DNA of 64,000 nt from Rhizosphaericola mali. GTDB lineage: Bacteria; Bacteroidota; Bacteroidia; Chitinophagales; Chitinophagaceae. Shown here piece by piece: positions 1-64,000 of the stretch. Every line of letters begins with the position of its first letter. Position 1 is the first letter of the stretch. Under the pieces are notes generated by a model. It was not told where the DNA came from. It saw nothing but the letters and a program-made list of their open reading frames with translations, and did no database searches. The translations under genes were made by a program, and so were the position numbers. The DNA is taken from the NCBI RefSeq assembly GCF_004337365.2, contig NZ_CP044016.1:62001-126000 (forward strand), in the 5' to 3' direction.

Positions 1-118
1 TTCCTTCGATAAATAATCTCCCAGCTTCAAAAGCGTTGTCTGCATTCTGAAATTTTGGTTCGTCTTTACATGCAAAAAAGGCGCAACATCCCAAGATTAG
101 TGGCAAAATTCTTTTCAT
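1..118 (-). CDS. Lipoprotein, N-terminal 39 residues only (runs off the window)
   Basis: An open frame begins at 118 on the minus strand and leaves the window at base 1. The visible 39 residues start MKRILPLILGCCAFFACKDE: a positive N-terminus, a hydrophobic stretch, and a lipobox (F-F-A-C) with the acylated Cys at residue 17. The residues after the Cys (K-D-E) fit the K-(D/E)2 surface-export signal described for Bacteroidetes lipoproteins, so surface exposure is possible. The remainder of the protein is not visible, so its function is unknown. It is divergent from queG. Confidence 0.75.
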   Translation of the reverse strand, partial: MKRILPLILGCCAFFACKDEPKFQNADNAFEAGRLFIEG

Positions 119-145
119 TTGGCAAATGTAGGGGCTTTTTTGATG

Positions 146-153
146 TAATTTTG
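146..153 (+). promoter_or_regulatory. Bacteroidetes -7 promoter element for queG
   Basis: TAATTTTG matches the TAnnTTTG -7 consensus. It lies only 5 bases before the queG ATG at 159, so the transcript would start at or next to the start codon. I see no clear -33 TTTG. Confidence 0.45.
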
Positions 154-158
154 CAAGC

Positions 159-1085
159 ATGCATATTTCGGATAAAAGTACGTGGATCAAGCAAAAAGCA
201 CTGAGTTTGGGCTTTGATCATTGCGGCATTGCAGAGGCCACGTCTTTGGATGAAGATGCGTTTCGTTTGGAAAAATGGTTGCATCAAGGCAAACATGGAA
301 GTATGCAATACATGGAAAATTATTTTGATCTGCGTATTGATCCGCGCAAATTATTTCCAGGTGCGAAATCTGTGATTACCGTTTTGAAAAATTATTATTC
401 CTCTGAAAAAAATCCAGACCCAAACGCGCCGAAAATCTCCAAATATGCCTATGGGAAAGATTATCACGAAGTTATTCGCAAACAATTGAAAACCTTTCTA
501 GAAGAAATAAGAACAGAATTTGGGCAAGTGGAAGGTCGTGGGTTTGTCGATTCGGCTCCAGTCTTAGAACGTTCTTGGGCGAAAAAAAGTGGTTTGGGTT
601 GGGTTGGAAAGAACGGAATGGTGATTCACAAAGGTGCAGGTTCTTTCTTTTTCATTGCGACTTTAATAGTGGATTTGCCATTAGGGTATGATGCACCTGC
701 GGTGCAAGATTTTTGTGGGAAATGTACGCGTTGTATTGACGCTTGTCCGACAGAAGCGATTTCTAATAATAAGGAAATTGACGGAAGTAAATGTATTAGC
801 TATTTTACGATTGAGTTAAAAGATCAATTGATTCCGGAAAATATGAAAGGCAAATTTGACAATTGGATGTTTGGCTGCGATACTTGTCAAGATGTTTGTC
901 CGTGGAATCGTTTTAGTAAGGAAAATGAAGAATTAAATTTTCAACCTATTTCCGAAATATTACAATTTACCCAAAATGATTGGGACGAATTGACCGAAGA
1001 ATCATTCAAACAAATATTTAGCAAATCTCCATTGAAACGAAGCAAATTTGCTGGAATTAAGAGGAATTTACATTTTTTGAAATAA
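159..1085 (+). CDS. queG: Epoxyqueuosine reductase QueG
   Basis: 308 residues, the usual QueG length. It reduces epoxyqueuosine to queuosine in the wobble position of certain tRNAs, in the cytosol, using a cobalamin cofactor and two [4Fe-4S] clusters. The motif VDSAPVLER (about residue 130) carries the catalytic Asp. The first ferredoxin-like motif, CGKCTRCIDACP, begins near residue 186 and the second, CDTCQDVCPW, near 240, so both clusters are complete. The C-terminal HEAT-like extension of longer homologues is absent. It stands alone between a divergent lipoprotein gene and a convergent AraC gene. Confidence 0.95.
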   Translation: MHISDKSTWIKQKALSLGFDHCGIAEATSLDEDAFRLEKWLHQGKHGSMQYMENYFDLRIDPRKLFPGAKSVITVLKNYYSSEKNPDPNAPKISKYAYGKDYHEVIRKQLKTFLEEIRTEFGQVEGRGFVDSAPVLERSWAKKSGLGWVGKNGMVIHKGAGSFFFIATLIVDLPLGYDAPAVQDFCGKCTRCIDACPTEAISNNKEIDGSKCISYFTIELKDQLIPENMKGKFDNWMFGCDTCQDVCPWNRFSKENEELNFQPISEILQFTQNDWDELTEESFKQIFSKSPLKRSKFAGIKRNLHFLK

Positions 1086-1099
1086 TCTTACTAATCTTA

Positions 1100-2020
1100 C
1101 TAATTGTCTAATTGTAATTGATAAGATTTTGGAGTAAGCCCTTCTTGTTTTTTAAATACACGGAAAAAATGACTCATATTATTGAATCCAGAATTAAAGC
1201 AAACCTCTGAAATAGAATGATCTGGATTTTTGAGTAAATTTTTTGCATAGGTAACGCGTTCTTTCAATATCAATTCAATGGGAGAAATGCCAAATTCTTT
1301 TTTGAATGCTTTGAAAAAATTGGGTTTGCTCATGCACGCAATTTGACTTAATTTATCAATGGTTAGATTTTCATCCAAATGATCCTTTATATAGTGCATG
1401 ACATGGGCAAATCGATTGATCGTAGCATCTTTGGCACTATGGGCGACTAAACCAATTCTCGCTTGGGTTTGCATAAGGCGAACAATCAACTCTTTTAACG
1501 TGAAATCAGCTAAAAGTCCTCTAGATATATGATCGTTTTCTTTGCTTAAAGCTCCCAATCGTGATAGCGCTCCAAATATTTCTGTAGTTCCAGCGAAGTG
1601 TATATTATGTTTATCTAACTGCCAACCTTCTGGAGAATCGATCTTGGGCGCCGTATCATTCAACATGCCAATCGTCTTACTGACAAAATTTTCATCAAAA
1701 CAAATTGCTAAACATTGTGTCGGATTGTTATCACTTGCTTCAGGGAAGTCAATCAGCATTTGTTTGCCAGAAGGAACAATTACCAACTCATCAGGGAAAT
1801 ATTCAAATGGCTGCATATCAGAGAAATGCATCACTTTTTTCCCCTTAACCATTGCTGTAAGAGCTATCTCATTGAATTTTAATGAAAATTGATTGGATAT
1901 AGATCTAGTTTCAAATACATTCAATTCGCAAGCATCAAATTGTACCATTGTTCTATCCTCTACGTCATTATCTACCAATGATTTAGGTATATATTGGAAT
2001 GTTTTAGAAAGTCTTTTCAT
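1100..2020 (-). CDS. AraC-family transcriptional regulator
   Basis: 306 residues. The C-terminal part (about residues 205-300) has the two helix-turn-helix units of AraC regulators, with the typical second-helix segment ending in FFRVFKKQEGLTPKSY. The N-terminal 180 residues look like the AraC_N type effector domain. It is divergent from the aldehyde dehydrogenase gene, with 200 bp between them that hold two exact 14-bp direct repeats 21 bp apart. AraC regulators of this class often sit beside acoD/aldB-type dehydrogenases and DUF779 genes, both present here, so it probably activates the alcohol/aldehyde cluster. The effector is unknown; an aldehyde or alcohol is an inference. Confidence 0.9.
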   Translation of the reverse strand: MKRLSKTFQYIPKSLVDNDVEDRTMVQFDACELNVFETRSISNQFSLKFNEIALTAMVKGKKVMHFSDMQPFEYFPDELVIVPSGKQMLIDFPEASDNNPTQCLAICFDENFVSKTIGMLNDTAPKIDSPEGWQLDKHNIHFAGTTEIFGALSRLGALSKENDHISRGLLADFTLKELIVRLMQTQARIGLVAHSAKDATINRFAHVMHYIKDHLDENLTIDKLSQIACMSKPNFFKAFKKEFGISPIELILKERVTYAKNLLKNPDHSISEVCFNSGFNNMSHFFRVFKKQEGLTPKSYQLQLDN

Positions 2021-2097
2021 GGCTTCAAATTAGACTTGTAAAATAATGTATTTTTTTAATATTATTAATGAGCAAAGGTAATTTAACTAAATTTTTT

Positions 2098-2158
2098 AAA
2101 ATACTAACGAATATTAGTATTTTGATAGTATAGTACAATGAAAAGATAGTATAGTACA
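2098..2158. promoter_or_regulatory. Divergent control region: 21-bp-phased direct repeats and a palindrome
   Basis: GATAGTATAGTACA occurs exactly at 2124-2137 and again at 2145-2158, a 21-bp period that puts both copies on the same DNA face, as for paired AraC half-sites. Just upstream, AAAATACTAA (2098-2107) and TTAGTATTTT (2114-2123) form an inverted repeat. A possible -7 box, TATCTTGA, follows at about 2175, so the proximal repeat would overlap the -33 region. Likely target of the AraC regulator; the binding itself is inferred. Confidence 0.6.
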
Positions 2159-2220
2159 TATTAATTTCTCCAAATATCTTGACCTTAGCCCCATTAATTA
2201 AAGTTGTAAAAATATAGATT

Positions 2221-3744
2221 ATGGAAACAGCAGTTGCAAAAAACGCGAATATGGTAGCTAGGCCTGAGTTTTTACCTCAGTATGAGAATTTGATCGGAGG
2301 TGAGTGGGTAGCTCCTGTAAAAGGTGTATATTTTGAAAATACTTCTCCAGTAGATGGTTCTGTTTTGACAAAAGTGCCAAGATCTTCAGCAGAAGATATT
2401 GAATTGGCCATGGATGCAGCGCACAAAGCATTACCAGAATGGGCTAAAACTTCACCAACACAAAGAAGTCTTATTTTAAATAAAATTGCGGATGTATTGG
2501 AAGCTAATTTAGAAAAATTAGCAGCAGCAGAAACAATGGATAATGGTAAACCAATCCGTGAAACTTTGAATGCGGATTTACCATTGACTGTTGATCATTT
2601 CCGATATTTTGCTAGTGTTATCCGTGCGGAAGAAGGTTCTGCTAATGAATTGGATGCACACACTTTATCATTGATTATTCATGAACCTCTTGGTGTTGTT
2701 GGTCAGATCATTCCATGGAATTTCCCTATTTTGATGGCTGCATGGAAATTAGCTCCAGCTTTGGCTGCAGGTAACTGTGTAGTATTGAAACCCGCAGAAC
2801 AAACTCCAGTAAGTATCTTGATTTTGGCAGATTTGATCAAAGATATTTTGCCAAAAGGTGTTTTGAATATTGTAAATGGTTTTGGCGCAGAAGTAGGTAA
2901 AGCATTAGCTACTAACCCAAGAATTGCTAAGATAGCATTTACTGGTTCTACTGCTACTGGTCGTACAATCATGCAATATGCATCAGAAAATATCATCCCT
3001 TCTACAATGGAATTGGGTGGAAAATCTCCCAATATTTTCTTCCCAAGTGTAATGGATGCAGACGATGATTTCTTTGATAAATGCTTAGAAGGTGCAGCAT
3101 TATTTGCATTGAATCAAGGTGAAATTTGTACATGTCCATCTCGTTTGTTAATCCACGAAAGTATTTATGACAAGTTTATTGCTCGTTTATTAGAAAGAGT
3201 TGAAAAAATCAAGTCAGGTCATCCATTGGATAAAACAACTATGATTGGCGCGCAAGCATCCAAAGCTCAATATGACAAAATCTTATCTTATATCGAATTA
3301 GGTAAAGAAGAAGGTGCTGAATTGTTGATTGGTGGCGGTGCACAATATGTAGATGGTTTGCCAAATGGTTATTATATCAAACCTACATTATTTAAAGGTA
3401 GAAACGATATGAGAATCTTCCAAGAAGAAATCTTTGGACCAGTTCTTTGTGTAACTACATTTAAAGATACTGCAGAAGCAATTGAAATTGCTAATGATAC
3501 TCCTTATGGTTTGGGTTCTGGTGTTTGGACAAGAGATGCACACGAATTGTACGAAGTGCCACGCGCAATTCAAGCAGGACGTGTTTGGGTAAATAATTAT
3601 CACAATTATCCAGCTGGTGCACCATTCGGTGGATACAAACAATCTGGTTACGGTAGAGAAAACCACAAAATTATGTTGGATCACTATCGCCAGACAAAAA
3701 ATATGTTGATTTCTTATGATAAGAAAGCAATGGGTTTCTTTTAG
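2221..3744 (+). CDS. NAD-dependent aldehyde dehydrogenase (AldB/ExaC/AcoD group)
   Basis: 507 residues, full length. It oxidises short-chain aldehydes such as acetaldehyde to the acid. The general-base Glu is at 264 in ELGGKSPN and the nucleophile Cys at 303 in [11 protein letters not shown]; that local sequence is characteristic of the AldB/ExaC/AcoD branch. The cofactor loop FTGSTATGR lies near residue 240, and the C-terminus ends in the usual aromatic segment. It is preceded by the AraC regulator with its operator-like repeats and followed by its own terminator (3809-3854). Together with the downstream alcohol dehydrogenase and CoA-transferase it completes an alcohol to aldehyde to acid to acyl-CoA route. 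Confidence 0.95.
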
Positions 3745-3808
3745 TATTTTATAATAGTTTGCAATTCTCAAGTTACCTTTCTAGGTAAGTTTCGTAATTA
3801 TTGATTGT

Positions 3809-3854
3809 AGCACAGGCGTTCATGTTTAGAGGCCTGACGTCTGTGCTTTTTTTG
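3809..3854 (+). terminator. Rho-independent terminator after the aldehyde dehydrogenase
   Basis: AGCACAGGCGT (3809-3819) pairs with ACGTCTGTGCT (3837-3847), with one G-T wobble, followed by a run of seven T. It separates the dehydrogenase from the monooxygenase operon. Confidence 0.8.
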
Positions 3855-3921
3855 CTTGCATTTTGCGTTTTGCCATTTGGTTTTTATTAGACCAATCACT
3901 TTAGATATTTAGATATATGTG

Positions 3922-3942
3922 ATGTCAATGCTCTATTGACAT
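3922..3942. promoter_or_regulatory. Palindromic operator-like site upstream of the monooxygenase
   Basis: ATGTCAAT-GCTCT-ATTGACAT is a perfect 8-bp inverted repeat with a 5-bp spacer, 31 bp before the monooxygenase ATG. There is no T run after it, so a protein-binding site is more likely than a terminator. Which regulator binds is unknown. Confidence 0.45.
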
Positions 3943-3972
3943 ACGATTGCTCATTTTTTTAAATTTAATCTT

Positions 3973-5802
3973 ATGCCAGATTTAAAATTAGTAGATAGTA
4001 CAATTAATACAAATTCTACTGAATATTCTACACTACAAGAATGGTTATATCGATTTGAAACCGCTTTGAAAGATCGAAACATTGATGCCGTATTGAATTT
4101 ATTTTTAACAGATTGTTATTGGCGTGATTTAGCTTCATTTACTTGGAATCTGTACACCTCTGAAGGGAAAGAACAAATACAAGAAATGTTGACACATCAA
4201 CTGGACTTCACAGATCCAGATAATTGGAAAATTATAGAAGAGGTTACCGAAAATAATGGTGTGATTGAAGGGTGGTTCACGTTTGAAACTAGACAAGGAC
4301 GAGGTAAAGGACATATTCGTTTAAAAGATGGTTTGTGTTGGACACTTTTGACAACGCTACAAGAATTGAAAGGATTTGAAGAGAAAAAAGGACGCAATAG
4401 AGAACGTGGTGCAGAGCATGGTGTTCAAAAAAATAGAAAATATTGGTCCGAACTTAAAAAAGAAAGACAAGAAACATTAGGATATACAGAGCAACCGTAT
4501 TGCGTAGTGATTGGTGGTGGTCAAGGAGGTATTGGATTGGGTGCTCGTTTGAAAAAAATGGGAGTACCTACTATAATTTTAGATAAATTTCCACGTCCTG
4601 GTGATCAGTGGCGTAGTCGATATAAATCCCTTTGTTTACATGATCCGGTTTGGTATGATCATCTTCCATATTTACAATTTCCGGAAGATTGGCCAGTATT
4701 CTGCCCGAAAGATAAAGTAGGCGATTGGTTAGAAGCATATACGAAAATCATGGATTTGGATTATTGGTCTTCGTCAGAATGTGTCAAAGCTTCTTATGAT
4801 GCTGAGGCAAAAGAATGGAATGTAATTGTTAATAAAGAAGGACAATCTATTATATTAAAACCTAAACAAGTCATTTTCGCATTAGGGGTTTCCGGATTTC
4901 CGAATATTCCTAAAATAGCTGGTGCGGAGACTTTTGAAGGCCTACAACATCACTCAAGTAAACATCCAGGAGGGGATATTTTTAAGGGTAAAAAAGTTGC
5001 GGTTATTGGTGCTAATAATTCGGCTCATGATATTTGTGCTGACCTTTGGGAAAATGGAGCGGATGTGACGATGATTCAACGCTCAAGTACGCACATCATA
5101 CAATCCGAGACTTTAATGGATTTAGTATTCGGCCCGTTGTATTCCGAGGATGCCGTTGCCAACGGTATCAATGTCGATAAAGCAGATTTGATATTTGCAT
5201 CGCAACCATTTAAAATAATGAATCAATTTCATATTCCTATTTATAATGAAGTAAAAAAACGAGATAAAGCGTTTTATGATTCTTTAGAAAAAGCAGGATT
5301 TATGTTGGATTTTGGAGATGATGGTTCGGGTTTATTTTTAAAATATTTGAGAAGAAGTTCGGGTTATTATATTAATGTCGGTGCCGCAGAATTAGTTGCA
5401 GATGGTAGTATTAAATTGAAAAGTGGCGTCGAAATAGACCAAATAGTCAAAGACGGAATTTTGATGTGTGATGGAACTAAAATAGACGCCGATGTAATTG
5501 TATATGCCACGGGCTATGGTTCGATGAATCAATGGGTCGCACAGATTATTTCACAAGACGTCGCTGATCAGGTTGGTAAATGTTGGGGATTGGGATCTAA
5601 TACAACAAAAGATCCAGGTCCTTGGGAAGGCGAATTAAGAAATATGTGGAAACCAACAGCTCATGAAAATCTTTGGTTTCACGGAGGCAATTTGCACCAG
5701 TCCAGACATTACTCCAAATATTTGGCTCTGCAAATAAAAGCAAGATACGAAGGGTTAGACGTTCCTGTATTCGGAAAAGCGGAAGTTCATCATTTAAAAT
5801 AA
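3973..5802 (+). CDS. Flavin-dependent monooxygenase with N-terminal NTF2/SnoaL-like domain
   Basis: 609 residues. Residues 1 to about 140 look like a SnoaL/NTF2-fold domain. The rest is a class B flavoprotein monooxygenase: FAD-binding GGGQGG at 181-186, a second Rossmann motif for NADPH, GANNSAHD, at 346-353, and a YATGY motif near the C-terminus. FEGLQHH before the second Rossmann motif resembles the FxGxxxH fingerprint of FMO/Baeyer-Villiger enzymes. Such enzymes insert oxygen beside a carbonyl or into a heteroatom using NADPH and O2. It starts an operon with an alcohol dehydrogenase 24 bp downstream and a CoA-transferase. A ketone or aldehyde substrate is inferred from these neighbours. 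Confidence 0.85.
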   Translation: MPDLKLVDSTINTNSTEYSTLQEWLYRFETALKDRNIDAVLNLFLTDCYWRDLASFTWNLYTSEGKEQIQEMLTHQLDFTDPDNWKIIEEVTENNGVIEGWFTFETRQGRGKGHIRLKDGLCWTLLTTLQELKGFEEKKGRNRERGAEHGVQKNRKYWSELKKERQETLGYTEQPYCVVIGGGQGGIGLGARLKKMGVPTIILDKFPRPGDQWRSRYKSLCLHDPVWYDHLPYLQFPEDWPVFCPKDKVGDWLEAYTKIMDLDYWSSSECVKASYDAEAKEWNVIVNKEGQSIILKPKQVIFALGVSGFPNIPKIAGAETFEGLQHHSSKHPGGDIFKGKKVAVIGANNSAHDICADLWENGADVTMIQRSSTHIIQSETLMDLVFGPLYSEDAVANGINVDKADLIFASQPFKIMNQFHIPIYNEVKKRDKAFYDSLEKAGFMLDFGDDGSGLFLKYLRRSSGYYINVGAAELVADGSIKLKSGVEIDQIVKDGILMCDGTKIDADVIVYATGYGSMNQWVAQIISQDVADQVGKCWGLGSNTTKDPGPWEGELRNMWKPTAHENLWFHGGNLHQSRHYSKYLALQIKARYEGLDVPVFGKAEVHHLK

Positions 5803-5826
5803 ATTTTTCACTTTAAATCTGAGAGT

Positions 5827-6861
5827 ATGTTACCTAACAAAATGAAAGCGGCAGTGGTTCGTGAGTTTGGAGCACCGTTGCAAATTGAAGAAGTCGAAGT
5901 TAAACGACCGGGGAAAAATGAAATTTTGGTAAAAGTTATTGCAAGTGGTGTTTGTCATACAGACTTGCATGCGGTGGATGGAGATTGGCCTGTAAAACCA
6001 AAGATGCCATTGATTCCAGGTCATGAAGGAGTCGGATATGTAGTAGCTGTAGGAGAGGGTGTAACGAATGTTAAGGAAGGGGATGCTGTAGGTGTGCCTT
6101 GGTTATATAGTGCTTGTGGTTGTTGTGACTATTGTATTACTGGTTGGGAAACTTTATGCGAAACCCAACAAAATGGCGGTTATAGTGTCGACGGAGGTTA
6201 TGCAGAATATGTAATTGCAGATGCTCGCTATGTTGGACACTTACCGTCCAATGTCAACTTTACAGAAATTGCTCCTATTCTTTGTGCAGGCGTAACGGTT
6301 TACAAAGGCTTGAAACAAACAGAAGCGAAACCAGGAGAATGGGTTGCAATTTCAGGTATTGGCGGCTTGGGACACGTAGCTGTTCAATATGCAAAAGCAA
6401 TGGGATTGCACGTTGCCGCAGTGGATGTGGCTCCTGAAAAATTGGAATTGGCTAAAAAATTAGGTGCAGAAATTACGATTAATGCAAAAGAACAAGATCC
6501 GGGTTCATTTTTGAAAAAAGAAGTCGGTGGTATGCATGGCGTACTCGTTACCGCAGTATCTCCAATTGCATTCAAACAAGGTATTTCTATGTTGCGTAGA
6601 AAAGGTACAATTGCCTTAAATGGTTTGCCTCCAGGGAGTTTTGATTTACCAATTTTTGATACTGTATTAAATGCGTACACGGTTCGTGGATCTATTGTTG
6701 GTACAAGAAAGGATTTGCAGGAAGCGATCGAATTTGCTGTTGAAGGTAAAGTAAAAGCAACTGTACATCCAGCAAAATTGGAAGACATCAATGACATTTT
6801 TGGAAAAATGAAAAAAGGTCAGATTGATGGCCGTATTGTTATGGAAATAGCGGAACCATAA
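5827..6861 (+). CDS. adhP: Zinc-dependent alcohol dehydrogenase (AdhP type)
   Basis: 344 residues, the usual size of tetrameric bacterial Zn-ADHs. Catalytic zinc ligands are Cys43 (GVCHTDLH), His66/Glu67 (GHEG) and a Cys near 154 (PILCAGVT). The structural zinc uses Cys97, 100, 103 and 111 in the CGCCDYC...C lobe. The NAD motif [11 protein letters not shown] lies near residue 180. It oxidises primary, and possibly secondary, short-chain alcohols with NAD. It lies between the monooxygenase (24 bp upstream) and the CoA-transferase (100 bp downstream), so it is probably cotranscribed with the monooxygenase. Confidence 0.92.
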
Positions 6862-6961
6862 TTAAAGAATTCTTAAAAAAACAGAAATTCAAATAAATAA
6901 AGTACGCTAGAATCGATTTTTAGTGTACTTTGTTGCATTATTTAAAAAAGGTAAGATTGTT

Positions 6962-8452
6962 ATGCAAGAAGATAGAATATTAAGAAGTGCACTAAAATCT
7001 AAAGTAATATCAGCGGAAGAATCCGCTTCGTTTTTTAAAGACGGAATGGTTGTCGGTGCGAGTGGATTTACACGCGGTGGAGATACGAAAGTTGTATTAA
7101 AAGAATTAGCAAAAAGAGCGCAAAAAGAACCATTAAAAATTCAATTATTTACAGGAGCATCGCTTGGTCACGGGACTGATGCGGATCTTGCTGATGCCAA
7201 CGCTTTGATCAAAAGATTACCTTTTCAAGTAGATGCGATTTTGAGAAAACACATCAATGCAGAAGATCTTTTATTTGTCGATCAACATCTTGGCGAGACT
7301 TCAGAATTGTTGATTAATGGAGATTTACCAAAAATAGATATTGCCGTCATTGAAGCTACACAGATATTAGAAGATGGGAGTATTATTCCTACGACTTCTG
7401 TGGGTAACAATGTTGCATTTATGGATATGGCTGATAAAGTTATTATTGAGATTAATACTGCAATTCCCTTAGAGATTCGAGGATTTCATGATATTTTTCA
7501 ACAAGGAAAAGCTCCGCATAAAAAAATTATTCCAATTACCGCTTCAGATACAAGGATCGGAACCGAATCTATTCCATTAGATCCTGAAAAAATTATTGGT
7601 ATCGTTTTTCATGATATAACTGACATGACGGGTGATATTGTACCTCCAGATGAAAATACGGCTGCAATTGCTTCTCATATCTTGGATTTTTTGGGAAATG
7701 AAGTAAAAAAGGGACGTTTGACTAAATCATTATTACCATTACAATGTGGTATCGGTAAAGTTGCGAACGCAGTGATGTCAGGGTTTTTAAAAGGTGATTT
7801 TGAAAATCTAACAATGTATTCTGAGGTATTGCAAGATAGTACGTTTGAATTAATTGATGCCGGTAAAATGGATTTCGCATCTGCAACTTCCATGACCGTT
7901 TCTAAAGGATGTTATGATAAATTCATGAACAATTTAGAAACCTATCGCAAAAACGTAGTATTTCGTCCCCAAAATATTAGTAACGCGGCAGAGGTGATTA
8001 GAAGGTTAGGTGTAATTGGTATAAATACGGCCTTGGAAGTGGATCTTTATGGCAATGTTAATTCGACACATGTAGGAGGTACGAAAATGATGAACGGTAT
8101 TGGAGGTTCGGGAGATTTCGCTAGAAATGCATACATGAGTATTTTCGTTACTAGTTCTACTGCAAAAGATAATAAAATATCTTCTGTTGTTCCAATGGTT
8201 GCGCATCATGACCATACAGAACACGACGTGGATGTTTTGGTTACAGAGAAAGGTTTGGCTGATTTACGCGGTTTGGCGCCGATTGAACGTGTACCTATTA
8301 TTATTAATAATTGTGTGCATGAAGATTATAAAGATGAATTTTTGGATTATTTCAATAGAGCAAAAGCAAAAGGTGGTCAGACTCCACATTTATTAGATGA
8401 AGTATACAAGTGGCATACTCGATTTAATGAAACTGGAAGTATGAAAGCATAG
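6962..8452 (+). CDS. Acetyl-CoA hydrolase / succinyl-CoA:acetate CoA-transferase family
   Basis: 496 residues from the ATG at 6962. An in-frame GTG at 6923 would add 13 residues, but the ATG is preceded by a purine-rich AAAAAAGG and gives the family N-terminus. The segment YSEVLQDS (Glu about 288) holds the conserved glutamate that forms the glutamyl-CoA intermediate, and GGSGDFARNAY near residue 385 is the CoA-binding glycine loop. The enzyme moves CoA between succinyl-CoA and acetate (or similar acids), so acetate made by the aldehyde dehydrogenase or monooxygenase route enters central metabolism. It ends the operon at a strong terminator. Confidence 0.9.
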   Translation: MQEDRILRSALKSKVISAEESASFFKDGMVVGASGFTRGGDTKVVLKELAKRAQKEPLKIQLFTGASLGHGTDADLADANALIKRLPFQVDAILRKHINAEDLLFVDQHLGETSELLINGDLPKIDIAVIEATQILEDGSIIPTTSVGNNVAFMDMADKVIIEINTAIPLEIRGFHDIFQQGKAPHKKIIPITASDTRIGTESIPLDPEKIIGIVFHDITDMTGDIVPPDENTAAIASHILDFLGNEVKKGRLTKSLLPLQCGIGKVANAVMSGFLKGDFENLTMYSEVLQDSTFELIDAGKMDFASATSMTVSKGCYDKFMNNLETYRKNVVFRPQNISNAAEVIRRLGVIGINTALEVDLYGNVNSTHVGGTKMMNGIGGSGDFARNAYMSIFVTSSTAKDNKISSVVPMVAHHDHTEHDVDVLVTEKGLADLRGLAPIERVPIIINNCVHEDYKDEFLDYFNRAKAKGGQTPHLLDEVYKWHTRFNETGSMKA

Positions 8453-8470
8453 ATATTTATACAAAAAATT

Positions 8471-8510
8471 AAGCTGTCAAAATAATAAATTTGGCAGCTT
8501 TTTTGTTTTA
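8471..8510 (+). terminator. Terminator after the CoA-transferase
   Basis: AAGCTGTCAAA (8471-8481) pairs with TTTGGCAGCTT (8490-8500): 11 bp with one G-T wobble and an 8-base loop, followed by TTTTGTTTT. Confidence 0.85.
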
Positions 8511-8585
8511 ATACAAATCCTATAGCATGTTAAATTTGAATATCTAGCAGGAAATTTGCATGAAAATAAATACCTTAGATAAAAA

Positions 8586-8969
8586 ATGATTGCACGCGTA
8601 AAAATGACAGAAATAACAGCTAATGCTGTTAAACAATTACAAGAAAAACATGGAGAATTATTTTTCTTTCAAAGTGGGGGATGTTGCGAAGGTAGTCAAC
8701 CATTGCTTTACGAAAAGGGCTCTTTTTATGTAGGAAGTCGAGATGTTTTGTTAGGCAACGTGAACGGCTGTGACTATTATATGTCACCAACAGAATTCAA
8801 GTATTGGCAATATACCGAGTTGACAATTGATGCAGTTCCAGGCGTTGGAGTGGGCGGCTTTTCATTAGAATCGACGATTGGGTTAACATTTGTTACTAAA
8901 TCAAGGTTGTTTACAGAAGAAGAATTAGTGGAATTGAATAAATTAGAAAATTCTATTGCAAAAATCTAA
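8586..8969 (+). CDS. DUF779 family protein
   Basis: 127 residues. The segment FFFQSGGCCEGSQPL near residues 20-35 is the signature of DUF779, which includes a conserved Cys pair and a second conserved block, GVGVGGFSLESTIGLTFVTKS. Its biochemical role is not established. DUF779 genes are commonly found beside acoD/aldB-type aldehyde dehydrogenases and alcohol oxidation genes, as here, so it probably belongs functionally to the upstream cluster although a terminator separates them. I have no basis for a catalytic assignment. Confidence 0.85.
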   Translation: MIARVKMTEITANAVKQLQEKHGELFFFQSGGCCEGSQPLLYEKGSFYVGSRDVLLGNVNGCDYYMSPTEFKYWQYTELTIDAVPGVGVGGFSLESTIGLTFVTKSRLFTEEELVELNKLENSIAKI

Positions 8970-9058
8970 TAATTCATTCATTTTCTTTGTGTTATCACCA
9001 AAAACATTTATTATTGGGTTGTTAAATTATTTATAACTGTATTAAAAAATGATTTTCT

Positions 9059-9343
9059 ATGAGAAAATCCGATCTCGTAAATAGCATTTCTGAAAAAACG
9101 GGCATTCCAAAGGTGGACGTTTTAGTTACGATTGAATCTTTTTTGAAAGAAATTAAAGGTAATCTTTCCAAAGGGGAGAATATTTATATTCGAGGATTTG
9201 GTAGCTTTATTACGAAAAAAAGAGCGGCTAAAATTGGACGTAATATTAAGAAGAATGTCGCTGTAGAGATTCCAGAGCATTATATTCCTGCATTTAAACC
9301 TGCAAAAGAATTTGTCAGCGAGGTAAAACAAAGCCAAAAATAG
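9059..9343 (+). CDS. HU/IHF-family DNA-binding protein
   Basis: 94 residues, the size of an HU subunit. It begins MRKSDLVNSISEKTGI, the usual HU helix pair, and contains IRGFGSFITKKRAAKIGRN, the beta-arm entry with the conserved GFGSF turn. It ends IPAFKPAKEF, matching the HU C-terminal helix. It binds and bends DNA in the nucleoid. It begins a run (HU, TPR protein, tiny basic protein, RNase G) that I recognise as a common order in this phylum. Only 27 bp separate it from the TPR gene. Confidence 0.95.
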   Translation: MRKSDLVNSISEKTGIPKVDVLVTIESFLKEIKGNLSKGENIYIRGFGSFITKKRAAKIGRNIKKNVAVEIPEHYIPAFKPAKEFVSEVKQSQK

Positions 9344-9370
9344 GTTACCTTAGCGGATCAAATTTTTGGC

Positions 9371-10222
9371 ATGAAGAAGCAAAAAATTATTTTACTCGTT
9401 TCGGGCTTATTTTTATTTGTACTGATTTATTTTGGAGGTAATACAATTCCACCTAAGAAAAAGATGGCAGCTATGCCGTCCGCCATGTTGTCTGAAAAAA
9501 AGACCATTACAACGGATGAAATCATAGCTAAGGCAAAACAACACCTAACAGCCGAACAAACTACTCAAATTACCGAGTTAGAAAATAGTGTAGTTAGAGG
9601 TGATGTAAAATCCCAACAAGAAAAAGTATACGGGCAATTAGCCAATTTTTGGACGAAGGATATGGGAAGACCTGATTTAGGTGCTTATTATACTGGTCAA
9701 GAAGGTCTTTTGGAAAATTCAGAAAAGAAGCTTACCTTTGCCGCCCATTTGTTGCTTAATGGAGTTTTGGTATCTGACAGCGATCCTGCAATGCAAAACT
9801 GGTTGGCGACAAATGCGAAAACGTTTTTTGATAAAGCTCTGGAAATCAATCCTTCCAATGATTCAACTAAGATAGGAATTGGAGCGTGTTATATGTTTGG
9901 TAACATTTCAGATAATCCTATGCAAGGTATCTTACCTGTAAGAGAGATTGCTGAAAAAGATCCAAAAAATATTTTCGCTCAAATGATTTTAGGAATGGGA
10001 GGTATCAAGAGTGGTCAGTACGAAAATGCGGTTAAAAGGTTTCAGGCTGTATTGGCAGTAGATCCAACAAATCTAGAAGCTACTCTCAACTTAGCAGAAA
10101 CGTATGATAGATTAGGAGATAAAACTAATGCTATCAAATGGTACAAAAACGTACTTGAAAAGATTAATGTTCCAGATGCCAAAAAAGAAATCGAAGAACG
10201 TATTAAAGCATTGCAACAATAA
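9371..10222 (+). CDS. Membrane-anchored tetratricopeptide-repeat protein
   Basis: 283 residues. One N-terminal hydrophobic helix (about residues 6-24, IILLVSGLFLFVLIYFGG) would anchor it in the inner membrane or act as an uncleaved signal. The C-terminal half carries TPR-like repeats, with units around 150-180, 195-230 and 230-265 (for example AVKRFQAVLAVDPTNLEATLNLAETYDRLGD). TPR proteins mediate protein contacts; no specific partner is evident. It sits between HU and the tiny AURKAIP1-type gene. Confidence 0.88.
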   Translation: MKKQKIILLVSGLFLFVLIYFGGNTIPPKKKMAAMPSAMLSEKKTITTDEIIAKAKQHLTAEQTTQITELENSVVRGDVKSQQEKVYGQLANFWTKDMGRPDLGAYYTGQEGLLENSEKKLTFAAHLLLNGVLVSDSDPAMQNWLATNAKTFFDKALEINPSNDSTKIGIGACYMFGNISDNPMQGILPVREIAEKDPKNIFAQMILGMGGIKSGQYENAVKRFQAVLAVDPTNLEATLNLAETYDRLGDKTNAIKWYKNVLEKINVPDAKKEIEERIKALQQ

Positions 10223-10256
10223 TGTTGATTTATTAATAATAAAATTTTTTTGAATT

Positions 10257-10346
10257 ATGCCTTGTGGTAAAAAAAGAAAGCGTCATAAGATAGCAACGCA
10301 CAAACGTAAAAAAAGATTAAGAAGAAACCGTCATAAAGGTAAATAG
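10257..10346 (+). CDS. AURKAIP1/COX24-domain small basic protein
   Basis: A 29-residue ORF encoding MPCGKKRKRHKIATHKRKKR followed by LRRNRHKGK. It is almost entirely Lys, Arg and His, and matches the tiny AURKAIP1/COX24-domain proteins annotated in Bacteroidetes, related to mitochondrial small-subunit protein mS38. A ribosome-associated role is therefore likely from the family, not shown here. It lies 34 bp after the TPR gene and before the RNase G gene. It is short enough to be missed by automatic gene calling. Confidence 0.85.
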   Translation: MPCGKKRKRHKIATHKRKKRLRRNRHKGK

Positions 10347-10398
10347 TCTATTTTTTGATAAAATAGATCGTTGTATTTACTTTATGCAGCAATATTTT

Positions 10399-10426
10399 TC
10401 AATGCCGGAATCAATGCCGGCATTGA
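10399..10426 (+). terminator. Hairpin between the small basic protein and RNase G
   Basis: TCAATGCCGG (10399-10408) pairs perfectly with CCGGCATTGA (10417-10426) around an 8-base loop. The following TTATTTATACTTTTT is only moderately T-rich, so this is a possible but weak terminator. Confidence 0.5.
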
Positions 10427-10576
10427 TTATTTATACTTTTTAGGACTCTTGCAACTTTTCAACTTTTCCTACCAATCTTTCTGTAAGGGATTTTACTGAG
10501 TAATTCTCTTATAGTAGTTGTATTCTATTTATTTGAAAAATGGAATATAATTTTTTTAGCGTTTAAAGTTGCATTT

Positions 10577-12130
10577 GTGAATAAAGAATTGATTATCAAT
10601 GCTAATCCTACTGGTGTAGAGATTGCACTGATGGAAGATAATAAACTAGTAGAGCTTCATACCGAGAAAGCCGGTAATGGTTTTTCTGTTGGAGATCTCT
10701 TCCTGGGTAAAGTTAAGAAACTGATGCCGGGATTGAATGCCGCATTTATCGATGTCGGGTTCGAAAAAGATGCTTTTTTGCATTATACAGATTTAAGTCC
10801 TTACGTAAAATCATTATTGAAATTTACGCAGTTGGCTATGAATGATAAGTCTGAAAATGGCTTTGATTTTTCAAAATTTCAAATAGAACCAGAAATTGTC
10901 AAGACTGGTAAAATAACGGAAGTCTTGAATGGTAAACCCAATATTTTAGTTCAAATATTGAAAGAACCAATTTCTGCGAAAGGTCCAAGATTGAGCTGTG
11001 AGATCTCTCTTCCTGGAAGATTTGTAGTTATTACGCCTTTTAATGACATCGTCGCTGTTTCAAAAAAAATACACTCTTCTGATGAAAGGAAAAGACTCAA
11101 CTCAATTGTGTCTGCCATAAAACCACACAATGTAGGAGTTATTGTAAGGACCGCTGCTGAAGGAAAAAAGACAGAAGAACTTCATAGTGATTTGAATCAA
11201 TTAATTGAGCGTTGGACGGATATTCAAAAGAAATTAAAAACGGCAGAACCTCCTTGCAAAATATTGAGTGAACAAACAAAAACTACTAGTATTTTAAGAG
11301 ATTTGTTAACGCCTGATTTTAATCGAATCATTGTAAATGATAAAAATATCTACAATGAAGCTCACGAATATGTGCAACAGATATCTCCAAATAAACAAAA
11401 TATTGTTAGCCTCTATCAAGGAGGAAGTTTGCCTATTTTTGATCAGTATAATATTACTCGTCAGATTAAAGCGTCTTTTGGTAAGACTGTAAATATGCCC
11501 AGCGGAGCATATTTAATTATCGAAAGGACGGAAGCTTGTCATGTAATAGATGTAAATAGTGGTTATAAAAATGTAAGTAATAGTCAAGAAGAAAATGCAG
11601 TAGCAACCAATATTGAAGCCGCCGAAGAAATAGCTCGACAATTAAGACTGCGTGACCTTGGAGGTATTATTGTAGTGGATTTTATCGATATGAAAAATCC
11701 AGAGAACAAGAAAAAGGTTCAAGATCATATGGAACTTTGCCTCAAAAATGATCGAGCTCGCCATTCTGTTTTGCCATTATCCAAATTTGGATTGATGCAA
11801 ATTACACGACAAAGAATGCGTCCAGAGATTACTATCAATACGGAGGAGGTTTGTCCGAGTTGTAATGGTACGGGTAAAGTAACATCTTCTTTATTATTGG
11901 TAGATGAGATCGAAAATAGACTGGAATATCTCGTGCAACATAAGCACCGTGCATTGCAAATAATGGTTCACCCTATTGTATACTCACATCTTACGAAAGG
12001 TATATTTAATTCTATTAGACAAAAATGGCAACGTAAATACAAGGTGAAGCTGTTTATTAAGCCGAATAATAATTACTACTTTACCGAATTTCATTTCTTT
12101 GATGAACAAGAAGATGAAATTAAATTATAA
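10577..12130 (+). CDS. rng: Ribonuclease G/E family endoribonuclease
   Basis: 517 residues from a GTG start at 10577; RNase G length, without the long RNase E tail. The S1-like domain lies near residues 35-130 (FLGKVKKLMPGLNAAFIDVG). The catalytic magnesium ligands are Asp325 (VIDVNSG) and Asp368 (VVDFIDM), 43 residues apart as in E. coli RNase E. The zinc-link CPSC is at 426-429. The enzyme cuts single-stranded AU-rich RNA in rRNA maturation and mRNA turnover. It ends 1 bp before a perfect bidirectional terminator. Confidence 0.95.
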   Translation: MNKELIINANPTGVEIALMEDNKLVELHTEKAGNGFSVGDLFLGKVKKLMPGLNAAFIDVGFEKDAFLHYTDLSPYVKSLLKFTQLAMNDKSENGFDFSKFQIEPEIVKTGKITEVLNGKPNILVQILKEPISAKGPRLSCEISLPGRFVVITPFNDIVAVSKKIHSSDERKRLNSIVSAIKPHNVGVIVRTAAEGKKTEELHSDLNQLIERWTDIQKKLKTAEPPCKILSEQTKTTSILRDLLTPDFNRIIVNDKNIYNEAHEYVQQISPNKQNIVSLYQGGSLPIFDQYNITRQIKASFGKTVNMPSGAYLIIERTEACHVIDVNSGYKNVSNSQEENAVATNIEAAEEIARQLRLRDLGGIIVVDFIDMKNPENKKKVQDHMELCLKNDRARHSVLPLSKFGLMQITRQRMRPEITINTEEVCPSCNGTGKVTSSLLLVDEIENRLEYLVQHKHRALQIMVHPIVYSHLTKGIFNSIRQKWQRKYKVKLFIKPNNNYYFTEFHFFDEQEDEIKL

Positions 12131-12173
12131 AAAAAGACCGACATTAGAATATTCTAATGTCGGTCTTTTTTTT
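12131..12173. terminator. Perfect palindromic terminator after rng
   Basis: Bases 12131-12170 form an uninterrupted inverted repeat (AAAAAGACCGACATTAGAAT and its complement) with A and T runs at the two ends, so it could work in both directions. Confidence 0.92.
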
Positions 12174-12192
12174 ATGTTTTTAACAAACTCAA

Positions 12193-12224
12193 TTTGGCAA
12201 ATGATTGTTTGCTCACTATTTTTG
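12193..12224 (+). promoter_or_regulatory. Bacteroidetes promoter of the tripartite efflux operon
   Basis: TTTG at 12193-12196, a 20-base spacer, then TATTTTTG at 12217-12224, matching TTTG-N19-TAnnTTTG closely. The first ATG of the operon is 12 bases downstream. Confidence 0.7.
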
Positions 12225-12236
12225 GAACTCTAGACA

Positions 12237-12602
12237 ATGGCAAAACTCTCGTTAAAATATATACGAATTTTATTCATTTTAGGACTAACTATATTTTTTA
12301 GTTTCAAATTGGTTTCTGCTTACGCATTTACAAAAGAGGTAATTAAAAATCATATTTCGTCTTGTGAAAAAAACACGGATAATAATGAGAAGAAAACTTC
12401 TAATTCTGAGAATGATTCTTCCGATAACGAAGGCTGTAGCAAACTTCCAGAATGCTTGGCTGTAGATTGGATTTCTCCCGATGTTGATTTTATACATTTT
12501 GGGACATATGAAAATATCACGTTGTTTTATAGTATTTATTTACATGAAAAAGTGATGTCTCCTATATTTACTATACTAACTCCTCCTCCAGATTTAGGAT
12601 AA
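12237..12602 (+). CDS. Small membrane protein of unknown function, first gene of the efflux operon
   Basis: 121 residues. It starts with a hydrophobic segment (about residues 9-30) that can be a signal or anchor. A hydrophilic middle rich in Asn, Ser, Glu and Asp contains three cysteines (CEKN, GCSK, PEC), and a final region ends TPPPDLG. I do not recognise a named family. It follows a good promoter directly and is the first gene before the ABC/HlyD/TolC set (154 bp to the next ATG). The spaced cysteines could bind a metal or form disulfides in the periplasm, but that is speculation. Confidence 0.65.
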   Translation: MAKLSLKYIRILFILGLTIFFSFKLVSAYAFTKEVIKNHISSCEKNTDNNEKKTSNSENDSSDNEGCSKLPECLAVDWISPDVDFIHFGTYENITLFYSIYLHEKVMSPIFTILTPPPDLG

Positions 12603-12755
12603 AATTTCCAAAATTTTCAATTTGTATTGCCAACAATAGTTGGTCGATATTTCAATGGATTTGAATATTCATTCCATTGTAGATATGTATATGTACGGTT
12701 TTTATTCTGTGCAAATACATAGTCATTCTATCACTATTTCCTATAAAATAAAAAA

Positions 12756-13748
12756 ATGGGTAAGAAACATCATGTGAGTTTACTTTCTCCGTGGCAAAAA
12801 TTAATTGCATTGCTACAGTTTGAGAAAGAGACGATTAATTATGTATTTGTATATGCCGTATTAATCGGTTTGATTGGATTGACGCTGCCATTAGGTGTAA
12901 CAGCTGTGTATAATTTGCTTTCAAATGGTGCAATATTTAGTTCGACTTATATTTTGATCGGTGCAGTTTTGTTAGGTGTAATTATTGGAGGTCTCTTACT
13001 AATTGGCCAGTTAACATTAGTTGAGTCTATAGAACAACGGATATTTACAAGGACTTCTATTGAGTTTGCATATAGACTTCCAAGAATAAAAAAGACTGAA
13101 TTGGTAGATGAATATCCACCCGAATTGGTCAATCGCTTTTTTGATATTTTAACTATACAAAAAGGGTTAGTAAAATTGTTGGTAGACATTGTTGCCGCAT
13201 GTGTAACTATTCTTTTTAGTGCAGTATTGTTGTCATTTTATCATCCAGTATTTATTGGTTTTGGGATATTGATTGTGTTAGCAATTATTTTGACATTGGG
13301 CTTATATTATAGGCAAGGATTATATTCTAGTATTGAAGAGTCCGAACATAAATATGCTCTTGTTGGATATTTGGAAGAGGTTGCTTCTGAATTAGATAAA
13401 TATGATTCTAAAGAAAAGAAAGATGAAATTATTGAACATGCTGATAAAATCACTTCTCAATATTTGGTTGCAAGAAATAGTCATTTTTCTGTTTTGCGTA
13501 AATTTTTCAAAAGTTCATTAATTCTTAGAACCCTTTTAATGGGAGCATTATTATTGTTGGGTTCCTATTTCGTGGTAAATCGTGAAATGACTTTGGGGCA
13601 ATTTGTTGCTGCTGAAGTGATCATTGTACAGATCAGTTATAGTATTGAAAAATTGATGACGAGTATGGATACCGTATTTGATATGGTTACTGGTAGTGAA
13701 AAACTTGCGGTGGTTACAGATTTAGAATTAGAAGACGAGAAACATTAA
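12756..13748 (+). CDS. ABC exporter transmembrane domain lacking an ATPase domain
   Basis: 330 residues. About six membrane helices can be seen (near 30-50, 62-90, 139-160, 163-187, 248-268 and 275-300), in the pattern of a type IV ABC exporter half. The protein ends after a linker (VTGSEKLAVVTDLELEDEKH) that in full exporters leads into the nucleotide-binding domain. No Walker A, signature or Walker B motif exists here or in the next frames, because the HlyD gene starts 4 bp after the stop. The order TMD, HlyD, TolC resembles type I secretion or tripartite efflux, but energising would need an ATPase encoded elsewhere. Truncation by mutation or a genuine ATPase-free family are both possible. 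Confidence 0.82.
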   Translation: MGKKHHVSLLSPWQKLIALLQFEKETINYVFVYAVLIGLIGLTLPLGVTAVYNLLSNGAIFSSTYILIGAVLLGVIIGGLLLIGQLTLVESIEQRIFTRTSIEFAYRLPRIKKTELVDEYPPELVNRFFDILTIQKGLVKLLVDIVAACVTILFSAVLLSFYHPVFIGFGILIVLAIILTLGLYYRQGLYSSIEESEHKYALVGYLEEVASELDKYDSKEKKDEIIEHADKITSQYLVARNSHFSVLRKFFKSSLILRTLLMGALLLLGSYFVVNREMTLGQFVAAEVIIVQISYSIEKLMTSMDTVFDMVTGSEKLAVVTDLELEDEKH

Positions 13749-13752
13749 AACA

Positions 13753-15114
13753 ATGGGAAATATTAATAAACATATTGTAGAAACCAAAAAATGGTATACT
13801 GTTTTAAAGCATTCCAATAATGAATTATTATCTGTAGGAGCTTCTAAAACATTAGGAAGAATAATGCTTTTTTTATTGGTTTGCTTTGTCATTATTCTGT
13901 TTTTGCCTTGGCGACAGACTATACCTGGAACAGGAACGGTTACTGCATTAAGACCAGAAGATAGACCACAAACTGTACAAAATCAGATTGGCGGGAGGAT
14001 TGAACATTGGGCTGTGCGGGAAGGACAAGAAGTGAAAAAAGGGGATACTATATTAGTCTTATCCGAAACTACACAATCCTATTTTGATCCTGAATTACCT
14101 ACACGACTTAACGAACAATTAAGTGCCAAAAAAGGGAGTGAAGATGCCGCATCGCAAAAAATGACAGCGACACACGAACAAATCCATGCATTGAATGATG
14201 GGTTAAGAGCGCAATTATCCTCTGCGCGTAACAAAGTTACACAAGCCATCAATTATGTGCACATTGATAGTGCAGATCTGGTCGCTATTGAAAAATTTTA
14301 TGAAACGAGTAAAGCGCGTTTAGTTCGTTACGAAGAAGGATATAAAAATGGCCTATTTTCCTTGACGGATATTGAAAGTCGAAGACTGAAATTGCAAGAA
14401 GATTTGGCTAAAGTGGTGAGTCAACAAAATAAGCTAAATAATTCACAACAAAATTTATTGAATTCGCGTATTGAATTGGATAATATTAATGCAAAATATC
14501 AAGAGTCTTTAGCAAAAGCTCAGTCAGATTTGAGTACTGCATTTTCTAGTAAAGTCAGTGCACAAGGAGATATTGCTAAGTTGAGAAATGAAATTTCAAA
14601 TGTGGATTTTAGACGAGGACTATATATTGTACGTGCTCCTCAAGATGGTTTTGTTGTAAAAACTTTGAAAGCTGGTGTTGGGGAAAATATCAAAGAAGGT
14701 GAATCTATAGCAACGCTACAACCAAAGCAACCTATGTTAGCTGTGGATATTTATGTCGATGCGATGGATGTGCCCTTGATATTGGATAGTAGTGACGTTA
14801 GACTAGAATTTGAAGGTTGGCCTTCGGTTCAATTTTCAGGTTGGCCGTCAGTAGCTGTTGGTACTTTTGCTGGTACTGTGGCGGTAATTGATAGAGTAAG
14901 TAGTTCTAGTGGAAAATATAGAATTCTAGTTATCCCCAAAGATCCACTTCCTACAAAAGACGATCCATGGCCAAAACAATTGAGACAGGGCTCTGGTGTA
15001 TTCGGTAGAGTAATATTGAGATCTGTACCATTGTGGTACGAAATCTGGCGTCAATTAAATGGATTCCCTCCAAGTTTGGAAAAAGAACCTACCGGAAAGG
15101 AAAAGAAGAAGTAA
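13753..15114 (+). CDS. HlyD-family periplasmic adaptor (membrane fusion protein)
   Basis: 453 residues. There is one inner-membrane helix near residues 36-54. The first half of a lipoyl/barrel-sandwich domain (IGGRIEHWAVREGQEVKKGD) precedes a long alpha-hairpin region (about 115-280, with heptad-like Gln/Asn/Leu segments). The second lipoyl half follows (IVRAPQDGFVVKTLKAGVGENIKEG) and then a beta-barrel domain. A local duplication, GWPSV...GWPSV, lies near residue 356. Such adaptors join an inner-membrane exporter to a TolC channel. It starts 4 bp after the ABC membrane-domain gene and ends 16 bp before the TolC gene. Confidence 0.92.
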   Translation: MGNINKHIVETKKWYTVLKHSNNELLSVGASKTLGRIMLFLLVCFVIILFLPWRQTIPGTGTVTALRPEDRPQTVQNQIGGRIEHWAVREGQEVKKGDTILVLSETTQSYFDPELPTRLNEQLSAKKGSEDAASQKMTATHEQIHALNDGLRAQLSSARNKVTQAINYVHIDSADLVAIEKFYETSKARLVRYEEGYKNGLFSLTDIESRRLKLQEDLAKVVSQQNKLNNSQQNLLNSRIELDNINAKYQESLAKAQSDLSTAFSSKVSAQGDIAKLRNEISNVDFRRGLYIVRAPQDGFVVKTLKAGVGENIKEGESIATLQPKQPMLAVDIYVDAMDVPLILDSSDVRLEFEGWPSVQFSGWPSVAVGTFAGTVAVIDRVSSSSGKYRILVIPKDPLPTKDDPWPKQLRQGSGVFGRVILRSVPLWYEIWRQLNGFPPSLEKEPTGKEKKK

Positions 15115-15130
15115 ATAAAAAAGAAATTAC

Positions 15131-16588
15131 ATGTTATATATTATAAGAAAATATATTTTTCTCTTAGTGTATTGCGCTTTTGTCTCAACAATAGTAAACG
15201 CTCAGCAAGTACAACAAAATGTTGATTCTGCCAAAGAATTTTCGTTGAGTGATTTGCAAGCTATTGTGCTTGAAAATCATCCTGTGATTAAGCAGGCATT
15301 TTTATTAGGAGATGAAGCGCAAGCCAAAATCTTGTCCGCATTGGGAAAATTTGATCCCAAACTAGAATCTCATTTTGCTAGAAAACAATTTGGTCATAAA
15401 GATTATTATAGTAACTGGCAAAGTGAACTAAAAGTGCCATTGTGGTTAGCGGGTGCAGATTTAAAAATAGGTTATGATAAAAACTATGGAGAGTATACCA
15501 ATCCACAATATTATACGGGTAGAGACGGACTGACAGGAGTTGGTTTAAATATTCCAATTGGTCAAGGTTTGATTATTGATGAAAGGCGCAATACGCTCAA
15601 GCAAGCGAAAGCAATGGCTAAATATGCAGATGCGGAGCAAGTGAAACAAATTTTGACTATTTGGTTTGAGGCCGTAAAAGAATATTGGAATTGGTACTAT
15701 ACTTACAAGCAATATCAATTATTGAAAAATGGTGTTGATCTAGCTGAAACGCGTTATAAAGCAATAGTTAGACAAACCTTACTAGGAGATAAGCCTCCTA
15801 TAGATTCTGTGGAAGCTTTTATAATGGTTCAAGATAGGAAAATTCAACTAACAAAGTTGGATGTTGAGTTGCAAAATGCGACAATAGTATTATCTAATTA
15901 TTTGTGGGATGAAAGCAATGTTCCTGTTGAATTGCCTACTTATGCAATACCTCAAAGGATAGACTCTTCCTATAGTGATGTAGATAAAATAAAATTGAAT
16001 GAATTATTTGATTATGCACTTAATCAGCATCCAGAAGTTTTGAAACTACAATCAAAAGGAGAACAATTGGATATAGAAACGGCATATCGAAAGGAAATGT
16101 TGAAACCAAAAGTGGATCTCTCCGGGTCGTTGCTAACTAGAAGAAATACATTTGGTGATTATTATCCGGATTACTATGATTTTGCATGGAAAAATTATAA
16201 AGTAGGCGTCAATTTTGCATTTCCATTATTTCTTAGAGCAGAACGAGGAAAGTTAAGAGAAGTAAAAATTAAAAGACAAGATGTAGACTATGATTTATTT
16301 CAAATGAATCGTAATATTCGAAATAATATTACATCCTCCTACAATACTTTAAGTGGTTATAAACGTTTATTAATCCAACAAGATGTAAATGTAAATAGCC
16401 AGCAGACTTTGTTAACCGCAGAAATTCAAAAATTCTCGTTAGGAGAAAGTACACTTTTCTTAATTAATAGTCGAGAAACAAAGTTGATTGACATGAAAAT
16501 AAAAAGAGAAGAACTGGTTACTAACTATCAAAAGAAAATCGCGGAGATATATTATAAAGCAGGAACGAAACAAAATGTAACCCCTTGA
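15131..16588 (+). CDS. TolC-family outer-membrane channel protein
   Basis: 485 residues. It has a signal peptide ending near VNAQQ (about residue 25). Two repeated outer-membrane-efflux domains follow, with long helices such as the one around AVKEYWNWYYTYKQYQLLKNG (about 180-210) and a second near 390-470. The glycine-proline barrel-entry features are typical of TolC homologues. It would form the outer-membrane exit duct for the upstream HlyD/ABC components. It is the last gene of the operon, closed by a terminator shared with radA. Confidence 0.9.
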   Translation: MLYIIRKYIFLLVYCAFVSTIVNAQQVQQNVDSAKEFSLSDLQAIVLENHPVIKQAFLLGDEAQAKILSALGKFDPKLESHFARKQFGHKDYYSNWQSELKVPLWLAGADLKIGYDKNYGEYTNPQYYTGRDGLTGVGLNIPIGQGLIIDERRNTLKQAKAMAKYADAEQVKQILTIWFEAVKEYWNWYYTYKQYQLLKNGVDLAETRYKAIVRQTLLGDKPPIDSVEAFIMVQDRKIQLTKLDVELQNATIVLSNYLWDESNVPVELPTYAIPQRIDSSYSDVDKIKLNELFDYALNQHPEVLKLQSKGEQLDIETAYRKEMLKPKVDLSGSLLTRRNTFGDYYPDYYDFAWKNYKVGVNFAFPLFLRAERGKLREVKIKRQDVDYDLFQMNRNIRNNITSSYNTLSGYKRLLIQQDVNVNSQQTLLTAEIQKFSLGESTLFLINSRETKLIDMKIKREELVTNYQKKIAEIYYKAGTKQNVTP

Positions 16589-16609
16589 TCTCTAAGTCCT
16601 AAAAAATAT

Positions 16610-16643
16610 AAAACTCCATCTCATGCGAATGAGATGGAGTTTT
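16610..16643. terminator. Bidirectional terminator between the TolC gene and radA
   Basis: A 15-bp perfect stem, AAAACTCCATCTCAT (16610-16624) with ATGAGATGGAGTTTT (16629-16643), and a GCGA loop. It lies 3 bp from the radA stop and serves both convergent genes. Confidence 0.9.
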
Positions 16644-16646
16644 AGT

Positions 16647-18038
16647 TTAGAAGAAATATTTATATACTTCTTCTACTTTACCCAGCATAATTATTTCAAT
16701 GGAAAATTTCTTTATATTAAAGGATTTTCTATTGTATTTGGAAACTATAATTTTTTCAAATCCCAATTTTTCAGCTTCGGATATTCTTTGTTCTATTCTG
16801 TTTACGGCTCTAATCTCTCCATTCAATCCAACCTCGCCAGCAAAGCATATAGATGATGGAATGGGCACGTCTTCGTAAGAGGAAAGTAATGCACATATTA
16901 CCGCCAAATCAATTGATGGATCTTCCACCTTCATTCCTCCAGCAATATTTACAAATACATCTTTAGATCCATATTGAAAACCTCCACGTTTTTCTAGTAC
17001 AGCCAATAAGAGTTGTAACCTTCTTAAATCAAAACCGCTTACTGTTCTTTGTGGCGTGCCATATACACTTGGTGTCACTAATGCTTGAACTTCCACTAAT
17101 AATGGTCTTTGTCCTTCCATACTTGCAGTTATAGCACTGCCACTTAAAGGCTCATCTTTTTCAGTAATTAAGATTTCGGATGGATTGGTGACCGCACGCA
17201 TGCCGGCTCCACTCATTTCATAAATACCCAATTCGGAAGTATTCCCAAATCTATTTTTGAATGTACGAAGTATACGATAACTATAATGTCGATCTCCTTC
17301 AAATTGAAGCACCACATCTACCATGTGCTCTAATATTTTGGGCCCAGCAATACTTCCCTCTTTTGTTATATGGCCTATTAGAAAAACAGGAGTTCCGGTT
17401 TCTTTAGCAAACCTTTGAAACTCTGCAGCTGTTTCGCGTATTTGAGAGATACTACCTGGAGATGCTTCTAATAGATTGCTTTCCATCGTTTGAATAGAAT
17501 CTACTATGACTAAATTGGGTTGTATGTTTTTTATTTCTTTAAATATCGCTTGTGTCGAAGTTTCTGTGAGTAAATAAAAATTGTCATTTTTAATGCTTAA
17601 TCTATCTGCTCGCATTTTTATTTGCGAAGCGCTTTCTTCACCACTTATATATAGTGATTTGATTTGATTTAATTTGAGTACGTTTTGAAGAAATAAGGTA
17701 CTTTTTCCAATTCCTGGTTCGCCTGCAACCAATATGATACTACCAGCAACTATACCACCACCTAATACGCGATTAAGTTCCGGATCAGTAGTCAGTATTC
17801 GATATTCTTCTCCTCCTTGAATATCTTTTAATAGTTGAGATTTCGAATTTTTCGTAGTTTCTGTGCTATTATTTTTTATGTTGTACTGCGTCCATTCATT
17901 TTTATCTTTTGCATTTCCTGTATCAACTACTTCTTCGATAAATGTATTCCATTCGTTACAAGCTGGACATTTTCCCAGCCATTTCACACTTTCATAACCA
18001 CAATGAGAACAAAAAAATACGGTTTTCGCTTTTGCCAT
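16647..18038 (-). CDS. radA: DNA repair protein RadA
   Basis: 463 residues, normal RadA length. An N-terminal zinc finger, CSHCGYESVKWLGKCPAC (residues 10-27), is followed by a RecA-like ATPase with Walker A GEPGIGKST (about 106-114). The RadA-specific KNRFG motif is near 260, and the C-terminal Lon-protease-like domain near 290-463 contains VNIAGGMKVEDPSIDLA. RadA is a hexameric branch-migration helicase helping RecA in recombinational repair. It is convergent with the efflux operon and divergent from the dehydrogenase gene. Confidence 0.97.
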   Translation of the reverse strand: MAKAKTVFFCSHCGYESVKWLGKCPACNEWNTFIEEVVDTGNAKDKNEWTQYNIKNNSTETTKNSKSQLLKDIQGGEEYRILTTDPELNRVLGGGIVAGSIILVAGEPGIGKSTLFLQNVLKLNQIKSLYISGEESASQIKMRADRLSIKNDNFYLLTETSTQAIFKEIKNIQPNLVIVDSIQTMESNLLEASPGSISQIRETAAEFQRFAKETGTPVFLIGHITKEGSIAGPKILEHMVDVVLQFEGDRHYSYRILRTFKNRFGNTSELGIYEMSGAGMRAVTNPSEILITEKDEPLSGSAITASMEGQRPLLVEVQALVTPSVYGTPQRTVSGFDLRRLQLLLAVLEKRGGFQYGSKDVFVNIAGGMKVEDPSIDLAVICALLSSYEDVPIPSSICFAGEVGLNGEIRAVNRIEQRISEAEKLGFEKIIVSKYNRKSFNIKKFSIEIIMLGKVEEVYKYFF

Positions 18039-18151
18039 ATTCCAAAAATAATATCTTATTGAAATATATTTTAATTAAATATTTGTATTCTATATTTCAG
18101 TTATGTAAATATTAACGATCCGGACAGTAAATTTGCCTCAAATTGAATAGG

Positions 18152-19105
18152 GTGAAAATTATTGCATTTGAAACTAGAAATGATGAATCTGAATATTTTG
18201 CGGCAGTTGAAAAAGAGAAAGGTATTGAGTTGAAATTAATACCACAAAGATTGACGATTGCTAATAAGAATCTATTGGAAGGTTTTCAAGGTGTGAGTAT
18301 TCTCGGGCATAGTGAGGTAAATATAGAAATGTTAGATACTATGAAATCTTATGGCATTTCTAGATTATCTACGCGAACTATTGGTTTGAATCATATTGAT
18401 GTAAATTATGCCAAATCTATCGGAATTGAAGTGACAAATTCCACTTATGATCCAGCTTGTGTCGCTGAGTTTGCGATAATGATGATGCTGATGTCTTTAC
18501 GTAAATATAAACAAGCCATGTTTCGAGCGAATGTCAATGATTATTCCTTGAAAGGTTTGCAAGGGAAAGAATTGAAAAATTGTAAAGTAGGAATTATTGG
18601 TACTGGTGGCATAGGACTAGAAGTTATTAAAATATTAAATGGGTTTGGATGTGAAGTTTTGGCGTATTCCCCTAGTTTGAAGAAAAAAAATAACTTGGGT
18701 GGATTAGCAAGCGTTGTAGACTATGATGCGTTGTTACAAGAGTCTGATATCATCTCCTTACATCTGCCTTTAAACGATAATACGCATCATATGATAAATC
18801 AACAGGCTATTGATAAAATGAAAGATGGTGTTATTTTGATCAATTGTTCACGTGGCGGATTGATGGATGTAAATGGTTTAATTCGTGGAATCGAAACTAG
18901 AAAAATTTCCGCATTAGCTTTAGATGTATTTGAAAATGAATCTGAGATTTACCATTTTGATCGAAGATTAGATATTATTTCAAATAAAGATATGGCTTAT
19001 TTACGTCAATTTCCCAATGTAATTATGACACAACATATTGCATTTTATACGGAATCTTCTATTGAAAGTATGGTGCGTGTGAGTTTGGATAATTTGACTA
19101 AATAA
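18152..19105 (+). CDS. D-isomer-specific 2-hydroxyacid dehydrogenase (D-lactate dehydrogenase-like)
   Basis: 317 residues from the GTG at 18152; the family normally begins directly with MKI-I/V-A-F/Y. A TTG at 18143 would add three residues and cannot be excluded, because the -7 box TAAATTTG at 18128-18135 puts the transcript start close to it. The NAD loop GIIGTGGIGLEV is near residue 150. The catalytic Arg (NCSRGG), Glu (FENES) and His (MTQHIAFYT) are present. It reduces pyruvate-like 2-keto acids to D-2-hydroxy acids. It is similar in type to D-lactate/VanH enzymes, but the substrate cannot be fixed from sequence. Confidence 0.87.
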   Translation: MKIIAFETRNDESEYFAAVEKEKGIELKLIPQRLTIANKNLLEGFQGVSILGHSEVNIEMLDTMKSYGISRLSTRTIGLNHIDVNYAKSIGIEVTNSTYDPACVAEFAIMMMLMSLRKYKQAMFRANVNDYSLKGLQGKELKNCKVGIIGTGGIGLEVIKILNGFGCEVLAYSPSLKKKNNLGGLASVVDYDALLQESDIISLHLPLNDNTHHMINQQAIDKMKDGVILINCSRGGLMDVNGLIRGIETRKISALALDVFENESEIYHFDRRLDIISNKDMAYLRQFPNVIMTQHIAFYTESSIESMVRVSLDNLTK

Positions 19106-19107
19106 AT

Positions 19108-20994
19108 TTAATAAATCGAATTGTATGGGTCGCTATTAAGTTGTACAATGTCTGGCTTATTTACATAGTTGGTATTAAATCTAAATCGTAAATTGGCAGT
19201 CATCCCAATTTTAAATTGATTTAAGCCAGGAACTCTCTTAGGGAAATAGAGAGACCGCACTTCTATAGTTCCGAATACTAAATTTTCATTTCTTATCCGA
19301 AAACCTGGTCCAAATCCAGTGTATAATGCAGTTCTTTGTAGATTTCCTTTAGGCGGTGTGAGTAGGGATAGATCTCCCGCCATAAATGGTGCAATCAGAA
19401 ATCCGAAAATCTTTTTGGGTGTATAAGCAATCGTTTCAGAATGAAAAGTAAGCCTCCGACTTCCAATAGTGGAATCCAATCCGAAATTTCTCAATCCGTA
19501 TTGAGAATTATTAATTTTTAATGGATCAAGGGTACGCCTATTAATAATTTCTGAATAGCTAAATCTAAATATTTGTCGAATTTTAGTTTGATTTCTATAA
19601 ATAACTCTACTGTAAAATGTGGCTCCCATGATATATCCAAAATCTCTGAGTCCTTGCTGTATAAAGGTTCCTCCTTTTAGAAAATATTGTAATATATCAC
19701 CTTGGGAGGACAAATTATATTTATTCAAATCCCAACCAATATAGGGTCTCGAAGTATTTAATTGTCTAAACCAGCCTCCAATCAAACTATAACTGTGCCC
19801 ATAAGGAATATCCTCCGTCGTACCAAAACCATAGAAATATCTTGTTTGGTAAAAGTTTTGTTTGAAAAAAGTCAATTGTGCCAATGCTCCTTGACGTGAA
19901 TCCGTCATGTAATTAAATCCATTGGTAATCTGTGTAGGTGCATTGTGAAAAGTGTATTTCATATAACGAACAGAAAGTAAAGTACGCGCACGATTTCTTT
20001 CATCTGTTAAATATTTTTTTATACCAAGATTGATTCCTCCCCATATATCAAAAGTGGTATAGTTATATTTATAATAGCGACCGTCTTCTATAAGATTGGA
20101 ATATACATTATGGGTCTTTGCTTTACTCAGAATAAGTCCTCCAGTAAATTTTTTATATTGAGAAACTAAAGGTCTTGATAATTCAAATGTTGTAGATTCT
20201 TCATTTCGATCTCCTGTGACTATATTTTTCCCGACACTGGATGCCATGATGCGCATATCTGCAAATGATCCAAATAAATTATAGTATCGATAGGTAAATT
20301 CCGCTCCAGCTCTTGGTTTACGACCATTGTCAATAAATGGCATGTATTGAATAGATTGCCCCAATCCTCCTAAATTCATTTCTGCGACTGTAAATCTTTG
20401 TGTACTAGCAGACAAGGACCCAATGCTACCAGTAATACTAAATAAATCTTTTGTGACTACCGTAATATCGATAGAATCAGAATTGCCAGGAATGGTATCG
20501 ACTATAATCCTAGCATCACGAATAAATGGAATCGTACGATAAAAACGCTCATTATCCGCGATGACTGTTGGATAAAATTGCTCGCCAGAATGGAAAAAAA
20601 GGTTTTTCTTAATTACACTTGGGCGTGACATTCTATGTAATTTGGTCAAAATATTCGTGCCAAAATATTTTTTCTTCTGCGTAGAATCCTCCATATTTTG
20701 GTAAAAATTCAATTCTGTGAATTTAATATTTCGAATTACTTTCCCTAAATACCTTGAAAATCGCAATTGATTATTGAGAAGTGTTAAATTCAATGTACTC
20801 GCTGTATCGCGCACGGTTACATTGTGTTTGGTAAATGGATCACTTAACTTTTTAAATATGGGATTTTTATGATTTTCTGTTTTTTGCAGATGGGTTGTAT
20901 CTACAGTTTGGCTCATCCCTTCCTTTGTGAAAATGAATACCGAAAGGATGACAATTATCCCAATGTAAAATATGGTGAACCTTTTTGCCAACAA
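19108..20994 (-). CDS. BamA/TamA-like outer-membrane beta-barrel protein
   Basis: 628 residues with an N-terminal hydrophobic signal ending near MSQTVD (about residue 30). Residues 85-190 resemble POTRA modules (VIRNIKFTELNFYQ, PFIRDARIIVDTIPG, DSIDITVVTKDLFS). The remaining 430 residues are amphipathic beta-strands rich in Tyr and Phe, as in surface-antigen barrels. It would reside in the outer membrane, perhaps aiding protein or lipid insertion. The exact function is unknown. It stops 2 bp after the convergent dehydrogenase gene and is divergent from the his operon. Confidence 0.8.
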   Translation of the reverse strand: MLAKRFTIFYIGIIVILSVFIFTKEGMSQTVDTTHLQKTENHKNPIFKKLSDPFTKHNVTVRDTASTLNLTLLNNQLRFSRYLGKVIRNIKFTELNFYQNMEDSTQKKKYFGTNILTKLHRMSRPSVIKKNLFFHSGEQFYPTVIADNERFYRTIPFIRDARIIVDTIPGNSDSIDITVVTKDLFSITGSIGSLSASTQRFTVAEMNLGGLGQSIQYMPFIDNGRKPRAGAEFTYRYYNLFGSFADMRIMASSVGKNIVTGDRNEESTTFELSRPLVSQYKKFTGGLILSKAKTHNVYSNLIEDGRYYKYNYTTFDIWGGINLGIKKYLTDERNRARTLLSVRYMKYTFHNAPTQITNGFNYMTDSRQGALAQLTFFKQNFYQTRYFYGFGTTEDIPYGHSYSLIGGWFRQLNTSRPYIGWDLNKYNLSSQGDILQYFLKGGTFIQQGLRDFGYIMGATFYSRVIYRNQTKIRQIFRFSYSEIINRRTLDPLKINNSQYGLRNFGLDSTIGSRRLTFHSETIAYTPKKIFGFLIAPFMAGDLSLLTPPKGNLQRTALYTGFGPGFRIRNENLVFGTIEVRSLYFPKRVPGLNQFKIGMTANLRFRFNTNYVNKPDIVQLNSDPYNSIY

Positions 20995-21066
20995 GATTCT
21001 AAAATACAGAATCTTACCGAATCATTAATTTTTTCTAAAAAAAGAAAACAATTTAATCTTTTCCTT

Positions 21067-21074
21067 TACATTTG
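21067..21074 (+). promoter_or_regulatory. -7 promoter element of the his operon
   Basis: TACATTTG matches TAnnTTTG and lies 4 bases before the leader-peptide ATG at 21079, so transcription would begin at or beside that start codon. No clear -33 TTTG is visible. Confidence 0.5.
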
Positions 21075-21078
21075 CCTC

Positions 21079-21126
21079 ATGAATACAAACATACATATCC
21101 ATCATCATGACTTTTCCTTTAGGTAG
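21079..21126 (+). CDS. hisL: Histidine operon leader peptide
   Basis: A 15-residue ORF, MNTNIHIHHHDFSFR, with four His codons within five triplets (residues 6, 8, 9 and 10). It lies directly upstream of a terminator and hisG. The ribosome would stall on the His codons when charged tRNA-His is scarce. The stop codon (21124-21126) lies inside the proposed antiterminator strand, so normal termination of translation would cover that strand. I identified it from position and composition, not from similarity to a known peptide. Confidence 0.85.
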   Translation: MNTNIHIHHHDFSFR

Positions 21127-21194
21127 GCCTGGTGAGATAATGTATTTATTATTCCAAATTATTATTAAGGCTTACAGCGATGTAAGCCTTTTTT
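21123..21194 (+). promoter_or_regulatory. His-operon transcription attenuator (antiterminator and terminator)
   Basis: The terminator is AAGGCTTACA (21167-21176), loop GCGA, TGTAAGCCTT (21181-21190), then TTTT. The alternative strand GTAGGCCT (21123-21130), overlapping the leader stop codon, can pair with AGGCTTAC (21168-21175) through 8 bp with one G-T wobble, which would break the terminator. Stalling on the His codons leaves GTAGGCCT free (readthrough); reaching the stop hides it (termination). hisG starts 22 bases after the hairpin. Confidence 0.85.
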
Positions 21195-21215
21195 ATTACA
21201 CTCAACTGAAAAAAA

Positions 21216-22109
21216 ATGAGCTCAAATGAAATTTCTTCTCTAATAGAAGAAAAAAATGTTTTAAGATTGGCAATTCAAAAATCAGGAAGATTGCACGACG
21301 ACTCTATGAAATTGTTGAAAGAGTGCGGCATCGATATTAGCAATGGCATCAACAAATTAAAAAGTGAAGCGGCTAACTTTCCTATAGAATTATATTTTTT
21401 ACGTGATGATGATATTCCTCAGTATGTAGAAGATGGTGTGGCTGATATTGGTTTCGTCGGGGAAAATGTAGTATTTGAAAAAAAGAAATCCGTTGAGATT
21501 ACTGAGAAATTAGGATTTGGAAAATGCCGTCTGTCTTTCGCTGTTAGAAAAGGAGAGGAGTTTGGCGGAGCGACTAGCCTACAAGGCAAAAGAATTGCGA
21601 CAAGTTATCCCGTTTTGGTACAGGATTATTTAGATAAATATAATGTAAAAGCCGATATTCAAGAGATCAGCGGAAGTGTAGAAATCGCTCCTGGTATAGG
21701 TTTGGCAGATGTTATCTGTGATTTGGTTAGTAGCGGTTCTACTTTATTTATGAATGGTTTGAAAGAAGCGGATGTGATCCTACAATCTCAAGCAGTGTTG
21801 ATTACCAACCAAAATATTACGCCAATCAAACGCGCAATTTTGGAATCATTAATTTTCAGAATTCAAGCGGTTAGAAAAGCAAAAAATAACAAATACGTTT
21901 TGATGAATGCGCCAAATGAAGCGCTTCCTGAGATTGAAAAATTACTTCCCGGTATGAAAAGTCCAACGATTTTGCCTTTGGCTGTAGAGGGTTGGAGCAG
22001 TATTCACGTAGTATTAAGTGAAACTCAATTTTGGGAAATTGTTCAAGATTTGAAAAAATTGGGTGCAGAAGGTATATTGGTATTGCCTATTGAAAAAATG
22101 GTACTATAA
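21216..22109 (+). CDS. hisG: ATP phosphoribosyltransferase HisG (long form)
   Basis: 297 residues, the length of the long HisG form with a C-terminal regulatory ACT-like domain (about 225-297), which normally gives feedback inhibition by histidine without HisZ. Landmarks are LRLAIQKSGRLHDDSMKLL near residue 16, DIGFVGENVV near 78 and the PRPP-binding segment GIGLADVICDLVSSGSTL near 165. It catalyses the first step of histidine synthesis, ATP + PRPP to phosphoribosyl-ATP. It is the first gene after the attenuator and lies 24 bp before hisD. Confidence 0.97.
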   Translation: MSSNEISSLIEEKNVLRLAIQKSGRLHDDSMKLLKECGIDISNGINKLKSEAANFPIELYFLRDDDIPQYVEDGVADIGFVGENVVFEKKKSVEITEKLGFGKCRLSFAVRKGEEFGGATSLQGKRIATSYPVLVQDYLDKYNVKADIQEISGSVEIAPGIGLADVICDLVSSGSTLFMNGLKEADVILQSQAVLITNQNITPIKRAILESLIFRIQAVRKAKNNKYVLMNAPNEALPEIEKLLPGMKSPTILPLAVEGWSSIHVVLSETQFWEIVQDLKKLGAEGILVLPIEKMVL

Positions 22110-22133
22110 TTTTAGTTAAAATATTTTATTCAA

Positions 22134-23411
22134 ATGAATGTTTATTATCAACCCAATCCAAGCGAATGGGACGAAATTATTAAAAGACCAACGCTGGACA
22201 CGACCGCTTTGAAAGAAAAAGTGTCTGGCGTATTACAAGATATTCAAGCAAATGGCGATCAAGCAGTATTGAAATACACGTCTTTATTTGATCAAGTTGA
22301 ATTGGACAATAATGTAGTTACAACTTCCGAAATTCAAGAAGCGGTCGATTCTTTACCCGAAGAATTAAAAGCAGCCATTCAAAAAGCGGCAGCCAATATT
22401 CAAAAATTTCACGAAGTGCAATTGCAACCCATAGAAAAGATTGAGGTGATGCCGGGGATTGTATGTTGGCGTAAATCAGTTGGAATTGAGAAAGTCGGTT
22501 TATATATTCCAGGAGGATCTGCTCCTTTATTTTCTACTATATTGATGTTGGCAATTCCTGCGAAAATCGCTGGTTGCAAAGAAATTATCTTGTGTTCGCC
22601 TCCGAATAAATCAGGCAAATTGCATCCTGCGATTTTGTACGCAGCAAATTTGGTTGGCGTTACTAAAATATTCAAAGTTGGTGGTGTACAAGCGATTGGC
22701 GCGATGGCTTTTGGAACGGAAACTATTCCAAAAGTTTCTAAAATATTTGGACCGGGAAATCAATTTGTTATGTGCGCCAAACAATTAATTCAAGAGGCTG
22801 GCGTGGCGATTGATATGCCTGCTGGACCGAGTGAAGTATGCGTATTGGCGGATGCAACTGCTGTACCTAGTTTTGTGGCAGCGGATTTACTTTCTCAAGC
22901 GGAACATGGACCAGATAGTCAAGTGTTTTTGATCTCTACAGATAAAGCACTTTTAGATAAAGTTCAAACTGAAATAGCAAAGCAATTAGCAGTATTACCA
23001 CGTAAAGATTTGGCGGAAAAATCTTTGAATAATAGCAAATTGATTTATGTGGATTCCATACAAGATGCGATTGATTTGGCAAATAAATATGCACCAGAAC
23101 ATTTGATTATTTCTTGTGAAAATGCTGAAAATATTGGCGAACAAATCATCAACGCGGGTTCTATTTTCTTGGGCAATTATTCTCCAGAAAGTGTGGGAGA
23201 CTATGCGAGTGGTACGAATCATACCTTGCCGACAAATGGTTATGCAACAGCTTACAGCGGAGTGAGCGTCGATAGTTTTGTCAAAAAAATCACTTTCCAA
23301 AAATTGGAAACAAAAGGTTTGGAAGATATAGCATCTACCGTAATTGCAATGGCAGAAGCGGAAGGTTTACAAGCACATGCCAATGCGGTAAAAGTGCGTA
23401 TCGCAAAATAA
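22134..23411 (+). CDS. hisD: Histidinol dehydrogenase HisD
   Basis: 425 residues, full length. It oxidises L-histidinol to L-histidine in two NAD-dependent, zinc-dependent steps. The signature runs through KIFGPGNQFV and IDMPAGPSEV (about 205-235). SQAEHGPDSQ near 260 holds zinc and active-site ligands, and the later SGTNHTLPT segment holds another His. It is coupled closely between hisG and hisC, so it is under the same attenuator. Confidence 0.97.
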   Translation: MNVYYQPNPSEWDEIIKRPTLDTTALKEKVSGVLQDIQANGDQAVLKYTSLFDQVELDNNVVTTSEIQEAVDSLPEELKAAIQKAAANIQKFHEVQLQPIEKIEVMPGIVCWRKSVGIEKVGLYIPGGSAPLFSTILMLAIPAKIAGCKEIILCSPPNKSGKLHPAILYAANLVGVTKIFKVGGVQAIGAMAFGTETIPKVSKIFGPGNQFVMCAKQLIQEAGVAIDMPAGPSEVCVLADATAVPSFVAADLLSQAEHGPDSQVFLISTDKALLDKVQTEIAKQLAVLPRKDLAEKSLNNSKLIYVDSIQDAIDLANKYAPEHLIISCENAENIGEQIINAGSIFLGNYSPESVGDYASGTNHTLPTNGYATAYSGVSVDSFVKKITFQKLETKGLEDIASTVIAMAEAEGLQAHANAVKVRIAK

Positions 23412-23447
23412 TTGTCATTTATTCAAAACGGAAAACAAACTTCAATT

Positions 23448-24500
23448 ATGGCTTTTAATTTAAATAGTTTAGTTAAAGAGAATATTCTCAAATTGGCGCC
23501 TTATTCTTCTGCTCGAGATGAATTTTCAGGCGACGCCAAGGTTTTTTTGGACGCAAATGAAAATAGTTTTGGTTCGCCTTTGAATCGTAATTACAATCGT
23601 TATCCTGATCCACACCAAAAACAATTGAAGAAAAAATTAGCCACCATCAAGAATGTGGAGGCAAATCAAATATTTCTTGGAAATGGTAGTGATGAATGTA
23701 TTGACCTTTTATACCGTTGTTTTTGTAAAAGTGGCGTGGATAATGTGATCATTTGCCCTCCAACTTATGGTATGTATGAAGTGAGTGCCAATATCAATGA
23801 GGTTGATTTGAAAAGAGTGGATTTGGATGAAAATTTCCAATTACGTTTAGCCGAAATCGAAAATGCCATTGACGCCAATACTAAATTGATCTGGATTTGC
23901 TCGCCAAATAATCCTTCGGGTAATTTATTGAACGAAGCAGATATCAAAACTTTATTATCCAAATTTTCTGGAATTGTTGTTGTGGATGAGGCATATATTG
24001 ATTTTACAAATAGCGTTTCTTTCAATCAATATTTGTCCCAATATCCCAATCTTGTAGTGATGCAAACCTTTAGTAAAGCTTGGGGGTTAGCTGGTTTGCG
24101 TTTAGGGATGGCGTTTGCGTCTATGGAGATTATAGCGATTATGGATAAGGTAAAACCTCCTTATAATATTAATCAGGTTACACAAGAATTAGCATTGCAG
24201 GCTTTGGAAAATGAAAACCAAATGTTGGAAATGCAATCAGAAATTGTAACTTTAAGGCAATCTTTAGCGGAGACACTTTTGCAACTGCCTATGGTTGACA
24301 CTGTTTATCCTTCAGATGCGAATTTTTTATTGGTAAAAGTTAAAGATCCAGCGGGTTTATATCAATTTTTGATAGACAAAGGATTGGTTGTGAGAGACCG
24401 TCATAAGGTTATTTTATGCGATGGCTGTTTGCGTATTACGATAGGTACACTATCCGAAAATGAGGAGTTGATCAACTTAATGCACGAAGCGTCTATCTAA
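23448..24500 (+). CDS. hisC: Histidinol-phosphate aminotransferase HisC
   Basis: 350 residues from the ATG at 23448; an upstream TTG at 23412 directly abuts the hisD stop but would add 12 untypical residues. It is a PLP fold-type I aminotransferase. FLGNGSDECIDLL is near residue 85, the PLP aspartate and tyrosine lie in VVVDEAYIDF, and the Schiff-base Lys210 is in TFSKAWGLAGLRLG. It converts imidazole-acetol phosphate to histidinol phosphate. It closes this his cluster; hisB, H, A, F and I are not downstream, because the next gene is an M16 peptidase, so the rest of the pathway must be encoded elsewhere. Confidence 0.96.
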   Translation: MAFNLNSLVKENILKLAPYSSARDEFSGDAKVFLDANENSFGSPLNRNYNRYPDPHQKQLKKKLATIKNVEANQIFLGNGSDECIDLLYRCFCKSGVDNVIICPPTYGMYEVSANINEVDLKRVDLDENFQLRLAEIENAIDANTKLIWICSPNNPSGNLLNEADIKTLLSKFSGIVVVDEAYIDFTNSVSFNQYLSQYPNLVVMQTFSKAWGLAGLRLGMAFASMEIIAIMDKVKPPYNINQVTQELALQALENENQMLEMQSEIVTLRQSLAETLLQLPMVDTVYPSDANFLLVKVKDPAGLYQFLIDKGLVVRDRHKVILCDGCLRITIGTLSENEELINLMHEASI

Positions 24501-24575
24501 AATTGGCAAAATTATTGCCCGTACGGAAATAAAAAATACCTTAAAAAGGAATATTTTAATACTAAGATTTCATAT

Positions 24576-25907
24576 ATGATTCGAAAAAAAGTGTTCGGAC
24601 TTTCTTTTGCTTTGTTTGCAACAGCCTTTGGTTTAAAAGGTTTTAGCCAAAAAGTTGACTTTAAAGAATATGATCTGAAAAATGGACTACACGTTGTTTT
24701 GCATGATAACAAAACGGCGCCAGATGTTGCGGTTTCTGTAATGTATCATGTCGGTTCCAAAAATGAAGTAAAAGGAAGAACTGGATTTGCCCACTTTTTC
24801 GAACATTTATTGTTTGAAGGTTCGGATAATATCAAGCGTGGAGAGTTTATGAAAATTGTCGCAGCGAATGGCGGACAAAATAACGCCAATACCACGCAAG
24901 ATCGTACGTTCTATTACGAAGTATTGCCTGCCAATCAGTTGAAATTGGGACTTTGGTTGGAAAGTGAGCGCATGATGCACCCAGTTATCAATGATATCGG
25001 AGTAAATACACAGCGGGAAGTAGTGAAAGAGGAAAAAAGAATGCGCGTCGATAATCAACCTTATGGACAATTTATGGCGGTGGTTTTTTCCAAAATGTTT
25101 ACTAATCATCCTTATCATTGGGTTCCTATTGGATCTATGGAAGATATCAATAATGCCAAATTATCCGAATTCAAAGATTTTTTCAAAAAATTCTATGTTC
25201 CTAATAATGCAGTGTTGAGTATTTCGGGTGATATTAATATTCCAGAAACGGAAGCTTGGGTAAAAAGTTATTTTGAGTCGATACCAAAAGGAGCTGAAGT
25301 AGTACAACCTGCCATTGAAGAAGCGCCGATTACTAAGGAAATGATCGATACCGCCTACGATCCTAATATCCAAATACCTGCAATATTCACAGCGTATCGT
25401 GTTCCTGGAGAAAATACAAAAGATGCAGTCACTTTGAGTCTATTGACCTCATTATTATCAAAAGGTGAAAGTTCTCGTTTTAATAAATATATCAAAGACC
25501 AAAAAGCGGAAGCGCTTGAAGTAACTGCATTTAATTATACTTTAGAAGATTACGGTTTATATATCAATCTGGCTTTGCCAAGTGGAAATGTACCTTTGGA
25601 TACTTTGCTAAATGATATGGATGCACAAGTCAAAGATGTACAGACAAATTTGATCACTGACGCAGAATTTAAAAAGTTGCAAGTGCAAGCGGAAACCGAT
25701 TTTGTAAATAGTAATAACCGAAATATTGGGATTGCAGAGAATTTAGCAGATGGTTATACATTTTACAAAAAAAATACGGGTCATGTCAATGATATCCTTA
25801 CAGAAATAAGATCTGTTACAAAAGAGGATATCAGAAATGCTGCAAGGAAATATCTCAATCAAAATCAAAGATTGGTACTTTATTATTTACCTAAAGCAAG
25901 CAAATAA
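24576..25907 (+). CDS. M16 family zinc metallopeptidase, active subunit
   Basis: 443 residues with a signal peptide (about 1-25, ending GFSQK). The inverted zinc motif HFFEH (His73, Glu76, His77) is intact, and the distal Glu is in the REVVKEEK region near 150. M16 peptidases degrade peptides inside a clamshell formed by two homologous domains or subunits. The signal suggests periplasmic action. The next gene encodes a second M16 protein without this motif, giving the usual active plus inactive pair. Confidence 0.93.
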   Translation: MIRKKVFGLSFALFATAFGLKGFSQKVDFKEYDLKNGLHVVLHDNKTAPDVAVSVMYHVGSKNEVKGRTGFAHFFEHLLFEGSDNIKRGEFMKIVAANGGQNNANTTQDRTFYYEVLPANQLKLGLWLESERMMHPVINDIGVNTQREVVKEEKRMRVDNQPYGQFMAVVFSKMFTNHPYHWVPIGSMEDINNAKLSEFKDFFKKFYVPNNAVLSISGDINIPETEAWVKSYFESIPKGAEVVQPAIEEAPITKEMIDTAYDPNIQIPAIFTAYRVPGENTKDAVTLSLLTSLLSKGESSRFNKYIKDQKAEALEVTAFNYTLEDYGLYINLALPSGNVPLDTLLNDMDAQVKDVQTNLITDAEFKKLQVQAETDFVNSNNRNIGIAENLADGYTFYKKNTGHVNDILTEIRSVTKEDIRNAARKYLNQNQRLVLYYLPKASK

Positions 25908-25953
25908 TCCGTTTACAAACAGACATTGTTTTCCGTATTTGAAATTTAGATGT

Positions 25954-28020
25954 ATGAAAAAAATTAGTTTAATCTTAATAGGTTTATTTTCTGGAACGAT
26001 ACTTCTTGCACAAGATGTTAATCGTACGAAAGCTCCTTTGCCTGGTCCCGTTCCCCAAATCAAACTCCAAGATCCTGCGATATTTACTTTGAGTAATGGC
26101 ATTACTGTAATTGTAGTTACGGATAAAAAAGTGCCTCAGATAAGTGTAGATTATGCAGTCGATGCTGGTCCGATCAAAGAAGGTGCAAAAGCTGGCGTTA
26201 CTTCTGTCGTTGCTGCGATGATCCAAGAAGGAACGAAATTGCATTCCAAAGCCGTATTTGATTCTACCATTGATCAGATTGGTGCAACTTATTCAGGTGG
26301 CAGTGTAACTGCGTTGAGCAATTATTTTGAGCAAGCATTTGGCTTGTTTACCGAAGCTTTGCAGCAGCCATTATTGTCAGAAAGTTCCTTTAAAAAAGTT
26401 CAAAATCAATTCATTACTGGAGCTAAAGCAAATGAAAAAAGTGCGGAATCCATGAGTGAACGTGCTGTCAATGCATTGCTTTACGGAAAAGCAAATCCTT
26501 TGGGCGAGTTTTCTTCGGCAACTACTTATGCTGGATTGACATTGCAAGATGTAAAAGATGCTTACCAAAATTATTATACGCCTTCACGTGGTATTTTGAC
26601 TTTCGTAGGAGATATCACACCAGAAAAAGCAAAAGCGCTTAGTCAACAATATTTGGGAGCATGGACTGGTAAAAAAGTCGAATTACCCAATTTGCCTTTA
26701 GTCGCAAGTCCAAAACAAACAGAAATTGATATCGTAAATGTGCCTAATGCGGTACAATCCGAAATTAAAGTGGCCAACTTGGTGAATTTGTCTAAAACCA
26801 ATCCAGATTTTTTCCCAGTTATTTTGGCAAATGAAATTTTAGGTGGTGGTTCCGAGGGACGATTGTTCAAAAATCTGCGTGAAAAACATGGATTTACATA
26901 TGGCGCTTATTCGAGTGTAGGTTCGGGTCGCTGGCAATCGACATTTATGGCTCAAGCTGCTGTGCGCAATGACAAAACGGATAGTGCGGTGATAGAATTT
27001 TTGAAAGAGATTAAAGATATCCGCTCGATACAGCCAACAATTGAAGAATTAAATATAGCTAAAGCGCTATACAATGGTCAATTTGCTTTGGGAATGGAAA
27101 ATCCTGCACGCCCAGCAGCATATGCCAAGAATATTTTGCTAGAAAAACTTCCGAAGGATTTTTACAAAAAATTTCTACAAAAAATTAATGCGGTAACTCC
27201 GTCAGATATACAAAGAGTCGCGCAGAAATATTTTAATTATAACAATACACGTATCGTTATCACTGGAAAAGCTAGTGATATTAAAGGCAAATTGGAGAAA
27301 TTGGGTTATCCTGTAACAGTTTACAATATCGATATGGATACCTTGAAGCAAACTTCTGCGACAGTGTCTTCCGTGAAGGCAAAAGATGTGTTGAATAATT
27401 ATTATACCGCCATTGGTGGTTTGGATAATTTGAAAGCTATTAAATCTTTGCAATTGAATGGCAAAATGTCTGTGCAAGGGATGGATTTGGTATTTGAGGA
27501 AAAGAAATTAGCGCCTAATTGGGATATGGCAACCGTATCGATGGGCGGTAATCCGGTGATGAAAAATGTATTCAAAAGTACTTCTGGATATGAAATGCAA
27601 ATGGGCAAAAAGAAAGATTTGACTGCTGCATTATTAAAAACTAAAAATGAAGATGATAAAGGAATCATTGAAGAATTATATTATTTGCAACCAGAATTTG
27701 GTTTGAGTGAGGTGACAGAGGAAGACATCAATGATACGCCACAGTATAAAATCACCGTAAAATTGCCTTCTGGAAAGTCTAAGATTTTATATTTTGATCA
27801 AAAGACGCATCTCATAACAAGAACAATTCAATTGGAAGATGGTGATGGAGGCGCACAATTAGCAACCTCTATTGATTATAGTGATTATAGAACGGTCGAT
27901 AATATTAAATATCCATTTTCTATCGTTACGAATATACAGACACCACAAGGAAGTCAAGAATTACCAATTATTTTGGATACAGTTGTTCTCAATGCAGGAG
28001 TGAGCGAAGCTGATTTTTAG
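25954..28020 (+). CDS. M16 family peptidase-like protein, inactive-type partner with C-terminal LolA-like domain
   Basis: 688 residues from the ATG at 25954, which gives a clear signal peptide (MKKISLILIGLFSGTILLAQ). The position of the HxxEH motif reads AAMIQEGT, so the zinc site is lost. The second domain keeps the Arg/Tyr pair expected in the partner subunit (SEGRLFKNLREKHGFTYG, about 300). Residues from about 490 to 688 form an extra domain resembling lipoprotein-sorting (LolA/DUF4292-like) barrels, beginning near NNYYTAIGGLDNLKAI. It probably pairs with the preceding active M16 protein; the role of the extra domain is unknown. Confidence 0.88.
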   Translation: MKKISLILIGLFSGTILLAQDVNRTKAPLPGPVPQIKLQDPAIFTLSNGITVIVVTDKKVPQISVDYAVDAGPIKEGAKAGVTSVVAAMIQEGTKLHSKAVFDSTIDQIGATYSGGSVTALSNYFEQAFGLFTEALQQPLLSESSFKKVQNQFITGAKANEKSAESMSERAVNALLYGKANPLGEFSSATTYAGLTLQDVKDAYQNYYTPSRGILTFVGDITPEKAKALSQQYLGAWTGKKVELPNLPLVASPKQTEIDIVNVPNAVQSEIKVANLVNLSKTNPDFFPVILANEILGGGSEGRLFKNLREKHGFTYGAYSSVGSGRWQSTFMAQAAVRNDKTDSAVIEFLKEIKDIRSIQPTIEELNIAKALYNGQFALGMENPARPAAYAKNILLEKLPKDFYKKFLQKINAVTPSDIQRVAQKYFNYNNTRIVITGKASDIKGKLEKLGYPVTVYNIDMDTLKQTSATVSSVKAKDVLNNYYTAIGGLDNLKAIKSLQLNGKMSVQGMDLVFEEKKLAPNWDMATVSMGGNPVMKNVFKSTSGYEMQMGKKKDLTAALLKTKNEDDKGIIEELYYLQPEFGLSEVTEEDINDTPQYKITVKLPSGKSKILYFDQKTHLITRTIQLEDGDGGAQLATSIDYSDYRTVDNIKYPFSIVTNIQTPQGSQELPIILDTVVLNAGVSEADF

Positions 28021-28042
28021 AAATTTAATAATAATTCAATAG

Positions 28043-28082
28043 TAGCAATTTGTTCAAATCAAAAAGATTTGTCAAATTGCTA
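28043..28082 (+). terminator. Long hairpin after the M16 pair
   Basis: TAGCAATTTG (28043-28052) pairs with CAAATTGCTA (28073-28082), and inside it CAAATC pairs with GATTTG around AAAAA. The T-run after it is weak (ATTCGTTTTA), so this is a terminator-like structure. Confidence 0.55.
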
Positions 28083-28137
28083 ATTCGTTTTATACAAATG
28101 TCCTATATTGGGGATTCCCCTAAATAAATTAGAGTAA

Positions 28138-28581
28138 ATGAAAAATATTACAGTTAAAATTATCAATAAATCCAATAACGAATTACCTAAATATGCTACA
28201 GAAGGCGCTTCTGGCCTTGATTTAAGAGCTAATTTGGATGCACCAATTGTCTTAAAACCGATGCAAAGGACTTTGGTTCCCACAGGTTTATTTTTAGAAT
28301 TGCCAGAAGGGCATGAAGCGCAAATTAGACCAAGAAGTGGGTTAGCAATTAAGCAAGGAATTACTTGTCTTAATACGCCTGGCACAATTGATGCAGACTA
28401 CAGAGGAGAGTTAAAAGTTATTTTAATAAATCTGTCCGAAGAGACGCAAACAATTAATCATAGTGATAGAATCGCCCAAATGGTGATACAACAAGTGTCG
28501 CAAGTAATTTTGTATGAAGTAAAAGAAATTAGCGAAACGGTGCGTGGTGAAGGCGGATTTGGACATACTGGAAAAATATAA
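28138..28581 (+). CDS. dut: dUTP diphosphatase
   Basis: 147 residues, typical trimeric dUTPase. The five motifs are present in order: ASGLDLRA (I), RPRSGLAIK (II), [15 protein letters not shown] (III), DRIAQMVI (IV) and the C-terminal GEGGFGHTG (V), which closes over the active site. It hydrolyses dUTP to dUMP, keeping uracil out of DNA and feeding thymidylate synthesis. It is 2 bp upstream of the DUF4292 gene and probably cotranscribed. Confidence 0.96.
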
Positions 28582-28583
28582 AA

Positions 28584-29414
28584 ATGAAGCGATTGAATTG
28601 GAATAAATGGGTGGCTATTGGAATGTTGCCAGTGATGATTTTGTCTTGTAGAAGCACAAAAAAAATACAGCAAACCGGTCAAAATACTACTTCTCAAAGT
28701 ATTACAAAAGACAGTAACAAAATTGAAAAGCCTATTTTCGATTCAATGCAATGGGCCAAAACAGTGTTGGATAGTTCTATTGGGAATGAGCTAAAATACC
28801 ATACATTTTCAAGTAAAATGTCATTTTCTATTAATTCAATCGCAATTACGCAAAGTGGCAATGCGAGTCTTCGGATGGCCAATGATAGTTTGATTTGGAT
28901 GATGCTTTCTGGACCTTTTGGTATAGAAGGTGGACGGGCTAAAATTTCTTCTGATAGTATAATAATAATGGATAAGATTCATGGTAATGTTATGCCACGG
29001 TCTATTGATTTTTTACAAAATTTAGCGCAGGCGCCGATCGATTTGCCTAATATGCAAAGCTTATTATTGGGAAAATATTTTTTCCCAACGAGTGACTTCA
29101 AAGGTTTCTTACTTTTGCCTAATAAAAATTTGCAACTTTCTTTTCAAAATGGAAAGTTCTATGCCTATCACGAGCTAAATAATAATGGGTCAATCGTCAA
29201 AACTTTGTTGACTGATACGACACGACCTGATTATCAATGCTTGGTAGAATATGACACTTATGAAAATACGTCAAATGGCAATTTCCCCAAAAATGTAACC
29301 ATTACGGTAACGGGAAAAATGAAAATGAAGGTAGAATTAAAAACAAAAGATTATAAATTGAATGAAAATCAAGATTATCCATTCAATATTCCTTCAAAAT
29401 ATTCTGTCAAATAG
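28584..29414 (+). CDS. DUF4292 lipoprotein
   Basis: 276 residues. The N-terminus MKRLNWNKWVAIGMLPVMILSC has a lipobox with the Cys near residue 22, so it is a lipoprotein. The body shows the DUF4292 pattern (SFSINSIAITQSGNASLRMANDSLIWMMLSGPFGIEGGRAKI), related to the LolA/LolB fold, which carries lipids or lipoproteins. It follows dut with a 2-bp gap and precedes the EnvC-like gene, an arrangement that suggests an envelope-assembly role. That role is inferred. Confidence 0.88.
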   Translation: MKRLNWNKWVAIGMLPVMILSCRSTKKIQQTGQNTTSQSITKDSNKIEKPIFDSMQWAKTVLDSSIGNELKYHTFSSKMSFSINSIAITQSGNASLRMANDSLIWMMLSGPFGIEGGRAKISSDSIIIMDKIHGNVMPRSIDFLQNLAQAPIDLPNMQSLLLGKYFFPTSDFKGFLLLPNKNLQLSFQNGKFYAYHELNNNGSIVKTLLTDTTRPDYQCLVEYDTYENTSNGNFPKNVTITVTGKMKMKVELKTKDYKLNENQDYPFNIPSKYSVK

Positions 29415-29530
29415 CGATTATTAACGATATATTTCGAAAATTTTCTTAACATTTGGTTAATTTCGCCATTGAGTTGAATTTTAAATACCTTTCTTGTGAT
29501 AACTTACAAGAATCAAAATATATTCTATTG

Positions 29531-31093
29531 ATGAAGAAATTGTTGTTTGTATTGACTATCACCGTATTATGCCAATTTTCGGGATATAGTCAACAGACAA
29601 AAGCAGATATACAACGCGAGCAAGCACAACTTAAAAAGGATTTGGCAGATTTAAACCAAACCTTAACAGAAATTCGCAGTTCGAGGAAGAAATCTTTAAG
29701 TGAATTGTATCTTGTTCAGAAAAAGATCCAAACGCGACAAGCACTTGTAGAGAATATCCAAAAAGAAATTGTTGTTTTGAATACGTCTATTCAGCAAAAT
29801 GAGGCAACAATCAATACCTATAGCAAACAATTAGATACGCTAAAAAGAAAATATGCCGCAAATCTTGCATTTGCCTATAAAAATAGAAGTAATTACAATT
29901 ATGTAAATTTCATTTTTTCTGCCGCTTCTTTCAATGATGCAATAAAGCGTATTACTTACTTAAGAAGTTATCGTCAATATAGAGAATCACAAGTTGCAAA
30001 TATCAAGAATCTCCAAGCGACTTTGCGTGCGAAAATTGATGAGTTGAATGGTAATAAAAAGGAAAAAGGAACTGCACTTGTAAGTCAAAATACAGAATTG
30101 ACTAGTTTGCAAACAGATCAGCAAGAGAAAGATAAATCCATGGAGGAATTAAAATCTCGTGAAGGGGAAGTTGCAGGAGAAATTGAGGAAAAAAATAAGG
30201 TAAGAAGAAGGCTTCAATCCAATCTGAATAGAATTATTGCGGAAGAAATTGCTGCTGCAAAAGCAGAAGCGAAGAGAAAGGAAAAAGAACGTCAAGCGGA
30301 ACTGGCAAGACAAAAAGCGGCGGAAGAAGCGCGTCTGAAAGAATTAGCGAGAAGACAAGCCGAAGAAAAGGCACGTCAAGAAGCCATCGAAAGACAAAAA
30401 GCAAAAGAGCGCCAAGAAGCATTAGCTGCGGCGGATGCACAAAGGGCTGCTGCCAAAACCGCTCAAGAGGAGGAAAATGCACGTATTGCCAGAGAAAAAT
30501 TGGTTAAAGAACAAGAAGCCGCTCGTGCCAAAGAAGCACAAGACGCTGCTGATCGACTAGCGAAAGCTAAAGAGGATGAGGAAAAAGCTAAGGAAGCCAG
30601 TCAAACAAATGTGGAGAAGTTAAGATCTTCTAGGTCATATAGTGTACTCGAAAATTCGGATAAAGGTTTAACTGAGTCTATTGATTTTGAAAAAAATAAA
30701 GGACGTTTGCCATGGCCATCAGGTGGTGTAGTTATCAGTTCTTATGGTAAACATTCTATACCTGGTACCAAAATACAAGAAGATAATCCAGGTATTGATA
30801 TCTCTGCACCAGTAGGAAGCCCGGTTCGTTCTGTTGCTAACGGTGTAGTTTCGAGAATTGTTGATGACGAAGGAACTGGAGAGTACACCATATTTATTCG
30901 TCATGGTAAGTATTTTACGATCTATAGTAATGTAAGAAATCCAGTATTGAAAAATGGAAGTTCGGTTATGGCTAATACTTTAATAGGTTCTGCCGGTCCA
31001 TCTCTAGAAGGTGATGGTGGTATGATTTCATTCTTAATTGCAAATGAAAATGGTGCGAATTTGAATCCAGAATCTTGGTTAAGAAGACGATAA
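29531..31093 (+). CDS. EnvC-like murein hydrolase activator (degenerate LytM domain)
   Basis: 520 residues from the ATG at 29531, which gives a signal peptide (MKKLLFVLTITVLCQFSGYS). Residues about 25-235 are a long coiled coil, and about 235-360 are a charged Ala/Glu/Lys/Arg/Gln-rich helix. The C-terminal 120 residues are a LytM/M23 domain. Its zinc site is broken: the usual His before GID is Asn (NPGIDI), and the HxH near the end is replaced in GDGGMISFLI. As in E. coli EnvC, it therefore probably activates amidases at division rather than cutting peptidoglycan. A terminator hairpin follows. Confidence 0.88.
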   Translation: MKKLLFVLTITVLCQFSGYSQQTKADIQREQAQLKKDLADLNQTLTEIRSSRKKSLSELYLVQKKIQTRQALVENIQKEIVVLNTSIQQNEATINTYSKQLDTLKRKYAANLAFAYKNRSNYNYVNFIFSAASFNDAIKRITYLRSYRQYRESQVANIKNLQATLRAKIDELNGNKKEKGTALVSQNTELTSLQTDQQEKDKSMEELKSREGEVAGEIEEKNKVRRRLQSNLNRIIAEEIAAAKAEAKRKEKERQAELARQKAAEEARLKELARRQAEEKARQEAIERQKAKERQEALAAADAQRAAAKTAQEEENARIAREKLVKEQEAARAKEAQDAADRLAKAKEDEEKAKEASQTNVEKLRSSRSYSVLENSDKGLTESIDFEKNKGRLPWPSGGVVISSYGKHSIPGTKIQEDNPGIDISAPVGSPVRSVANGVVSRIVDDEGTGEYTIFIRHGKYFTIYSNVRNPVLKNGSSVMANTLIGSAGPSLEGDGGMISFLIANENGANLNPESWLRRR

Positions 31094-31115
31094 TAATTTT
31101 ATTATAATATATAAA

Positions 31116-31143
31116 TAAAGGCTTACAATAATGTAAGCCTTTA
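31116..31143 (+). terminator. Terminator-like hairpin after the EnvC-like gene
   Basis: TAAAGGCTTACA (31116-31127) pairs with TGTAAGCCTTTA (31132-31143), with loop ATAA. The inner 10 bp are identical to the his attenuator terminator stem at 21167-21190. Confidence 0.7.
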
Positions 31144-31192
31144 TAGTTATGTACTTAGAACTATCATAAGTAGATCATTGGTCGCGAATTTT

Positions 31193-31327
31193 TTAATAGC
31201 GGTTGTAATGTCCGTTATGATGTCCATGGTATCCATGAGGACCGCCACCACGTTCTACTACACAAGCGCTGAAAGAAACCATAATTGTTGCGATAACTAA
31301 AATGAATAGTAATAAATTCTTTTTCAT
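31193..31327 (-). CDS. Small His/Gly-rich lipoprotein
   Basis: A 44-residue ORF. It begins MKKNLLLFILVIATIMVSFS followed by A-C: a clear lipoprotein signal with the acylated Cys at residue 22, leaving a mature peptide of only 23 residues. That mature part contains five His and several Gly and Tyr (PHGYHGHHNGHYNRY). The His-rich tail could bind metal ions, but this is inference. The gene is convergent with the EnvC-like gene and upstream of ubiX on the same strand, with 105 bp after it. Confidence 0.7.
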   Translation of the reverse strand: MKKNLLLFILVIATIMVSFSACVVERGGGPHGYHGHHNGHYNRY

Positions 31328-31432
31328 AGTTGATACTTTTTAATTAACTAATACCAACTTAAATTCAATCTAAATGCCAAGTATAGTTAATTGAATAGCT
31401 TTTAAGTGAATGAGCGATTTGTTTCGGTGAAT

Positions 31433-31993
31433 TTATTTTTCCCATCTTGGAATGTCTATATCGAGATCAAAAAGATCTAAGGCTCGTGCTACAGAAAAGG
31501 TGACAATATCATCCACTGTTTTGGGTTGAGAATAAAAAGCCGGAACGGGAGGCATGACAATAGCTCCCATTTGCGTAACTTTTTCCATTGTTTGGATGTG
31601 GCCAAGATGTAAAGGCGTTTCTCTAAACATAAGCACTAAACGCCTCCGTTCTTTTAAGATAACATCCGCCGCTCTCGATACTAGTGAACTTGTTACTCCA
31701 GTCGCGATTTCTGACATGGTTTTCACGGAACAAGGGGCAATCAACATTCCTTTCGTTTTAAATGAACCGCTGGCAATACTCGCTCCGATATCTTGCGGCG
31801 TATACACGTTGTCAGCCAAAGAGAGAATCTCCTCCCTTGTAAAATCCGTTTCATAGTTGCGAACAAGTTCGGCAGATTTACTAATAACTAGATGCGTTTC
31901 CAATTCTGTACTTTTAAGCAATTGCAATGCTTTAATTCCGTATTGAATTCCTGTTGCTCCACTGATTCCGATGATGATTCGCTCTTTTTTCAT
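31433..31993 (-). CDS. ubiX: UbiX-family flavin prenyltransferase
   Basis: 186 residues, typical length. It transfers a dimethylallyl group to FMN, making the prenylated flavin cofactor of UbiD-type decarboxylases. Landmarks are the FMN loop GISGATGIQYG (residues 9-19), the SGSFKTKGMLIAPCSVKTMSEIATG block (about 86-110) and RRRLVLMFRETPL (about 126-138). No ubiD gene lies beside it in this window. Downstream on the same strand is the small lipoprotein gene. Confidence 0.93.
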   Translation of the reverse strand: MKKERIIIGISGATGIQYGIKALQLLKSTELETHLVISKSAELVRNYETDFTREEILSLADNVYTPQDIGASIASGSFKTKGMLIAPCSVKTMSEIATGVTSSLVSRAADVILKERRRLVLMFRETPLHLGHIQTMEKVTQMGAIVMPPVPAFYSQPKTVDDIVTFSVARALDLFDLDIDIPRWEK

Positions 31994-32030
31994 ATATCAA
32001 ATAAGGCAAATTTAAATGTAATCTTACGTA

Positions 32031-34427
32031 TTACAATCTTTTGCTTTCTTCGGAATTGCTATTTTTAATTTGTTTTGCTCTAAAAGCTTTTCCTATACTG
32101 AAATTATAGATAAGTGAAAGGGTAGCAATTCTACTTTGCTCTTTTTGACTTAAATGTATTTGTGTGTTGTTGTAATAATTTTGAGCCTTGAAATTATTTG
32201 TATAAAATATGTCGCTGATATTAGCCTTGGCTGTCAATTTATTTTTAAAGAAATTCTTAGAAATGCCCCAGTCAATACTCATAATTCTTCCAGTTACAAT
32301 ATTGCCGGTGAGGAAACGAGGCACATAAAATCCATTAATCGTCATATTGAATAGTTTGGGGATTGTAAAAGACTGCATTGTTTGTAACTGAAATGTCGTT
32401 TTGGAAATGTAGTATTGTGATGCTTTTATACTTGCATATTGTAATACCAAATTATTGGAAGATTCCCACCATTTAGTGAATTTAACAGGAATACTAAACG
32501 TCATAGATAACGCATTATTTATTCCAGCATTTTGACGCATGATAATCATGTTTGCATTTTCATCGTTGGTTTCGATAACTTGATTGATAACATTTGTGGA
32601 TCTACTATATCCAAATGAAGTGTAGTATTGTCCTTTGTAGGTGTAACCAACTTCAATAGAATTGGTATACATTGGGCGTAAATAAGGATTTCCTTGATTG
32701 ACACTATAATTATCAATATAATATTTGAATGGATTTAAATCCGAGTATCCAGGTCTAGATAGGCGTCTGTTGACAGATAAACTAAGCGCATGGTTTCCAA
32801 CAGAATCCAAATTGTGCTGCAAAAAGATATCTGGAAATATATTGAAATAGGTATAATGATTGGTATCACTTTGAGTTGTTCCGTATAATTGCCCATCAAT
32901 ATCGCTATTCTCTGCTCTTAGACCAATTTTATAATCCGTCTTCCATATGTTTCCAGTTAGATTGAAGAATCCTGCAAATATATTTTCTGAATAATGATAA
33001 TTAAAACCTAAATCTGGTGCAGTTGCCCATATTTGATTATTTTCTATACTATATGCATTGCCATTATTAATTCGAGTAATGGTTGATTTTCCTCCGAATG
33101 ATAGTTGCATTCCTGATTTAAACTTTTGGTTATATTGTAAATCGGCGGTCCATATTTTAGAATTACTTGGATTGTGAAATATGAAATTCGTATCACTTAT
33201 AAGAGTATTATCATAGGAATATGTATTTGCATTATTTGCATTGTTGGCATTGCGATTATTATAAATATAGTCTGAAACTAAAGATAAAGAAGATCCTAGT
33301 GAGTCTGTCTTCAATTTATAACTCAAACTATAATCTGAATAATTTGTGTTTGCCGTGCTTGGATATTTACCAATAGCATTCGAATTTAAACTAGTATTTG
33401 AAGGGTAAGTAATCGTAGTATTACTATTTAAAGAATCTGTATTTTTATTAAAACTTCCAATGTATTCGAGTGATATGCTTTGATTTTGAGATATATCATA
33501 GTTAGCACCTAATGTAACTCGGTTATTTTTTCCATAAGAAATTGAGTTTGTCGTTGATTGATAAATACCATCATTCCCCAACGTTCTGTTTTGTGTAATA
33601 TCTTGAAATGATTTGCTCCAGTTATAGGAATATTTGGCAAATAATTCTAGTTTATCATGTTTATAGTTGATAGATGCATAAGGGTTATAGGTTGGAAATT
33701 TTCCCAAGCCGATACTATAATCATTTCCAATATAGCCATTCCAACCTTGTTTTGCACTTTTCTTTAAGATGATATTGATCAATCCTCCTGCACCTTCCGC
33801 GTCATACTCAGCAGGAGGATGTGCAATGACTTCTATAGATTGAATGTCACTTGCTTTCAATGTTTGTAAATATTGTTTCAGTTCATCTCCTGATAGTTTT
33901 AATAATTTTCCATTAATCATAACTTTCGTTCCTCCAACTCCATTGATACTAATACTTCCATTATTGACAAAAACACCTGGTGCCATGCTGAATAATTGTA
34001 GTGAAGATCTTCCTGCGGCAACGGGATTGTCTTCTACGTTCATCACTACGCGATCGAGTTTTCTCTGTATTAGTGGTTTCTTTTTGGTTGATGAAACTAC
34101 AACTCCATCTAAATTGCTACTATTCTCTTGTAGTGATAAATTTAATTTGCTTGTACTTGTTGTAATCTCATATTGAAATGAACTATCATTATAATTGAAG
34201 GCCGTCATTTTTATAGTATATAAACCAGTATCTTTTAGAGTAATTTGAAATACGCCAATGGAATCCGTTATCTTAACTGTACTTTCGTTATTATGTATGA
34301 ATTCTATAGTCGCGTAAGCAATCGCATTGGCTTTTGAGTCTGTAATCGTTCCGTTAATTTGTACTTGGGATTTTCCTAAGATAAAACTTAGTAAAAATAA
34401 ACAAAGGGTAGCTAATTTTTTCGTCAT
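32031..34427 (-). CDS. TonB-dependent-receptor-like outer-membrane barrel with carboxypeptidase-regulatory domain
   Basis: 798 residues. There is a signal peptide to about residue 20 (FILGKSQ). A CarboxypepD-reg-like domain (about 22-105) starts VQINGTITDSKANAIAYATI. A plug-like domain (about 115-225) contains SSLQLFSMAPGVFVNNGSI and VIAHPPAEYDAEGAGGLINI, and the rest is a barrel of Tyr/Asn-rich strands. This is the Bacteroidetes 'outer membrane beta-barrel family' related to TonB receptors. No SusD partner is next to it, so a glycan role is not indicated; the substrate is unknown. Confidence 0.87.
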   Translation of the reverse strand: MTKKLATLCLFLLSFILGKSQVQINGTITDSKANAIAYATIEFIHNNESTVKITDSIGVFQITLKDTGLYTIKMTAFNYNDSSFQYEITTSTSKLNLSLQENSSNLDGVVVSSTKKKPLIQRKLDRVVMNVEDNPVAAGRSSLQLFSMAPGVFVNNGSISINGVGGTKVMINGKLLKLSGDELKQYLQTLKASDIQSIEVIAHPPAEYDAEGAGGLINIILKKSAKQGWNGYIGNDYSIGLGKFPTYNPYASINYKHDKLELFAKYSYNWSKSFQDITQNRTLGNDGIYQSTTNSISYGKNNRVTLGANYDISQNQSISLEYIGSFNKNTDSLNSNTTITYPSNTSLNSNAIGKYPSTANTNYSDYSLSYKLKTDSLGSSLSLVSDYIYNNRNANNANNANTYSYDNTLISDTNFIFHNPSNSKIWTADLQYNQKFKSGMQLSFGGKSTITRINNGNAYSIENNQIWATAPDLGFNYHYSENIFAGFFNLTGNIWKTDYKIGLRAENSDIDGQLYGTTQSDTNHYTYFNIFPDIFLQHNLDSVGNHALSLSVNRRLSRPGYSDLNPFKYYIDNYSVNQGNPYLRPMYTNSIEVGYTYKGQYYTSFGYSRSTNVINQVIETNDENANMIIMRQNAGINNALSMTFSIPVKFTKWWESSNNLVLQYASIKASQYYISKTTFQLQTMQSFTIPKLFNMTINGFYVPRFLTGNIVTGRIMSIDWGISKNFFKNKLTAKANISDIFYTNNFKAQNYYNNTQIHLSQKEQSRIATLSLIYNFSIGKAFRAKQIKNSNSEESKRL

Positions 34428-34539
34428 ATCAATTTATTATGATACAAATGTGTAACATGATAAATTGTTTAGAAAGAAATTTCGATAAATGGACGAAAAT
34501 GAGGGATAATTGGCAGAAGTCACTCTTTTCTATAGTAAA

Positions 34540-34890
34540 TTATAAGAAGCACTCTTTTAATGGTTTGTGTGAAATTTTGTGTTCTATCAATAATCTGTCC
34601 AGTGCTGCAGATAGGGCAGACTCTAATGCTTTTGTATAGCTTTTGAATTCATTGTCGCTTTTTTCGACTTCTTTTTTGAAATTAATGGTATATTTTAGAT
34701 TTTTTTTCAAAGTATCTAGAATATTTATGCGTATATGGTATTGACGTTCTAATACATCACGAATGCAATCTTCTAGGTTGATACCAGAATCTTTATGTGT
34801 TAGTTGCATCTTTTCATATGCAGTTCTCACATCCCTATATAATTCAGGGGATAAATCTTTCAAATTTTTAAGTGTTGTACTTTTACTCAT
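34540..34890 (-). CDS. Hypothetical protein, second gene of a small operon
   Basis: 116 residues from the ATG at 34890 (MSKSTTLKNLKDLSPELYRD); a longer frame to 34998 overlaps the gene upstream and is less likely. The protein is predicted to be largely helical and charged, with no Cys motif and no membrane segment. I do not recognise a family. It begins 38 bp after a small membrane-protein gene and ends 113 bp from the TonB-receptor-like gene. It lies at the edge of a region with several gene remnants, so it may be accessory DNA. Confidence 0.6.
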   Translation of the reverse strand: MSKSTTLKNLKDLSPELYRDVRTAYEKMQLTHKDSGINLEDCIRDVLERQYHIRINILDTLKKNLKYTINFKKEVEKSDNEFKSYTKALESALSAALDRLLIEHKISHKPLKECFL

Positions 34891-34928
34891 GTAAATACAT
34901 TTAATGGAGTATACAAAGGTAACACCTA

Positions 34929-35171
34929 TTATTTCATTTTTAAGTATAAAAGTAAAAGAAGGGTTAAAATATCTATATAAATAAGGATATTTATCCAATT
35001 ACTTTTTCTCCGAAAGGATTGAATTTTTACCTTATCATCTGTGTGATATTTTAATTTGTATATTTTAAAATAGGAGTTGAGAAAATAGCCAACATTAATC
35101 GTCCTTACAGATACGATATTCGCTACTTTCAAGCTTGAAAGTAGTACAAAAATTAAAATTAGAAGTGTCAT
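34929..35171 (-). CDS. Small two-helix membrane protein, unknown
   Basis: 80 residues with a hydrophobic N-terminal segment (MTLLILIFVLLSSLKVANIV) and a second one near the C-terminus (about 59-78, INILIYIDILTLLLLLYLK), joined by a basic stretch. No homologue is recognised. The coding call is supported mainly by a -7 promoter box 18 bp upstream of the ATG and by the following gene on the same strand. It could still be a chance frame in AT-rich DNA. Confidence 0.4.
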   Translation of the reverse strand: MTLLILIFVLLSSLKVANIVSVRTINVGYFLNSYFKIYKLKYHTDDKVKIQSFRRKSNWINILIYIDILTLLLLLYLKMK

Positions 35172-35188
35172 TTTTCTCTGATATTACG

Positions 35189-35196
35189 CAAAGGTA
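35189..35196 (-). promoter_or_regulatory. -7 promoter element for the small operon at 34540-35171
   Basis: On the minus strand TACCTTTG, a perfect TAnnTTTG, lies 17 bases before the ATG at 35171. A TTTG 15 bases further upstream is closer than the usual spacing. Confidence 0.45.
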
Positions 35197-35309
35197 ATTG
35201 TATGAGTCACACAAAGTAATCCCAATCTAATATTAATGTTTTCATAATGTTTAGAAAAAATTATAATTATTAGATAGAAAATGGAATATTTCTACTTTTA
35301 TTGAATTTA

Positions 35310-35357
35310 GCTTAAGTAGCTTTAATTTTTTACACAAAAAATTAAAGCTACTTAAGC
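35310..35357. repeat. Perfect 22-bp inverted repeat with a 4-base loop
   Basis: GCTTAAGTAGCTTTAATTTT and two further T (35310-35331), then ACAC, then the exact complement (35336-35357). The A/T run lies at the loop end and no T run follows, so it is not a normal terminator. Confidence 0.85.
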
Positions 35358-35527
35358 GGATATACTTGATGATTTAACTAAAATACTACAAATTTTAGGG
35401 TATTGCAAGGAGCGAGAGGTTAGATAATGCCACTTTTAACTTAGTATTTTCATTGTGTCATTGGCTAAATTCATCTATTGTCGCTTAAGGTTTTTCATTG
35501 TCTGAAAAGCATTGCTTACCAGTTTCG

Positions 35528-35561
35528 AAAAAATCCTTGTTCTACAAATAGAACAAGGATT
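35528..35561 (-). terminator. Minus-strand terminator with no gene upstream
   Basis: AATCCTTGTTCTA (35532-35544) pairs with TAGAACAAGGATT (35549-35561), 13 bp with a 4-base loop. Read on the minus strand it is followed by TTTTTT. No minus-strand gene is visible before it, so it may be left over from a lost gene. Confidence 0.65.
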
Positions 35562-35784
35562 CCACAATTCCGAACTTAATACAAAATTTTTTGACTGAGT
35601 TTTTGTACGTGTGACTTCCTTGACGAGGGATAATTTCTATTCTTAACAAGATACGCGACCAGTCTTACGTAAAGTTCTTTGAAGAAGTTTTACGGAGTCT
35701 GTTTATGTGTTTCCATAATAATTGAGATTTAATCATGCAAAATAAGCTCAAACATATTATGTAAATTGGAATAAATTCTGCTGA

Positions 35785-36108
35785 CTATGTACAAGGAATA
35801 CGCAAAAATCAAGTGTTATAAGTTTAAATTATAATAGTTCTTTAAATTTTAATGCTAGAATGTATCCAAATCCTTTTGTAGATCAAATACATATTGAATT
35901 TGCGGCGAATTTTAATACAACTGCATCAGTTTTAATGTATAGTTTGAATGGAAGTGTTGTTTATCAAAAAAATATAAGTTTATATACTGGAAATAATAGC
36001 ATAACAATTGATAACATAAATAATTTAATCTCTGGTGTATATGCGATTAAGATTGTTGATGTAAAAAGTAAACAAACCATGTTTCAATCGAAGGCAATAA
36101 AAAAATAA
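35785..36108 (+). pseudogene. Remnant of a secreted protein: type IX secretion C-terminal sorting domain
   Basis: The open frame begins just after a TGA at 35782 and has no proper start. Its last 80 residues, beginning MYPNPFVDQIHIEF at 35860 and ending with VYAIKIVDVKSKQTMFQSKAIKK, are a complete type A T9SS sorting domain, with the conserved YPNPF start and the G-x-Y-xI-xI strand. In whole proteins this domain directs the cargo through the type IX system to the cell surface. Here no cargo domain precedes it, and a hairpin follows at 36142. It is best read as the tail of a deleted gene. Confidence 0.8.
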
Positions 36109-36141
36109 TTTTTTATAATAATCAGAGGATTAATTAGACAA

Positions 36142-36184
36142 ACAATGACATTGAAATTTCTGAAGAGAATTTCAATGTCATTGT
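36142..36184 (+). terminator. Hairpin after the sorting-domain remnant
   Basis: ACAATGACATTGAAATT (36142-36158) pairs perfectly with AATTTCAATGTCATTGT (36168-36184), 17 bp with a 9-base loop. The T-tract after it is poor (CAATTTTA). Confidence 0.65.
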
Positions 36185-36189
36185 CAATT

Positions 36190-36324
36190 TTATCCTAAAT
36201 GCATGAAAAAAGAGGGCTTTTTTTGTAACTCAAATTCGCATAGAGGTACACCAAACTCAGTACTGATAATACCAATTACGCCAAGACAGCCAATGTATGC
36301 CAATCGTTTATTTTTTCTCCATGT
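36190..36324 (-). pseudogene. Possible N-terminal remnant of an MFS transporter
   Basis: A minus-strand frame reads WRKNKRLAYIGCLGVIGIIS then TEFGV, which resembles the first membrane helix of DHA1-type MFS exporters (IGxxGIISTEFGVIGILP). After TEFGV the similarity stops abruptly and a short unrelated tail leads to a stop at 36190. There is no in-frame ATG; the nearby ATG at 36322 is out of frame. It lies just downstream of the SDR gene on the same strand. The family assignment comes from my memory of one helix and is only moderately secure. Confidence 0.42.
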
Positions 36325-36328
36325 AACA

Positions 36329-37075
36329 CTATGCGTTCATTCCTCCATCTATGGTAATAATAGAACCTGTGATATAGTTACCCGCGTCGCTTGCCAAATA
36401 CGCCGCAAGACTTGCAATGTCTTCTGTTTTTCCATATTCTGGTAAGGCCATAAAACTTCTCAAATAATCTGCTTTTTCGTTATCGTCAGGATTCATATCT
36501 GTTTTTATAGGCCCAGGTTGTATAAGATTAACGGTGATGCGTCTTTTACCCAACGCATGTGCCATCGCTCTAGTGTAACCTTGTAATGCGGATTTCGTCA
36601 TGGAATACAATACCATTGTTCCATTTCTTGCAATGTCTCCGAGATTACTACCGATATTGATAATCCTACCTCTATCCGGCATTTCCATAATGGCCGCTTG
36701 AACGGTGACAAATACGGCTTTCAGATTTATATCTACATTTCTATCAAAATCAGACATATTAAGAGTTCTTACATCTAGAACATCTTCACAGATGCCAGCA
36801 TTATTAATTAATAAATCTATTGGACCAAATTCTGTGATAATCGAATGGATGAGTTGACTTAACATTTCTGGCTTACGACTATCCACTTGAAATCCTTTCG
36901 CAATTAGGCCTTGCTCCTGAATTTGTTGTTCTAGTGCTGTTGCTTTTACTGTTGAATTGGCATAGGTAAAAAATACCCTATAGTTGTCATTGGCAAATCG
37001 TTCCACTAATGTTTTTCCGATTCCTCTGGTACCACCAGTTATAAAGCAATTTTTAATTTTTGAATTGTTGTTCAT
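36329..37075 (-). CDS. SDR-family oxidoreductase (FabG-like)
   Basis: 248 residues, classical SDR. The cofactor motif TGGTRGIG is at residues 14-21, NNAG near 90, the catalytic Ser in NIGSN, and Tyr and Lys in YSMTKSALQGY (about 157-162). The C-terminal GSIITIDGGMNA is typical of FabG-type reductases. It uses NAD(P) to interconvert a ketone and an alcohol; the substrate is unknown. It is on the same strand as the EthD, SDR and TetR genes, with an alpha/beta-hydrolase remnant in between, so it probably belongs to a partly decayed operon. Confidence 0.92.
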   Translation of the reverse strand: MNNNSKIKNCFITGGTRGIGKTLVERFANDNYRVFFTYANSTVKATALEQQIQEQGLIAKGFQVDSRKPEMLSQLIHSIITEFGPIDLLINNAGICEDVLDVRTLNMSDFDRNVDINLKAVFVTVQAAIMEMPDRGRIINIGSNLGDIARNGTMVLYSMTKSALQGYTRAMAHALGKRRITVNLIQPGPIKTDMNPDDNEKADYLRSFMALPEYGKTEDIASLAAYLASDAGNYITGSIITIDGGMNA

Positions 37076-37134
37076 TTTTATTGTTTTGTAGTTCTGTATC
37101 CTCTTGACTTATAAAGTAAAAAACGGGTTGGTAT

Positions 37135-37302
37135 TTATTGTAGATTTTGGATACATTGAATAACTAATTGAAGAATTTGTTCTGAATTTTTTTCGTAAAT
37201 CAAATCATGCCCATTACCTAAAATGCCAAATTTTGCTAAATCAATAGGAGAAGTATTTGCTTTTGATTGTTGCAAAAAATTAACTAGTTCAGATACATAA
37301 AT
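37135..37302 (-). pseudogene. C-terminal remnant of an alpha/beta-hydrolase
   Basis: A 55-codon minus-strand frame without a start codon reads through FGILGNGHDLIYEKNSEQIL and ends QLVIQCIQNLQ. The G-I-x-GNGH-x4-EKNS-x2-I pattern is the catalytic-His region and last helix of many alpha/beta hydrolases. An in-frame stop lies just before it at 37303-37305, and the Ser/Asp part of the triad is absent. It sits between the two SDR genes on the same strand, where a hydrolase gene would once have been part of the operon. Confidence 0.6.
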
Positions 37303-37337
37303 TTATAATGTGTTGTGAGAAATTCATTGCTAATATT

Positions 37338-37646
37338 TTATGCATGAATAAATAAGCGTCGTGGAGTTAGGTTAGTAAATTGTTTTACATCATTCATGAC
37401 GATATCTGTTTCAGGAGCAGCAAATGCTTTTTCAAATGCTTCTTTATTTTTGAAAACACATTCACAAATCACGATAGTTCCTGACGTGTTTTTTTTAGGA
37501 TAGAAAGCCGCAGCATGTATGAGCCCATAGGGCTGCCAAGTGTGAATAACCAGAGGGACATGTGTAGTTGTGTAATAGTCTCGATCGAAATGACTATTTT
37601 CTGTTTCTTGATAAGTTACGTAAACTGTAAATAATTCGTTGTGCAT
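37338..37646 (-). CDS. EthD-family protein
   Basis: 102 residues with the ferredoxin-like EthD fold pattern: FTVYVTYQET at the N-terminus, HFDRDYYTTTHVPLV (the HFDxxYY..HxPL hallmark) and a final FTNLTPRRLFIHA. EthD-type proteins occur in oxidative catabolic operons (for example ether or aromatic degradation) and are dimeric; most have no defined reaction. It is 8 bp downstream of an SDR gene and certainly in its operon. Confidence 0.87.
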   Translation of the reverse strand: MHNELFTVYVTYQETENSHFDRDYYTTTHVPLVIHTWQPYGLIHAAAFYPKKNTSGTIVICECVFKNKEAFEKAFAAPETDIVMNDVKQFTNLTPRRLFIHA

Positions 37647-37654
37647 TTTTTTAA

Positions 37655-38488
37655 TTATATATTTGTGTTCAAAGTATCTTTTTTAGTTAGTTCAAAATCA
37701 TGTTGCAAAGAATTGATTTTATTCGTTGCTAAACTCAATGCGTCTTTACCAAGCAATAGTCGGAGAGGAGCAGCGTTGGCTTGTAATAAACTATAAATAG
37801 ATATAGCCGCTTTCTCTGGAGCATTGGGTTGGTGACCATTATTATTTTGTAGTCTAATTCTGCGTTGGCCAACAGTATCTTGATATTCGGGCATTATCTT
37901 TTTAGAAGATTGAAGAGATGTATCTAAAAAATTCGTGCGAAATGCACCGGGCTCCACTAGGGAAACTTGTATGCCCAAAGGTTGCATCTCTTCATATAAT
38001 GCTTCCGTATAACCCTCAACGGCAAATTTACTAAGGTTGTACACGCCCCATCCGGCAGAGCCTTTCAAGCCTGCCATAGAAGATATGTTGATAATATGCC
38101 CCTGTTTTTGCTTTCTTAATTGCGGTAGAAAAGCTTGAATCATTCGAATACCTGCTAGTAAATTGATATTTAATATTTGTTGTATTTCAACGTCGGAACT
38201 CTCTTCGATGGCTCCTATAAATCCATATCCGGCATTGTTGACCAAATAATCTATATGGGGGAATTTAGAAAGTATTGCTTTTGCAAAATCTTCTATTGCA
38301 TGACTAGATGTTAAATCCAATTCATATATATGTACCTGTGGATGATCTGCTAGCTCCGCTGGAAATTTTGCTTTATTTCTAGTTGTAATAATAACATCGT
38401 CGCCGTGTTCCAAAGCAACTTTAGCCAAACTATAACCTAAACCTTTAGACCCACCAGTAATGATCCCTGTTTTATGAATTCTATGCAT
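37655..38488 (-). CDS. SDR-family oxidoreductase
   Basis: 277 residues, the longer classical SDR type. The cofactor loop is TGGSKGLGYSLAK (residues 11-23), NNAGYG near 88, the catalytic Ser in NISSMAG, and Tyr/Lys in YNLSKFAVEGY (about 155-159). After the core, VEPGAFRTNFLD and a C-terminal lid follow. A TetR-type operator copy lies at 38501-38518, 13 bp before the ATG, so it is probably repressed by the adjacent TetR protein. The substrate is unknown. Confidence 0.92.
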   Translation of the reverse strand: MHRIHKTGIITGGSKGLGYSLAKVALEHGDDVIITTRNKAKFPAELADHPQVHIYELDLTSSHAIEDFAKAILSKFPHIDYLVNNAGYGFIGAIEESSDVEIQQILNINLLAGIRMIQAFLPQLRKQKQGHIINISSMAGLKGSAGWGVYNLSKFAVEGYTEALYEEMQPLGIQVSLVEPGAFRTNFLDTSLQSSKKIMPEYQDTVGQRRIRLQNNNGHQPNAPEKAAISIYSLLQANAAPLRLLLGKDALSLATNKINSLQHDFELTKKDTLNTNI

Positions 38489-38500
38489 AATTATTATTAA

Positions 38501-38518
38501 ATTAAACCTATCGTTCCA
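38501..38518. promoter_or_regulatory. TetR operator copy 2, before the SDR/EthD operon
   Basis: ATTAAACCTATCGTTCCA differs at one base from the copy upstream of the tetR gene (39131-39148). It has partial dyad symmetry (AAC-N5-GTT). Confidence 0.65.
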
Positions 38519-38534
38519 GAATAGGACAAAAAAA

Positions 38535-39113
38535 TTAAGAACGAATAGTTTGTATTAAAAAATCGGTTAATTGGTATAATATTTTTTTATCACTAAAAAG
38601 TAAGTCTGCATTCCAAAGAGACGCGAAATTGCTCACAACAAAAAAGGCTAATAGTTTAGGATCTTTATCTTGAGGGATTTCCCCTTTGTTCTTTGCTTCT
38701 GTGAATAATTTTTCAAATAAATCAACAGACTGAAGGGCTTGATCTTTTAACATTTTCGCCACTTCTGCATCGATTCTGGCTAATTCAAAAGTTGAGTTTA
38801 TCGCCAAACAAGTTTTCGTATCAATCAGTATCGTTTTTACAATATCTTTGATGATCCTTATGGCCGCATCCAAAGGAGATTTTCCCTTCGCCGCGGATTG
38901 CTGATAAGTGATTTTTTTTTCTTGAATATAATTCGTAAGACAATCTATAAATAGAGCATGTTTATTACCAAAGCTTTCGTACAGACTACTGCGATTGATA
39001 TTTAGCGTGTCTACCAAATCATTCATAGTTGTTGCTTGATAACCTTTTTGCCAAAAAAGATTTCTAGCAACTTTTAACTTTTCCTGATAATCAAATTCTT
39101 TTGTCCTGGGCAT
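38535..39113 (-). CDS. TetR/AcrR-family repressor
   Basis: 192 residues. The N-terminal helix-turn-helix (about 10-55) reads QKGYQATTMNDLVDTLNINR then SSLYESFGNKHALF, the TetR signature. The C-terminal ligand domain contains a single Cys (LIDTKTCLAINSTFELA), as in the TetR_C group of quinone- or electrophile-responsive regulators. An operator-like repeat lies 18 bp upstream of its own ATG and another before the SDR gene, so autoregulation and control of the SDR/EthD operon are likely. The inducer is unknown. Confidence 0.92.
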   Translation of the reverse strand: MPRTKEFDYQEKLKVARNLFWQKGYQATTMNDLVDTLNINRSSLYESFGNKHALFIDCLTNYIQEKKITYQQSAAKGKSPLDAAIRIIKDIVKTILIDTKTCLAINSTFELARIDAEVAKMLKDQALQSVDLFEKLFTEAKNKGEIPQDKDPKLLAFFVVSNFASLWNADLLFSDKKILYQLTDFLIQTIRS

Positions 39114-39117
39114 ATAG

Positions 39118-39148
39118 CAAAGGTATGTATATTAAACCCATCGTTCCA
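39118..39148 (-). promoter_or_regulatory. tetR promoter overlapped by operator copy 1
   Basis: On the minus strand, TACCTTTG (-7 box) occupies 39118-39125, 4 bases before the ATG. The operator ATTAAACCCATCGTTCCA (plus-strand reading) covers 39131-39148, where the -33 region should be. Confidence 0.6.
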
Positions 39149-39440
39149 AATTAAATTATACTTCTTTTGACAAAATGTAGGCCGACTTGCCTAACAGTTA
39201 CACGTAAATTTTACTTTTATAGGAATCCAAATCTTAACAGAGGAAATTTATTACTATTAAGAAAGGTGATTGTCGCAGTAGTATTATTTGATATTTGCAT
39301 TATTTCTTTCTTACGTATATATTAAATTCGAAAAGTGATAGAAAATAATGTTATGCAAAAAAAAAATTACCTAATAGATAATTTAAAGTTTATTATAGAT
39401 AAGAAAAAATATCGGAATTTTTAAGAAGTAAGTTTTTGTG
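39149..39440. other. Intergenic region without a recognisable feature
   Basis: About 290 bp of AT-rich sequence between the tetR control region and tRNA-Ser. I see no gene, strong hairpin or promoter. Confidence 0.4.
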
Positions 39441-39526
39441 CGGAGAGCGAGGGATTCGAACCCCCGGACCTGTTACAGTCAACGGTTTTCAAGACCGTCG
39501 CAATCGACCACTCTGCCAGCTCTCCG
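39441..39526 (-). tRNA. tRNA-Ser (anticodon TGA)
   Basis: 86 bases on the minus strand, starting CGGAGAG and ending CTCTCCG (7-bp acceptor). The anticodon loop CTTGAAA gives TGA. The long variable arm (GACTGTAACAGGTC region) is typical of class II tRNA-Ser. The TTCGAATCC T-loop is intact. CCA is not encoded. Confidence 0.95.
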
Positions 39527-39662
39527 GGCGCAAAATAAAGGTCTAAAATTTTAACAGCCAAATAATTTGCCAAAAAAATTAATAAAAGTATAAAATTGCT
39601 ATGTTTTTAATCTATCAACAACTTTTTAAAAACTCGTAAATTCGCCCCAAAATAAGCAAGGT

Positions 39663-41486
39663 TTGAGAGAGTTAAGCGTATTAAATAAATACTTCTGGAA
39701 ATATAGATACCGATTTTTGTTAGGGATATTGTTTGTGATTTCTTCTAATTATTTTGCCATAATTGTCCCTGAGATCACCGGATATATAGGATTAAAAATT
39801 CAATCAATTTTACCCAATGCCAATAAGAAATCAATTCATCTAGATAAAATTTCGAGTGATTATTTCGTGAAGCGATTTATCAATTGGATGGAGGCATTAT
39901 CTATAGGTAAAGTTATCACCTATTCGTGTTTGGCAATTATTGTGGCGTCTTTAATTCGTGGAGTGTTAATGTTTTGTATGCGCCAAACCTTGATTGTCAT
40001 GAGTCGCCATATCGAATATGATCAGAAGAATGAAGTATATGATCAATACCAAAAATTGGATGCAGAGTTTTATAAGTCACATACAACGGGAGATCTGATG
40101 AATCGTATGGCAGAAGATGTGAGTCGTGTGCGATCCTATACGGGTCCGGCAATTATGTATCTTACCAATATTGTTGCTTTGGTCGGATTTAGTGTATATA
40201 ATATGCTAAAAAAAGATGTGCATTTAACTTTGATGGTTTTGCTTCCGCTGCCTATTTTAGGGGTGACGATTTATATAGTCAATTCGATTATTAATAAAAA
40301 AAGCGAGCGCGTGCAAGCTTTGCTTTCGGATCTTACGACCAATGCCCAAGAGTCGTATTCGGGTATTCGAGTAATAAAATCATTTGTACAAGAGTCTGCG
40401 ATGCTTCATTTTTTCAGAGATAAAGGTGAACAATATCGAAAAAATGCGATCAGCTTAGCACAGACGGATGCGATTTATTTTCCTAGTATGACATTGATGA
40501 TCGGTCTGAGTACGTTGACGACAATTTATATGGGAAGTAAAATGGCGATTGATGATGGTTCCAAAGTTGCATTAATTGTAGAGTTTGTCATTTACATCAA
40601 TATGTTGACGTTTCCAGTAAGTTCGATTGGTTGGGTGGCTAGCATGATGCAGCGTGCAGCAGCATCACAAAAGCGTCTGAATGAATTTTTAAAAATTGAA
40701 CCGACGATAAAAAGTGAGTCTGGTAGCGCAAAGGCAGATTTGCAAGGAGATATTCGGATAAAAAATGTATCATTTACCTATCCTCATACAGGAATAAAGG
40801 CAATTTCTAATTTGTCATTGGATATTAAAAAAGGGGAGAAAGTGCTCGTTATCGGGAAGACAGGAAGTGGTAAGACTTCTATGACGCAATTGCTTATGCG
40901 CTTTTTCGATCCTGATGAGGGCTCGATAGAGATGGATGGTGTCGATATTCGCAAATTAGAATTGAATAGTTTGCGTGAGCAGATGAGTTATGTGCCGCAA
41001 GATGTATTCTTATTTAGTGATACTATCTTTAATAATATCAATTTTGGATTGCGCGCCCCTGCGGATATTGAAACCGTGCGATTGGCGGCCAAGAGAGCGA
41101 GTATCGATAATGAAATTTTGGAATTAGAAAAAGGGTACGATACCTTGACTGGTGAGCGAGGCGTAACATTGAGTGGTGGGCAGAAACAGCGTATTTCCAT
41201 CGCAAGAGCTTTTATCAAGCAGCCACATGTCGTTTTGTTCGATGATTGTCTAAGTGCTGTAGACAATAAAACGGAACATGAGATATTGGAAGGAATGAAA
41301 ACCTATTTGCACAATAAAACGGCAATTATTATTACGCACCGCATTTTTACAACGATCGATTTTGACCAGATTATAGTGATTGATGCAGGTAAAATTGTGG
41401 AGCATGGTACGCATAATGATTTATTAAATCAACAAGGTTATTACACTTATCTCTATCAAAAACAAATACTTGAGCAAAAAAAATAG
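39663..41486 (+). CDS. ABC exporter, fused membrane and ATPase domains (MsbA/MdlB-like)
   Basis: 607 residues from a TTG at 39663; homologues begin with a similar xELxxLNKYFWKY segment, so this start fits. Residues about 15-330 carry six membrane helices. The ATPase has Walker A GKTGSGKTS (about 400), signature LSGGQKQR (about 505) and Walker B VVLFDD (about 525). The residue after the Walker B Asp is Asp instead of the usual Glu (FDDCLSAVD), and the D-loop is SAVD. It is probably a homodimeric exporter of lipid or drug-like compounds. It is not the missing ATPase of the 12756 gene, since it carries its own membrane domain. Confidence 0.93.
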   Translation: MRELSVLNKYFWKYRYRFLLGILFVISSNYFAIIVPEITGYIGLKIQSILPNANKKSIHLDKISSDYFVKRFINWMEALSIGKVITYSCLAIIVASLIRGVLMFCMRQTLIVMSRHIEYDQKNEVYDQYQKLDAEFYKSHTTGDLMNRMAEDVSRVRSYTGPAIMYLTNIVALVGFSVYNMLKKDVHLTLMVLLPLPILGVTIYIVNSIINKKSERVQALLSDLTTNAQESYSGIRVIKSFVQESAMLHFFRDKGEQYRKNAISLAQTDAIYFPSMTLMIGLSTLTTIYMGSKMAIDDGSKVALIVEFVIYINMLTFPVSSIGWVASMMQRAAASQKRLNEFLKIEPTIKSESGSAKADLQGDIRIKNVSFTYPHTGIKAISNLSLDIKKGEKVLVIGKTGSGKTSMTQLLMRFFDPDEGSIEMDGVDIRKLELNSLREQMSYVPQDVFLFSDTIFNNINFGLRAPADIETVRLAAKRASIDNEILELEKGYDTLTGERGVTLSGGQKQRISIARAFIKQPHVVLFDDCLSAVDNKTEHEILEGMKTYLHNKTAIIITHRIFTTIDFDQIIVIDAGKIVEHGTHNDLLNQQGYYTYLYQKQILEQKK

Positions 41487-41606
41487 AAAATTTTAGTAAA
41501 AAAGATCAATTCCCTTATGTTTTTCGCACATTCATTAGGTCAATTTAAAAACAATATTATATTTGTCCTCATTTTTAATAGTTCTAATAAATAAAATTGA
41601 TTTATT

Positions 41607-42017
41607 GTGGCGTACGAGAATAATGAAAAGAAACAAGACAGTGTTTACAGCAAAAGAATTAGAGCCGGAAAAAGAAGAACTTATTTCTTTGATGTGAAAC
41701 CTACACGTGCCAACGATTATTATCTTACAATTACCGAAAGTCGTAAGAAATTTAATGAAGAGGGTTACGATAGGCACAAAATTTTTGTGTACAAAGAAGA
41801 TTTCAACAAATTTATTGCAGGAATTACCGAAGCAGTGGATTTTGTAAAAACGGATTTGATGCCAGATTTCGATTTTGATGCGTTCAATCATGAATACAAC
41901 GAAGAGGAAGAAGGTTATGCGGTAGCGGAAAGTCAAGAATCAAATACGACTGAAGCTATAGCGAAGGATAATTCCGGCTTAGGAAATCTTGCGGCTGAGC
42001 CTGTAGATAAGTGGTAG
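41607..42017 (+). CDS. DUF3276 (PUR-alpha-like) protein
   Basis: 136 residues from a GTG start at 41607. The core RIRAGKRRTYFFDVKPTRANDYYLTITES (about 17-45) and HKIFVYKEDFNKFIAGI are the DUF3276/PUR fold, which binds single-stranded nucleic acid in characterised relatives. The C-terminus is acidic and low-complexity. Strongly lineage-linked to Bacteroidetes. A -7 box TATATTTG lies at 41558-41565. Its cellular role is not established. Confidence 0.9.
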   Translation: MAYENNEKKQDSVYSKRIRAGKRRTYFFDVKPTRANDYYLTITESRKKFNEEGYDRHKIFVYKEDFNKFIAGITEAVDFVKTDLMPDFDFDAFNHEYNEEEEGYAVAESQESNTTEAIAKDNSGLGNLAAEPVDKW

Positions 42018-42136
42018 TATTCAATTAGTTAGAAAAAATTATTTATTAAAATAGTAGAACTTAGAAAAAAATATTCGATTATTTTTTGAAAGTTCGTTAA
42101 AGTTTCAGACCTTCGCCGTCCGAAAAATTTAGAATC

Positions 42137-42373
42137 ATGGCTAGAGTATGTCAGGTAACAGGTAAAAAACCATTGAAAGGTCATTATGTATCTCACTCCA
42201 ATGTGAAAACTAATCGTAGATTTTTACCTAATTTACAAACAAAACGTTTCTTTTTTGCTGAAGAAGATCGTTGGATTTCCCTTAAAGTTTCTGCTGATGC
42301 TATCAGAACTATCAATAAAAAAGGGTTAGCAACAGTAGTTAAAGAATTAAGAGCAAAAGGAACTAAAATCTAA
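42137..42373 (+). CDS. rpmB: 50S ribosomal protein L28
   Basis: 78 residues, full length, starting [34 protein letters not shown] (the L28 hallmark). Only one Cys (C5) is present, so it is a zinc-free form. It is the first gene of a three-gene ribosomal operon with L33 (28 bp downstream) and DUF4295. Confidence 0.97.
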
Positions 42374-42401
42374 TCATTAACAATCGTAAATAGATTATAT
42401 A

Positions 42402-42584
42402 ATGGCAAAGAAAGGTAATAGAGTACAAGTAATATTGGAATGTACAGAACATAAGGCTAGTGGACAACCTGGTACAAGCCGATATATTACTACTAAGAAC
42501 AAAAAAAACACTCCAGAACGTATGGAATTGAAAAAATTCAATCCAATTCTGAAGAAAGTTACTGTTCACAAAGAAATTAAATAG
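42402..42584 (+). CDS. rpmG: 50S ribosomal protein L33
   Basis: 60 residues, starting [21 protein letters not shown] and ending [20 protein letters not shown], typical L33. The CxxC zinc motifs are missing (a single Cys at position 14), so it is the zinc-independent type. It lies between L28 and the DUF4295 gene. Confidence 0.96.
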
Positions 42585-42627
42585 TCCAACTATTGTTTCC
42601 TAATGGAAACAACTAAATCAAAATATT

Positions 42628-42801
42628 ATGGCAAAAGCAGCTTCAAAAAACTCAAAAACTAAAGATGCTAAAGCAGCAGCTGAAGCAAAAAACTGGACTA
42701 AAGTAATTAAAGCAGTTCGTAGTCCAAAAACTGGTGCCTATACTTTCAAAGAAACTATAGTGTACAAAGATAACGTAAAAGATTTCTTGGCTTCCAAATA
42801 G
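42628..42801 (+). CDS. DUF4295 small basic protein
   Basis: 57 residues: MAKAASKNSKTKDAKAAAEA then KNWTKVIKAVRSPKTGAYTF and KETIVYKDNVKDFLASK. It matches the DUF4295 family, which follows L28 and L33 in Bacteroidetes genomes and is probably ribosome-associated (inference from the operon and basic composition). It was too short for a standard length cut-off, but the frame, the context and the terminator afterwards support it. Confidence 0.92.
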   Translation: MAKAASKNSKTKDAKAAAEAKNWTKVIKAVRSPKTGAYTFKETIVYKDNVKDFLASK

Positions 42802-42843
42802 TATTTGGATCCTCTTGAATCTCTTTACCATGAAAGAATTTTT

Positions 42844-42874
42844 AGCCTTTCTCTTAATAGAGAAGGGCTTTTTG
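42844..42874 (+). terminator. Terminator of the rpmB-rpmG operon
   Basis: AGCCTTTCTCT (42844-42854) pairs with AGAGAAGGGCT (42859-42869), with one wobble and loop TAAT, followed by five T. Confidence 0.85.
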
Positions 42875-42901
42875 GTATAATCTACTTTTTGGGAATAAAT
42901 A

Positions 42902-42943
42902 CATTAAAAAAGCAAATATCTAATGATATTTGCTTTTTTAATG
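42902..42943. terminator. Bidirectional terminator before the metH 3' end
   Basis: A 19-bp perfect stem, CATTAAAAAAGCAAATATC (42902-42920) with its complement (42925-42943), loop TAAT, with T runs in both directions. It ends 7 bp from the metH stop. Confidence 0.9.
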
Positions 42944-42949
42944 TTTGTA

Positions 42950-45628
42950 CTATTCAATTACGGGTCGTAACCATTTTAGAGTTGTCTCATCATCCCAATT
43001 TTTTCGAGATTGATAATCTTTAACTTGATCTTCCATGATTTTTCCAACACCGAAATATTGACTCTGCGGATGGCTGAAATACCAACCACAAATACTTGCT
43101 GCAGGATACATTGCTAAAGATTCTGTAAGTTGTATTCCGATATTTTCCTGCACTTGTAGCATTTCAAATAACTTATATTTCTCCGTATGATCAGGGCACG
43201 CGGGATAACCAGGTGCAGGACGTATTCCTTGATATTTTTCCTTAATTAATTCCTCATTGCTTAATTGTTCGTCCGAAATATATCCCCAATATTCTTTACG
43301 TACTTTTTCATGTAAAAGCTCTGTAAATGCTTCCGCTAGACGGTCGCACAATGCTTGAAGCATGATTTTGTTATAATCATCATTTTGCTTCGTAAATTCT
43401 TCTAATTTGGTTTCAATGCCTTTAATCGTCACGGCAAATGCTCCAATAAAATCCTCTTGAAGGGTTGGACAAATAAAGTCAGCAAGTGAAAGATTAGGTT
43501 GTCCTTCCGCTTTTTTAATTTGCTGACGCATAAATTCCAAATTGTATTCCTTGTTTTCTGTAGTTACAAGTACGGTATCTGGTTGTATGCGTTGCGCTGG
43601 CCAAAAACCAATCACCGCTTCTGAATGCACCCAATTTTCTGCGATTAATTGATCCAACATCGCATTGGCATCATCATACACTTTTTGCGCTTCTTTACCT
43701 ACAATTTCATCTGTGAGAATATCAGGGAAATTACCATGCAATTCCCATGAAATGAAAAAAGGCTTCCAGTCAATATACTTACGCACTTCAGCTAAATCGT
43801 AGGAATGCCAAACTTTAGTTCCTGTAAATTGAGGTTTTTTTGTTTCGAAATTATCCCAATCAATTTTTGCAGGTTTTTTTGTTGCATCTGTGTAAGAAAG
43901 ATAATTTTTTACAGGTTTTTTATTCTCAAAATTGGTTTTGAGCTTGGTATATTCTTCTTTTATATCTGAAAGAAAATCAATTTTTTGGGTTTTATTGAGC
44001 AACTTTCCTACAACGCCAACACTTCGGGATGCATCCAAAACATGAACTACTCCTTCTTGATATTGCGGAGCTATTTTTACCGCAGTGTGCATTCTTGATG
44101 TGGTTGCACCTCCAATCAATAATGGAATATCCAAATGACGGATTTGCATCTCATGAGCCACATTGACCATTTCATCCAAAGAGGGTGTAATCAAGCCACT
44201 CAAGCCAATGATATCGACGTTTTCCTTTACTGCAGTATCCAAAATCTTTTCTGTCGGCACCATTACCCCCAAATCAATAATATCGTAACCATTGCAACCT
44301 AAAACAACGCCAACGATATTTTTCCCAATATCATGTACGTCACCTTTGACAGTCGCCATCAATATTTTAGGAACGGAACTTACGCCAAGATTTGGGTTAT
44401 TTCTTTTTTCTTCTTCGATAAATGGAGTTAAGTAAGCGACGCTTTTTTTCATTACACGTGCACTTTTCACTACTTGTGGTAGAAACATTTTACCCGCACC
44501 GAAAAGATCACCAACCACATTCATTCCTGCCATTAGCGGTCCTTCGATAACTTCGAGTGGGCGATTGTATTGTTGTCTGGCTTCTTCCGTATCCTCATCA
44601 ATATAATCTGTAATTCCATTAACCAACGCATGCGAAAGACGTTCCGCTACATTTAATTGTCGCCAAGCATCGTCTTTTTTGATTTCTTTGCCTTTTGATT
44701 TTACAGTTTCTGCGAAAGAAATTAATTTGTCGGTAGCTTCACTATTTTCATTATTTCTATTCAAAATAACATCTTCGCACAGTTGGCGCAATTTGGGTTC
44801 GATTTGATCATAAACCATTAATTGACCCGCATTAACGATCCCCATATCCATGCCGACTTGTACCGCATAATATAGAAACACGCTGTGCATTGCTTCACGC
44901 ACGGTTTCATTTCCCCTAAACGAAAAAGATAAATTACTAATACCTCCACTTATATGAACCAATGGAAATTTTTCCTTAATTAATTTCGTTGCTTCGATGA
45001 AATCTACACCATAATTGTTGTGCTCGGTCATACCCGTTGCTACAGCAAATACATTTAAGTCAAATATGATATCTTCTGGATGATAACCAACTTCATCGAC
45101 CAAAATATGATAAGCACGTTCGCAAACTTCCACTCTTCTTTCGATAGTATCAGCTTGCCCTTCTTCGTCAAATGCCATTACTACGATGGCGGCACCAAAA
45201 GATTGACACACACGAGCATGATCGACAAATTTTTCCACACCTTCTTTCATGGAAATGGAATTGACAATGCATCGACCTTGAACACATTTCAATCCAGCCT
45301 CAATAATGTCAAATTTGGAAGAGTCAATCATTACTGGGATTTTCGCAATATCTGGTTCTGCTTGTAACAAATTGAGATAAGTTACCATAGCATGTTTACC
45401 ATCTAAAAGCGAATCGTCCATGTTGACATCAATGACTTGTGCACCACTTTCTACTTGCTGGCGCGCAACACTTAATGCTTCATCATAGTTTTCCTCACGA
45501 ATAAGCCGTGCAAATTTTTTCGAACCAGTTACGTTTGTTCGTTCTCCAATATTTACAAAATTTAATCCCGGACGGAGTACTAAGGGTTCTAAACCACTCA
45601 GTCTTAAATAAGGTCGTATTATGTTCAT
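42950..45628 (-). CDS. metH: Methionine synthase, folate/B12/activation part (split MetH)
   Basis: 892 residues, covering what are domains 2-4 of a 1200-residue MetH. A pterin-binding domain (about 20-290) begins [22 protein letters not shown]12 cap is near 320-420. The cobalamin-binding domain (about 430-560) has [11 protein letters not shown], with the His that ligates cobalt. The C-terminal AdoMet-dependent reactivation domain contains [15 protein letters not shown]. The homocysteine domain is encoded separately 41 bp upstream. The two proteins together transfer methyl from methyl-tetrahydrofolate to homocysteine. Confidence 0.95.
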
Positions 45629-45669
45629 ATTCCAATTTCCTTTCGGAAAATTCTATCAATAACAGAAAA

Positions 45670-46692
45670 TTAGGCTAACTCAGTTGCTAGCTCAGGTTTT
45701 ACTCTAGGTTTAAATGTTTTAACCGCTTCTGCAATATGTCGGATATGGTCCGGCGTCGTGCCACAACAACCACCAACAATATTTACAAAACCTTCTTCCG
45801 CCCAATTTTCAATGAAATGCGCTGTTTCATGGGGCGTTTCATCATATTCTCCCATCGCGTTGGGTAAACCAGCATTGGGATATGCGGAAACATAACATTG
45901 TGCAATTTGACTTAATTCTTGTATATGCGGACGCATTTCTGCGGCACCAAGTGCACAATTCAGACCTATACTTATAGGATTAGCATGTTTTACAGAAATA
46001 TAAAATGCCTCTAATGTCTGACCACTCAAAGTACGTCCACTTGCATCAGTGATAGTACCACTGATCATTATTGGTAATTCTGGTTGATTGGTATCTCTGA
46101 AATATTTTTTTATGGCAAAAATGGCCGCTTTACAATTCAAAGTATCAAAAATGGTTTCCATTAATAATACATCAGCACCTCCATCCACCAATCCTTTGAC
46201 TTGCTCATAATAAGCATCCGCAACTTCATCAAAAGTTACCGCACGATATCCAGGATCATTTACATCTGGAGATAGAGAAAGCGTTTTATTTGTTGGTCCG
46301 ATAGCCCCAGCTACAAATTTTTCGGTCGTATTTTCGGGATGCTTTTTTCTAAAAATTTCAATTGCTTTTTTGGCATTTCTTGCAGATTCGTAATTGATCT
46401 CATATACCAATGATTGCATATCGTAATCAGCTTGCGCAATAGAAGTTCCACTGAACGTATTGGTTTCCAATATATCTGCTCCAGCTTCCAAATATTCTAA
46501 ATGAATATTTTGGATCATTTCCGGTTGAGAAAGACTTAGTAAATCTGAATTGCCCTTTACGGGTGTGTGCCAATCTTTAAATCGCTCTCCTCTATACACT
46601 TCTTCGGTGGGCTTGTGGCGTTGTATCATGGTTCCCATCGCCCCATCGATGATTAAAATGCGTTCTTTCAAACACGCTTCTAATGTCTTCAT
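45670..46692 (-). CDS. metH: Methionine synthase, homocysteine-binding part (split MetH)
   Basis: 340 residues forming the homocysteine S-methyltransferase barrel alone. It starts [20 protein letters not shown]. Zinc ligands are a Cys in LNCALGA (about 245) and the CC pair in VGGCCGTTP (about 310). In E. coli this is the first domain of a single MetH chain; here a gap of 41 bp separates it from the rest. It is preceded by a structured leader of about 110 bases, so the pair is probably regulated at RNA level. Confidence 0.93.
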
Positions 46693-46805
46693 AATATCAA
46701 TAGATTGGAACTAAAACGGGCGGAATTTTGAAGTAAATATCCGGGCGTTTATTAGTTCAATTATTTAATTCAGGCCGAACAATAAACAAATCCGCCTGCG
46801 AGTTG
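46693..46805 (-). promoter_or_regulatory. Structured 5' leader of metH, candidate cis-regulatory RNA
   Basis: The leader can form an outer stem between TCCGCC (46791-46796) and GGCGGA (46719-46724), and an inner stem between 46777-46787 and 46747-46758 (GTTTATT plus GTTC with one bulge). An alternative pairing of minus-strand CAGGC with GCCTG (around 46793-46797 and 46771-46775) excludes the outer stem. It shows no cobalamin-riboswitch B12 box and I do not recognise a SAM-riboswitch class. Confidence 0.45.
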
Positions 46806-46813
46806 CAAAGTTA
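46806..46813 (-). promoter_or_regulatory. -7 promoter element of metH
   Basis: Minus-strand TAACTTTG fits TAnnTTTG; transcription would start near 46800, just before the structured leader. No good -33 element is visible. Confidence 0.5.
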
Positions 46814-46853
46814 CAATATTTTTAGGTAGTAAATGAATCGGGAAAATCAATCT

Positions 46854-47308
46854 CTACATTCTTTTTTCTTGATAAAAAAGAATCAAAAAATCAAGTCTGC
46901 AATAAGGCAAATGCTATCGCACCGTAAAAATGTACGCTTCAGGCACTGTTTTATATTATGTATTCCTCTAGAAATTTGATGACGTATAAAACGCCATTCC
47001 GCTTCATTTTTACTTTTACTGTATTGCCGACTGTCGATTCCGCTTAGAAAATAATTATTCTGGCTTTATAAGCAATAAATGATCTTCAATTACTTATATA
47101 GAAAATAAGTTAAAAGTTTCATGAACTTGTCGTCTGACAGCAAAGTATAGAAAATGGTGAAGCTGTGTTTTCTGCGTGTATCACAACAGATTTTAAATAT
47201 AAATTGTCCGCAGAAAATGTACACGATCTATTTTCAAATGTTCCGAAGGATTGCCTTCAGACGACTTGATCTTTTGGTTACTTTTCCATTCAAGGGAAAA
47301 GTAACATT
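46854..47308. repeat. Intergenic element of about 450 bp bounded by imperfect inverted-repeat hairpins
   Basis: The left end carries ATTCTTTTTT-CTTGAT-AAAAAAGAAT (46858-46883) followed by ATCAAGTC. The right end carries GACTTGAT then CTTTTGGTTAC and a hairpin GTTACTTTTCC/GGAAAAGTAAC (47277-47305). Reverse-complemented, the left end reads GACTTGATTTTTTGATTCTT, close to the right end, so the two ends are related in inverted orientation. No convincing gene lies between them. Similar AT-rich hairpins are frequent between Bacteroidetes genes, so a repeat family is likely. Confidence 0.5.
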
Positions 47309-47434
47309 AATATTATTACAATTGTAAAGTCCTCTGCGAAAGAATGCGTAGAAGCGGATATAACATTTAGTAGATTCACACAAGCAACGCTTTACTAATG
47401 CTTGCGCAAGAAAAATCTCAAATAGATTTGAAGA

Positions 47435-48052
47435 TTATTTTACATAATTCTCTACGGGAAGTCGATTCGTAAGACTGCGCCCTAAAGTCATTTCATCTGC
47501 ATATTCCAACTCGCCTCCAAAGGCAATGCCACGGGCAATAGTGGTTATTTTACAAGGAAGATCTTGCAACTTGCGTTGGATATAAAAAATAGTTGTGTCT
47601 CCTTGAATATTTGGATTTAATGCAAATATCAATTCTTCCACCTCGTCATTTTTTACACGTTGGACTAACTCATCGATGTGTAATTGTTCGGGTCCAACGC
47701 CATCCAAAGGGGAAATAATGCCACCCAAAACATGATATACTCCATTAAATTGTTGGGTATTTTCAATAGCGATAACATCTCTGATATTTTCAACGACGCA
47801 AATTTGTTTTTGTTTGCGTGAAATATTGGCACAAATATCACATAAGTCCGCATCACTGATATTGAAACATTTTTTACAATATTTAATCTCCGAGCGCATT
47901 TTAGCGATAGCATCACTGAATTTTTTTACGTCAGATTCTTCTTCTTTCAATAAATGTAAGACCAGGCGCAATGCAGATTTTTTACCAATGCCGGGCAGCT
48001 TGGCAAATTCATTTACCGCATTTTCCAATAGAGAAGAAGATAATTGCATCAT
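47435..48052 (-). CDS. recR: Recombination mediator protein RecR
   Basis: 205 residues, typical RecR. A helix-hairpin-helix segment (FAKLPGIGKKSALRLVLHLL, about 16-35) precedes a Cys4 zinc finger (CKKCFNISDADLCDIC, about 58-73), a Toprim domain (ICVVENIRDVIAIE onward) and the C-terminal GGELEYADEMTLGRSLTNR. With RecF and RecO it loads RecA onto SSB-coated gaps. It is 26 bp downstream of the Ig-like lipoprotein gene. Confidence 0.97.
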   Translation of the reverse strand: MMQLSSSLLENAVNEFAKLPGIGKKSALRLVLHLLKEEESDVKKFSDAIAKMRSEIKYCKKCFNISDADLCDICANISRKQKQICVVENIRDVIAIENTQQFNGVYHVLGGIISPLDGVGPEQLHIDELVQRVKNDEVEELIFALNPNIQGDTTIFYIQRKLQDLPCKITTIARGIAFGGELEYADEMTLGRSLTNRLPVENYVK

Positions 48053-48078
48053 GTATTTAAATCCTTATTTTTTAATTT

Positions 48079-49590
48079 TTATTTGCTAGCGCTTTTTAAG
48101 AAGATTTCTTGTTCATTATCCCAATTGGCTTTAAATCTAAATTTACTTTTGATTTTTTCTACTAATTCAGGTTGTTTTTTGTCTTTGTAATTACCAGGAT
48201 CCCAATGCATATTTTGATTTGTATCATATAATATACGCATTCCATATTCTCCTGGAGGATATAATTTTCTCACAACTCTTTTGTTTTCAATCAACAAGGA
48301 ATCGACGATTTTATTATTTTGTAATAAATCCAAAACTGGGTGTCTAGACATGTCAATATCTGGAAATGAAATCAAAATGCTTGCATAATCCGCTTCTTCT
48401 TGTGTGTGAAAAGAAATGGTATCGTTTTTCGCTAACCAACCGTCTGCGCTGTCAATAGCAGCAGTGCTATCCAAAATTATTTTGAAATATTCATTTTCTT
48501 TCCACGGAAAATTTACTACAAATTTAGAATTGGTTGTATCGGATTTTAAAGGCAGTAAATGCATATCTGGTATGCGAACAAAATTCGTATCTAAAAATAC
48601 TATTTTGGTGGTATCCAACTCTTTGAGTGGTTGACTAAATGTGAAATAGAGTGGATTTAGTAAATCTTGTTTGCTATCTTTCAAGGATAAATTGACGGTC
48701 AACTGTTCTTTCTTTTCTTTTTTCTTTTTATCCTTTTTTGAATGTTCTTCTTCGTTTGGAGGAGGCGTATTACCATCTCCTCCACCATTCATTCCGCCAT
48801 TTCCATTACCTCCTTTTTCTTCTTTAAATTCCTGATAGGCATATAATTGCACATTATTAACATCCGTCGAATCCGTAAGTGTTAGAGGCTCATTATAAAA
48901 GGCAAAGATCTGGGTACTGTCTCTATACTCTTTGGAATAATCATTTGGTAATGCATAAATATTGTAAGTCCCAATAGGTAAAAATTTGAATTTGAATTTG
49001 CCAGCAGAATCGACCCTCGTATAATAGTCAGGAGGTAATGTTTGGATTGCCGTATCATTCAAATTTTTGGTATGCAAAACAAGAATTAAAGTTGTATCTA
49101 CATTGCCCGTTTCCGCCATGGTGACTCTTCCATTTATCTCCCCTTTATCCAACTTATCACCTGTGGAAAATGCATATATATAATTTCTAAATGGATTTCC
49201 TTCATTCACGTCCTTAATACTTCTTCCAAAATCAAATGAATAAGTTGTATTTGGTTTTAATGTGTCTTTTAGGTCGATAGTTATTGTTTTTAATTTGCTC
49301 GTCACCTTTGGAACCTTTTTTTGGTAGGGCGATACAATTAATTGCTCTTGCACATTATCTAATGCAATAAACTCATCAAATGTCAAAATGATTTGCTTGC
49401 TTGTAAAATTGGTTGTAGAGTCGTTGGGTACTGCACTTAATAGAACTGGAGGCAGAGAGTCTTTAGGACCTCCGCTTGGGGGTACGATTACGGCACAACC
49501 AGTTAAGGAAATGCTCCATGCGACCAAACTACAAAATATAATAACTGGTATTACTAACTTTAAAAATCTTGAATATGATAGTGCTGACAT
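48079..49590 (-). CDS. Ig-like (Big_5) domain lipoprotein
   Basis: 503 residues. The signal peptide ends in a lipobox (SLTGC, Cys about residue 32), followed by AVIVPPSGGPKDSLPPVLLSAVPNDST, a start typical of Bacteroidetes Big_5 lipoproteins. The Big_5 domain (about 45-145) is followed by a SpaA/carboxypeptidase-regulatory-like segment near 195-225. A low-complexity stretch (GGNGNGGMNGGGDGN then Lys/Glu-rich) lies around 260-295, and another beta domain follows. It is probably an envelope structural protein. The exact role is unknown. Confidence 0.85.
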   Translation of the reverse strand: MSALSYSRFLKLVIPVIIFCSLVAWSISLTGCAVIVPPSGGPKDSLPPVLLSAVPNDSTTNFTSKQIILTFDEFIALDNVQEQLIVSPYQKKVPKVTSKLKTITIDLKDTLKPNTTYSFDFGRSIKDVNEGNPFRNYIYAFSTGDKLDKGEINGRVTMAETGNVDTTLILVLHTKNLNDTAIQTLPPDYYTRVDSAGKFKFKFLPIGTYNIYALPNDYSKEYRDSTQIFAFYNEPLTLTDSTDVNNVQLYAYQEFKEEKGGNGNGGMNGGGDGNTPPPNEEEHSKKDKKKKEKKEQLTVNLSLKDSKQDLLNPLYFTFSQPLKELDTTKIVFLDTNFVRIPDMHLLPLKSDTTNSKFVVNFPWKENEYFKIILDSTAAIDSADGWLAKNDTISFHTQEEADYASILISFPDIDMSRHPVLDLLQNNKIVDSLLIENKRVVRKLYPPGEYGMRILYDTNQNMHWDPGNYKDKKQPELVEKIKSKFRFKANWDNEQEIFLKSASK

Positions 49591-49666
49591 GTATCTGAAT
49601 TATTCCAAATTGCAAACTTATTATTTAGATTGCTAAATCTTCTATAAATGATGCGATATCTTAAGA

Positions 49667-50998
49667 TTAAAGCACATTTTGGTAAGAGATTTTGCGTGCT
49701 AAATTACAATAAATACAATCGGGTTGCTGACAACCTTTTTCAAAATTCAATTTATGAATATTATTCCAAGTTTTGAAAATTTGATTTTGAACTATTTGCT
49801 CCTCTCTTTCGGAAATTGTAAAAGTGATTTTTTCTAAATTCCCAGAGGATGGATTGGGTTCCAAAAAGTCAAATTCTACTTTTTTTACTTCCCAATTTTT
49901 GGGAGATTGATCCAATAGCATTTTGTAAAAAACTGCTTGTCGCCAATAGGCTCCACCTTTTGGATTGTCCGAGTTAGGTGTGATCAAGCGTTCTATTCCT
50001 TTGCTAAATCTGCCAGATTTATAATCGACAATTGTAATATTTCTACCCGAAAATTCTATTTTATCTACAAAACCTTTCATAGGAATATTATCGGAATTAA
50101 AAGATTTGAAAAAAGATTCTAACAAGACAATTTTATTCCAAGTCTCTATATTTTCCTTTACAAAAAGTAAAAGTGCATTTTCCCCTTTATCTAAATAATT
50201 ATCAAAAGTATCTGGCAAAAAAGAAGCTTTGTTCTCTTGCATATACCGCTCAAATTGCTCCCATATAAGATCAAATGGAGGAAATTCATTTGCGCGATCA
50301 TTTTTCATTGCTGCAAAATATTTTTCTAATGCAAAATGAATTGCAGATCCATAGGTTGCTGCACTATTTTGAGGTTGCGGTATTTTGATAAATTGGATAA
50401 AATAGGATTCGATTGGGCATTCCAAATAAGTATTCAAAGACGACGCACTTAATACAAATTTGTTAACAATGGGTTGAATCAATTCTTTGGAAAATGGAAA
50501 AATAAAATCCGTTATTACTACTTTTGTTTGCCTACGCTCAATGGCTAATTTTTCAATTATAGGTAAGAGTTCTTTACTGTTTTTGGGTAAATAATTGGCA
50601 AGTATTTCTATAGAAATATGTTTTTTTACAAATTTCAAATTGGAAATTTCCAAACTAATTTTTTCCCAATTATCGGCTTTTGCAAATGAAAAAATGCGAG
50701 TGATAAATTTCACCGCCTCATGAAGTGGAGTAGTTTCTAATGCTGAAAAAAGATCAATTTTTACATTAGCAACTTGCGTTTCCATAAATTTTCTAAAAGA
50801 GGAAATGCTATTTTTTCGCTGCTTTTGTTGATTCCAAAGGATACAATTTTGGGCGATTTCATTCGCGGGAATTTGAAAAATATGATTGTGTAAAAGTTGA
50901 AAATACCAAGCTTCTCCACCTTGCTCAATCACCATTTCCATATGCAAAAATTGTAGTAAAATATATAGGTCATCGTAAAACCAAGCCGCATCATTCAT
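49667..50998 (-). CDS. PD-(D/E)XK nuclease half of a helicase-nuclease (N-terminal helicase missing)
   Basis: 443 residues from the ATG at 50998; a start at 51031 would lie inside the terminator of the gene upstream. The C-terminal half is a RecB-like nuclease: LNTYLECP (Cys about 207), GSAIHFALEKYF, KGFVDKIEF with VDYKSGR (catalytic DxxK) and a final GCQQPDCIYC, giving the four Cys of an AddB-like iron-sulfur staple. The first 150 residues resemble the middle of Bacteroidetes UvrD-type helicase-nucleases near 1000 residues long, whose ATPase motifs should lie upstream but are absent. It may be a truncated gene or a shortened nuclease. Confidence 0.75.
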   Translation of the reverse strand: MNDAAWFYDDLYILLQFLHMEMVIEQGGEAWYFQLLHNHIFQIPANEIAQNCILWNQQKQRKNSISSFRKFMETQVANVKIDLFSALETTPLHEAVKFITRIFSFAKADNWEKISLEISNLKFVKKHISIEILANYLPKNSKELLPIIEKLAIERRQTKVVITDFIFPFSKELIQPIVNKFVLSASSLNTYLECPIESYFIQFIKIPQPQNSAATYGSAIHFALEKYFAAMKNDRANEFPPFDLIWEQFERYMQENKASFLPDTFDNYLDKGENALLLFVKENIETWNKIVLLESFFKSFNSDNIPMKGFVDKIEFSGRNITIVDYKSGRFSKGIERLITPNSDNPKGGAYWRQAVFYKMLLDQSPKNWEVKKVEFDFLEPNPSSGNLEKITFTISEREEQIVQNQIFKTWNNIHKLNFEKGCQQPDCIYCNLARKISYQNVL

Positions 50999-51013
50999 AA
51001 TGGCAATGTTACA

Positions 51014-51051
51014 AAAAAAGCGTATTTCCATGAGAGGAAATACGCTTTTTT
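51014..51051. terminator. Terminator between the TPR gene and the nuclease gene
   Basis: AAAAAAGCGTATTTCC (about 51014-51029) pairs with GGAAATACGCTTTTTT (51036-51051), 16 bp with a 6-base loop. On the minus strand it ends the TPR gene at 51072. Confidence 0.9.
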
Positions 51052-51071
51052 AAATGTAGAATTTTAGGAGA

Positions 51072-51722
51072 CTAACCTGGCATTCTAGAAATATATTTTT
51101 CAATTTCTTTAATTTGGCTAACCACTTCTTTGGACGTCGGTTTGCATGCTTTACATTTTCTAAAGAAATCTTTTGCTGCACGGAATTCTCTTTTGTTCAT
51201 AAAAATCTGACACATACCCAAATAGGCAATTGCTTCACTTTCTTTGTCTGGTATACCGGCTCTGATAGCAGCTCTAAGGTTAGATTCAGCCCCTTTCATA
51301 TCTCCTTTTTGCATTGCCATCATTCCCAATTGTAATTTATTGGCACCTTCTGCTTCTGGCATTGCAGATCCTAATTGAGAACTTTTTTTCAAATGCTTTT
51401 CTGCTGTTTCAAAATCCTGATTGGCCATCGCTAGATTTCCTTGCAATGTGTAATAAGTGGAACGAATAGGTTTGTATAAAAGGTTGGGAAACCAAATGCT
51501 GTCCATGATTTTTTTAACTTCTTCGATATTGCCACTTTCCATTGGTTCTTGTATCAAACGCATTGGTCCAATGAAAAATTGGGAAAATAAACCAATTACA
51601 CCCAAGAAATACAACAAAAATGAAGGCCAGAAACCTGCATAAATATTGACAACAATAGCTAGAACGATTGCTAAAATACTCAACCAAAAACGGTATTTTA
51701 TAATTAGATTGTAAAATTTCAT
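51072..51722 (-). CDS. Membrane protein with tetratricopeptide repeats
   Basis: 216 residues. Two N-terminal membrane helices (about 10-28 and 31-52) are followed by a soluble helical part with TPR-like pairs: STYYTLQGNLAMANQDFETAEKHLKKSSQLG (about 88-118), NKLQLGMMAMQKGDMKGAESNLRAAIRAG and AIAYLGMCQIFMNKREFRAAKDFFRKC. It probably serves as a membrane-anchored scaffold. No specific function is recognised. It ends at a strong terminator, so it is monocistronic. Confidence 0.83.
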   Translation of the reverse strand: MKFYNLIIKYRFWLSILAIVLAIVVNIYAGFWPSFLLYFLGVIGLFSQFFIGPMRLIQEPMESGNIEEVKKIMDSIWFPNLLYKPIRSTYYTLQGNLAMANQDFETAEKHLKKSSQLGSAMPEAEGANKLQLGMMAMQKGDMKGAESNLRAAIRAGIPDKESEAIAYLGMCQIFMNKREFRAAKDFFRKCKACKPTSKEVVSQIKEIEKYISRMPG

Positions 51723-51859
51723 ACTTAAAAATTGGTGGGCAAATATAGCATAAGTAATCGTGTATTTGGAAATATAGCATAAGGAAATTCGATTAGGATA
51801 TATTTTTATCCATTTTAAAATAGCAAATTTCAGATTTAACCTTATTTTTGTCGCCCATC

Positions 51860-51931
51860 GGTCTTGTAGTTCAATGGATAGAATAGAAGTTTCCTAAACT
51901 TTAGATCCAAGTTCGATTCTTGGCAAGACCA
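51860..51931 (+). tRNA. tRNA-Arg (anticodon CCT)
   Basis: 72 bases with acceptor GGTCTTG/CAAGACC, discriminator A, anticodon loop TTCCTAA (CCT) and T-loop TTCGATT. It reads AGG Arg codons. Only CC of the CCA tail follows by chance. Confidence 0.95.
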
Positions 51932-52018
51932 CCACTTATTTATAATATAGGCCATTGTTTAATTGCTAGTTATATAATACTAACTTTTTTTAAATACAAC
52001 CTTTTACTATTAATCAAA

Positions 52019-52636
52019 ATGAAAAAAGCAATTTTAGCATTTCTATTTGCAGGCGGTTTATTAGGCGCTTCTGCACAATCTCAACATGGTGGCGTTTCTT
52101 ATGGTTTTAACGCTGGTATGAGTTTATTTAATGTGACAAATAACGATGGGGGAAAAAGCATTACAGGTTTTTCAGGTGGAGTTTATGTTTCTCTTCCAAT
52201 TTCGAAACAGGTATATATTCAACCTGAGTTAAATTATCAAATGCAAGGGACAAAAGCAACAGATATTTCCAATGGGGGCTCTTCTTATGATGTGAAATAC
52301 AAAATGAATTATTTGAATCTACCTGTTTTGGTGAAGTATAATTTACCTGAAACTAATTTCAGTATTTATGCTGGTCCTCAATTGGGGTATTTAACGGACT
52401 CTAAAATTGATGCTTCTGGATATGGTAGTTATAGTGCTAGAGATATTATGAATAAAGTTGACTTTGCAGGCGTTTATGGTTTGGAATATTATTTTCCTAT
52501 AAATAAAGTCAATGCATTTACTATTAACGCAAGATATTCAACGGGATTTACCAAAATATTAAAAAGTGATTATACTTCGGATGATTCAAATGGTAAACAC
52601 AAAGGATTTACATTTACCGTAGGTCTAAGATTCTAA
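52019..52636 (+). CDS. Outer-membrane beta-barrel protein (PorT-like)
   Basis: 205 residues from the ATG at 52019, which gives a signal peptide MKKAILAFLFAGGLLGASAQS; a longer frame reaching to 51920 overlaps the tRNA and is rejected. The body shows eight-stranded-barrel features: GVSYGFNAGMSLFNVTNN, VYVSLPISKQVYIQPELNYQ, YLNLPVLVKYNLPETNFSIYAGPQLGYL, and a final aromatic strand ending VGLRF. PorT-family barrels reside in the outer membrane; no partner is evident. Confidence 0.88.
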   Translation: MKKAILAFLFAGGLLGASAQSQHGGVSYGFNAGMSLFNVTNNDGGKSITGFSGGVYVSLPISKQVYIQPELNYQMQGTKATDISNGGSSYDVKYKMNYLNLPVLVKYNLPETNFSIYAGPQLGYLTDSKIDASGYGSYSARDIMNKVDFAGVYGLEYYFPINKVNAFTINARYSTGFTKILKSDYTSDDSNGKHKGFTFTVGLRF

Positions 52637-52660
52637 TTTTAGGCGAAAAAAATCTAATAC

Positions 52661-52697
52661 AAAAAAAGCTCGATGTCTCTAGATATCGAGCTTTTTT
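52661..52697. terminator. Terminator after the barrel gene
   Basis: GCTCGATGTC and GATATCGAGC (one G-T wobble, loop TCTA), flanked by an A run (52661-52667) and a T run to 52697. It serves both convergent genes. Confidence 0.88.
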
Positions 52698-52708
52698 ACT
52701 CCAAAAAT

Positions 52709-52957
52709 TTACGCTTGATTTACGTATTTATAGGTACTAAAACTTCCTTTTAACTCTGAGGATTCAAAAAAGGAAATGATGGAATGACTAATCGATTTCA
52801 TCTGTTCAATAGATGTTTCGATTGGGAATTTAATAATCAGATTGACAAATTCGCTACCCAATAAGGAAAGATTTACTCCTAATTCCTTAAACGAAGTGGG
52901 TAATGCATTGTTTAGAATTGTCTCCAGATGATGTCCGTTTTGTGTTTCTTTTTCCAT
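52709..52957 (-). CDS. Hypothetical 82-residue protein
   Basis: 82 residues, MEKETQNGHHLETILNNALP onward, predicted helix-strand mix with no Cys and no membrane helix. The sequence is not recognised. The convergent terminator at 52661-52697 just after the stop and an ordinary composition support a real gene. Its start lies 178 bp from the divergent gene at 53136. Confidence 0.6.
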   Translation of the reverse strand: MEKETQNGHHLETILNNALPTSFKELGVNLSLLGSEFVNLIIKFPIETSIEQMKSISHSIISFFESSELKGSFSTYKYVNQA

Positions 52958-53135
52958 GAATAATGATTTACGTTAATAAAAACTAATTCCAGTACGTGAA
53001 GGCAGTTGAAAACTAAATTTGTATAAACGTTTATTGCTAAGAATTGTTCGGTAGTTATACAAAGTTCATAATTATTTAAACTTGATAAGTTTTAATAATT
53101 ACTGTAATTTGGCTTGAACCAAATAAAATCATCTT

Positions 53136-53669
53136 ATGAAAAAGCTTGTTATTGCATTATTTTCCTTCCTTGCTTTAAGTCAAGTTTCCGCCCAATCGCA
53201 ATCTGTAGATTACCGTACAATCCCAGTGTCAAATAAACAATTAGGGGAATTCCCATTTTTTGAATTTCCTATCTCTCTGAAAGCAATGAATATACCTTAT
53301 CAAAATGCGGATGATCATTTATTTATTCCTATAAATGGCAAATTCAAGGAATTTACAGGACAAGTTTGGCGTTCATTTGTACAAGCGAATGGAGAAAATT
53401 GGAGTTTATTTTCATTTAATAAAAAGATTTCTTCTTGGATTGTATCTAAAGGCGGGGTTCCCGTTTATAAGGGAAAAATTGCGAGATCTCAACTAGATTT
53501 AGTAAAAGAAAAAATGGATTATGCAGGAGCAGAAGGTAGTATTGACTATTGGAATAATCCTGTCAACGTATATATCATAAAGCAAGCAGATAGAAATATA
53601 TTTGTACAATTCAGTGGAAATACGGCTAGTGGAGAGATTCAAATTATTGAAACTAAAGAAGGTTTTTAA
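53136..53669 (+). CDS. Secreted hypothetical protein
   Basis: 177 residues with a clear signal peptide, MKKLVIALFSFLALSQVSAQ. The mature part (SVDYRTIPVSNKQLGEFPFF...) is a mix of strands with no recognised catalytic motif. The LGEFPFFEFP region recalls the part before OmpA domains in some Bacteroidetes envelope proteins, but no OmpA domain follows. It would be exported to the periplasm. Function unknown. Confidence 0.7.
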   Translation: MKKLVIALFSFLALSQVSAQSQSVDYRTIPVSNKQLGEFPFFEFPISLKAMNIPYQNADDHLFIPINGKFKEFTGQVWRSFVQANGENWSLFSFNKKISSWIVSKGGVPVYKGKIARSQLDLVKEKMDYAGAEGSIDYWNNPVNVYIIKQADRNIFVQFSGNTASGEIQIIETKEGF

Positions 53670-53815
53670 ATTTGCAATATTTTTCGCTGGACTTTTCAAT
53701 TATAAAATGAAGTGCTGAAATTGGTAGATTGTTTCGAAAAAAGCTATTTTCATTACATATCTAAATATTTTTAAGCAAATTCGCAATGCGATTTGACTAA
53801 AAGAAAATTGAAAAT

Positions 53816-55711
53816 ATGTACAGAAACGCAAAAATTATACGAAATATTTTACTTAGCACTTGTGCTTTTCCTTTATTTACTTTTGCCCAAAATGCGCCCC
53901 AGCCTTATGGAGTATTGCCCTCAACACGCCAGTTGCGTTGGCAAGAGATGGAGATGTATTGTTTGATACATTTTACGCCCACAACCTTTCAAGATAAAGA
54001 ATGGGGATATGGTGATGCCGATCCCAATTTGTTTTATCCGACAGATTTTAATCCAAATCAAATAGCAACAGCTGCTGCGGCTGCGGGTATTAAAGGATTA
54101 ATTATTGTTGCAAAACATCATGATGGATTTTGTCTTTGGCCTACGAAGGCGACAGATTACAATGTATCTCATTCTAAATGGGAAAATGGAAGAGGTGATG
54201 TTGTTGGCGCATTTATGAAGGCTGCAAAACTAAATCATTTAAAGTTTGGAGCCTATTTATCAGCTTGGGATCGCCACGATACGCGTTATGGAACAAGCGC
54301 ATACACCGACGTTTATCGGCAAGAGTTGACAGAATTAATGACGCATTATGGTCCTCTTTTTATTTCTTGGCATGATGGTGCAAATGGTGGAGATGGCTAT
54401 TATGGAGGGAAAAATGAAAAAAGATTAGTGGATCGTACTTCTTATTACGATTGGGATACGAAGACTTGGCCAATTGTTAGAAAGTTACAACCTAATGCTG
54501 TAATTTTTTCGGATATTGGTTGGGATGTTAGATGGGTAGGGAATGAGGATGGCATGGCATCAGTTCCATCTTGGGAAACAATTACCTTGCAAGGTTTGAA
54601 TGGAAAAAAGCCCGCTCCTGGAGAATCTAATACGGATAATAATCCCTCAGGTGTAAGAAATGGAAATCAGTGGATTCCTGCAGAATGTGATGTCCCTCTT
54701 AGACCAGGTTGGTTTTATCATAAAAAAGATGATGGTAAAACTAAAACTCCAGATGAGCTATTTGACTTGTATATCAAATCTGTGGGTCGTAGTGCGTGTC
54801 TAGACTTAGGATTGTCACCTATGCCAAGTGGGCAATTAAATGAGGAAGATGTGAAGACTTTACAAGCTTTTGGACAGAAAATAAAGCAAACATTTGCCCA
54901 CAATATTGCAAAATGGGCAATTATTGAAGCCTCGAACGTTCGTGGAAAGTCGGAACAATTTTCTCCTGAGAAGATTTTGGATGCGGATAGATATTCCTAT
55001 TATGCTACAGACGATGAGGTACACGATCCAACTTTAGAAGTCCATTTGAATGATACTACTCCCTTTGATATTATCCGACTACGCGAAAATATCAAATTGG
55101 GGCAACGGTTGGATAGTGTGCGTATTGAATATTGGGAAAATGGGCAATGGAAATTTTTGATTAAAGGGGAGAGTGTTGGCGCTAATTTGTTACTCAAATT
55201 GGATCGTCCAATATCGACAGAGCGTTTAAAAATTCATTTGTATGCACCCGTTGCTCCTACGTTGAGTGATTTTGGACTTTTTAAAGAATCCCAAATTGCA
55301 TTTAAAAAGACTACCTCCAATACTACTATTTATCTTAATACCACCGACTACACAGTTCTGGATGCTAATATTTGGAAAAATGCGCTAGATGGAAATTCAA
55401 ACACTTTCGCAGATGTACCTTCTACTCAAAGTATTATATGGAAATTAAAAGTGCCTATTTCTGGTATTGAATATTTGCCAAGGCAAGATGGAAAAAAAGA
55501 AGGTTTGTTGAAGAAGTATGAGATATGGACGAGTCTAGATAATATTCATTGGGACAAATTACAATCTGGTGAATTTGCGAATATAGAAGCAAATCCAATT
55601 TCTCAGAGAATTCAATTAAGTTCAGTATATAAAGGAACTTATATTCAATTAAGACCTATTTTAGAAGGTAGTAGTAATTATACTTCTTCCGAGTGGAAAT
55701 TATTTAAATAG
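53816..55711 (+). CDS. Alpha-L-fucosidase, glycoside hydrolase family 29
   Basis: 631 residues with a signal peptide to about residue 24 (LFTFAQ). The GH29 barrel occupies about 40-350, with HFTPTTFQDKEWGYGD, AKHHDGFCLWPTKATDYNV (substrate-binding His pair near 100) and the nucleophile Asp187 in ISWHDGANGG. After the barrel come domains typical of F5/8 discoidin carbohydrate-binding modules (about 365-485 and 500-630). It removes terminal alpha-linked fucose from glycans. It is a single gene with no SusC/D neighbours, ending at a 28-bp inverted-repeat terminator. Confidence 0.92.
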   Translation: MYRNAKIIRNILLSTCAFPLFTFAQNAPQPYGVLPSTRQLRWQEMEMYCLIHFTPTTFQDKEWGYGDADPNLFYPTDFNPNQIATAAAAAGIKGLIIVAKHHDGFCLWPTKATDYNVSHSKWENGRGDVVGAFMKAAKLNHLKFGAYLSAWDRHDTRYGTSAYTDVYRQELTELMTHYGPLFISWHDGANGGDGYYGGKNEKRLVDRTSYYDWDTKTWPIVRKLQPNAVIFSDIGWDVRWVGNEDGMASVPSWETITLQGLNGKKPAPGESNTDNNPSGVRNGNQWIPAECDVPLRPGWFYHKKDDGKTKTPDELFDLYIKSVGRSACLDLGLSPMPSGQLNEEDVKTLQAFGQKIKQTFAHNIAKWAIIEASNVRGKSEQFSPEKILDADRYSYYATDDEVHDPTLEVHLNDTTPFDIIRLRENIKLGQRLDSVRIEYWENGQWKFLIKGESVGANLLLKLDRPISTERLKIHLYAPVAPTLSDFGLFKESQIAFKKTTSNTTIYLNTTDYTVLDANIWKNALDGNSNTFADVPSTQSIIWKLKVPISGIEYLPRQDGKKEGLLKKYEIWTSLDNIHWDKLQSGEFANIEANPISQRIQLSSVYKGTYIQLRPILEGSSNYTSSEWKLFK

Positions 55712-55719
55712 ATGAAGTT

Positions 55720-55778
55720 GATCCTATATTAAAAAAGGCTATCCAAATTTTTTGGATAGCCTTTTTTAATATAGGATC
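55720..55778. terminator. Very long (28-bp arms) bidirectional terminator
   Basis: Bases 55720-55747 are the exact reverse complement of 55751-55778, with only TTT as loop. A/T runs flank the GC-rich core GGCTATCC. It lies between the convergent fucosidase and sucD genes. Confidence 0.9.
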
Positions 55779-55783
55779 TTGTT

Positions 55784-56659
55784 TTAATTACGATTTAATG
55801 CTAAAGTGACGGTTTTTCCAATGTCTGCGGGGCTAGAAACCACATGGATGCCACATTCTTTCATAATGCGCATCTTTGCGGCTGCGGTATCTTCTTCTCC
55901 GCCGACAATAGCGCCCGCATGCCCCATTCGTCTACCCGCAGGTGCAGTTTGTCCAGCAATGAAACCAATAATAGGTTTTTTTGTATTATCTTTTATCCAT
56001 TTGGATGCCGTTGCTTCCATATTTCCGCCAATTTCTCCAATCATTACAATTGCTTCCGTTTCAGGATCATTTGCCAATAATTCGACGGCTTCTTTAGTTG
56101 TCGTTCCGATCAATGGATCTCCACCGATACCGATAGCAGTAGATATTCCTAGACCAGCTTTTACTATTTGATCAGCCGCTTCGTAAGTTAACGTTCCTGA
56201 TTTGGAGACTATTCCAATTTTCCCTTTTTTGAATACGAATCCAGGCATAATTCCGACCTTGCATTCTTCTGGCGTAATAACTCCTGGGCAATTCGGACCA
56301 ATTAATCTAGAATCTTTATCAGAAAGATATTGTTTGACTTTAACCATATCTTGAACAGGTATACCTTCTGTTATACAAATGATCAATGCAATTCCTGCTT
56401 CTGCGGCTTCCATAATAGCATCTGCAGCAAATGCGGGAGGTACAAATATGATGGAGACATTAGCGTCCGTTTGGTCTATTGCATCTTTTACCGTATTAAA
56501 TACGGGCTTGCCCAGATGTTTTTGTCCTCCTTTCCCTGGGGTAATTCCGCCAACTACTTTGGTTCCATATTCTAGCATTTGTTCGGCATGAAAGGTACCT
56601 TCATTTCCCGTATACCCTTGGACGATGATTTTTGAGTTTTCATTTACTAATACAGACAT
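55784..56659 (-). CDS. sucD: Succinyl-CoA synthetase alpha subunit
   Basis: 291 residues, standard SucD length. It has the CoA-binding Rossmann domain ([17 protein letters not shown]) and ligase domain, with the phosphorylated His in [10 protein letters not shown] (about 246) and [20 protein letters not shown] near 125. It catalyses succinyl-CoA + NDP + Pi to succinate + NTP in the citric acid cycle with the beta subunit SucC, which is not encoded nearby. It functionally complements the CoA-transferase at 6962. A promoter with -33 and -7 elements precedes it. Confidence 0.97.
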
Positions 56660-56681
56660 TGAATCGTTTTTTATGTACTAA

Positions 56682-56710
56682 CAAATATATGTTATTATTT
56701 TAGCAGCAAA
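56682..56710 (-). promoter_or_regulatory. Bacteroidetes promoter of sucD
   Basis: Minus-strand TTTG (56707-56710), a 17-base spacer, then TATATTTG (56682-56689), 22 bases before the sucD ATG. Confidence 0.65.
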
Positions 56711-56751
56711 GAAATATAAAAATTAAATACTCATTTTTGATATAACTCAAA

Positions 56752-56779
56752 TTGAATCTTTATTTACCTTATATATTTG
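56752..56779 (+). promoter_or_regulatory. Bacteroidetes promoter of the glycosyltransferase gene
   Basis: TTG (56752-56754), 17 bases, then TATATTTG (56772-56779), ending 5 bases before the ATG at 56785. Confidence 0.6.
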
Positions 56780-56784
56780 CTTAA

Positions 56785-57819
56785 ATGTTGAAAGATTATC
56801 CCTCAGTGGCTGTTGTTATTTTGAATTATAACGGAAAGAAATTTTTAGAAAAATTTCTCCCTTCCGTTTTGGGTACCAATTATCCCAATTTAAATATTGT
56901 CATCGCAGATAATGCATCAACTGATGATTCGGTCATTTTTGTAAAAACAAATTACGCTACGCAAATAAATGTGATCGAACTCAAAAATAATATAGGTTTC
57001 GCGGGTGGTTATAATGAGGCGTTGCAATATGTAGAAGCGGAGTATTTTGTCTTACTTAATTCGGATGTAGAGGTAACAGACAATTGGGTGATGCCTATTA
57101 TTGAATTAATGGAACAAAATCCGCAGATTGGGGCTTGTCAACCCAAAATCCGATATTATGAGGATAAGAAAATGTTGGAATACGCTGGCGCTGCAGGTGG
57201 TTTTATAGATAGATGGGGTTATCCATTTGCACGTGGACGCATTTTTGATACTTTGGAAGAGGATTGTGGTCAATATAATGATATTGTTCCCATTTTCTGG
57301 GCGACTGGTGCGGCATTATTTATAAAGAAAAATGCGTGGGTGGACGTAAAGGGATTTGATAGTTATTTTTTTGCACATCAAGAGGAAGTTGATCTTTGTT
57401 GGCGCTTGCAATTGCTCGGTTGGAAAGTTTATTCTTGTCCTCAATCCGTGGTATATCATGTAGGCGGAGGTACTTTACCAAAATCGAACCCACGCAAATT
57501 ATATCTCAATATTCGTAATAGCTTGATCATGTTATCCAAAAATCTCGATAAGAAGGAAAAGTTTGGAAAGCTTTTGTCTCGTCTTGTTTTGGATGGTGTT
57601 TTTGGGGCGAAATTATTTTTGACTGGCAAATGGCGAGAAGTATGGGCGATTATTCAAGCTCATTTTGGGTATTACAGATGGTATTTTACGGTAAAAAAAG
57701 AGCATAATTTGACTGCTGTTCCGCTGAGAATGCTAGATGGAGTTGTGAATCAATCAATTGTATGGGCTTATTATGCAAGAGGTAAGAAATATTTTTCTGA
57801 AATAATTAGGAAAAAGTAA
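56785..57819 (+). CDS. Glycosyltransferase family 2 (rhamnosyltransferase-like)
   Basis: 344 residues. The GT-A fold begins VAVVILNYNGKKFLEKFLPS. The nucleotide-sugar site IADNASTDDS is near 40, NIGFAGGYNEAL near 73 and the DxD-like LLNSDVEV near 97. The acceptor region holds FFAHQEEVDLCWR, with the E-D/E-D-x-CWR pattern. This subgroup resembles bacterial rhamnosyl- or other hexosyltransferases acting on lipopolysaccharide or exopolysaccharide. No other glycan genes lie beside it. The sugar donor is unknown. Confidence 0.9.
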   Translation: MLKDYPSVAVVILNYNGKKFLEKFLPSVLGTNYPNLNIVIADNASTDDSVIFVKTNYATQINVIELKNNIGFAGGYNEALQYVEAEYFVLLNSDVEVTDNWVMPIIELMEQNPQIGACQPKIRYYEDKKMLEYAGAAGGFIDRWGYPFARGRIFDTLEEDCGQYNDIVPIFWATGAALFIKKNAWVDVKGFDSYFFAHQEEVDLCWRLQLLGWKVYSCPQSVVYHVGGGTLPKSNPRKLYLNIRNSLIMLSKNLDKKEKFGKLLSRLVLDGVFGAKLFLTGKWREVWAIIQAHFGYYRWYFTVKKEHNLTAVPLRMLDGVVNQSIVWAYYARGKKYFSEIIRKK

Positions 57820-57870
57820 GGAAAATATAATTCTAGCACTTATTTTTGCCGAGCGATAAATGACGTAAGT

Positions 57871-58089
57871 ATGACAAACGAACAATTGCACGAAGAATAC
57901 GAAGCTCTGAAGGAGCAGGATTTAAGATATAACAGAGTATCAACCTCTCGTTTATTATTTTATGTAGGGTTACTTTCTTTTATTTGTTTTGTAACAGGAT
58001 GCTGCTATCAATTGCATAAGCATAGTTATGCAGGTAAACCAGATGTGGACGTACAATCCAGTTCTAAGTTTATTCCTGAGTATAAGTAA
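57871..58089 (+). CDS. Small single-pass membrane protein, unknown
   Basis: 72 residues. A charged N-terminus (MTNEQLHEEYEALKEQDLRY) is followed by one membrane helix (about 29-46, LLFYVGLLSFICFVTGCCY) and a polar tail. A -7 box, TATTTTTG at 57841-57848, supports transcription. No family is recognised. Confidence 0.6.
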   Translation: MTNEQLHEEYEALKEQDLRYNRVSTSRLLFYVGLLSFICFVTGCCYQLHKHSYAGKPDVDVQSSSKFIPEYK

Positions 58090-58104
58090 ATTTTTTACAA
58101 AAGA

Positions 58105-58135
58105 TTTGGTGGATTAAAATATTCTACTATCTTTG
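58105..58135 (+). promoter_or_regulatory. Consensus promoter of the Gly-Leu-Gly tRNA operon
   Basis: TTTG at 58105-58108, exactly 19 bases, then TATCTTTG at 58128-58135: a textbook Bacteroidetes TTTG-N19-TAnnTTTG promoter, 51 bp before the first tRNA. Confidence 0.85.
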
Positions 58136-58186
58136 CAGCCCTCGAAAGAGAAATAAATTAGTTCTTTAGAAAAATAAGCAATCATT

Positions 58187-58259
58187 GCGGAAGTAGCTCA
58201 TTTGGTAGAGCACAACCTTGCCAAGGTTGGGGTGGCCGGTTCGAGCCCGGTCTTCCGCT
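58187..58259 (+). tRNA. tRNA-Gly (anticodon GCC), first copy
   Basis: 73 bases, acceptor GCGGAAG/CTTCCGC, discriminator T, anticodon loop TTGCCAA (GCC), T-loop TTCGAGC. It is identical to the copy at 58393-58465. Confidence 0.97.
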
Positions 58260-58286
58260 CAGAAATATTTATTTATTTACTGGATT

Positions 58287-58372
58287 GCCCTGGTGGTGAA
58301 ATTGGTAGACACGCAGGACTTAAAATCCTGTTGGCAGCAATGTCAGTGCGGGTTCAAGTCCCGCCTGGGGCA
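58287..58372 (+). tRNA. tRNA-Leu (anticodon TAA)
   Basis: 86 bases, class II. Acceptor GCCCTGG/CTGGGGC, anticodon loop CTTAAAA (TAA), long variable arm (GTTGGCAGCAATGTCAGT region), T-loop TTCAAGT, discriminator A. It lies between the two tRNA-Gly copies. Confidence 0.95.
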
Positions 58373-58392
58373 CATTATTTATAAGATTGCAA

Positions 58393-58465
58393 GCGGAAGT
58401 AGCTCATTTGGTAGAGCACAACCTTGCCAAGGTTGGGGTGGCCGGTTCGAGCCCGGTCTTCCGCT
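58393..58465 (+). tRNA. tRNA-Gly (anticodon GCC), second identical copy
   Basis: Identical over all 73 bases to 58187-58259, and the identity extends a few bases downstream (CAGAAAT), suggesting a recent duplication. Confidence 0.97.
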
Positions 58466-58559
58466 CAGAAATCATTGTCCTGCATTTTATGCAGGATTTT
58501 TTTTGCATATATCTATCGTAAATGCAATAAATTGACTTTAATCTTGTTTTAATGGCTAT

Positions 58560-61500
58560 ATGAATGTGCGCATAGCATTTCTTCTTTTTCTTAGCTTTTG
58601 TTTTTCTTTTTCCATTGAAAGTCAGGCACAATCGAATAAGAGAATTAAAAAAATTGCAACTAAAGGAATGGTTTTTTTGGATGCGAATAGCGTAGTGCCA
58701 CAATCATTTCATATAGATGGTGTTGATACCTCTTACTACACCTTAGATTACATCAATGCATTTTTGATATGGAAAAAAGCATTTCCTAATAAAGAATCTG
58801 TAACGGCTACTTTTCGCGTATTTCCCTATAAATTTACGACTAAAACACAACGATTTAGTTATGATAGTATTATTAATATTAATATCGGATCGCAACGTAG
58901 CGTTGCACGCAACTACCAACTAAATGATAAAAGTGAAGACCTTTTCAACTTTGGAAATATTGATTACAATGGTAGCTTTGGTAGAAGTATTAGTTTTGGT
59001 AATAGTCAAGATGCTGTTTTTAATTCACAATTTAATCTTCAGATGAATGGTTATATTGGTGATAGTATTCAATTGGCTGCGGCATTGACAGATAATAATC
59101 TGTCTATACAGCCAGATGGAACTACTCAGCAACTCAACGAATTTGATCAAATTTTAATTCAATTTAAAAAGAGAAACTGGGAGGTCGATTTAGGCGATAT
59201 TGACTTACGTCAAAATAATAATTATTTTTTAAGCTTTTATAAGCGCCTACAAGGTGTTACATTGGCATTTCAATCCAATGTCGGTAAGAATATTAAGAGT
59301 CGCACTATTTTTAATGGAGCGATTGCTAAGGGTAAATTTGCAAGAAATGTATTGGCTGTCACTGATGGAAATCAAGGACCATATCCATTAACAGGTAATA
59401 ATAATGAAACATATTTTGTTGTACTTGCTGGTACGGAAAAAGTATTTATGGATGGTGTACAATTACAACGTGGGCAAGATCAGGATTATGTAATTGATTA
59501 CAATACTGCACAGATAACATTCACCTCCAAAACAATGATTAGTTCAGATAAACGTATTCAAGTAGAGTTTGAATATGCCGATCGTAATTATCTTAATTCT
59601 ATGGTTTATGTAGGTAATGAGACTCAATTTGGTAATAAACTTAAAGTCAATGTAGCTGCGTATACTAACAATGATGCTAAAAATTCTCCCATAAACCAAA
59701 CCTTGGATACAGATCAAAAACAATTTCTTGCTGATCTAGGAGATAGTATTAATAAAGCATATTATCAAAATGTATCACCGCAAGCATTTGACGCAACATT
59801 GATTATGTATAGAAAGACAGATACTATTGTAAATGGTATCCACGATTCTGTATTTGTTTATACCACAGATTCTTTGCAGGCAAAATATGCGCCTTCATTT
59901 ATCAGTGTTGGTACCGGTAATGGAGATTACGTATATGTGAGTAGTGATGCTAATGGTAAGGTATATCAATGGGTGGCGCCTGTGAATAGTGTTAAACAAG
60001 GTAATTATGTACCTGCTCAATTTTTAGTTACACCAAAAAAACAACAAATTGTCACTACTAATATCGCCTACCAATTAGATAAAAATAATTTACTACAAGT
60101 ACAATTAGGTGCAAGTAAATATGATGTGAATACATTTTCAGAAAAGGATAAAGGGAATGATAATGGAATTGGTACAAAATTGAACTATACGCATTTAAGT
60201 GAGCTAACGACAGATAATCATCACTATAATGTGAAGACTGATCTGGGTTATGAATATGAAAATGCAAATTTTAGGCCTGTAGAGCGCTTACGTCCAGTAG
60301 AGTTCTCGAGAGATTGGGGATTGCCAATTCTTGCAGATTCAACAAGCGAAAGAATTGCAAGTTTCTCCGTTTTGGCAAATGATGAGAAAAAAAATCAATT
60401 ACAATATCAATTAGGAAGTTATACTAGAGGAGATGGTTATAAAGGAATTAGAAATACTTTGCGACATGTTCAAATGACGGAGAGTGGATGGACATTTAAT
60501 GAAATGTTGAGTCTGACAAATATGACTTTACCTGATTCTAAAGGTTATTATTTAAGACCTACCTTAGAAATTAGTAAAATGCTGCGGCATTTTCATAATT
60601 ATAGCATTGGTGTAGGGTATTTATTAGAAAAAAATAAAGTAACGTTTAATGACTTTGATTCTATTAATCAGAATAGTTATGCATTTGAAACGATAACTGC
60701 ATTTATAAAGTCGGATATGTCTAAAACGAATAATTGGACATTGTCTTATTACACCAGAAAGGATTGGTTACCGACAAATAGTATTTTGACAACCTCGACT
60801 CGAAGTGATAATCTTAGTTTTACTGGTCAGTTATTTTCAAATAAGCACAATCAGTTTAAATTAAATATGACGTATCGGCAGCTACATGTAAGTGATACTT
60901 TGTTGACTACTCAAAAGCCTGAAAATACGTTACTAGGTAGATTGGAATACAATTTCAACGAATGGAACGGTTTGTTAGTTGGTAATGCTTTTTATGAAAT
61001 AGGTTCAGGACAAGAGCAAAAAAGAGAATTCTCTTATATTCAAGTTCAGGCTGGACAAGGACAATATACTTGGATAGATTATAATAATGATGGAGTCGCC
61101 CAGTTAAATGAATTTGAAATTGCATTGTATAAAGACCAGGCAAATTATATTAGGCTGTATACACCATCAGGTGATTATGTAAAGGCGGATTATACACAAT
61201 TAAACTATAGTTTTTTATTAAATCCATCGGTACTTTTTGATGCAAAATCTAAGGGTATGAAGAAATTTGCAAGGCGATTTAATTTGCAGTCTTCTTTGCA
61301 AACTAATAAAAAAAATATCAGCCAAGGAGGGATTCAATTTAATCCATTGCAGGGGGCAATCTCAGATTCAGCGTTGTTAGATTTATCCTATATCTGGAGT
61401 AACACGTTATCTTTTAATAGAAATAGTACGGTTTGGGGTGCAGATGTGACCAATATTCTGAATTATGATAAGTCCCTGCTAACTTATGGATCTGAAAGCA

Positions 61501-62030
61501 ATCAATTGAATCAATGGACATTTAAGGAACGTCTAAACATTAATAGAATATATACTATTGCCTTTCGACAAGATTTAAATTTAAATAAATTATCAAATCC
61601 TTCTTATTCTAATCGAAATTATAGTTTAAAACGTATTTATTTATCACCATCTATTACTTATACCGCAGGAAGTCACTTTAGAATATTGAGTACGTATGAA
61701 TTTTATACAAATAAAAATTTGGAAGAATATGGAGGTGAAAAAGCTGTTAGCAACGCTGTATCTATTGAGAGTAAATATAATTCGTTTCAAAGTATGAGCT
61801 TGTCTGGTAAATTCACTTTTAATCAAATTTCATTTAATGGAGATGCTAATAGTACCGTGGGATATACAATGTTAGGTGGGTTGTTGGCTGGCAAAAATTT
61901 ATTATGGAATGTGAATTTTACTAAGCGTTTGCTGAAAAATTTAGAATTGACTTTTCAATATGATGGTCGCAAGCCTGCACAATCTAGAACCGTTCATATA
62001 GGAACCGCAACCATCCGTGCAGTGCTTTAA
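58560..62030 (+). CDS. Large outer-membrane protein of unknown function
   Basis: 1156 residues with a signal peptide ending near ESQAQS (about residue 24). An N-terminal region to about 110 looks like a small beta domain. Most of the rest is repetitive aromatic and Asn-rich strand sequence typical of big outer-membrane barrels (for example GNIDYNGSFGRSISFGNSQD near 140, KRLQGVTLAF near 230), and it ends with alternating strands up to TIRAVL. A segment near 850 (YTWIDYNNDGVAQLNEFEIALYKD) resembles a calcium-binding dockerin/EF-like loop (DYNNDGVAQLNEFE). No named family is recognised. Confidence 0.72.
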   Translation: MNVRIAFLLFLSFCFSFSIESQAQSNKRIKKIATKGMVFLDANSVVPQSFHIDGVDTSYYTLDYINAFLIWKKAFPNKESVTATFRVFPYKFTTKTQRFSYDSIININIGSQRSVARNYQLNDKSEDLFNFGNIDYNGSFGRSISFGNSQDAVFNSQFNLQMNGYIGDSIQLAAALTDNNLSIQPDGTTQQLNEFDQILIQFKKRNWEVDLGDIDLRQNNNYFLSFYKRLQGVTLAFQSNVGKNIKSRTIFNGAIAKGKFARNVLAVTDGNQGPYPLTGNNNETYFVVLAGTEKVFMDGVQLQRGQDQDYVIDYNTAQITFTSKTMISSDKRIQVEFEYADRNYLNSMVYVGNETQFGNKLKVNVAAYTNNDAKNSPINQTLDTDQKQFLADLGDSINKAYYQNVSPQAFDATLIMYRKTDTIVNGIHDSVFVYTTDSLQAKYAPSFISVGTGNGDYVYVSSDANGKVYQWVAPVNSVKQGNYVPAQFLVTPKKQQIVTTNIAYQLDKNNLLQVQLGASKYDVNTFSEKDKGNDNGIGTKLNYTHLSELTTDNHHYNVKTDLGYEYENANFRPVERLRPVEFSRDWGLPILADSTSERIASFSVLANDEKKNQLQYQLGSYTRGDGYKGIRNTLRHVQMTESGWTFNEMLSLTNMTLPDSKGYYLRPTLEISKMLRHFHNYSIGVGYLLEKNKVTFNDFDSINQNSYAFETITAFIKSDMSKTNNWTLSYYTRKDWLPTNSILTTSTRSDNLSFTGQLFSNKHNQFKLNMTYRQLHVSDTLLTTQKPENTLLGRLEYNFNEWNGLLVGNAFYEIGSGQEQKREFSYIQVQAGQGQYTWIDYNNDGVAQLNEFEIALYKDQANYIRLYTPSGDYVKADYTQLNYSFLLNPSVLFDAKSKGMKKFARRFNLQSSLQTNKKNISQGGIQFNPLQGAISDSALLDLSYIWSNTLSFNRNSTVWGADVTNILNYDKSLLTYGSESNQLNQWTFKERLNINRIYTIAFRQDLNLNKLSNPSYSNRNYSLKRIYLSPSITYTAGSHFRILSTYEFYTNKNLEEYGGEKAVSNAVSIESKYNSFQSMSLSGKFTFNQISFNGDANSTVGYTMLGGLLAGKNLLWNVNFTKRLLKNLELTFQYDGRKPAQSRTVHIGTATIRAVL

Positions 62031-62095
62031 TTGTGGATATTCTTATCGAGAATTTAATGTGTGTTTACCTATCTTCGCCATCTTAAAAACTTATT

Positions 62096-62482
62096 ATGGC
62101 ATCGTTTGAAATTATTGGGAAATTAGTTGCTAAATATGATACCGTTCAACGAACAGCAACTTTTAAAACAAGGGAATTTGCAATTGAAATATCAGAAGAC
62201 GCGAATGGTAGAGTGTTTACGAATTATGTAAAATTTCAATGTGTACAAGACAGAACTGAAATGTTAGATCGTTACGATATTGGTTCTCAAATAAAAGTGA
62301 CTTTCAATTTGAGAGGTACAAAATGGGAAAAAAATGGACAGATTAATTATATAACGAACTTAGATGCATGGCGTATCGAGGCGGTGCAATTGGGTAGCAA
62401 TACAGGTACTCCTGCAGCAGGAGCGAATTTTACACCTGATAATTTCCCTGCGGATCAAGGCGTTGATGATTTACCTTTTTAG
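62096..62482 (+). CDS. DUF3127 protein with SSB-like C-terminal tip
   Basis: 128 residues, starting MASFEIIGKLVAKYDTVQRT, with the OB-like DUF3127 core up to about residue 95 (NLRGTKWEKNGQINYITNLDAWRIE). A flexible tail rich in Gly, Thr, Ala and Pro then ends DDLPF, which closely resembles the C-terminal tip (DDDIPF) by which SSB recruits DNA-repair proteins. This suggests single-stranded DNA binding and partner recruitment; the family has no settled function. A -7-like box, TATCTTCG, lies at 62070-62077 and a terminator follows. Confidence 0.88.
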   Translation: MASFEIIGKLVAKYDTVQRTATFKTREFAIEISEDANGRVFTNYVKFQCVQDRTEMLDRYDIGSQIKVTFNLRGTKWEKNGQINYITNLDAWRIEAVQLGSNTGTPAAGANFTPDNFPADQGVDDLPF

Positions 62483-62504
62483 TTGAGAATTCAACCTTAT
62501 TATG

Positions 62505-62537
62505 AGCAACTTTTCGTAAAGAAAAGTTGCTTTTTTG
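62505..62537 (+). terminator. Terminator after the DUF3127 gene
   Basis: AGCAACTTTTC (62505-62515), loop GTAAA, GAAAAGTTGCT (62521-62531), then six T. Confidence 0.92.
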
Positions 62538-62576
62538 TATAAGCTTAAATAAAAATTCTTCACTTTAGCGCATAAA

Positions 62577-62660
62577 AAAAGCCGGCATAAAAATGCCAGC
62601 CGTTGCTAACCTATGAAAAACACCTACACAAATATATAGGCTGTATTTTTCATAGCCAAG
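62577..62660. other. Structured intergenic segment, possible small RNA
   Basis: GGCAT-AAAA-ATGCC (62583-62596) is followed by a hairpin pairing CTATGAAAAA (62611-62620) with TTTTTCATAG (62646-62655), with an inner CCTA/TAGG. A nine-codon ORF (MKNTYTNI plus stop, 62613-62639) lies in the loop. No terminator run follows. The rest of 62661-62798 is AT-rich and featureless. Confidence 0.35.
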
Positions 62661-62798
62661 AAATATATAAAAGATTTTTATTTTTATTTTCATATGATTT
62701 AGAATTAAAAATTAGGTAAGTAGAAATTAATCATATTTCAGATAAATAAACATATTTTTGGTTCTGTTTTTGAATAAGAAGGGAAACTCTTAGGGAAT

Positions 62799-63038
62799 AT
62801 GGAAAATGTAATTTTTGAATTTATAGTACTCAATTTGGATGATGAACAGCGATATCGCATCTTGATATTGGCTTCAGAAGGTACTTCTAAGCGAGCGTTA
62901 AATGTACAAGTCAAAAAAGATCTAGGTACTAAAAATTATATTGAACAAAGTGATCGAATGGTTCAGCCTGCAGATTTTGGCCAATATTTGAAGGAGATGG
63001 CGAAAGCTCCGATGGTGATGAAGTTGAAAGAAATATAG
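62799..63038 (+). CDS. Hypothetical 79-residue protein
   Basis: 79 residues, MENVIFEFIVLNLDDEQRYR onward, mixed alpha/beta with no cysteines and no membrane segment. The family is not recognised. It is followed 17 bp later by a strong terminator facing the tmRNA gene, which supports a real transcript. It lies in a gene-poor stretch. Confidence 0.55.
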   Translation: MENVIFEFIVLNLDDEQRYRILILASEGTSKRALNVQVKKDLGTKNYIEQSDRMVQPADFGQYLKEMAKAPMVMKLKEI

Positions 63039-63055
63039 TTGATATGTTTTCAAAT

Positions 63056-63094
63056 AAAAAAGCGCAAGTAAATTTAATTTACTTGCGCTTTTTT
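63056..63094. terminator. Terminator between the hypothetical gene and tmRNA
   Basis: A stem of GCGCAAGTAAA with TTTACTTGCGC flanked by A and T runs (63056-63094), just 2 bp from the tmRNA 3' end. It is oriented to stop both convergent transcripts. Confidence 0.88.
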
Positions 63095-63096
63095 TG

Positions 63097-63470
63097 TGGA
63101 GCTGAGGGGGATCGAACCCCTGTCCAAACGTGGTCATCATAAGTCTTCTACATGCTTAGTTCCTTATTATTTGTCGGTAATTAACAGGACAGAAACCAAC
63201 CAATTAATCACTTAGCTGCATAATCTTTTGTGTCAGGCACAGCCTACTAACACAGCATCCCGTTTTATTTGTTGAGTCGGCGGCGGAGCTTGGTAACAGA
63301 ACAACCTGCTCAACGCGGCCCTAATGACTGATTAATCACTGATTAAGCAGCCATGGCATAATTGTTATTGCCATTTAAAGTTTGAATATTCAGATTTGAG
63401 TGCTAATTATACAACGCACTGCATGCTTATACCTACCACTCCTCACGCTGTCGAAACCAAGTACAGCCCC
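63097..63470 (-). ncRNA. ssrA: tmRNA (ssrA)
   Basis: About 374 bases on the minus strand. The 5' end GGGGCTGTACTTGGTTTCGAC and the 3' end ...GTTCGATCCCCCTCAGCTCC-A form the tRNA-Ala-like acceptor (GGGGCTG with CAGCTCC). The tag reading frame is GNNNYAMAA followed by TAA (63345 down to about 63372), with the AA end recognised by proteases. It rescues stalled ribosomes with SmpB. CCA is not encoded. Confidence 0.95.
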
Positions 63471-63492
63471 ATATAATCAAAGATCGAGCGAA

Positions 63493-63500
63493 CAAAGTTA
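63493..63500 (-). promoter_or_regulatory. -7 promoter element of tmRNA
   Basis: Minus-strand TAACTTTG (TAnnTTTG) lies 22 bases before the mature tmRNA 5' end. No clear -33 TTTG. Confidence 0.5.
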
Positions 63501-63632
63501 GTAAATATTCTAATTATCTACTATTTTTTCTTATTTTAATACAGTTGTGCACATAGTTGAATAAAATTTTTTTAATTTCAAGTAGATATAGTTTTATTTT
63601 GTTAGGAACAGCTTAAGCTACTAAGTATCAAT

Positions 63633-64000
63633 ATGAAAGAAGCGGAAATACAAGCATTAATGCATTTAATGGATGATCCAGACGATGAAGTGTTTTCTAT
63701 CGTTACCAATCGTCTATTTGACTATGGCATTCCTGTAATTCCGCATCTAGAAGCTCTTTGGGAAAATACAGATCAAGCTCTTGTGCAAACTCGTATTGAA
63801 GATACTATCCATAAAATACAATTTAATACACTTGAAGTAGATGTAGCAACATGGTTACATAGCGAGGAACAATCTTTATTAGAAGGAACGATTCTGACCG
63901 CACGTTATCATTTTCCAGACTTATCGGTCGATAATTTCAAAGACACTATTGCTAAAATCCGACGGATGATCTGGTTGGAACTCAATGATTATTTGACTCC
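63633..64000 (+). CDS. SirB1-like transglutaminase-fold protein (partial, runs off the window)
   Basis: The first 122 codons of a gene starting at 63633 (MKEAEIQALMHLMDDPDDEV...). The visible HEAT-like helical start and the block LLEGTILTARYHFPDLSVDN match the N-terminal part of the SirB1/transglutaminase-like family known in this phylum. The catalytic Cys/His region would lie beyond base 64000 and cannot be checked. The reading frame is open to the window edge. Function unknown. Confidence 0.75.
   Translation, partial: MKEAEIQALMHLMDDPDDEVFSIVTNRLFDYGIPVIPHLEALWENTDQALVQTRIEDTIHKIQFNTLEVDVATWLHSEEQSLLEGTILTARYHFPDLSVDNFKDTIAKIRRMIWLELNDYLT

Follow-up and report, generated by a model that had tools for sequence, protein, structure and literature searches.

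The genes hisG, hisD and hisC of Rhizosphaericola mali are very probably governed by a ribosome-mediated transcription attenuator that lies in the leader region directly 5' of hisG. The region was analyzed within a 64,000-nucleotide stretch of the genome (contig NZ_CP044016.1, positions 62,001 to 126,000), hereafter the window, whose numbering is used throughout unless a genome coordinate is given. The leader displays the features of the class: an open reading frame in which codons for the end product form a run, an intrinsic terminator, and an exclusive antiterminator that has been conserved through change between families (Table 1). An earlier note on this DNA had read the region as a his attenuator, and this reading is supported by the sequence comparisons described below. 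Each of the elements it named is present: the 15-residue leader with four His codons, the terminator stem with its T run, the 8-bp antiterminator strand over the leader stop codon, and the -7 box, which is separated from the leader ATG at 21079 by only 4 nt (CCTC).

Table 1. Predicted elements of the his leader region and the genes that follow it (window coordinates)
Feature	Position	Strand	Basis or remark
-7 promoter box TACATTTG, consensus TAnnTTTG	21067..21074	+	Sequence reading
Leader peptide gene MNTNIHIHHHDFSFR, 15 codons	21079..21126	+	Stop codon TAG at 21124
Sensor codons H-I-H-H-H	21094..21108	+	Four His codons, at 21094, 21100, 21103 and 21106
Protector hairpin, 5' strand (Ile/His codons)	21091..21107	+	Minimum-energy fold
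Protector hairpin, 3' strand	21130..21145	+	Adjoins the antiterminator strand on its 3' side, one base in common
Antiterminator strand GTAGGCCT (segment 2), on leader stop codon	21123..21130	+	Near copy of terminator 3' arm
Inner antiterminator helix, 5' strand	21131..21135	+	Partner 21162-21166 in the stalled-ribosome fold
Inner antiterminator helix, 3' strand	21162..21166	+	Fold
Terminator 5' arm AAGGCTTACA (segment 3)	21167..21176	+	
Terminator 3' arm TGTAAGCCTT (segment 4)	21181..21190	+	T run of six T, 21189-21194
hisG	21216..22109	+	NCBIfam TIGR00070, above cut-off
hisD	22134..23411	+	NCBIfam TIGR00069, above cut-off
hisC, TTG start as listed	23412..24500	+	NCBIfam TIGR01141, above cut-off

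Conservation of the His run among relatives had been set beforehand as a test of the earlier note. Using the window's HisG as the query, upstream regions of hisG were collected from 143 matching genomes among 195 searched in the window's own family and from 325 matching genomes among 392 searched across the phylum. From the named genome contigs, the best 80 of 153 relatives were kept, all of which were counted as f1; 80 more upstream stretches were chosen by hand, 73 so as to cover the family labels in the phylum search and 7 from the search within the family, which makes the sample non-random. The labels f1, f2, etc. are those assigned by the search tool; f1 is the window's family and presumably corresponds to Chitinophagaceae, judging from the loci named in searches with the same query (Chitinophagaceae, Sediminibacterium, Hydrotalea, Chitinophaga, Segetibacter, and similar). 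The resulting 215 loci gave 212 distinct upstream regions after removal of 3 exact duplicates; the upstream sequence of one region, L061, is only 154 nt long. Since some loci represent the same genomes twice, the set was also thinned by common 8-mers to 162 regions.

A leader was scored as an open reading frame of up to 60 residues with at least three His within 7 residues, no more than 350 nt from hisG. By this rule, a His-run leader is found in 198 of the 212 distinct regions (118 of 121 in f1) and in 150 of the 162 regions of the thinned set (75 of 77 in f1), compared with 5 of 212 on the opposite strand and 42 of 1,060 dinucleotide shuffles. The shuffle rate implies that about 8 of the 198 leaders could be chance occurrences; on these counts, a chance origin of the His-run leader as such appears excluded. 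The 14 regions without a leader by the rule include all three from f19 and both from f48, and at L107 the leader lies beyond the 350-nt limit. No His-run leader was found in any of 30 regions from f18, a family with divergent HisG (approximately 30% identity); in ten upstream stretches inspected there, hisG is apparently located close behind another gene. In the window's genome, the hisG site is the sole strong match to the element model (88.4 bits; the next scores 35.8), among 21 matches at E values up to 1.

Several unusual leaders were seen in the course of this survey. Two f1 genomes (L211 and L212) carry f5-type leaders (LHHHHFHTC and similar), in L212 along with an f5-type terminator, AACCCGTCTGA; these could reflect either a deep branch or acquisition of the his region by transfer. 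At L192-L194 and L204 (f24 and f43), long His-rich leaders of 25 to 32 residues lack a terminator scoring at least 9.

The terminator in the window consists of a 10-bp stem, a 4-nt loop, and six T. Its fold of -13.9 kcal/mol (z = -5.5) was equaled by none of 200 shuffles, and the fold of the whole leader (-28.6 kcal/mol, z = -3.5) by one of 200. A stem-plus-T-run scan detected a terminator after 172 of the 198 leaders at a score of at least 9 and none after the other 26. At a score of at least 10, it is present in 112 of 118 f1 leaders, in all 24 from f5 and all 10 from f17, but in 0 of 4 from f3, 0 of 3 from f24, and 3 of 8 from f8. For the analysis of covariation, 60 of 113 f1 elements were picked at up to 85% identity, and the alignment was reduced to 58 by dropping one element from another family and one that looked foreign. 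In this alignment, 98.5% of the stem cells are paired, 6 of the 9 pairs have changed on both sides, and sliding the partner lowers the pairing to 26 to 65%. On four of five measures, the covariation was not reached by any of 500 shuffles; the fifth, the count of further pair types, was matched by 169 of 500.

The leaders with no recognized terminator, and an f8 set in which the stop codon lies within a hairpin and no terminator is seen, leave some room for control at the level of hisG translation or by Rho instead of by an intrinsic terminator. For the window, this appears quite improbable, as it has a strong terminator with a fitting antiterminator, and the f1 leaders nearly all carry a terminator, at the frequency given above.

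The f8 leaders form a second type in their own right, found in 17 of 35 upstream regions inspected in this family (L117, L120, L122-L124, L262, L264, L267, L268, L270, L271, L275, L277, L279, L280, L284, and L287). These leaders are mostly about 27 residues long and end in HHFHHSS or a similar sequence, with the stop codon located within a hairpin, e.g., CATTCCTCC-TGA-GGAGGAA. In many of them, ACATATCGCCC and GGCTGT...ACAGCC are found downstream; an intrinsic terminator was seen in none. Rho or translation of hisG might be the mechanism here.

By reading, GTAGGCCT at 21123-21130 can pair with AGGCTTAC at 21168-21175 through 7 Watson-Crick pairs and one G-U. The antiterminator fold alone is unexceptional in the window (z = -1.7; 13 of 200 shuffles fold equally well), and its case therefore rests on the relatives. 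There, the leader end repeats the terminator 3' arm almost exactly; this copy mostly reads GGTAGGC or GGTAAGC in f1, and in other families it differs and matches each one's own terminator. This match was evaluated by swapping: each of 157 distinct leader ends was compared with 30 that were sampled from other families. Without correction for relatedness, the mean pairing energy was -14.05 kcal/mol for a leader end with its own terminator arm versus -9.21 kcal/mol for swapped ends; 151 of the 157 beat the swapped mean, and in 113 of them no more than one tenth of the swapped ends did as well. The median was better in 14 of 15 families, the exception being f12.

Within f1, 94.4% of the cells in the antiterminator helix are paired, compared with 21 to 53% in slid versions. 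Because this helix is nearly invariant, its covariation does not rise above shuffles (the score of 0.181 was reached by 92 of 500, the number of doubly changed cells by 377 of 500), so that the proof of pairing comes from the comparison between families. Conservation of the two pairings, the second test attached to the earlier note, thus held for the terminator, which covaries, and for the co-change of antiterminator and terminator between families; inside f1, the antiterminator varies too little for its covariation to exceed that of shuffles. The terminator and the antiterminator are mutually exclusive by sequence.

The position of the antiterminator relative to the His codons is also constrained. 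Counted from the first nucleotide of the last His codon in the cluster, the strand starts exactly 16 nt on in 64 of 110 f1 loci and 13 to 17 nt on in 96 of 110; the window has 17. Over all families (163 of 172 loci, those with a helix of at least 6 pairs), the spacing is at least 13 nt in 138, 10 to 12 nt in 14, and below 10 nt in 11, and the antiterminator strand overlaps the footprint (-14 to +15) of a ribosome at the stop codon in 160 of 163. These data bear on one alternative, a plain constitutive terminator or 5' hairpin that is preceded by a His-rich frame by chance. A lone terminator would covary too, and shuffled regions occasionally yield a His-run frame at the rate given above; however, such an arrangement gives no reason for leaders in 198 of 212 regions, for the matched pairing of leader end and terminator, or for the 16-nt spacing, and we consider it very unlikely.

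An additional, inner antiterminator helix is supported by a comparison of sequences from 56 f1 elements, in which the two stretches were kept apart by a split at the midpoint: the energy is -6.31 kcal/mol for own partners versus -5.22 kcal/mol for swapped ones (z = -4.4; reached by 0 of 2,000 permutations, relatedness uncorrected), with a control z of 0.3. A candidate strand 1, CUUACC of the Leu-Pro codons before the stop codon pairing with GGGUAGG, was weak by eye in the window and tempting in relatives. It was rejected, as only 77.8% of its cells are paired, double changes are not above shuffles, its covariation score was reached by 30 of 500 shuffles, and the swap gave z = -2.5 (22 of 2,000 permutations). 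Partly supported, a strand 1 before the stop codon is a minor possibility.

The earlier note held that the geometry works without extra elements. On this point it has to be amended: the minimum-energy fold of the window's leader contains a further hairpin, 21091-21107 paired with 21130-21145, which keeps the antiterminator strand in its loop. Across 56 f1 elements, pairing of the His codons with the post-stop stretch of the same leader amounts to -12.64 versus -10.91 kcal/mol for swapped stretches (z = -6.1; 0 of 2,000 permutations, relatedness uncorrected), whereas the control with the pre-terminator stretch gave z = -0.4. Such a protector would force termination whenever the leader goes untranslated. 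In the enteric trp attenuator, too, a protector pairing favors termination in the absence of translation. One might also speculate that the hairpin serves as a pause hairpin.

Folding was simulated with the ribosome at different positions. In the window, pairing of the antiterminator strand with the terminator arm was 0.99 with a ribosome at the last His codon, 0.00 with one at the stop codon, and 0.05 with none. The respective averages over 163 loci were 0.90, 0.00, and 0.53, all of these values being inflated by the choice of segment 2 as the best duplex. With the ribosome at the last His codon, pairing reached only 0.40 to 0.58 in f4, f35, and f8. Without a ribosome, the f1 average was 0.60 (0.47 for 57 dissimilar f1 elements), which suggests that the protector is strong in the window and partial in its relatives. 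In terms of geometry and folding, then, the antiterminator strand is left free by a stalled ribosome and covered by one that has reached the stop codon. For the full-length RNA at equilibrium, the terminator is favored at each ribosome position tested, so that control would have to be kinetic and decided during transcription, which is when known attenuators make their choice of fold. The computed pairing of 21123-21130 with 21168-21175 is approximately 0.96 before the terminator 3' arm is made, provided that the front edge of the ribosome is upstream of the strand.

Taken together, the attenuator would very probably work as follows. RNA polymerase would start at or very near the leader AUG, as the -7 box suggests, and a ribosome would load on this 5'-terminal AUG and translate the 15 codons of the leader. 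With charged His-tRNA at hand, it would arrive at the stop codon at 21124 and cover 21123-21130, leaving the arm 21167-21176 with its downstream partner only; the terminator would then form and transcription would stop before hisG. When His-tRNA is scarce, the ribosome is predicted to stall on codons 21100-21108, with its front edge near 21118-21120, and to break the protector, so that 21123-21130 could form its helix with 21168-21175 ahead of synthesis of the terminator 3' arm, allowing read-through. If the leader is not translated at all, the His codons would pair with 21130-21145, the antiterminator strand would stay in the loop, and the terminator would win.

As for the start of the message, 59 of 118 f1 leaders have the -7 box exactly 4 nt before the start codon and 99 have it 4 to 10 nt before; the spacer is 15 to 18 nt in 9, and no box was found in 10. 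When a leader offered several in-frame candidates, the start closest to the box was used, a choice that favors short spacers in these counts. In the thinned f1 set, the spacer is exactly 4 nt in 27 of 75 and 4 to 10 nt in 60 of 75. For comparison, a box is found 3 to 8 nt before 16 of 952 other ATGs in the same regions and 4 to 5 nt before 4 of 51 open reading frames of at least 100 residues in the window. The sequence TTTG is found upstream of the 99 f1 boxes 51 times with a gap of 16 to 22 nt, versus approximately 7.6 times per 7 gaps elsewhere (gap 23 alone gives 19), and this excess supports a real promoter in f1. By reading, TTTG is absent at a gap of 16 to 22 nt in the window itself. A scan for Escherichia coli-type promoters, a model that excludes promoters of this type, returned 4 sites, none of them at the leader. 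A Shine-Dalgarno-like 4-mer precedes the leader start in none of 67 thinned f1 members. In Flavobacterium psychrophilum, the -7 box is located at -12 to -5 according to the available text of PMC9723704; if the same holds here, +1 would fall on the A of the leader ATG. The 5' end of the message thus probably coincides with the leader AUG or lies very close to it. Such a start is unusual, given that leaderless mRNAs make up 5.5% in F. psychrophilum (PMC9723704, available text). Judging from the box positions, it is a trait of f1 and not of most other families, in which the spacer is exactly 4 nt in 3 of 80 cases and the box was not found in 32 of 80. Because the short spacer is uncommon outside f1, the attenuation mechanism does not need it.

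Two other amino acid biosynthesis genes of this genome have leaders of comparable design, both spotted by eye in upstream regions chosen on purpose. A leader with three consecutive Trp codons, MKLNNVNMIWWWHTNSFRGL, and a terminator precede trpE (G000:C1:1054708-1054832) in a layout similar to that of the hisG element, and a Phe-rich leader, MNLAGNSFGFFYFFYFTQSGSGKYC, with a terminator precedes pheA (G000:C1:2682327-2682208, minus strand). In both, the leader end contains a copy of the terminator 3' arm (-13.4 and -15.6 kcal/mol, respectively). No leader was evident by eye upstream of leuA. The his genes themselves are split: hisGDC occupies 21216-24500 of the window, and hisB is located approximately 0.97 Mb away (G000:C1:1053520-1053945), one open reading frame upstream of the trp leader and with no His leader visible upstream of it. 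The Trp and Phe runs also bear on the suggestion that the conserved product is the peptide itself, a His-rich microprotein that perhaps binds metals. Metal binding is a known ability of His-rich peptides, and the leader frame is conserved; however, its residues beyond the His run differ widely among families, its final codons lie on or next to the antiterminator strand, which co-changes with the terminator, and in the same genome the place of the His run is taken by Trp and Phe in like layout. A functional microprotein is therefore a highly improbable explanation.

As in the enteric trp attenuator, and in the enteric his attenuator as well, the leader peptide of the window is rich in the regulated amino acid, and rival terminator and antiterminator folds would be switched by the position of the ribosome (for his, see the available text of PMC3896937). 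It resembles trp further in the protector pairing that would lead to termination without translation. The hisG leader differs from both enteric systems in its sequence, its promoter type, the lack of a Shine-Dalgarno-like 4-mer (0 of the 67 thinned f1 members), its probably leaderless start, and an antiterminator strand placed on the stop codon. At gathering score, Rfam models matched only tmRNA and tRNA in the window; a tmRNA gene is located at 63094-63470 on the minus strand (146 bits). In 20900-21300, at E values up to 10, the best match was Phe_leader, at 25.8 bits versus a gathering score of 55 and aligned mainly to the terminator. The hisG leader thus matches no Rfam leader family, including the enteric His leader and the T-box.

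Within the phylum, the available text of PMC9723704 reports strong clues for leader-peptide attenuation before amino acid operons of F. psychrophilum. It also describes structured 5' elements ahead of hisG and of pheA, which are found again in other Flavobacteriaceae and match no Rfam family. The elements of the window's genome resemble these in preceding hisG and pheA, as does the hisG leader in lacking an Rfam match, and priority for the idea in Bacteroidota lies at least there. A comparative study of attenuation from 2010 (Lopatovskaya et al., cited in PMC4833913) possibly overlaps with our findings or holds priority. The hisG leader of the window differs from those of f5, which may represent flavobacteria, in that the f5 box is mostly further from the start codon or was not found. 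A precedent for a leaderless attenuator is the Sinorhizobium meliloti trpL RNA, which begins at the ATG of its leader peptide (PMC7298713, available text); it responds to another amino acid, Trp, and belongs to another phylum, and its 5' end is known, whereas that of the window is predicted. No description of this his attenuator in Chitinophagaceae, or of any leaderless his leader, was found in the literature searched. In principle the hisG leader is thus ordinary; its place is new and the way its message starts is unusual.

In a wider perspective, we lean toward the view that his attenuation is old and widespread in Bacteroidota and absent from some lineages, that each family has rewritten its antiterminator, a copy of the terminator arm placed on or close to the stop codon of the leader, in step with its terminator, and that in f1 the first transcribed nucleotide is also where translation begins, with ribosome and polymerase coupled from +1. 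If true, this would mean close coupling of transcription and translation in a phylum where Shine-Dalgarno sequences are hardly used. The common his attenuator of Bacteroidota would then offer a simple handle on whether ribosomes closely follow RNA polymerase in these bacteria, as well as on how ribosomes load without a 5' leader and without a Shine-Dalgarno sequence.
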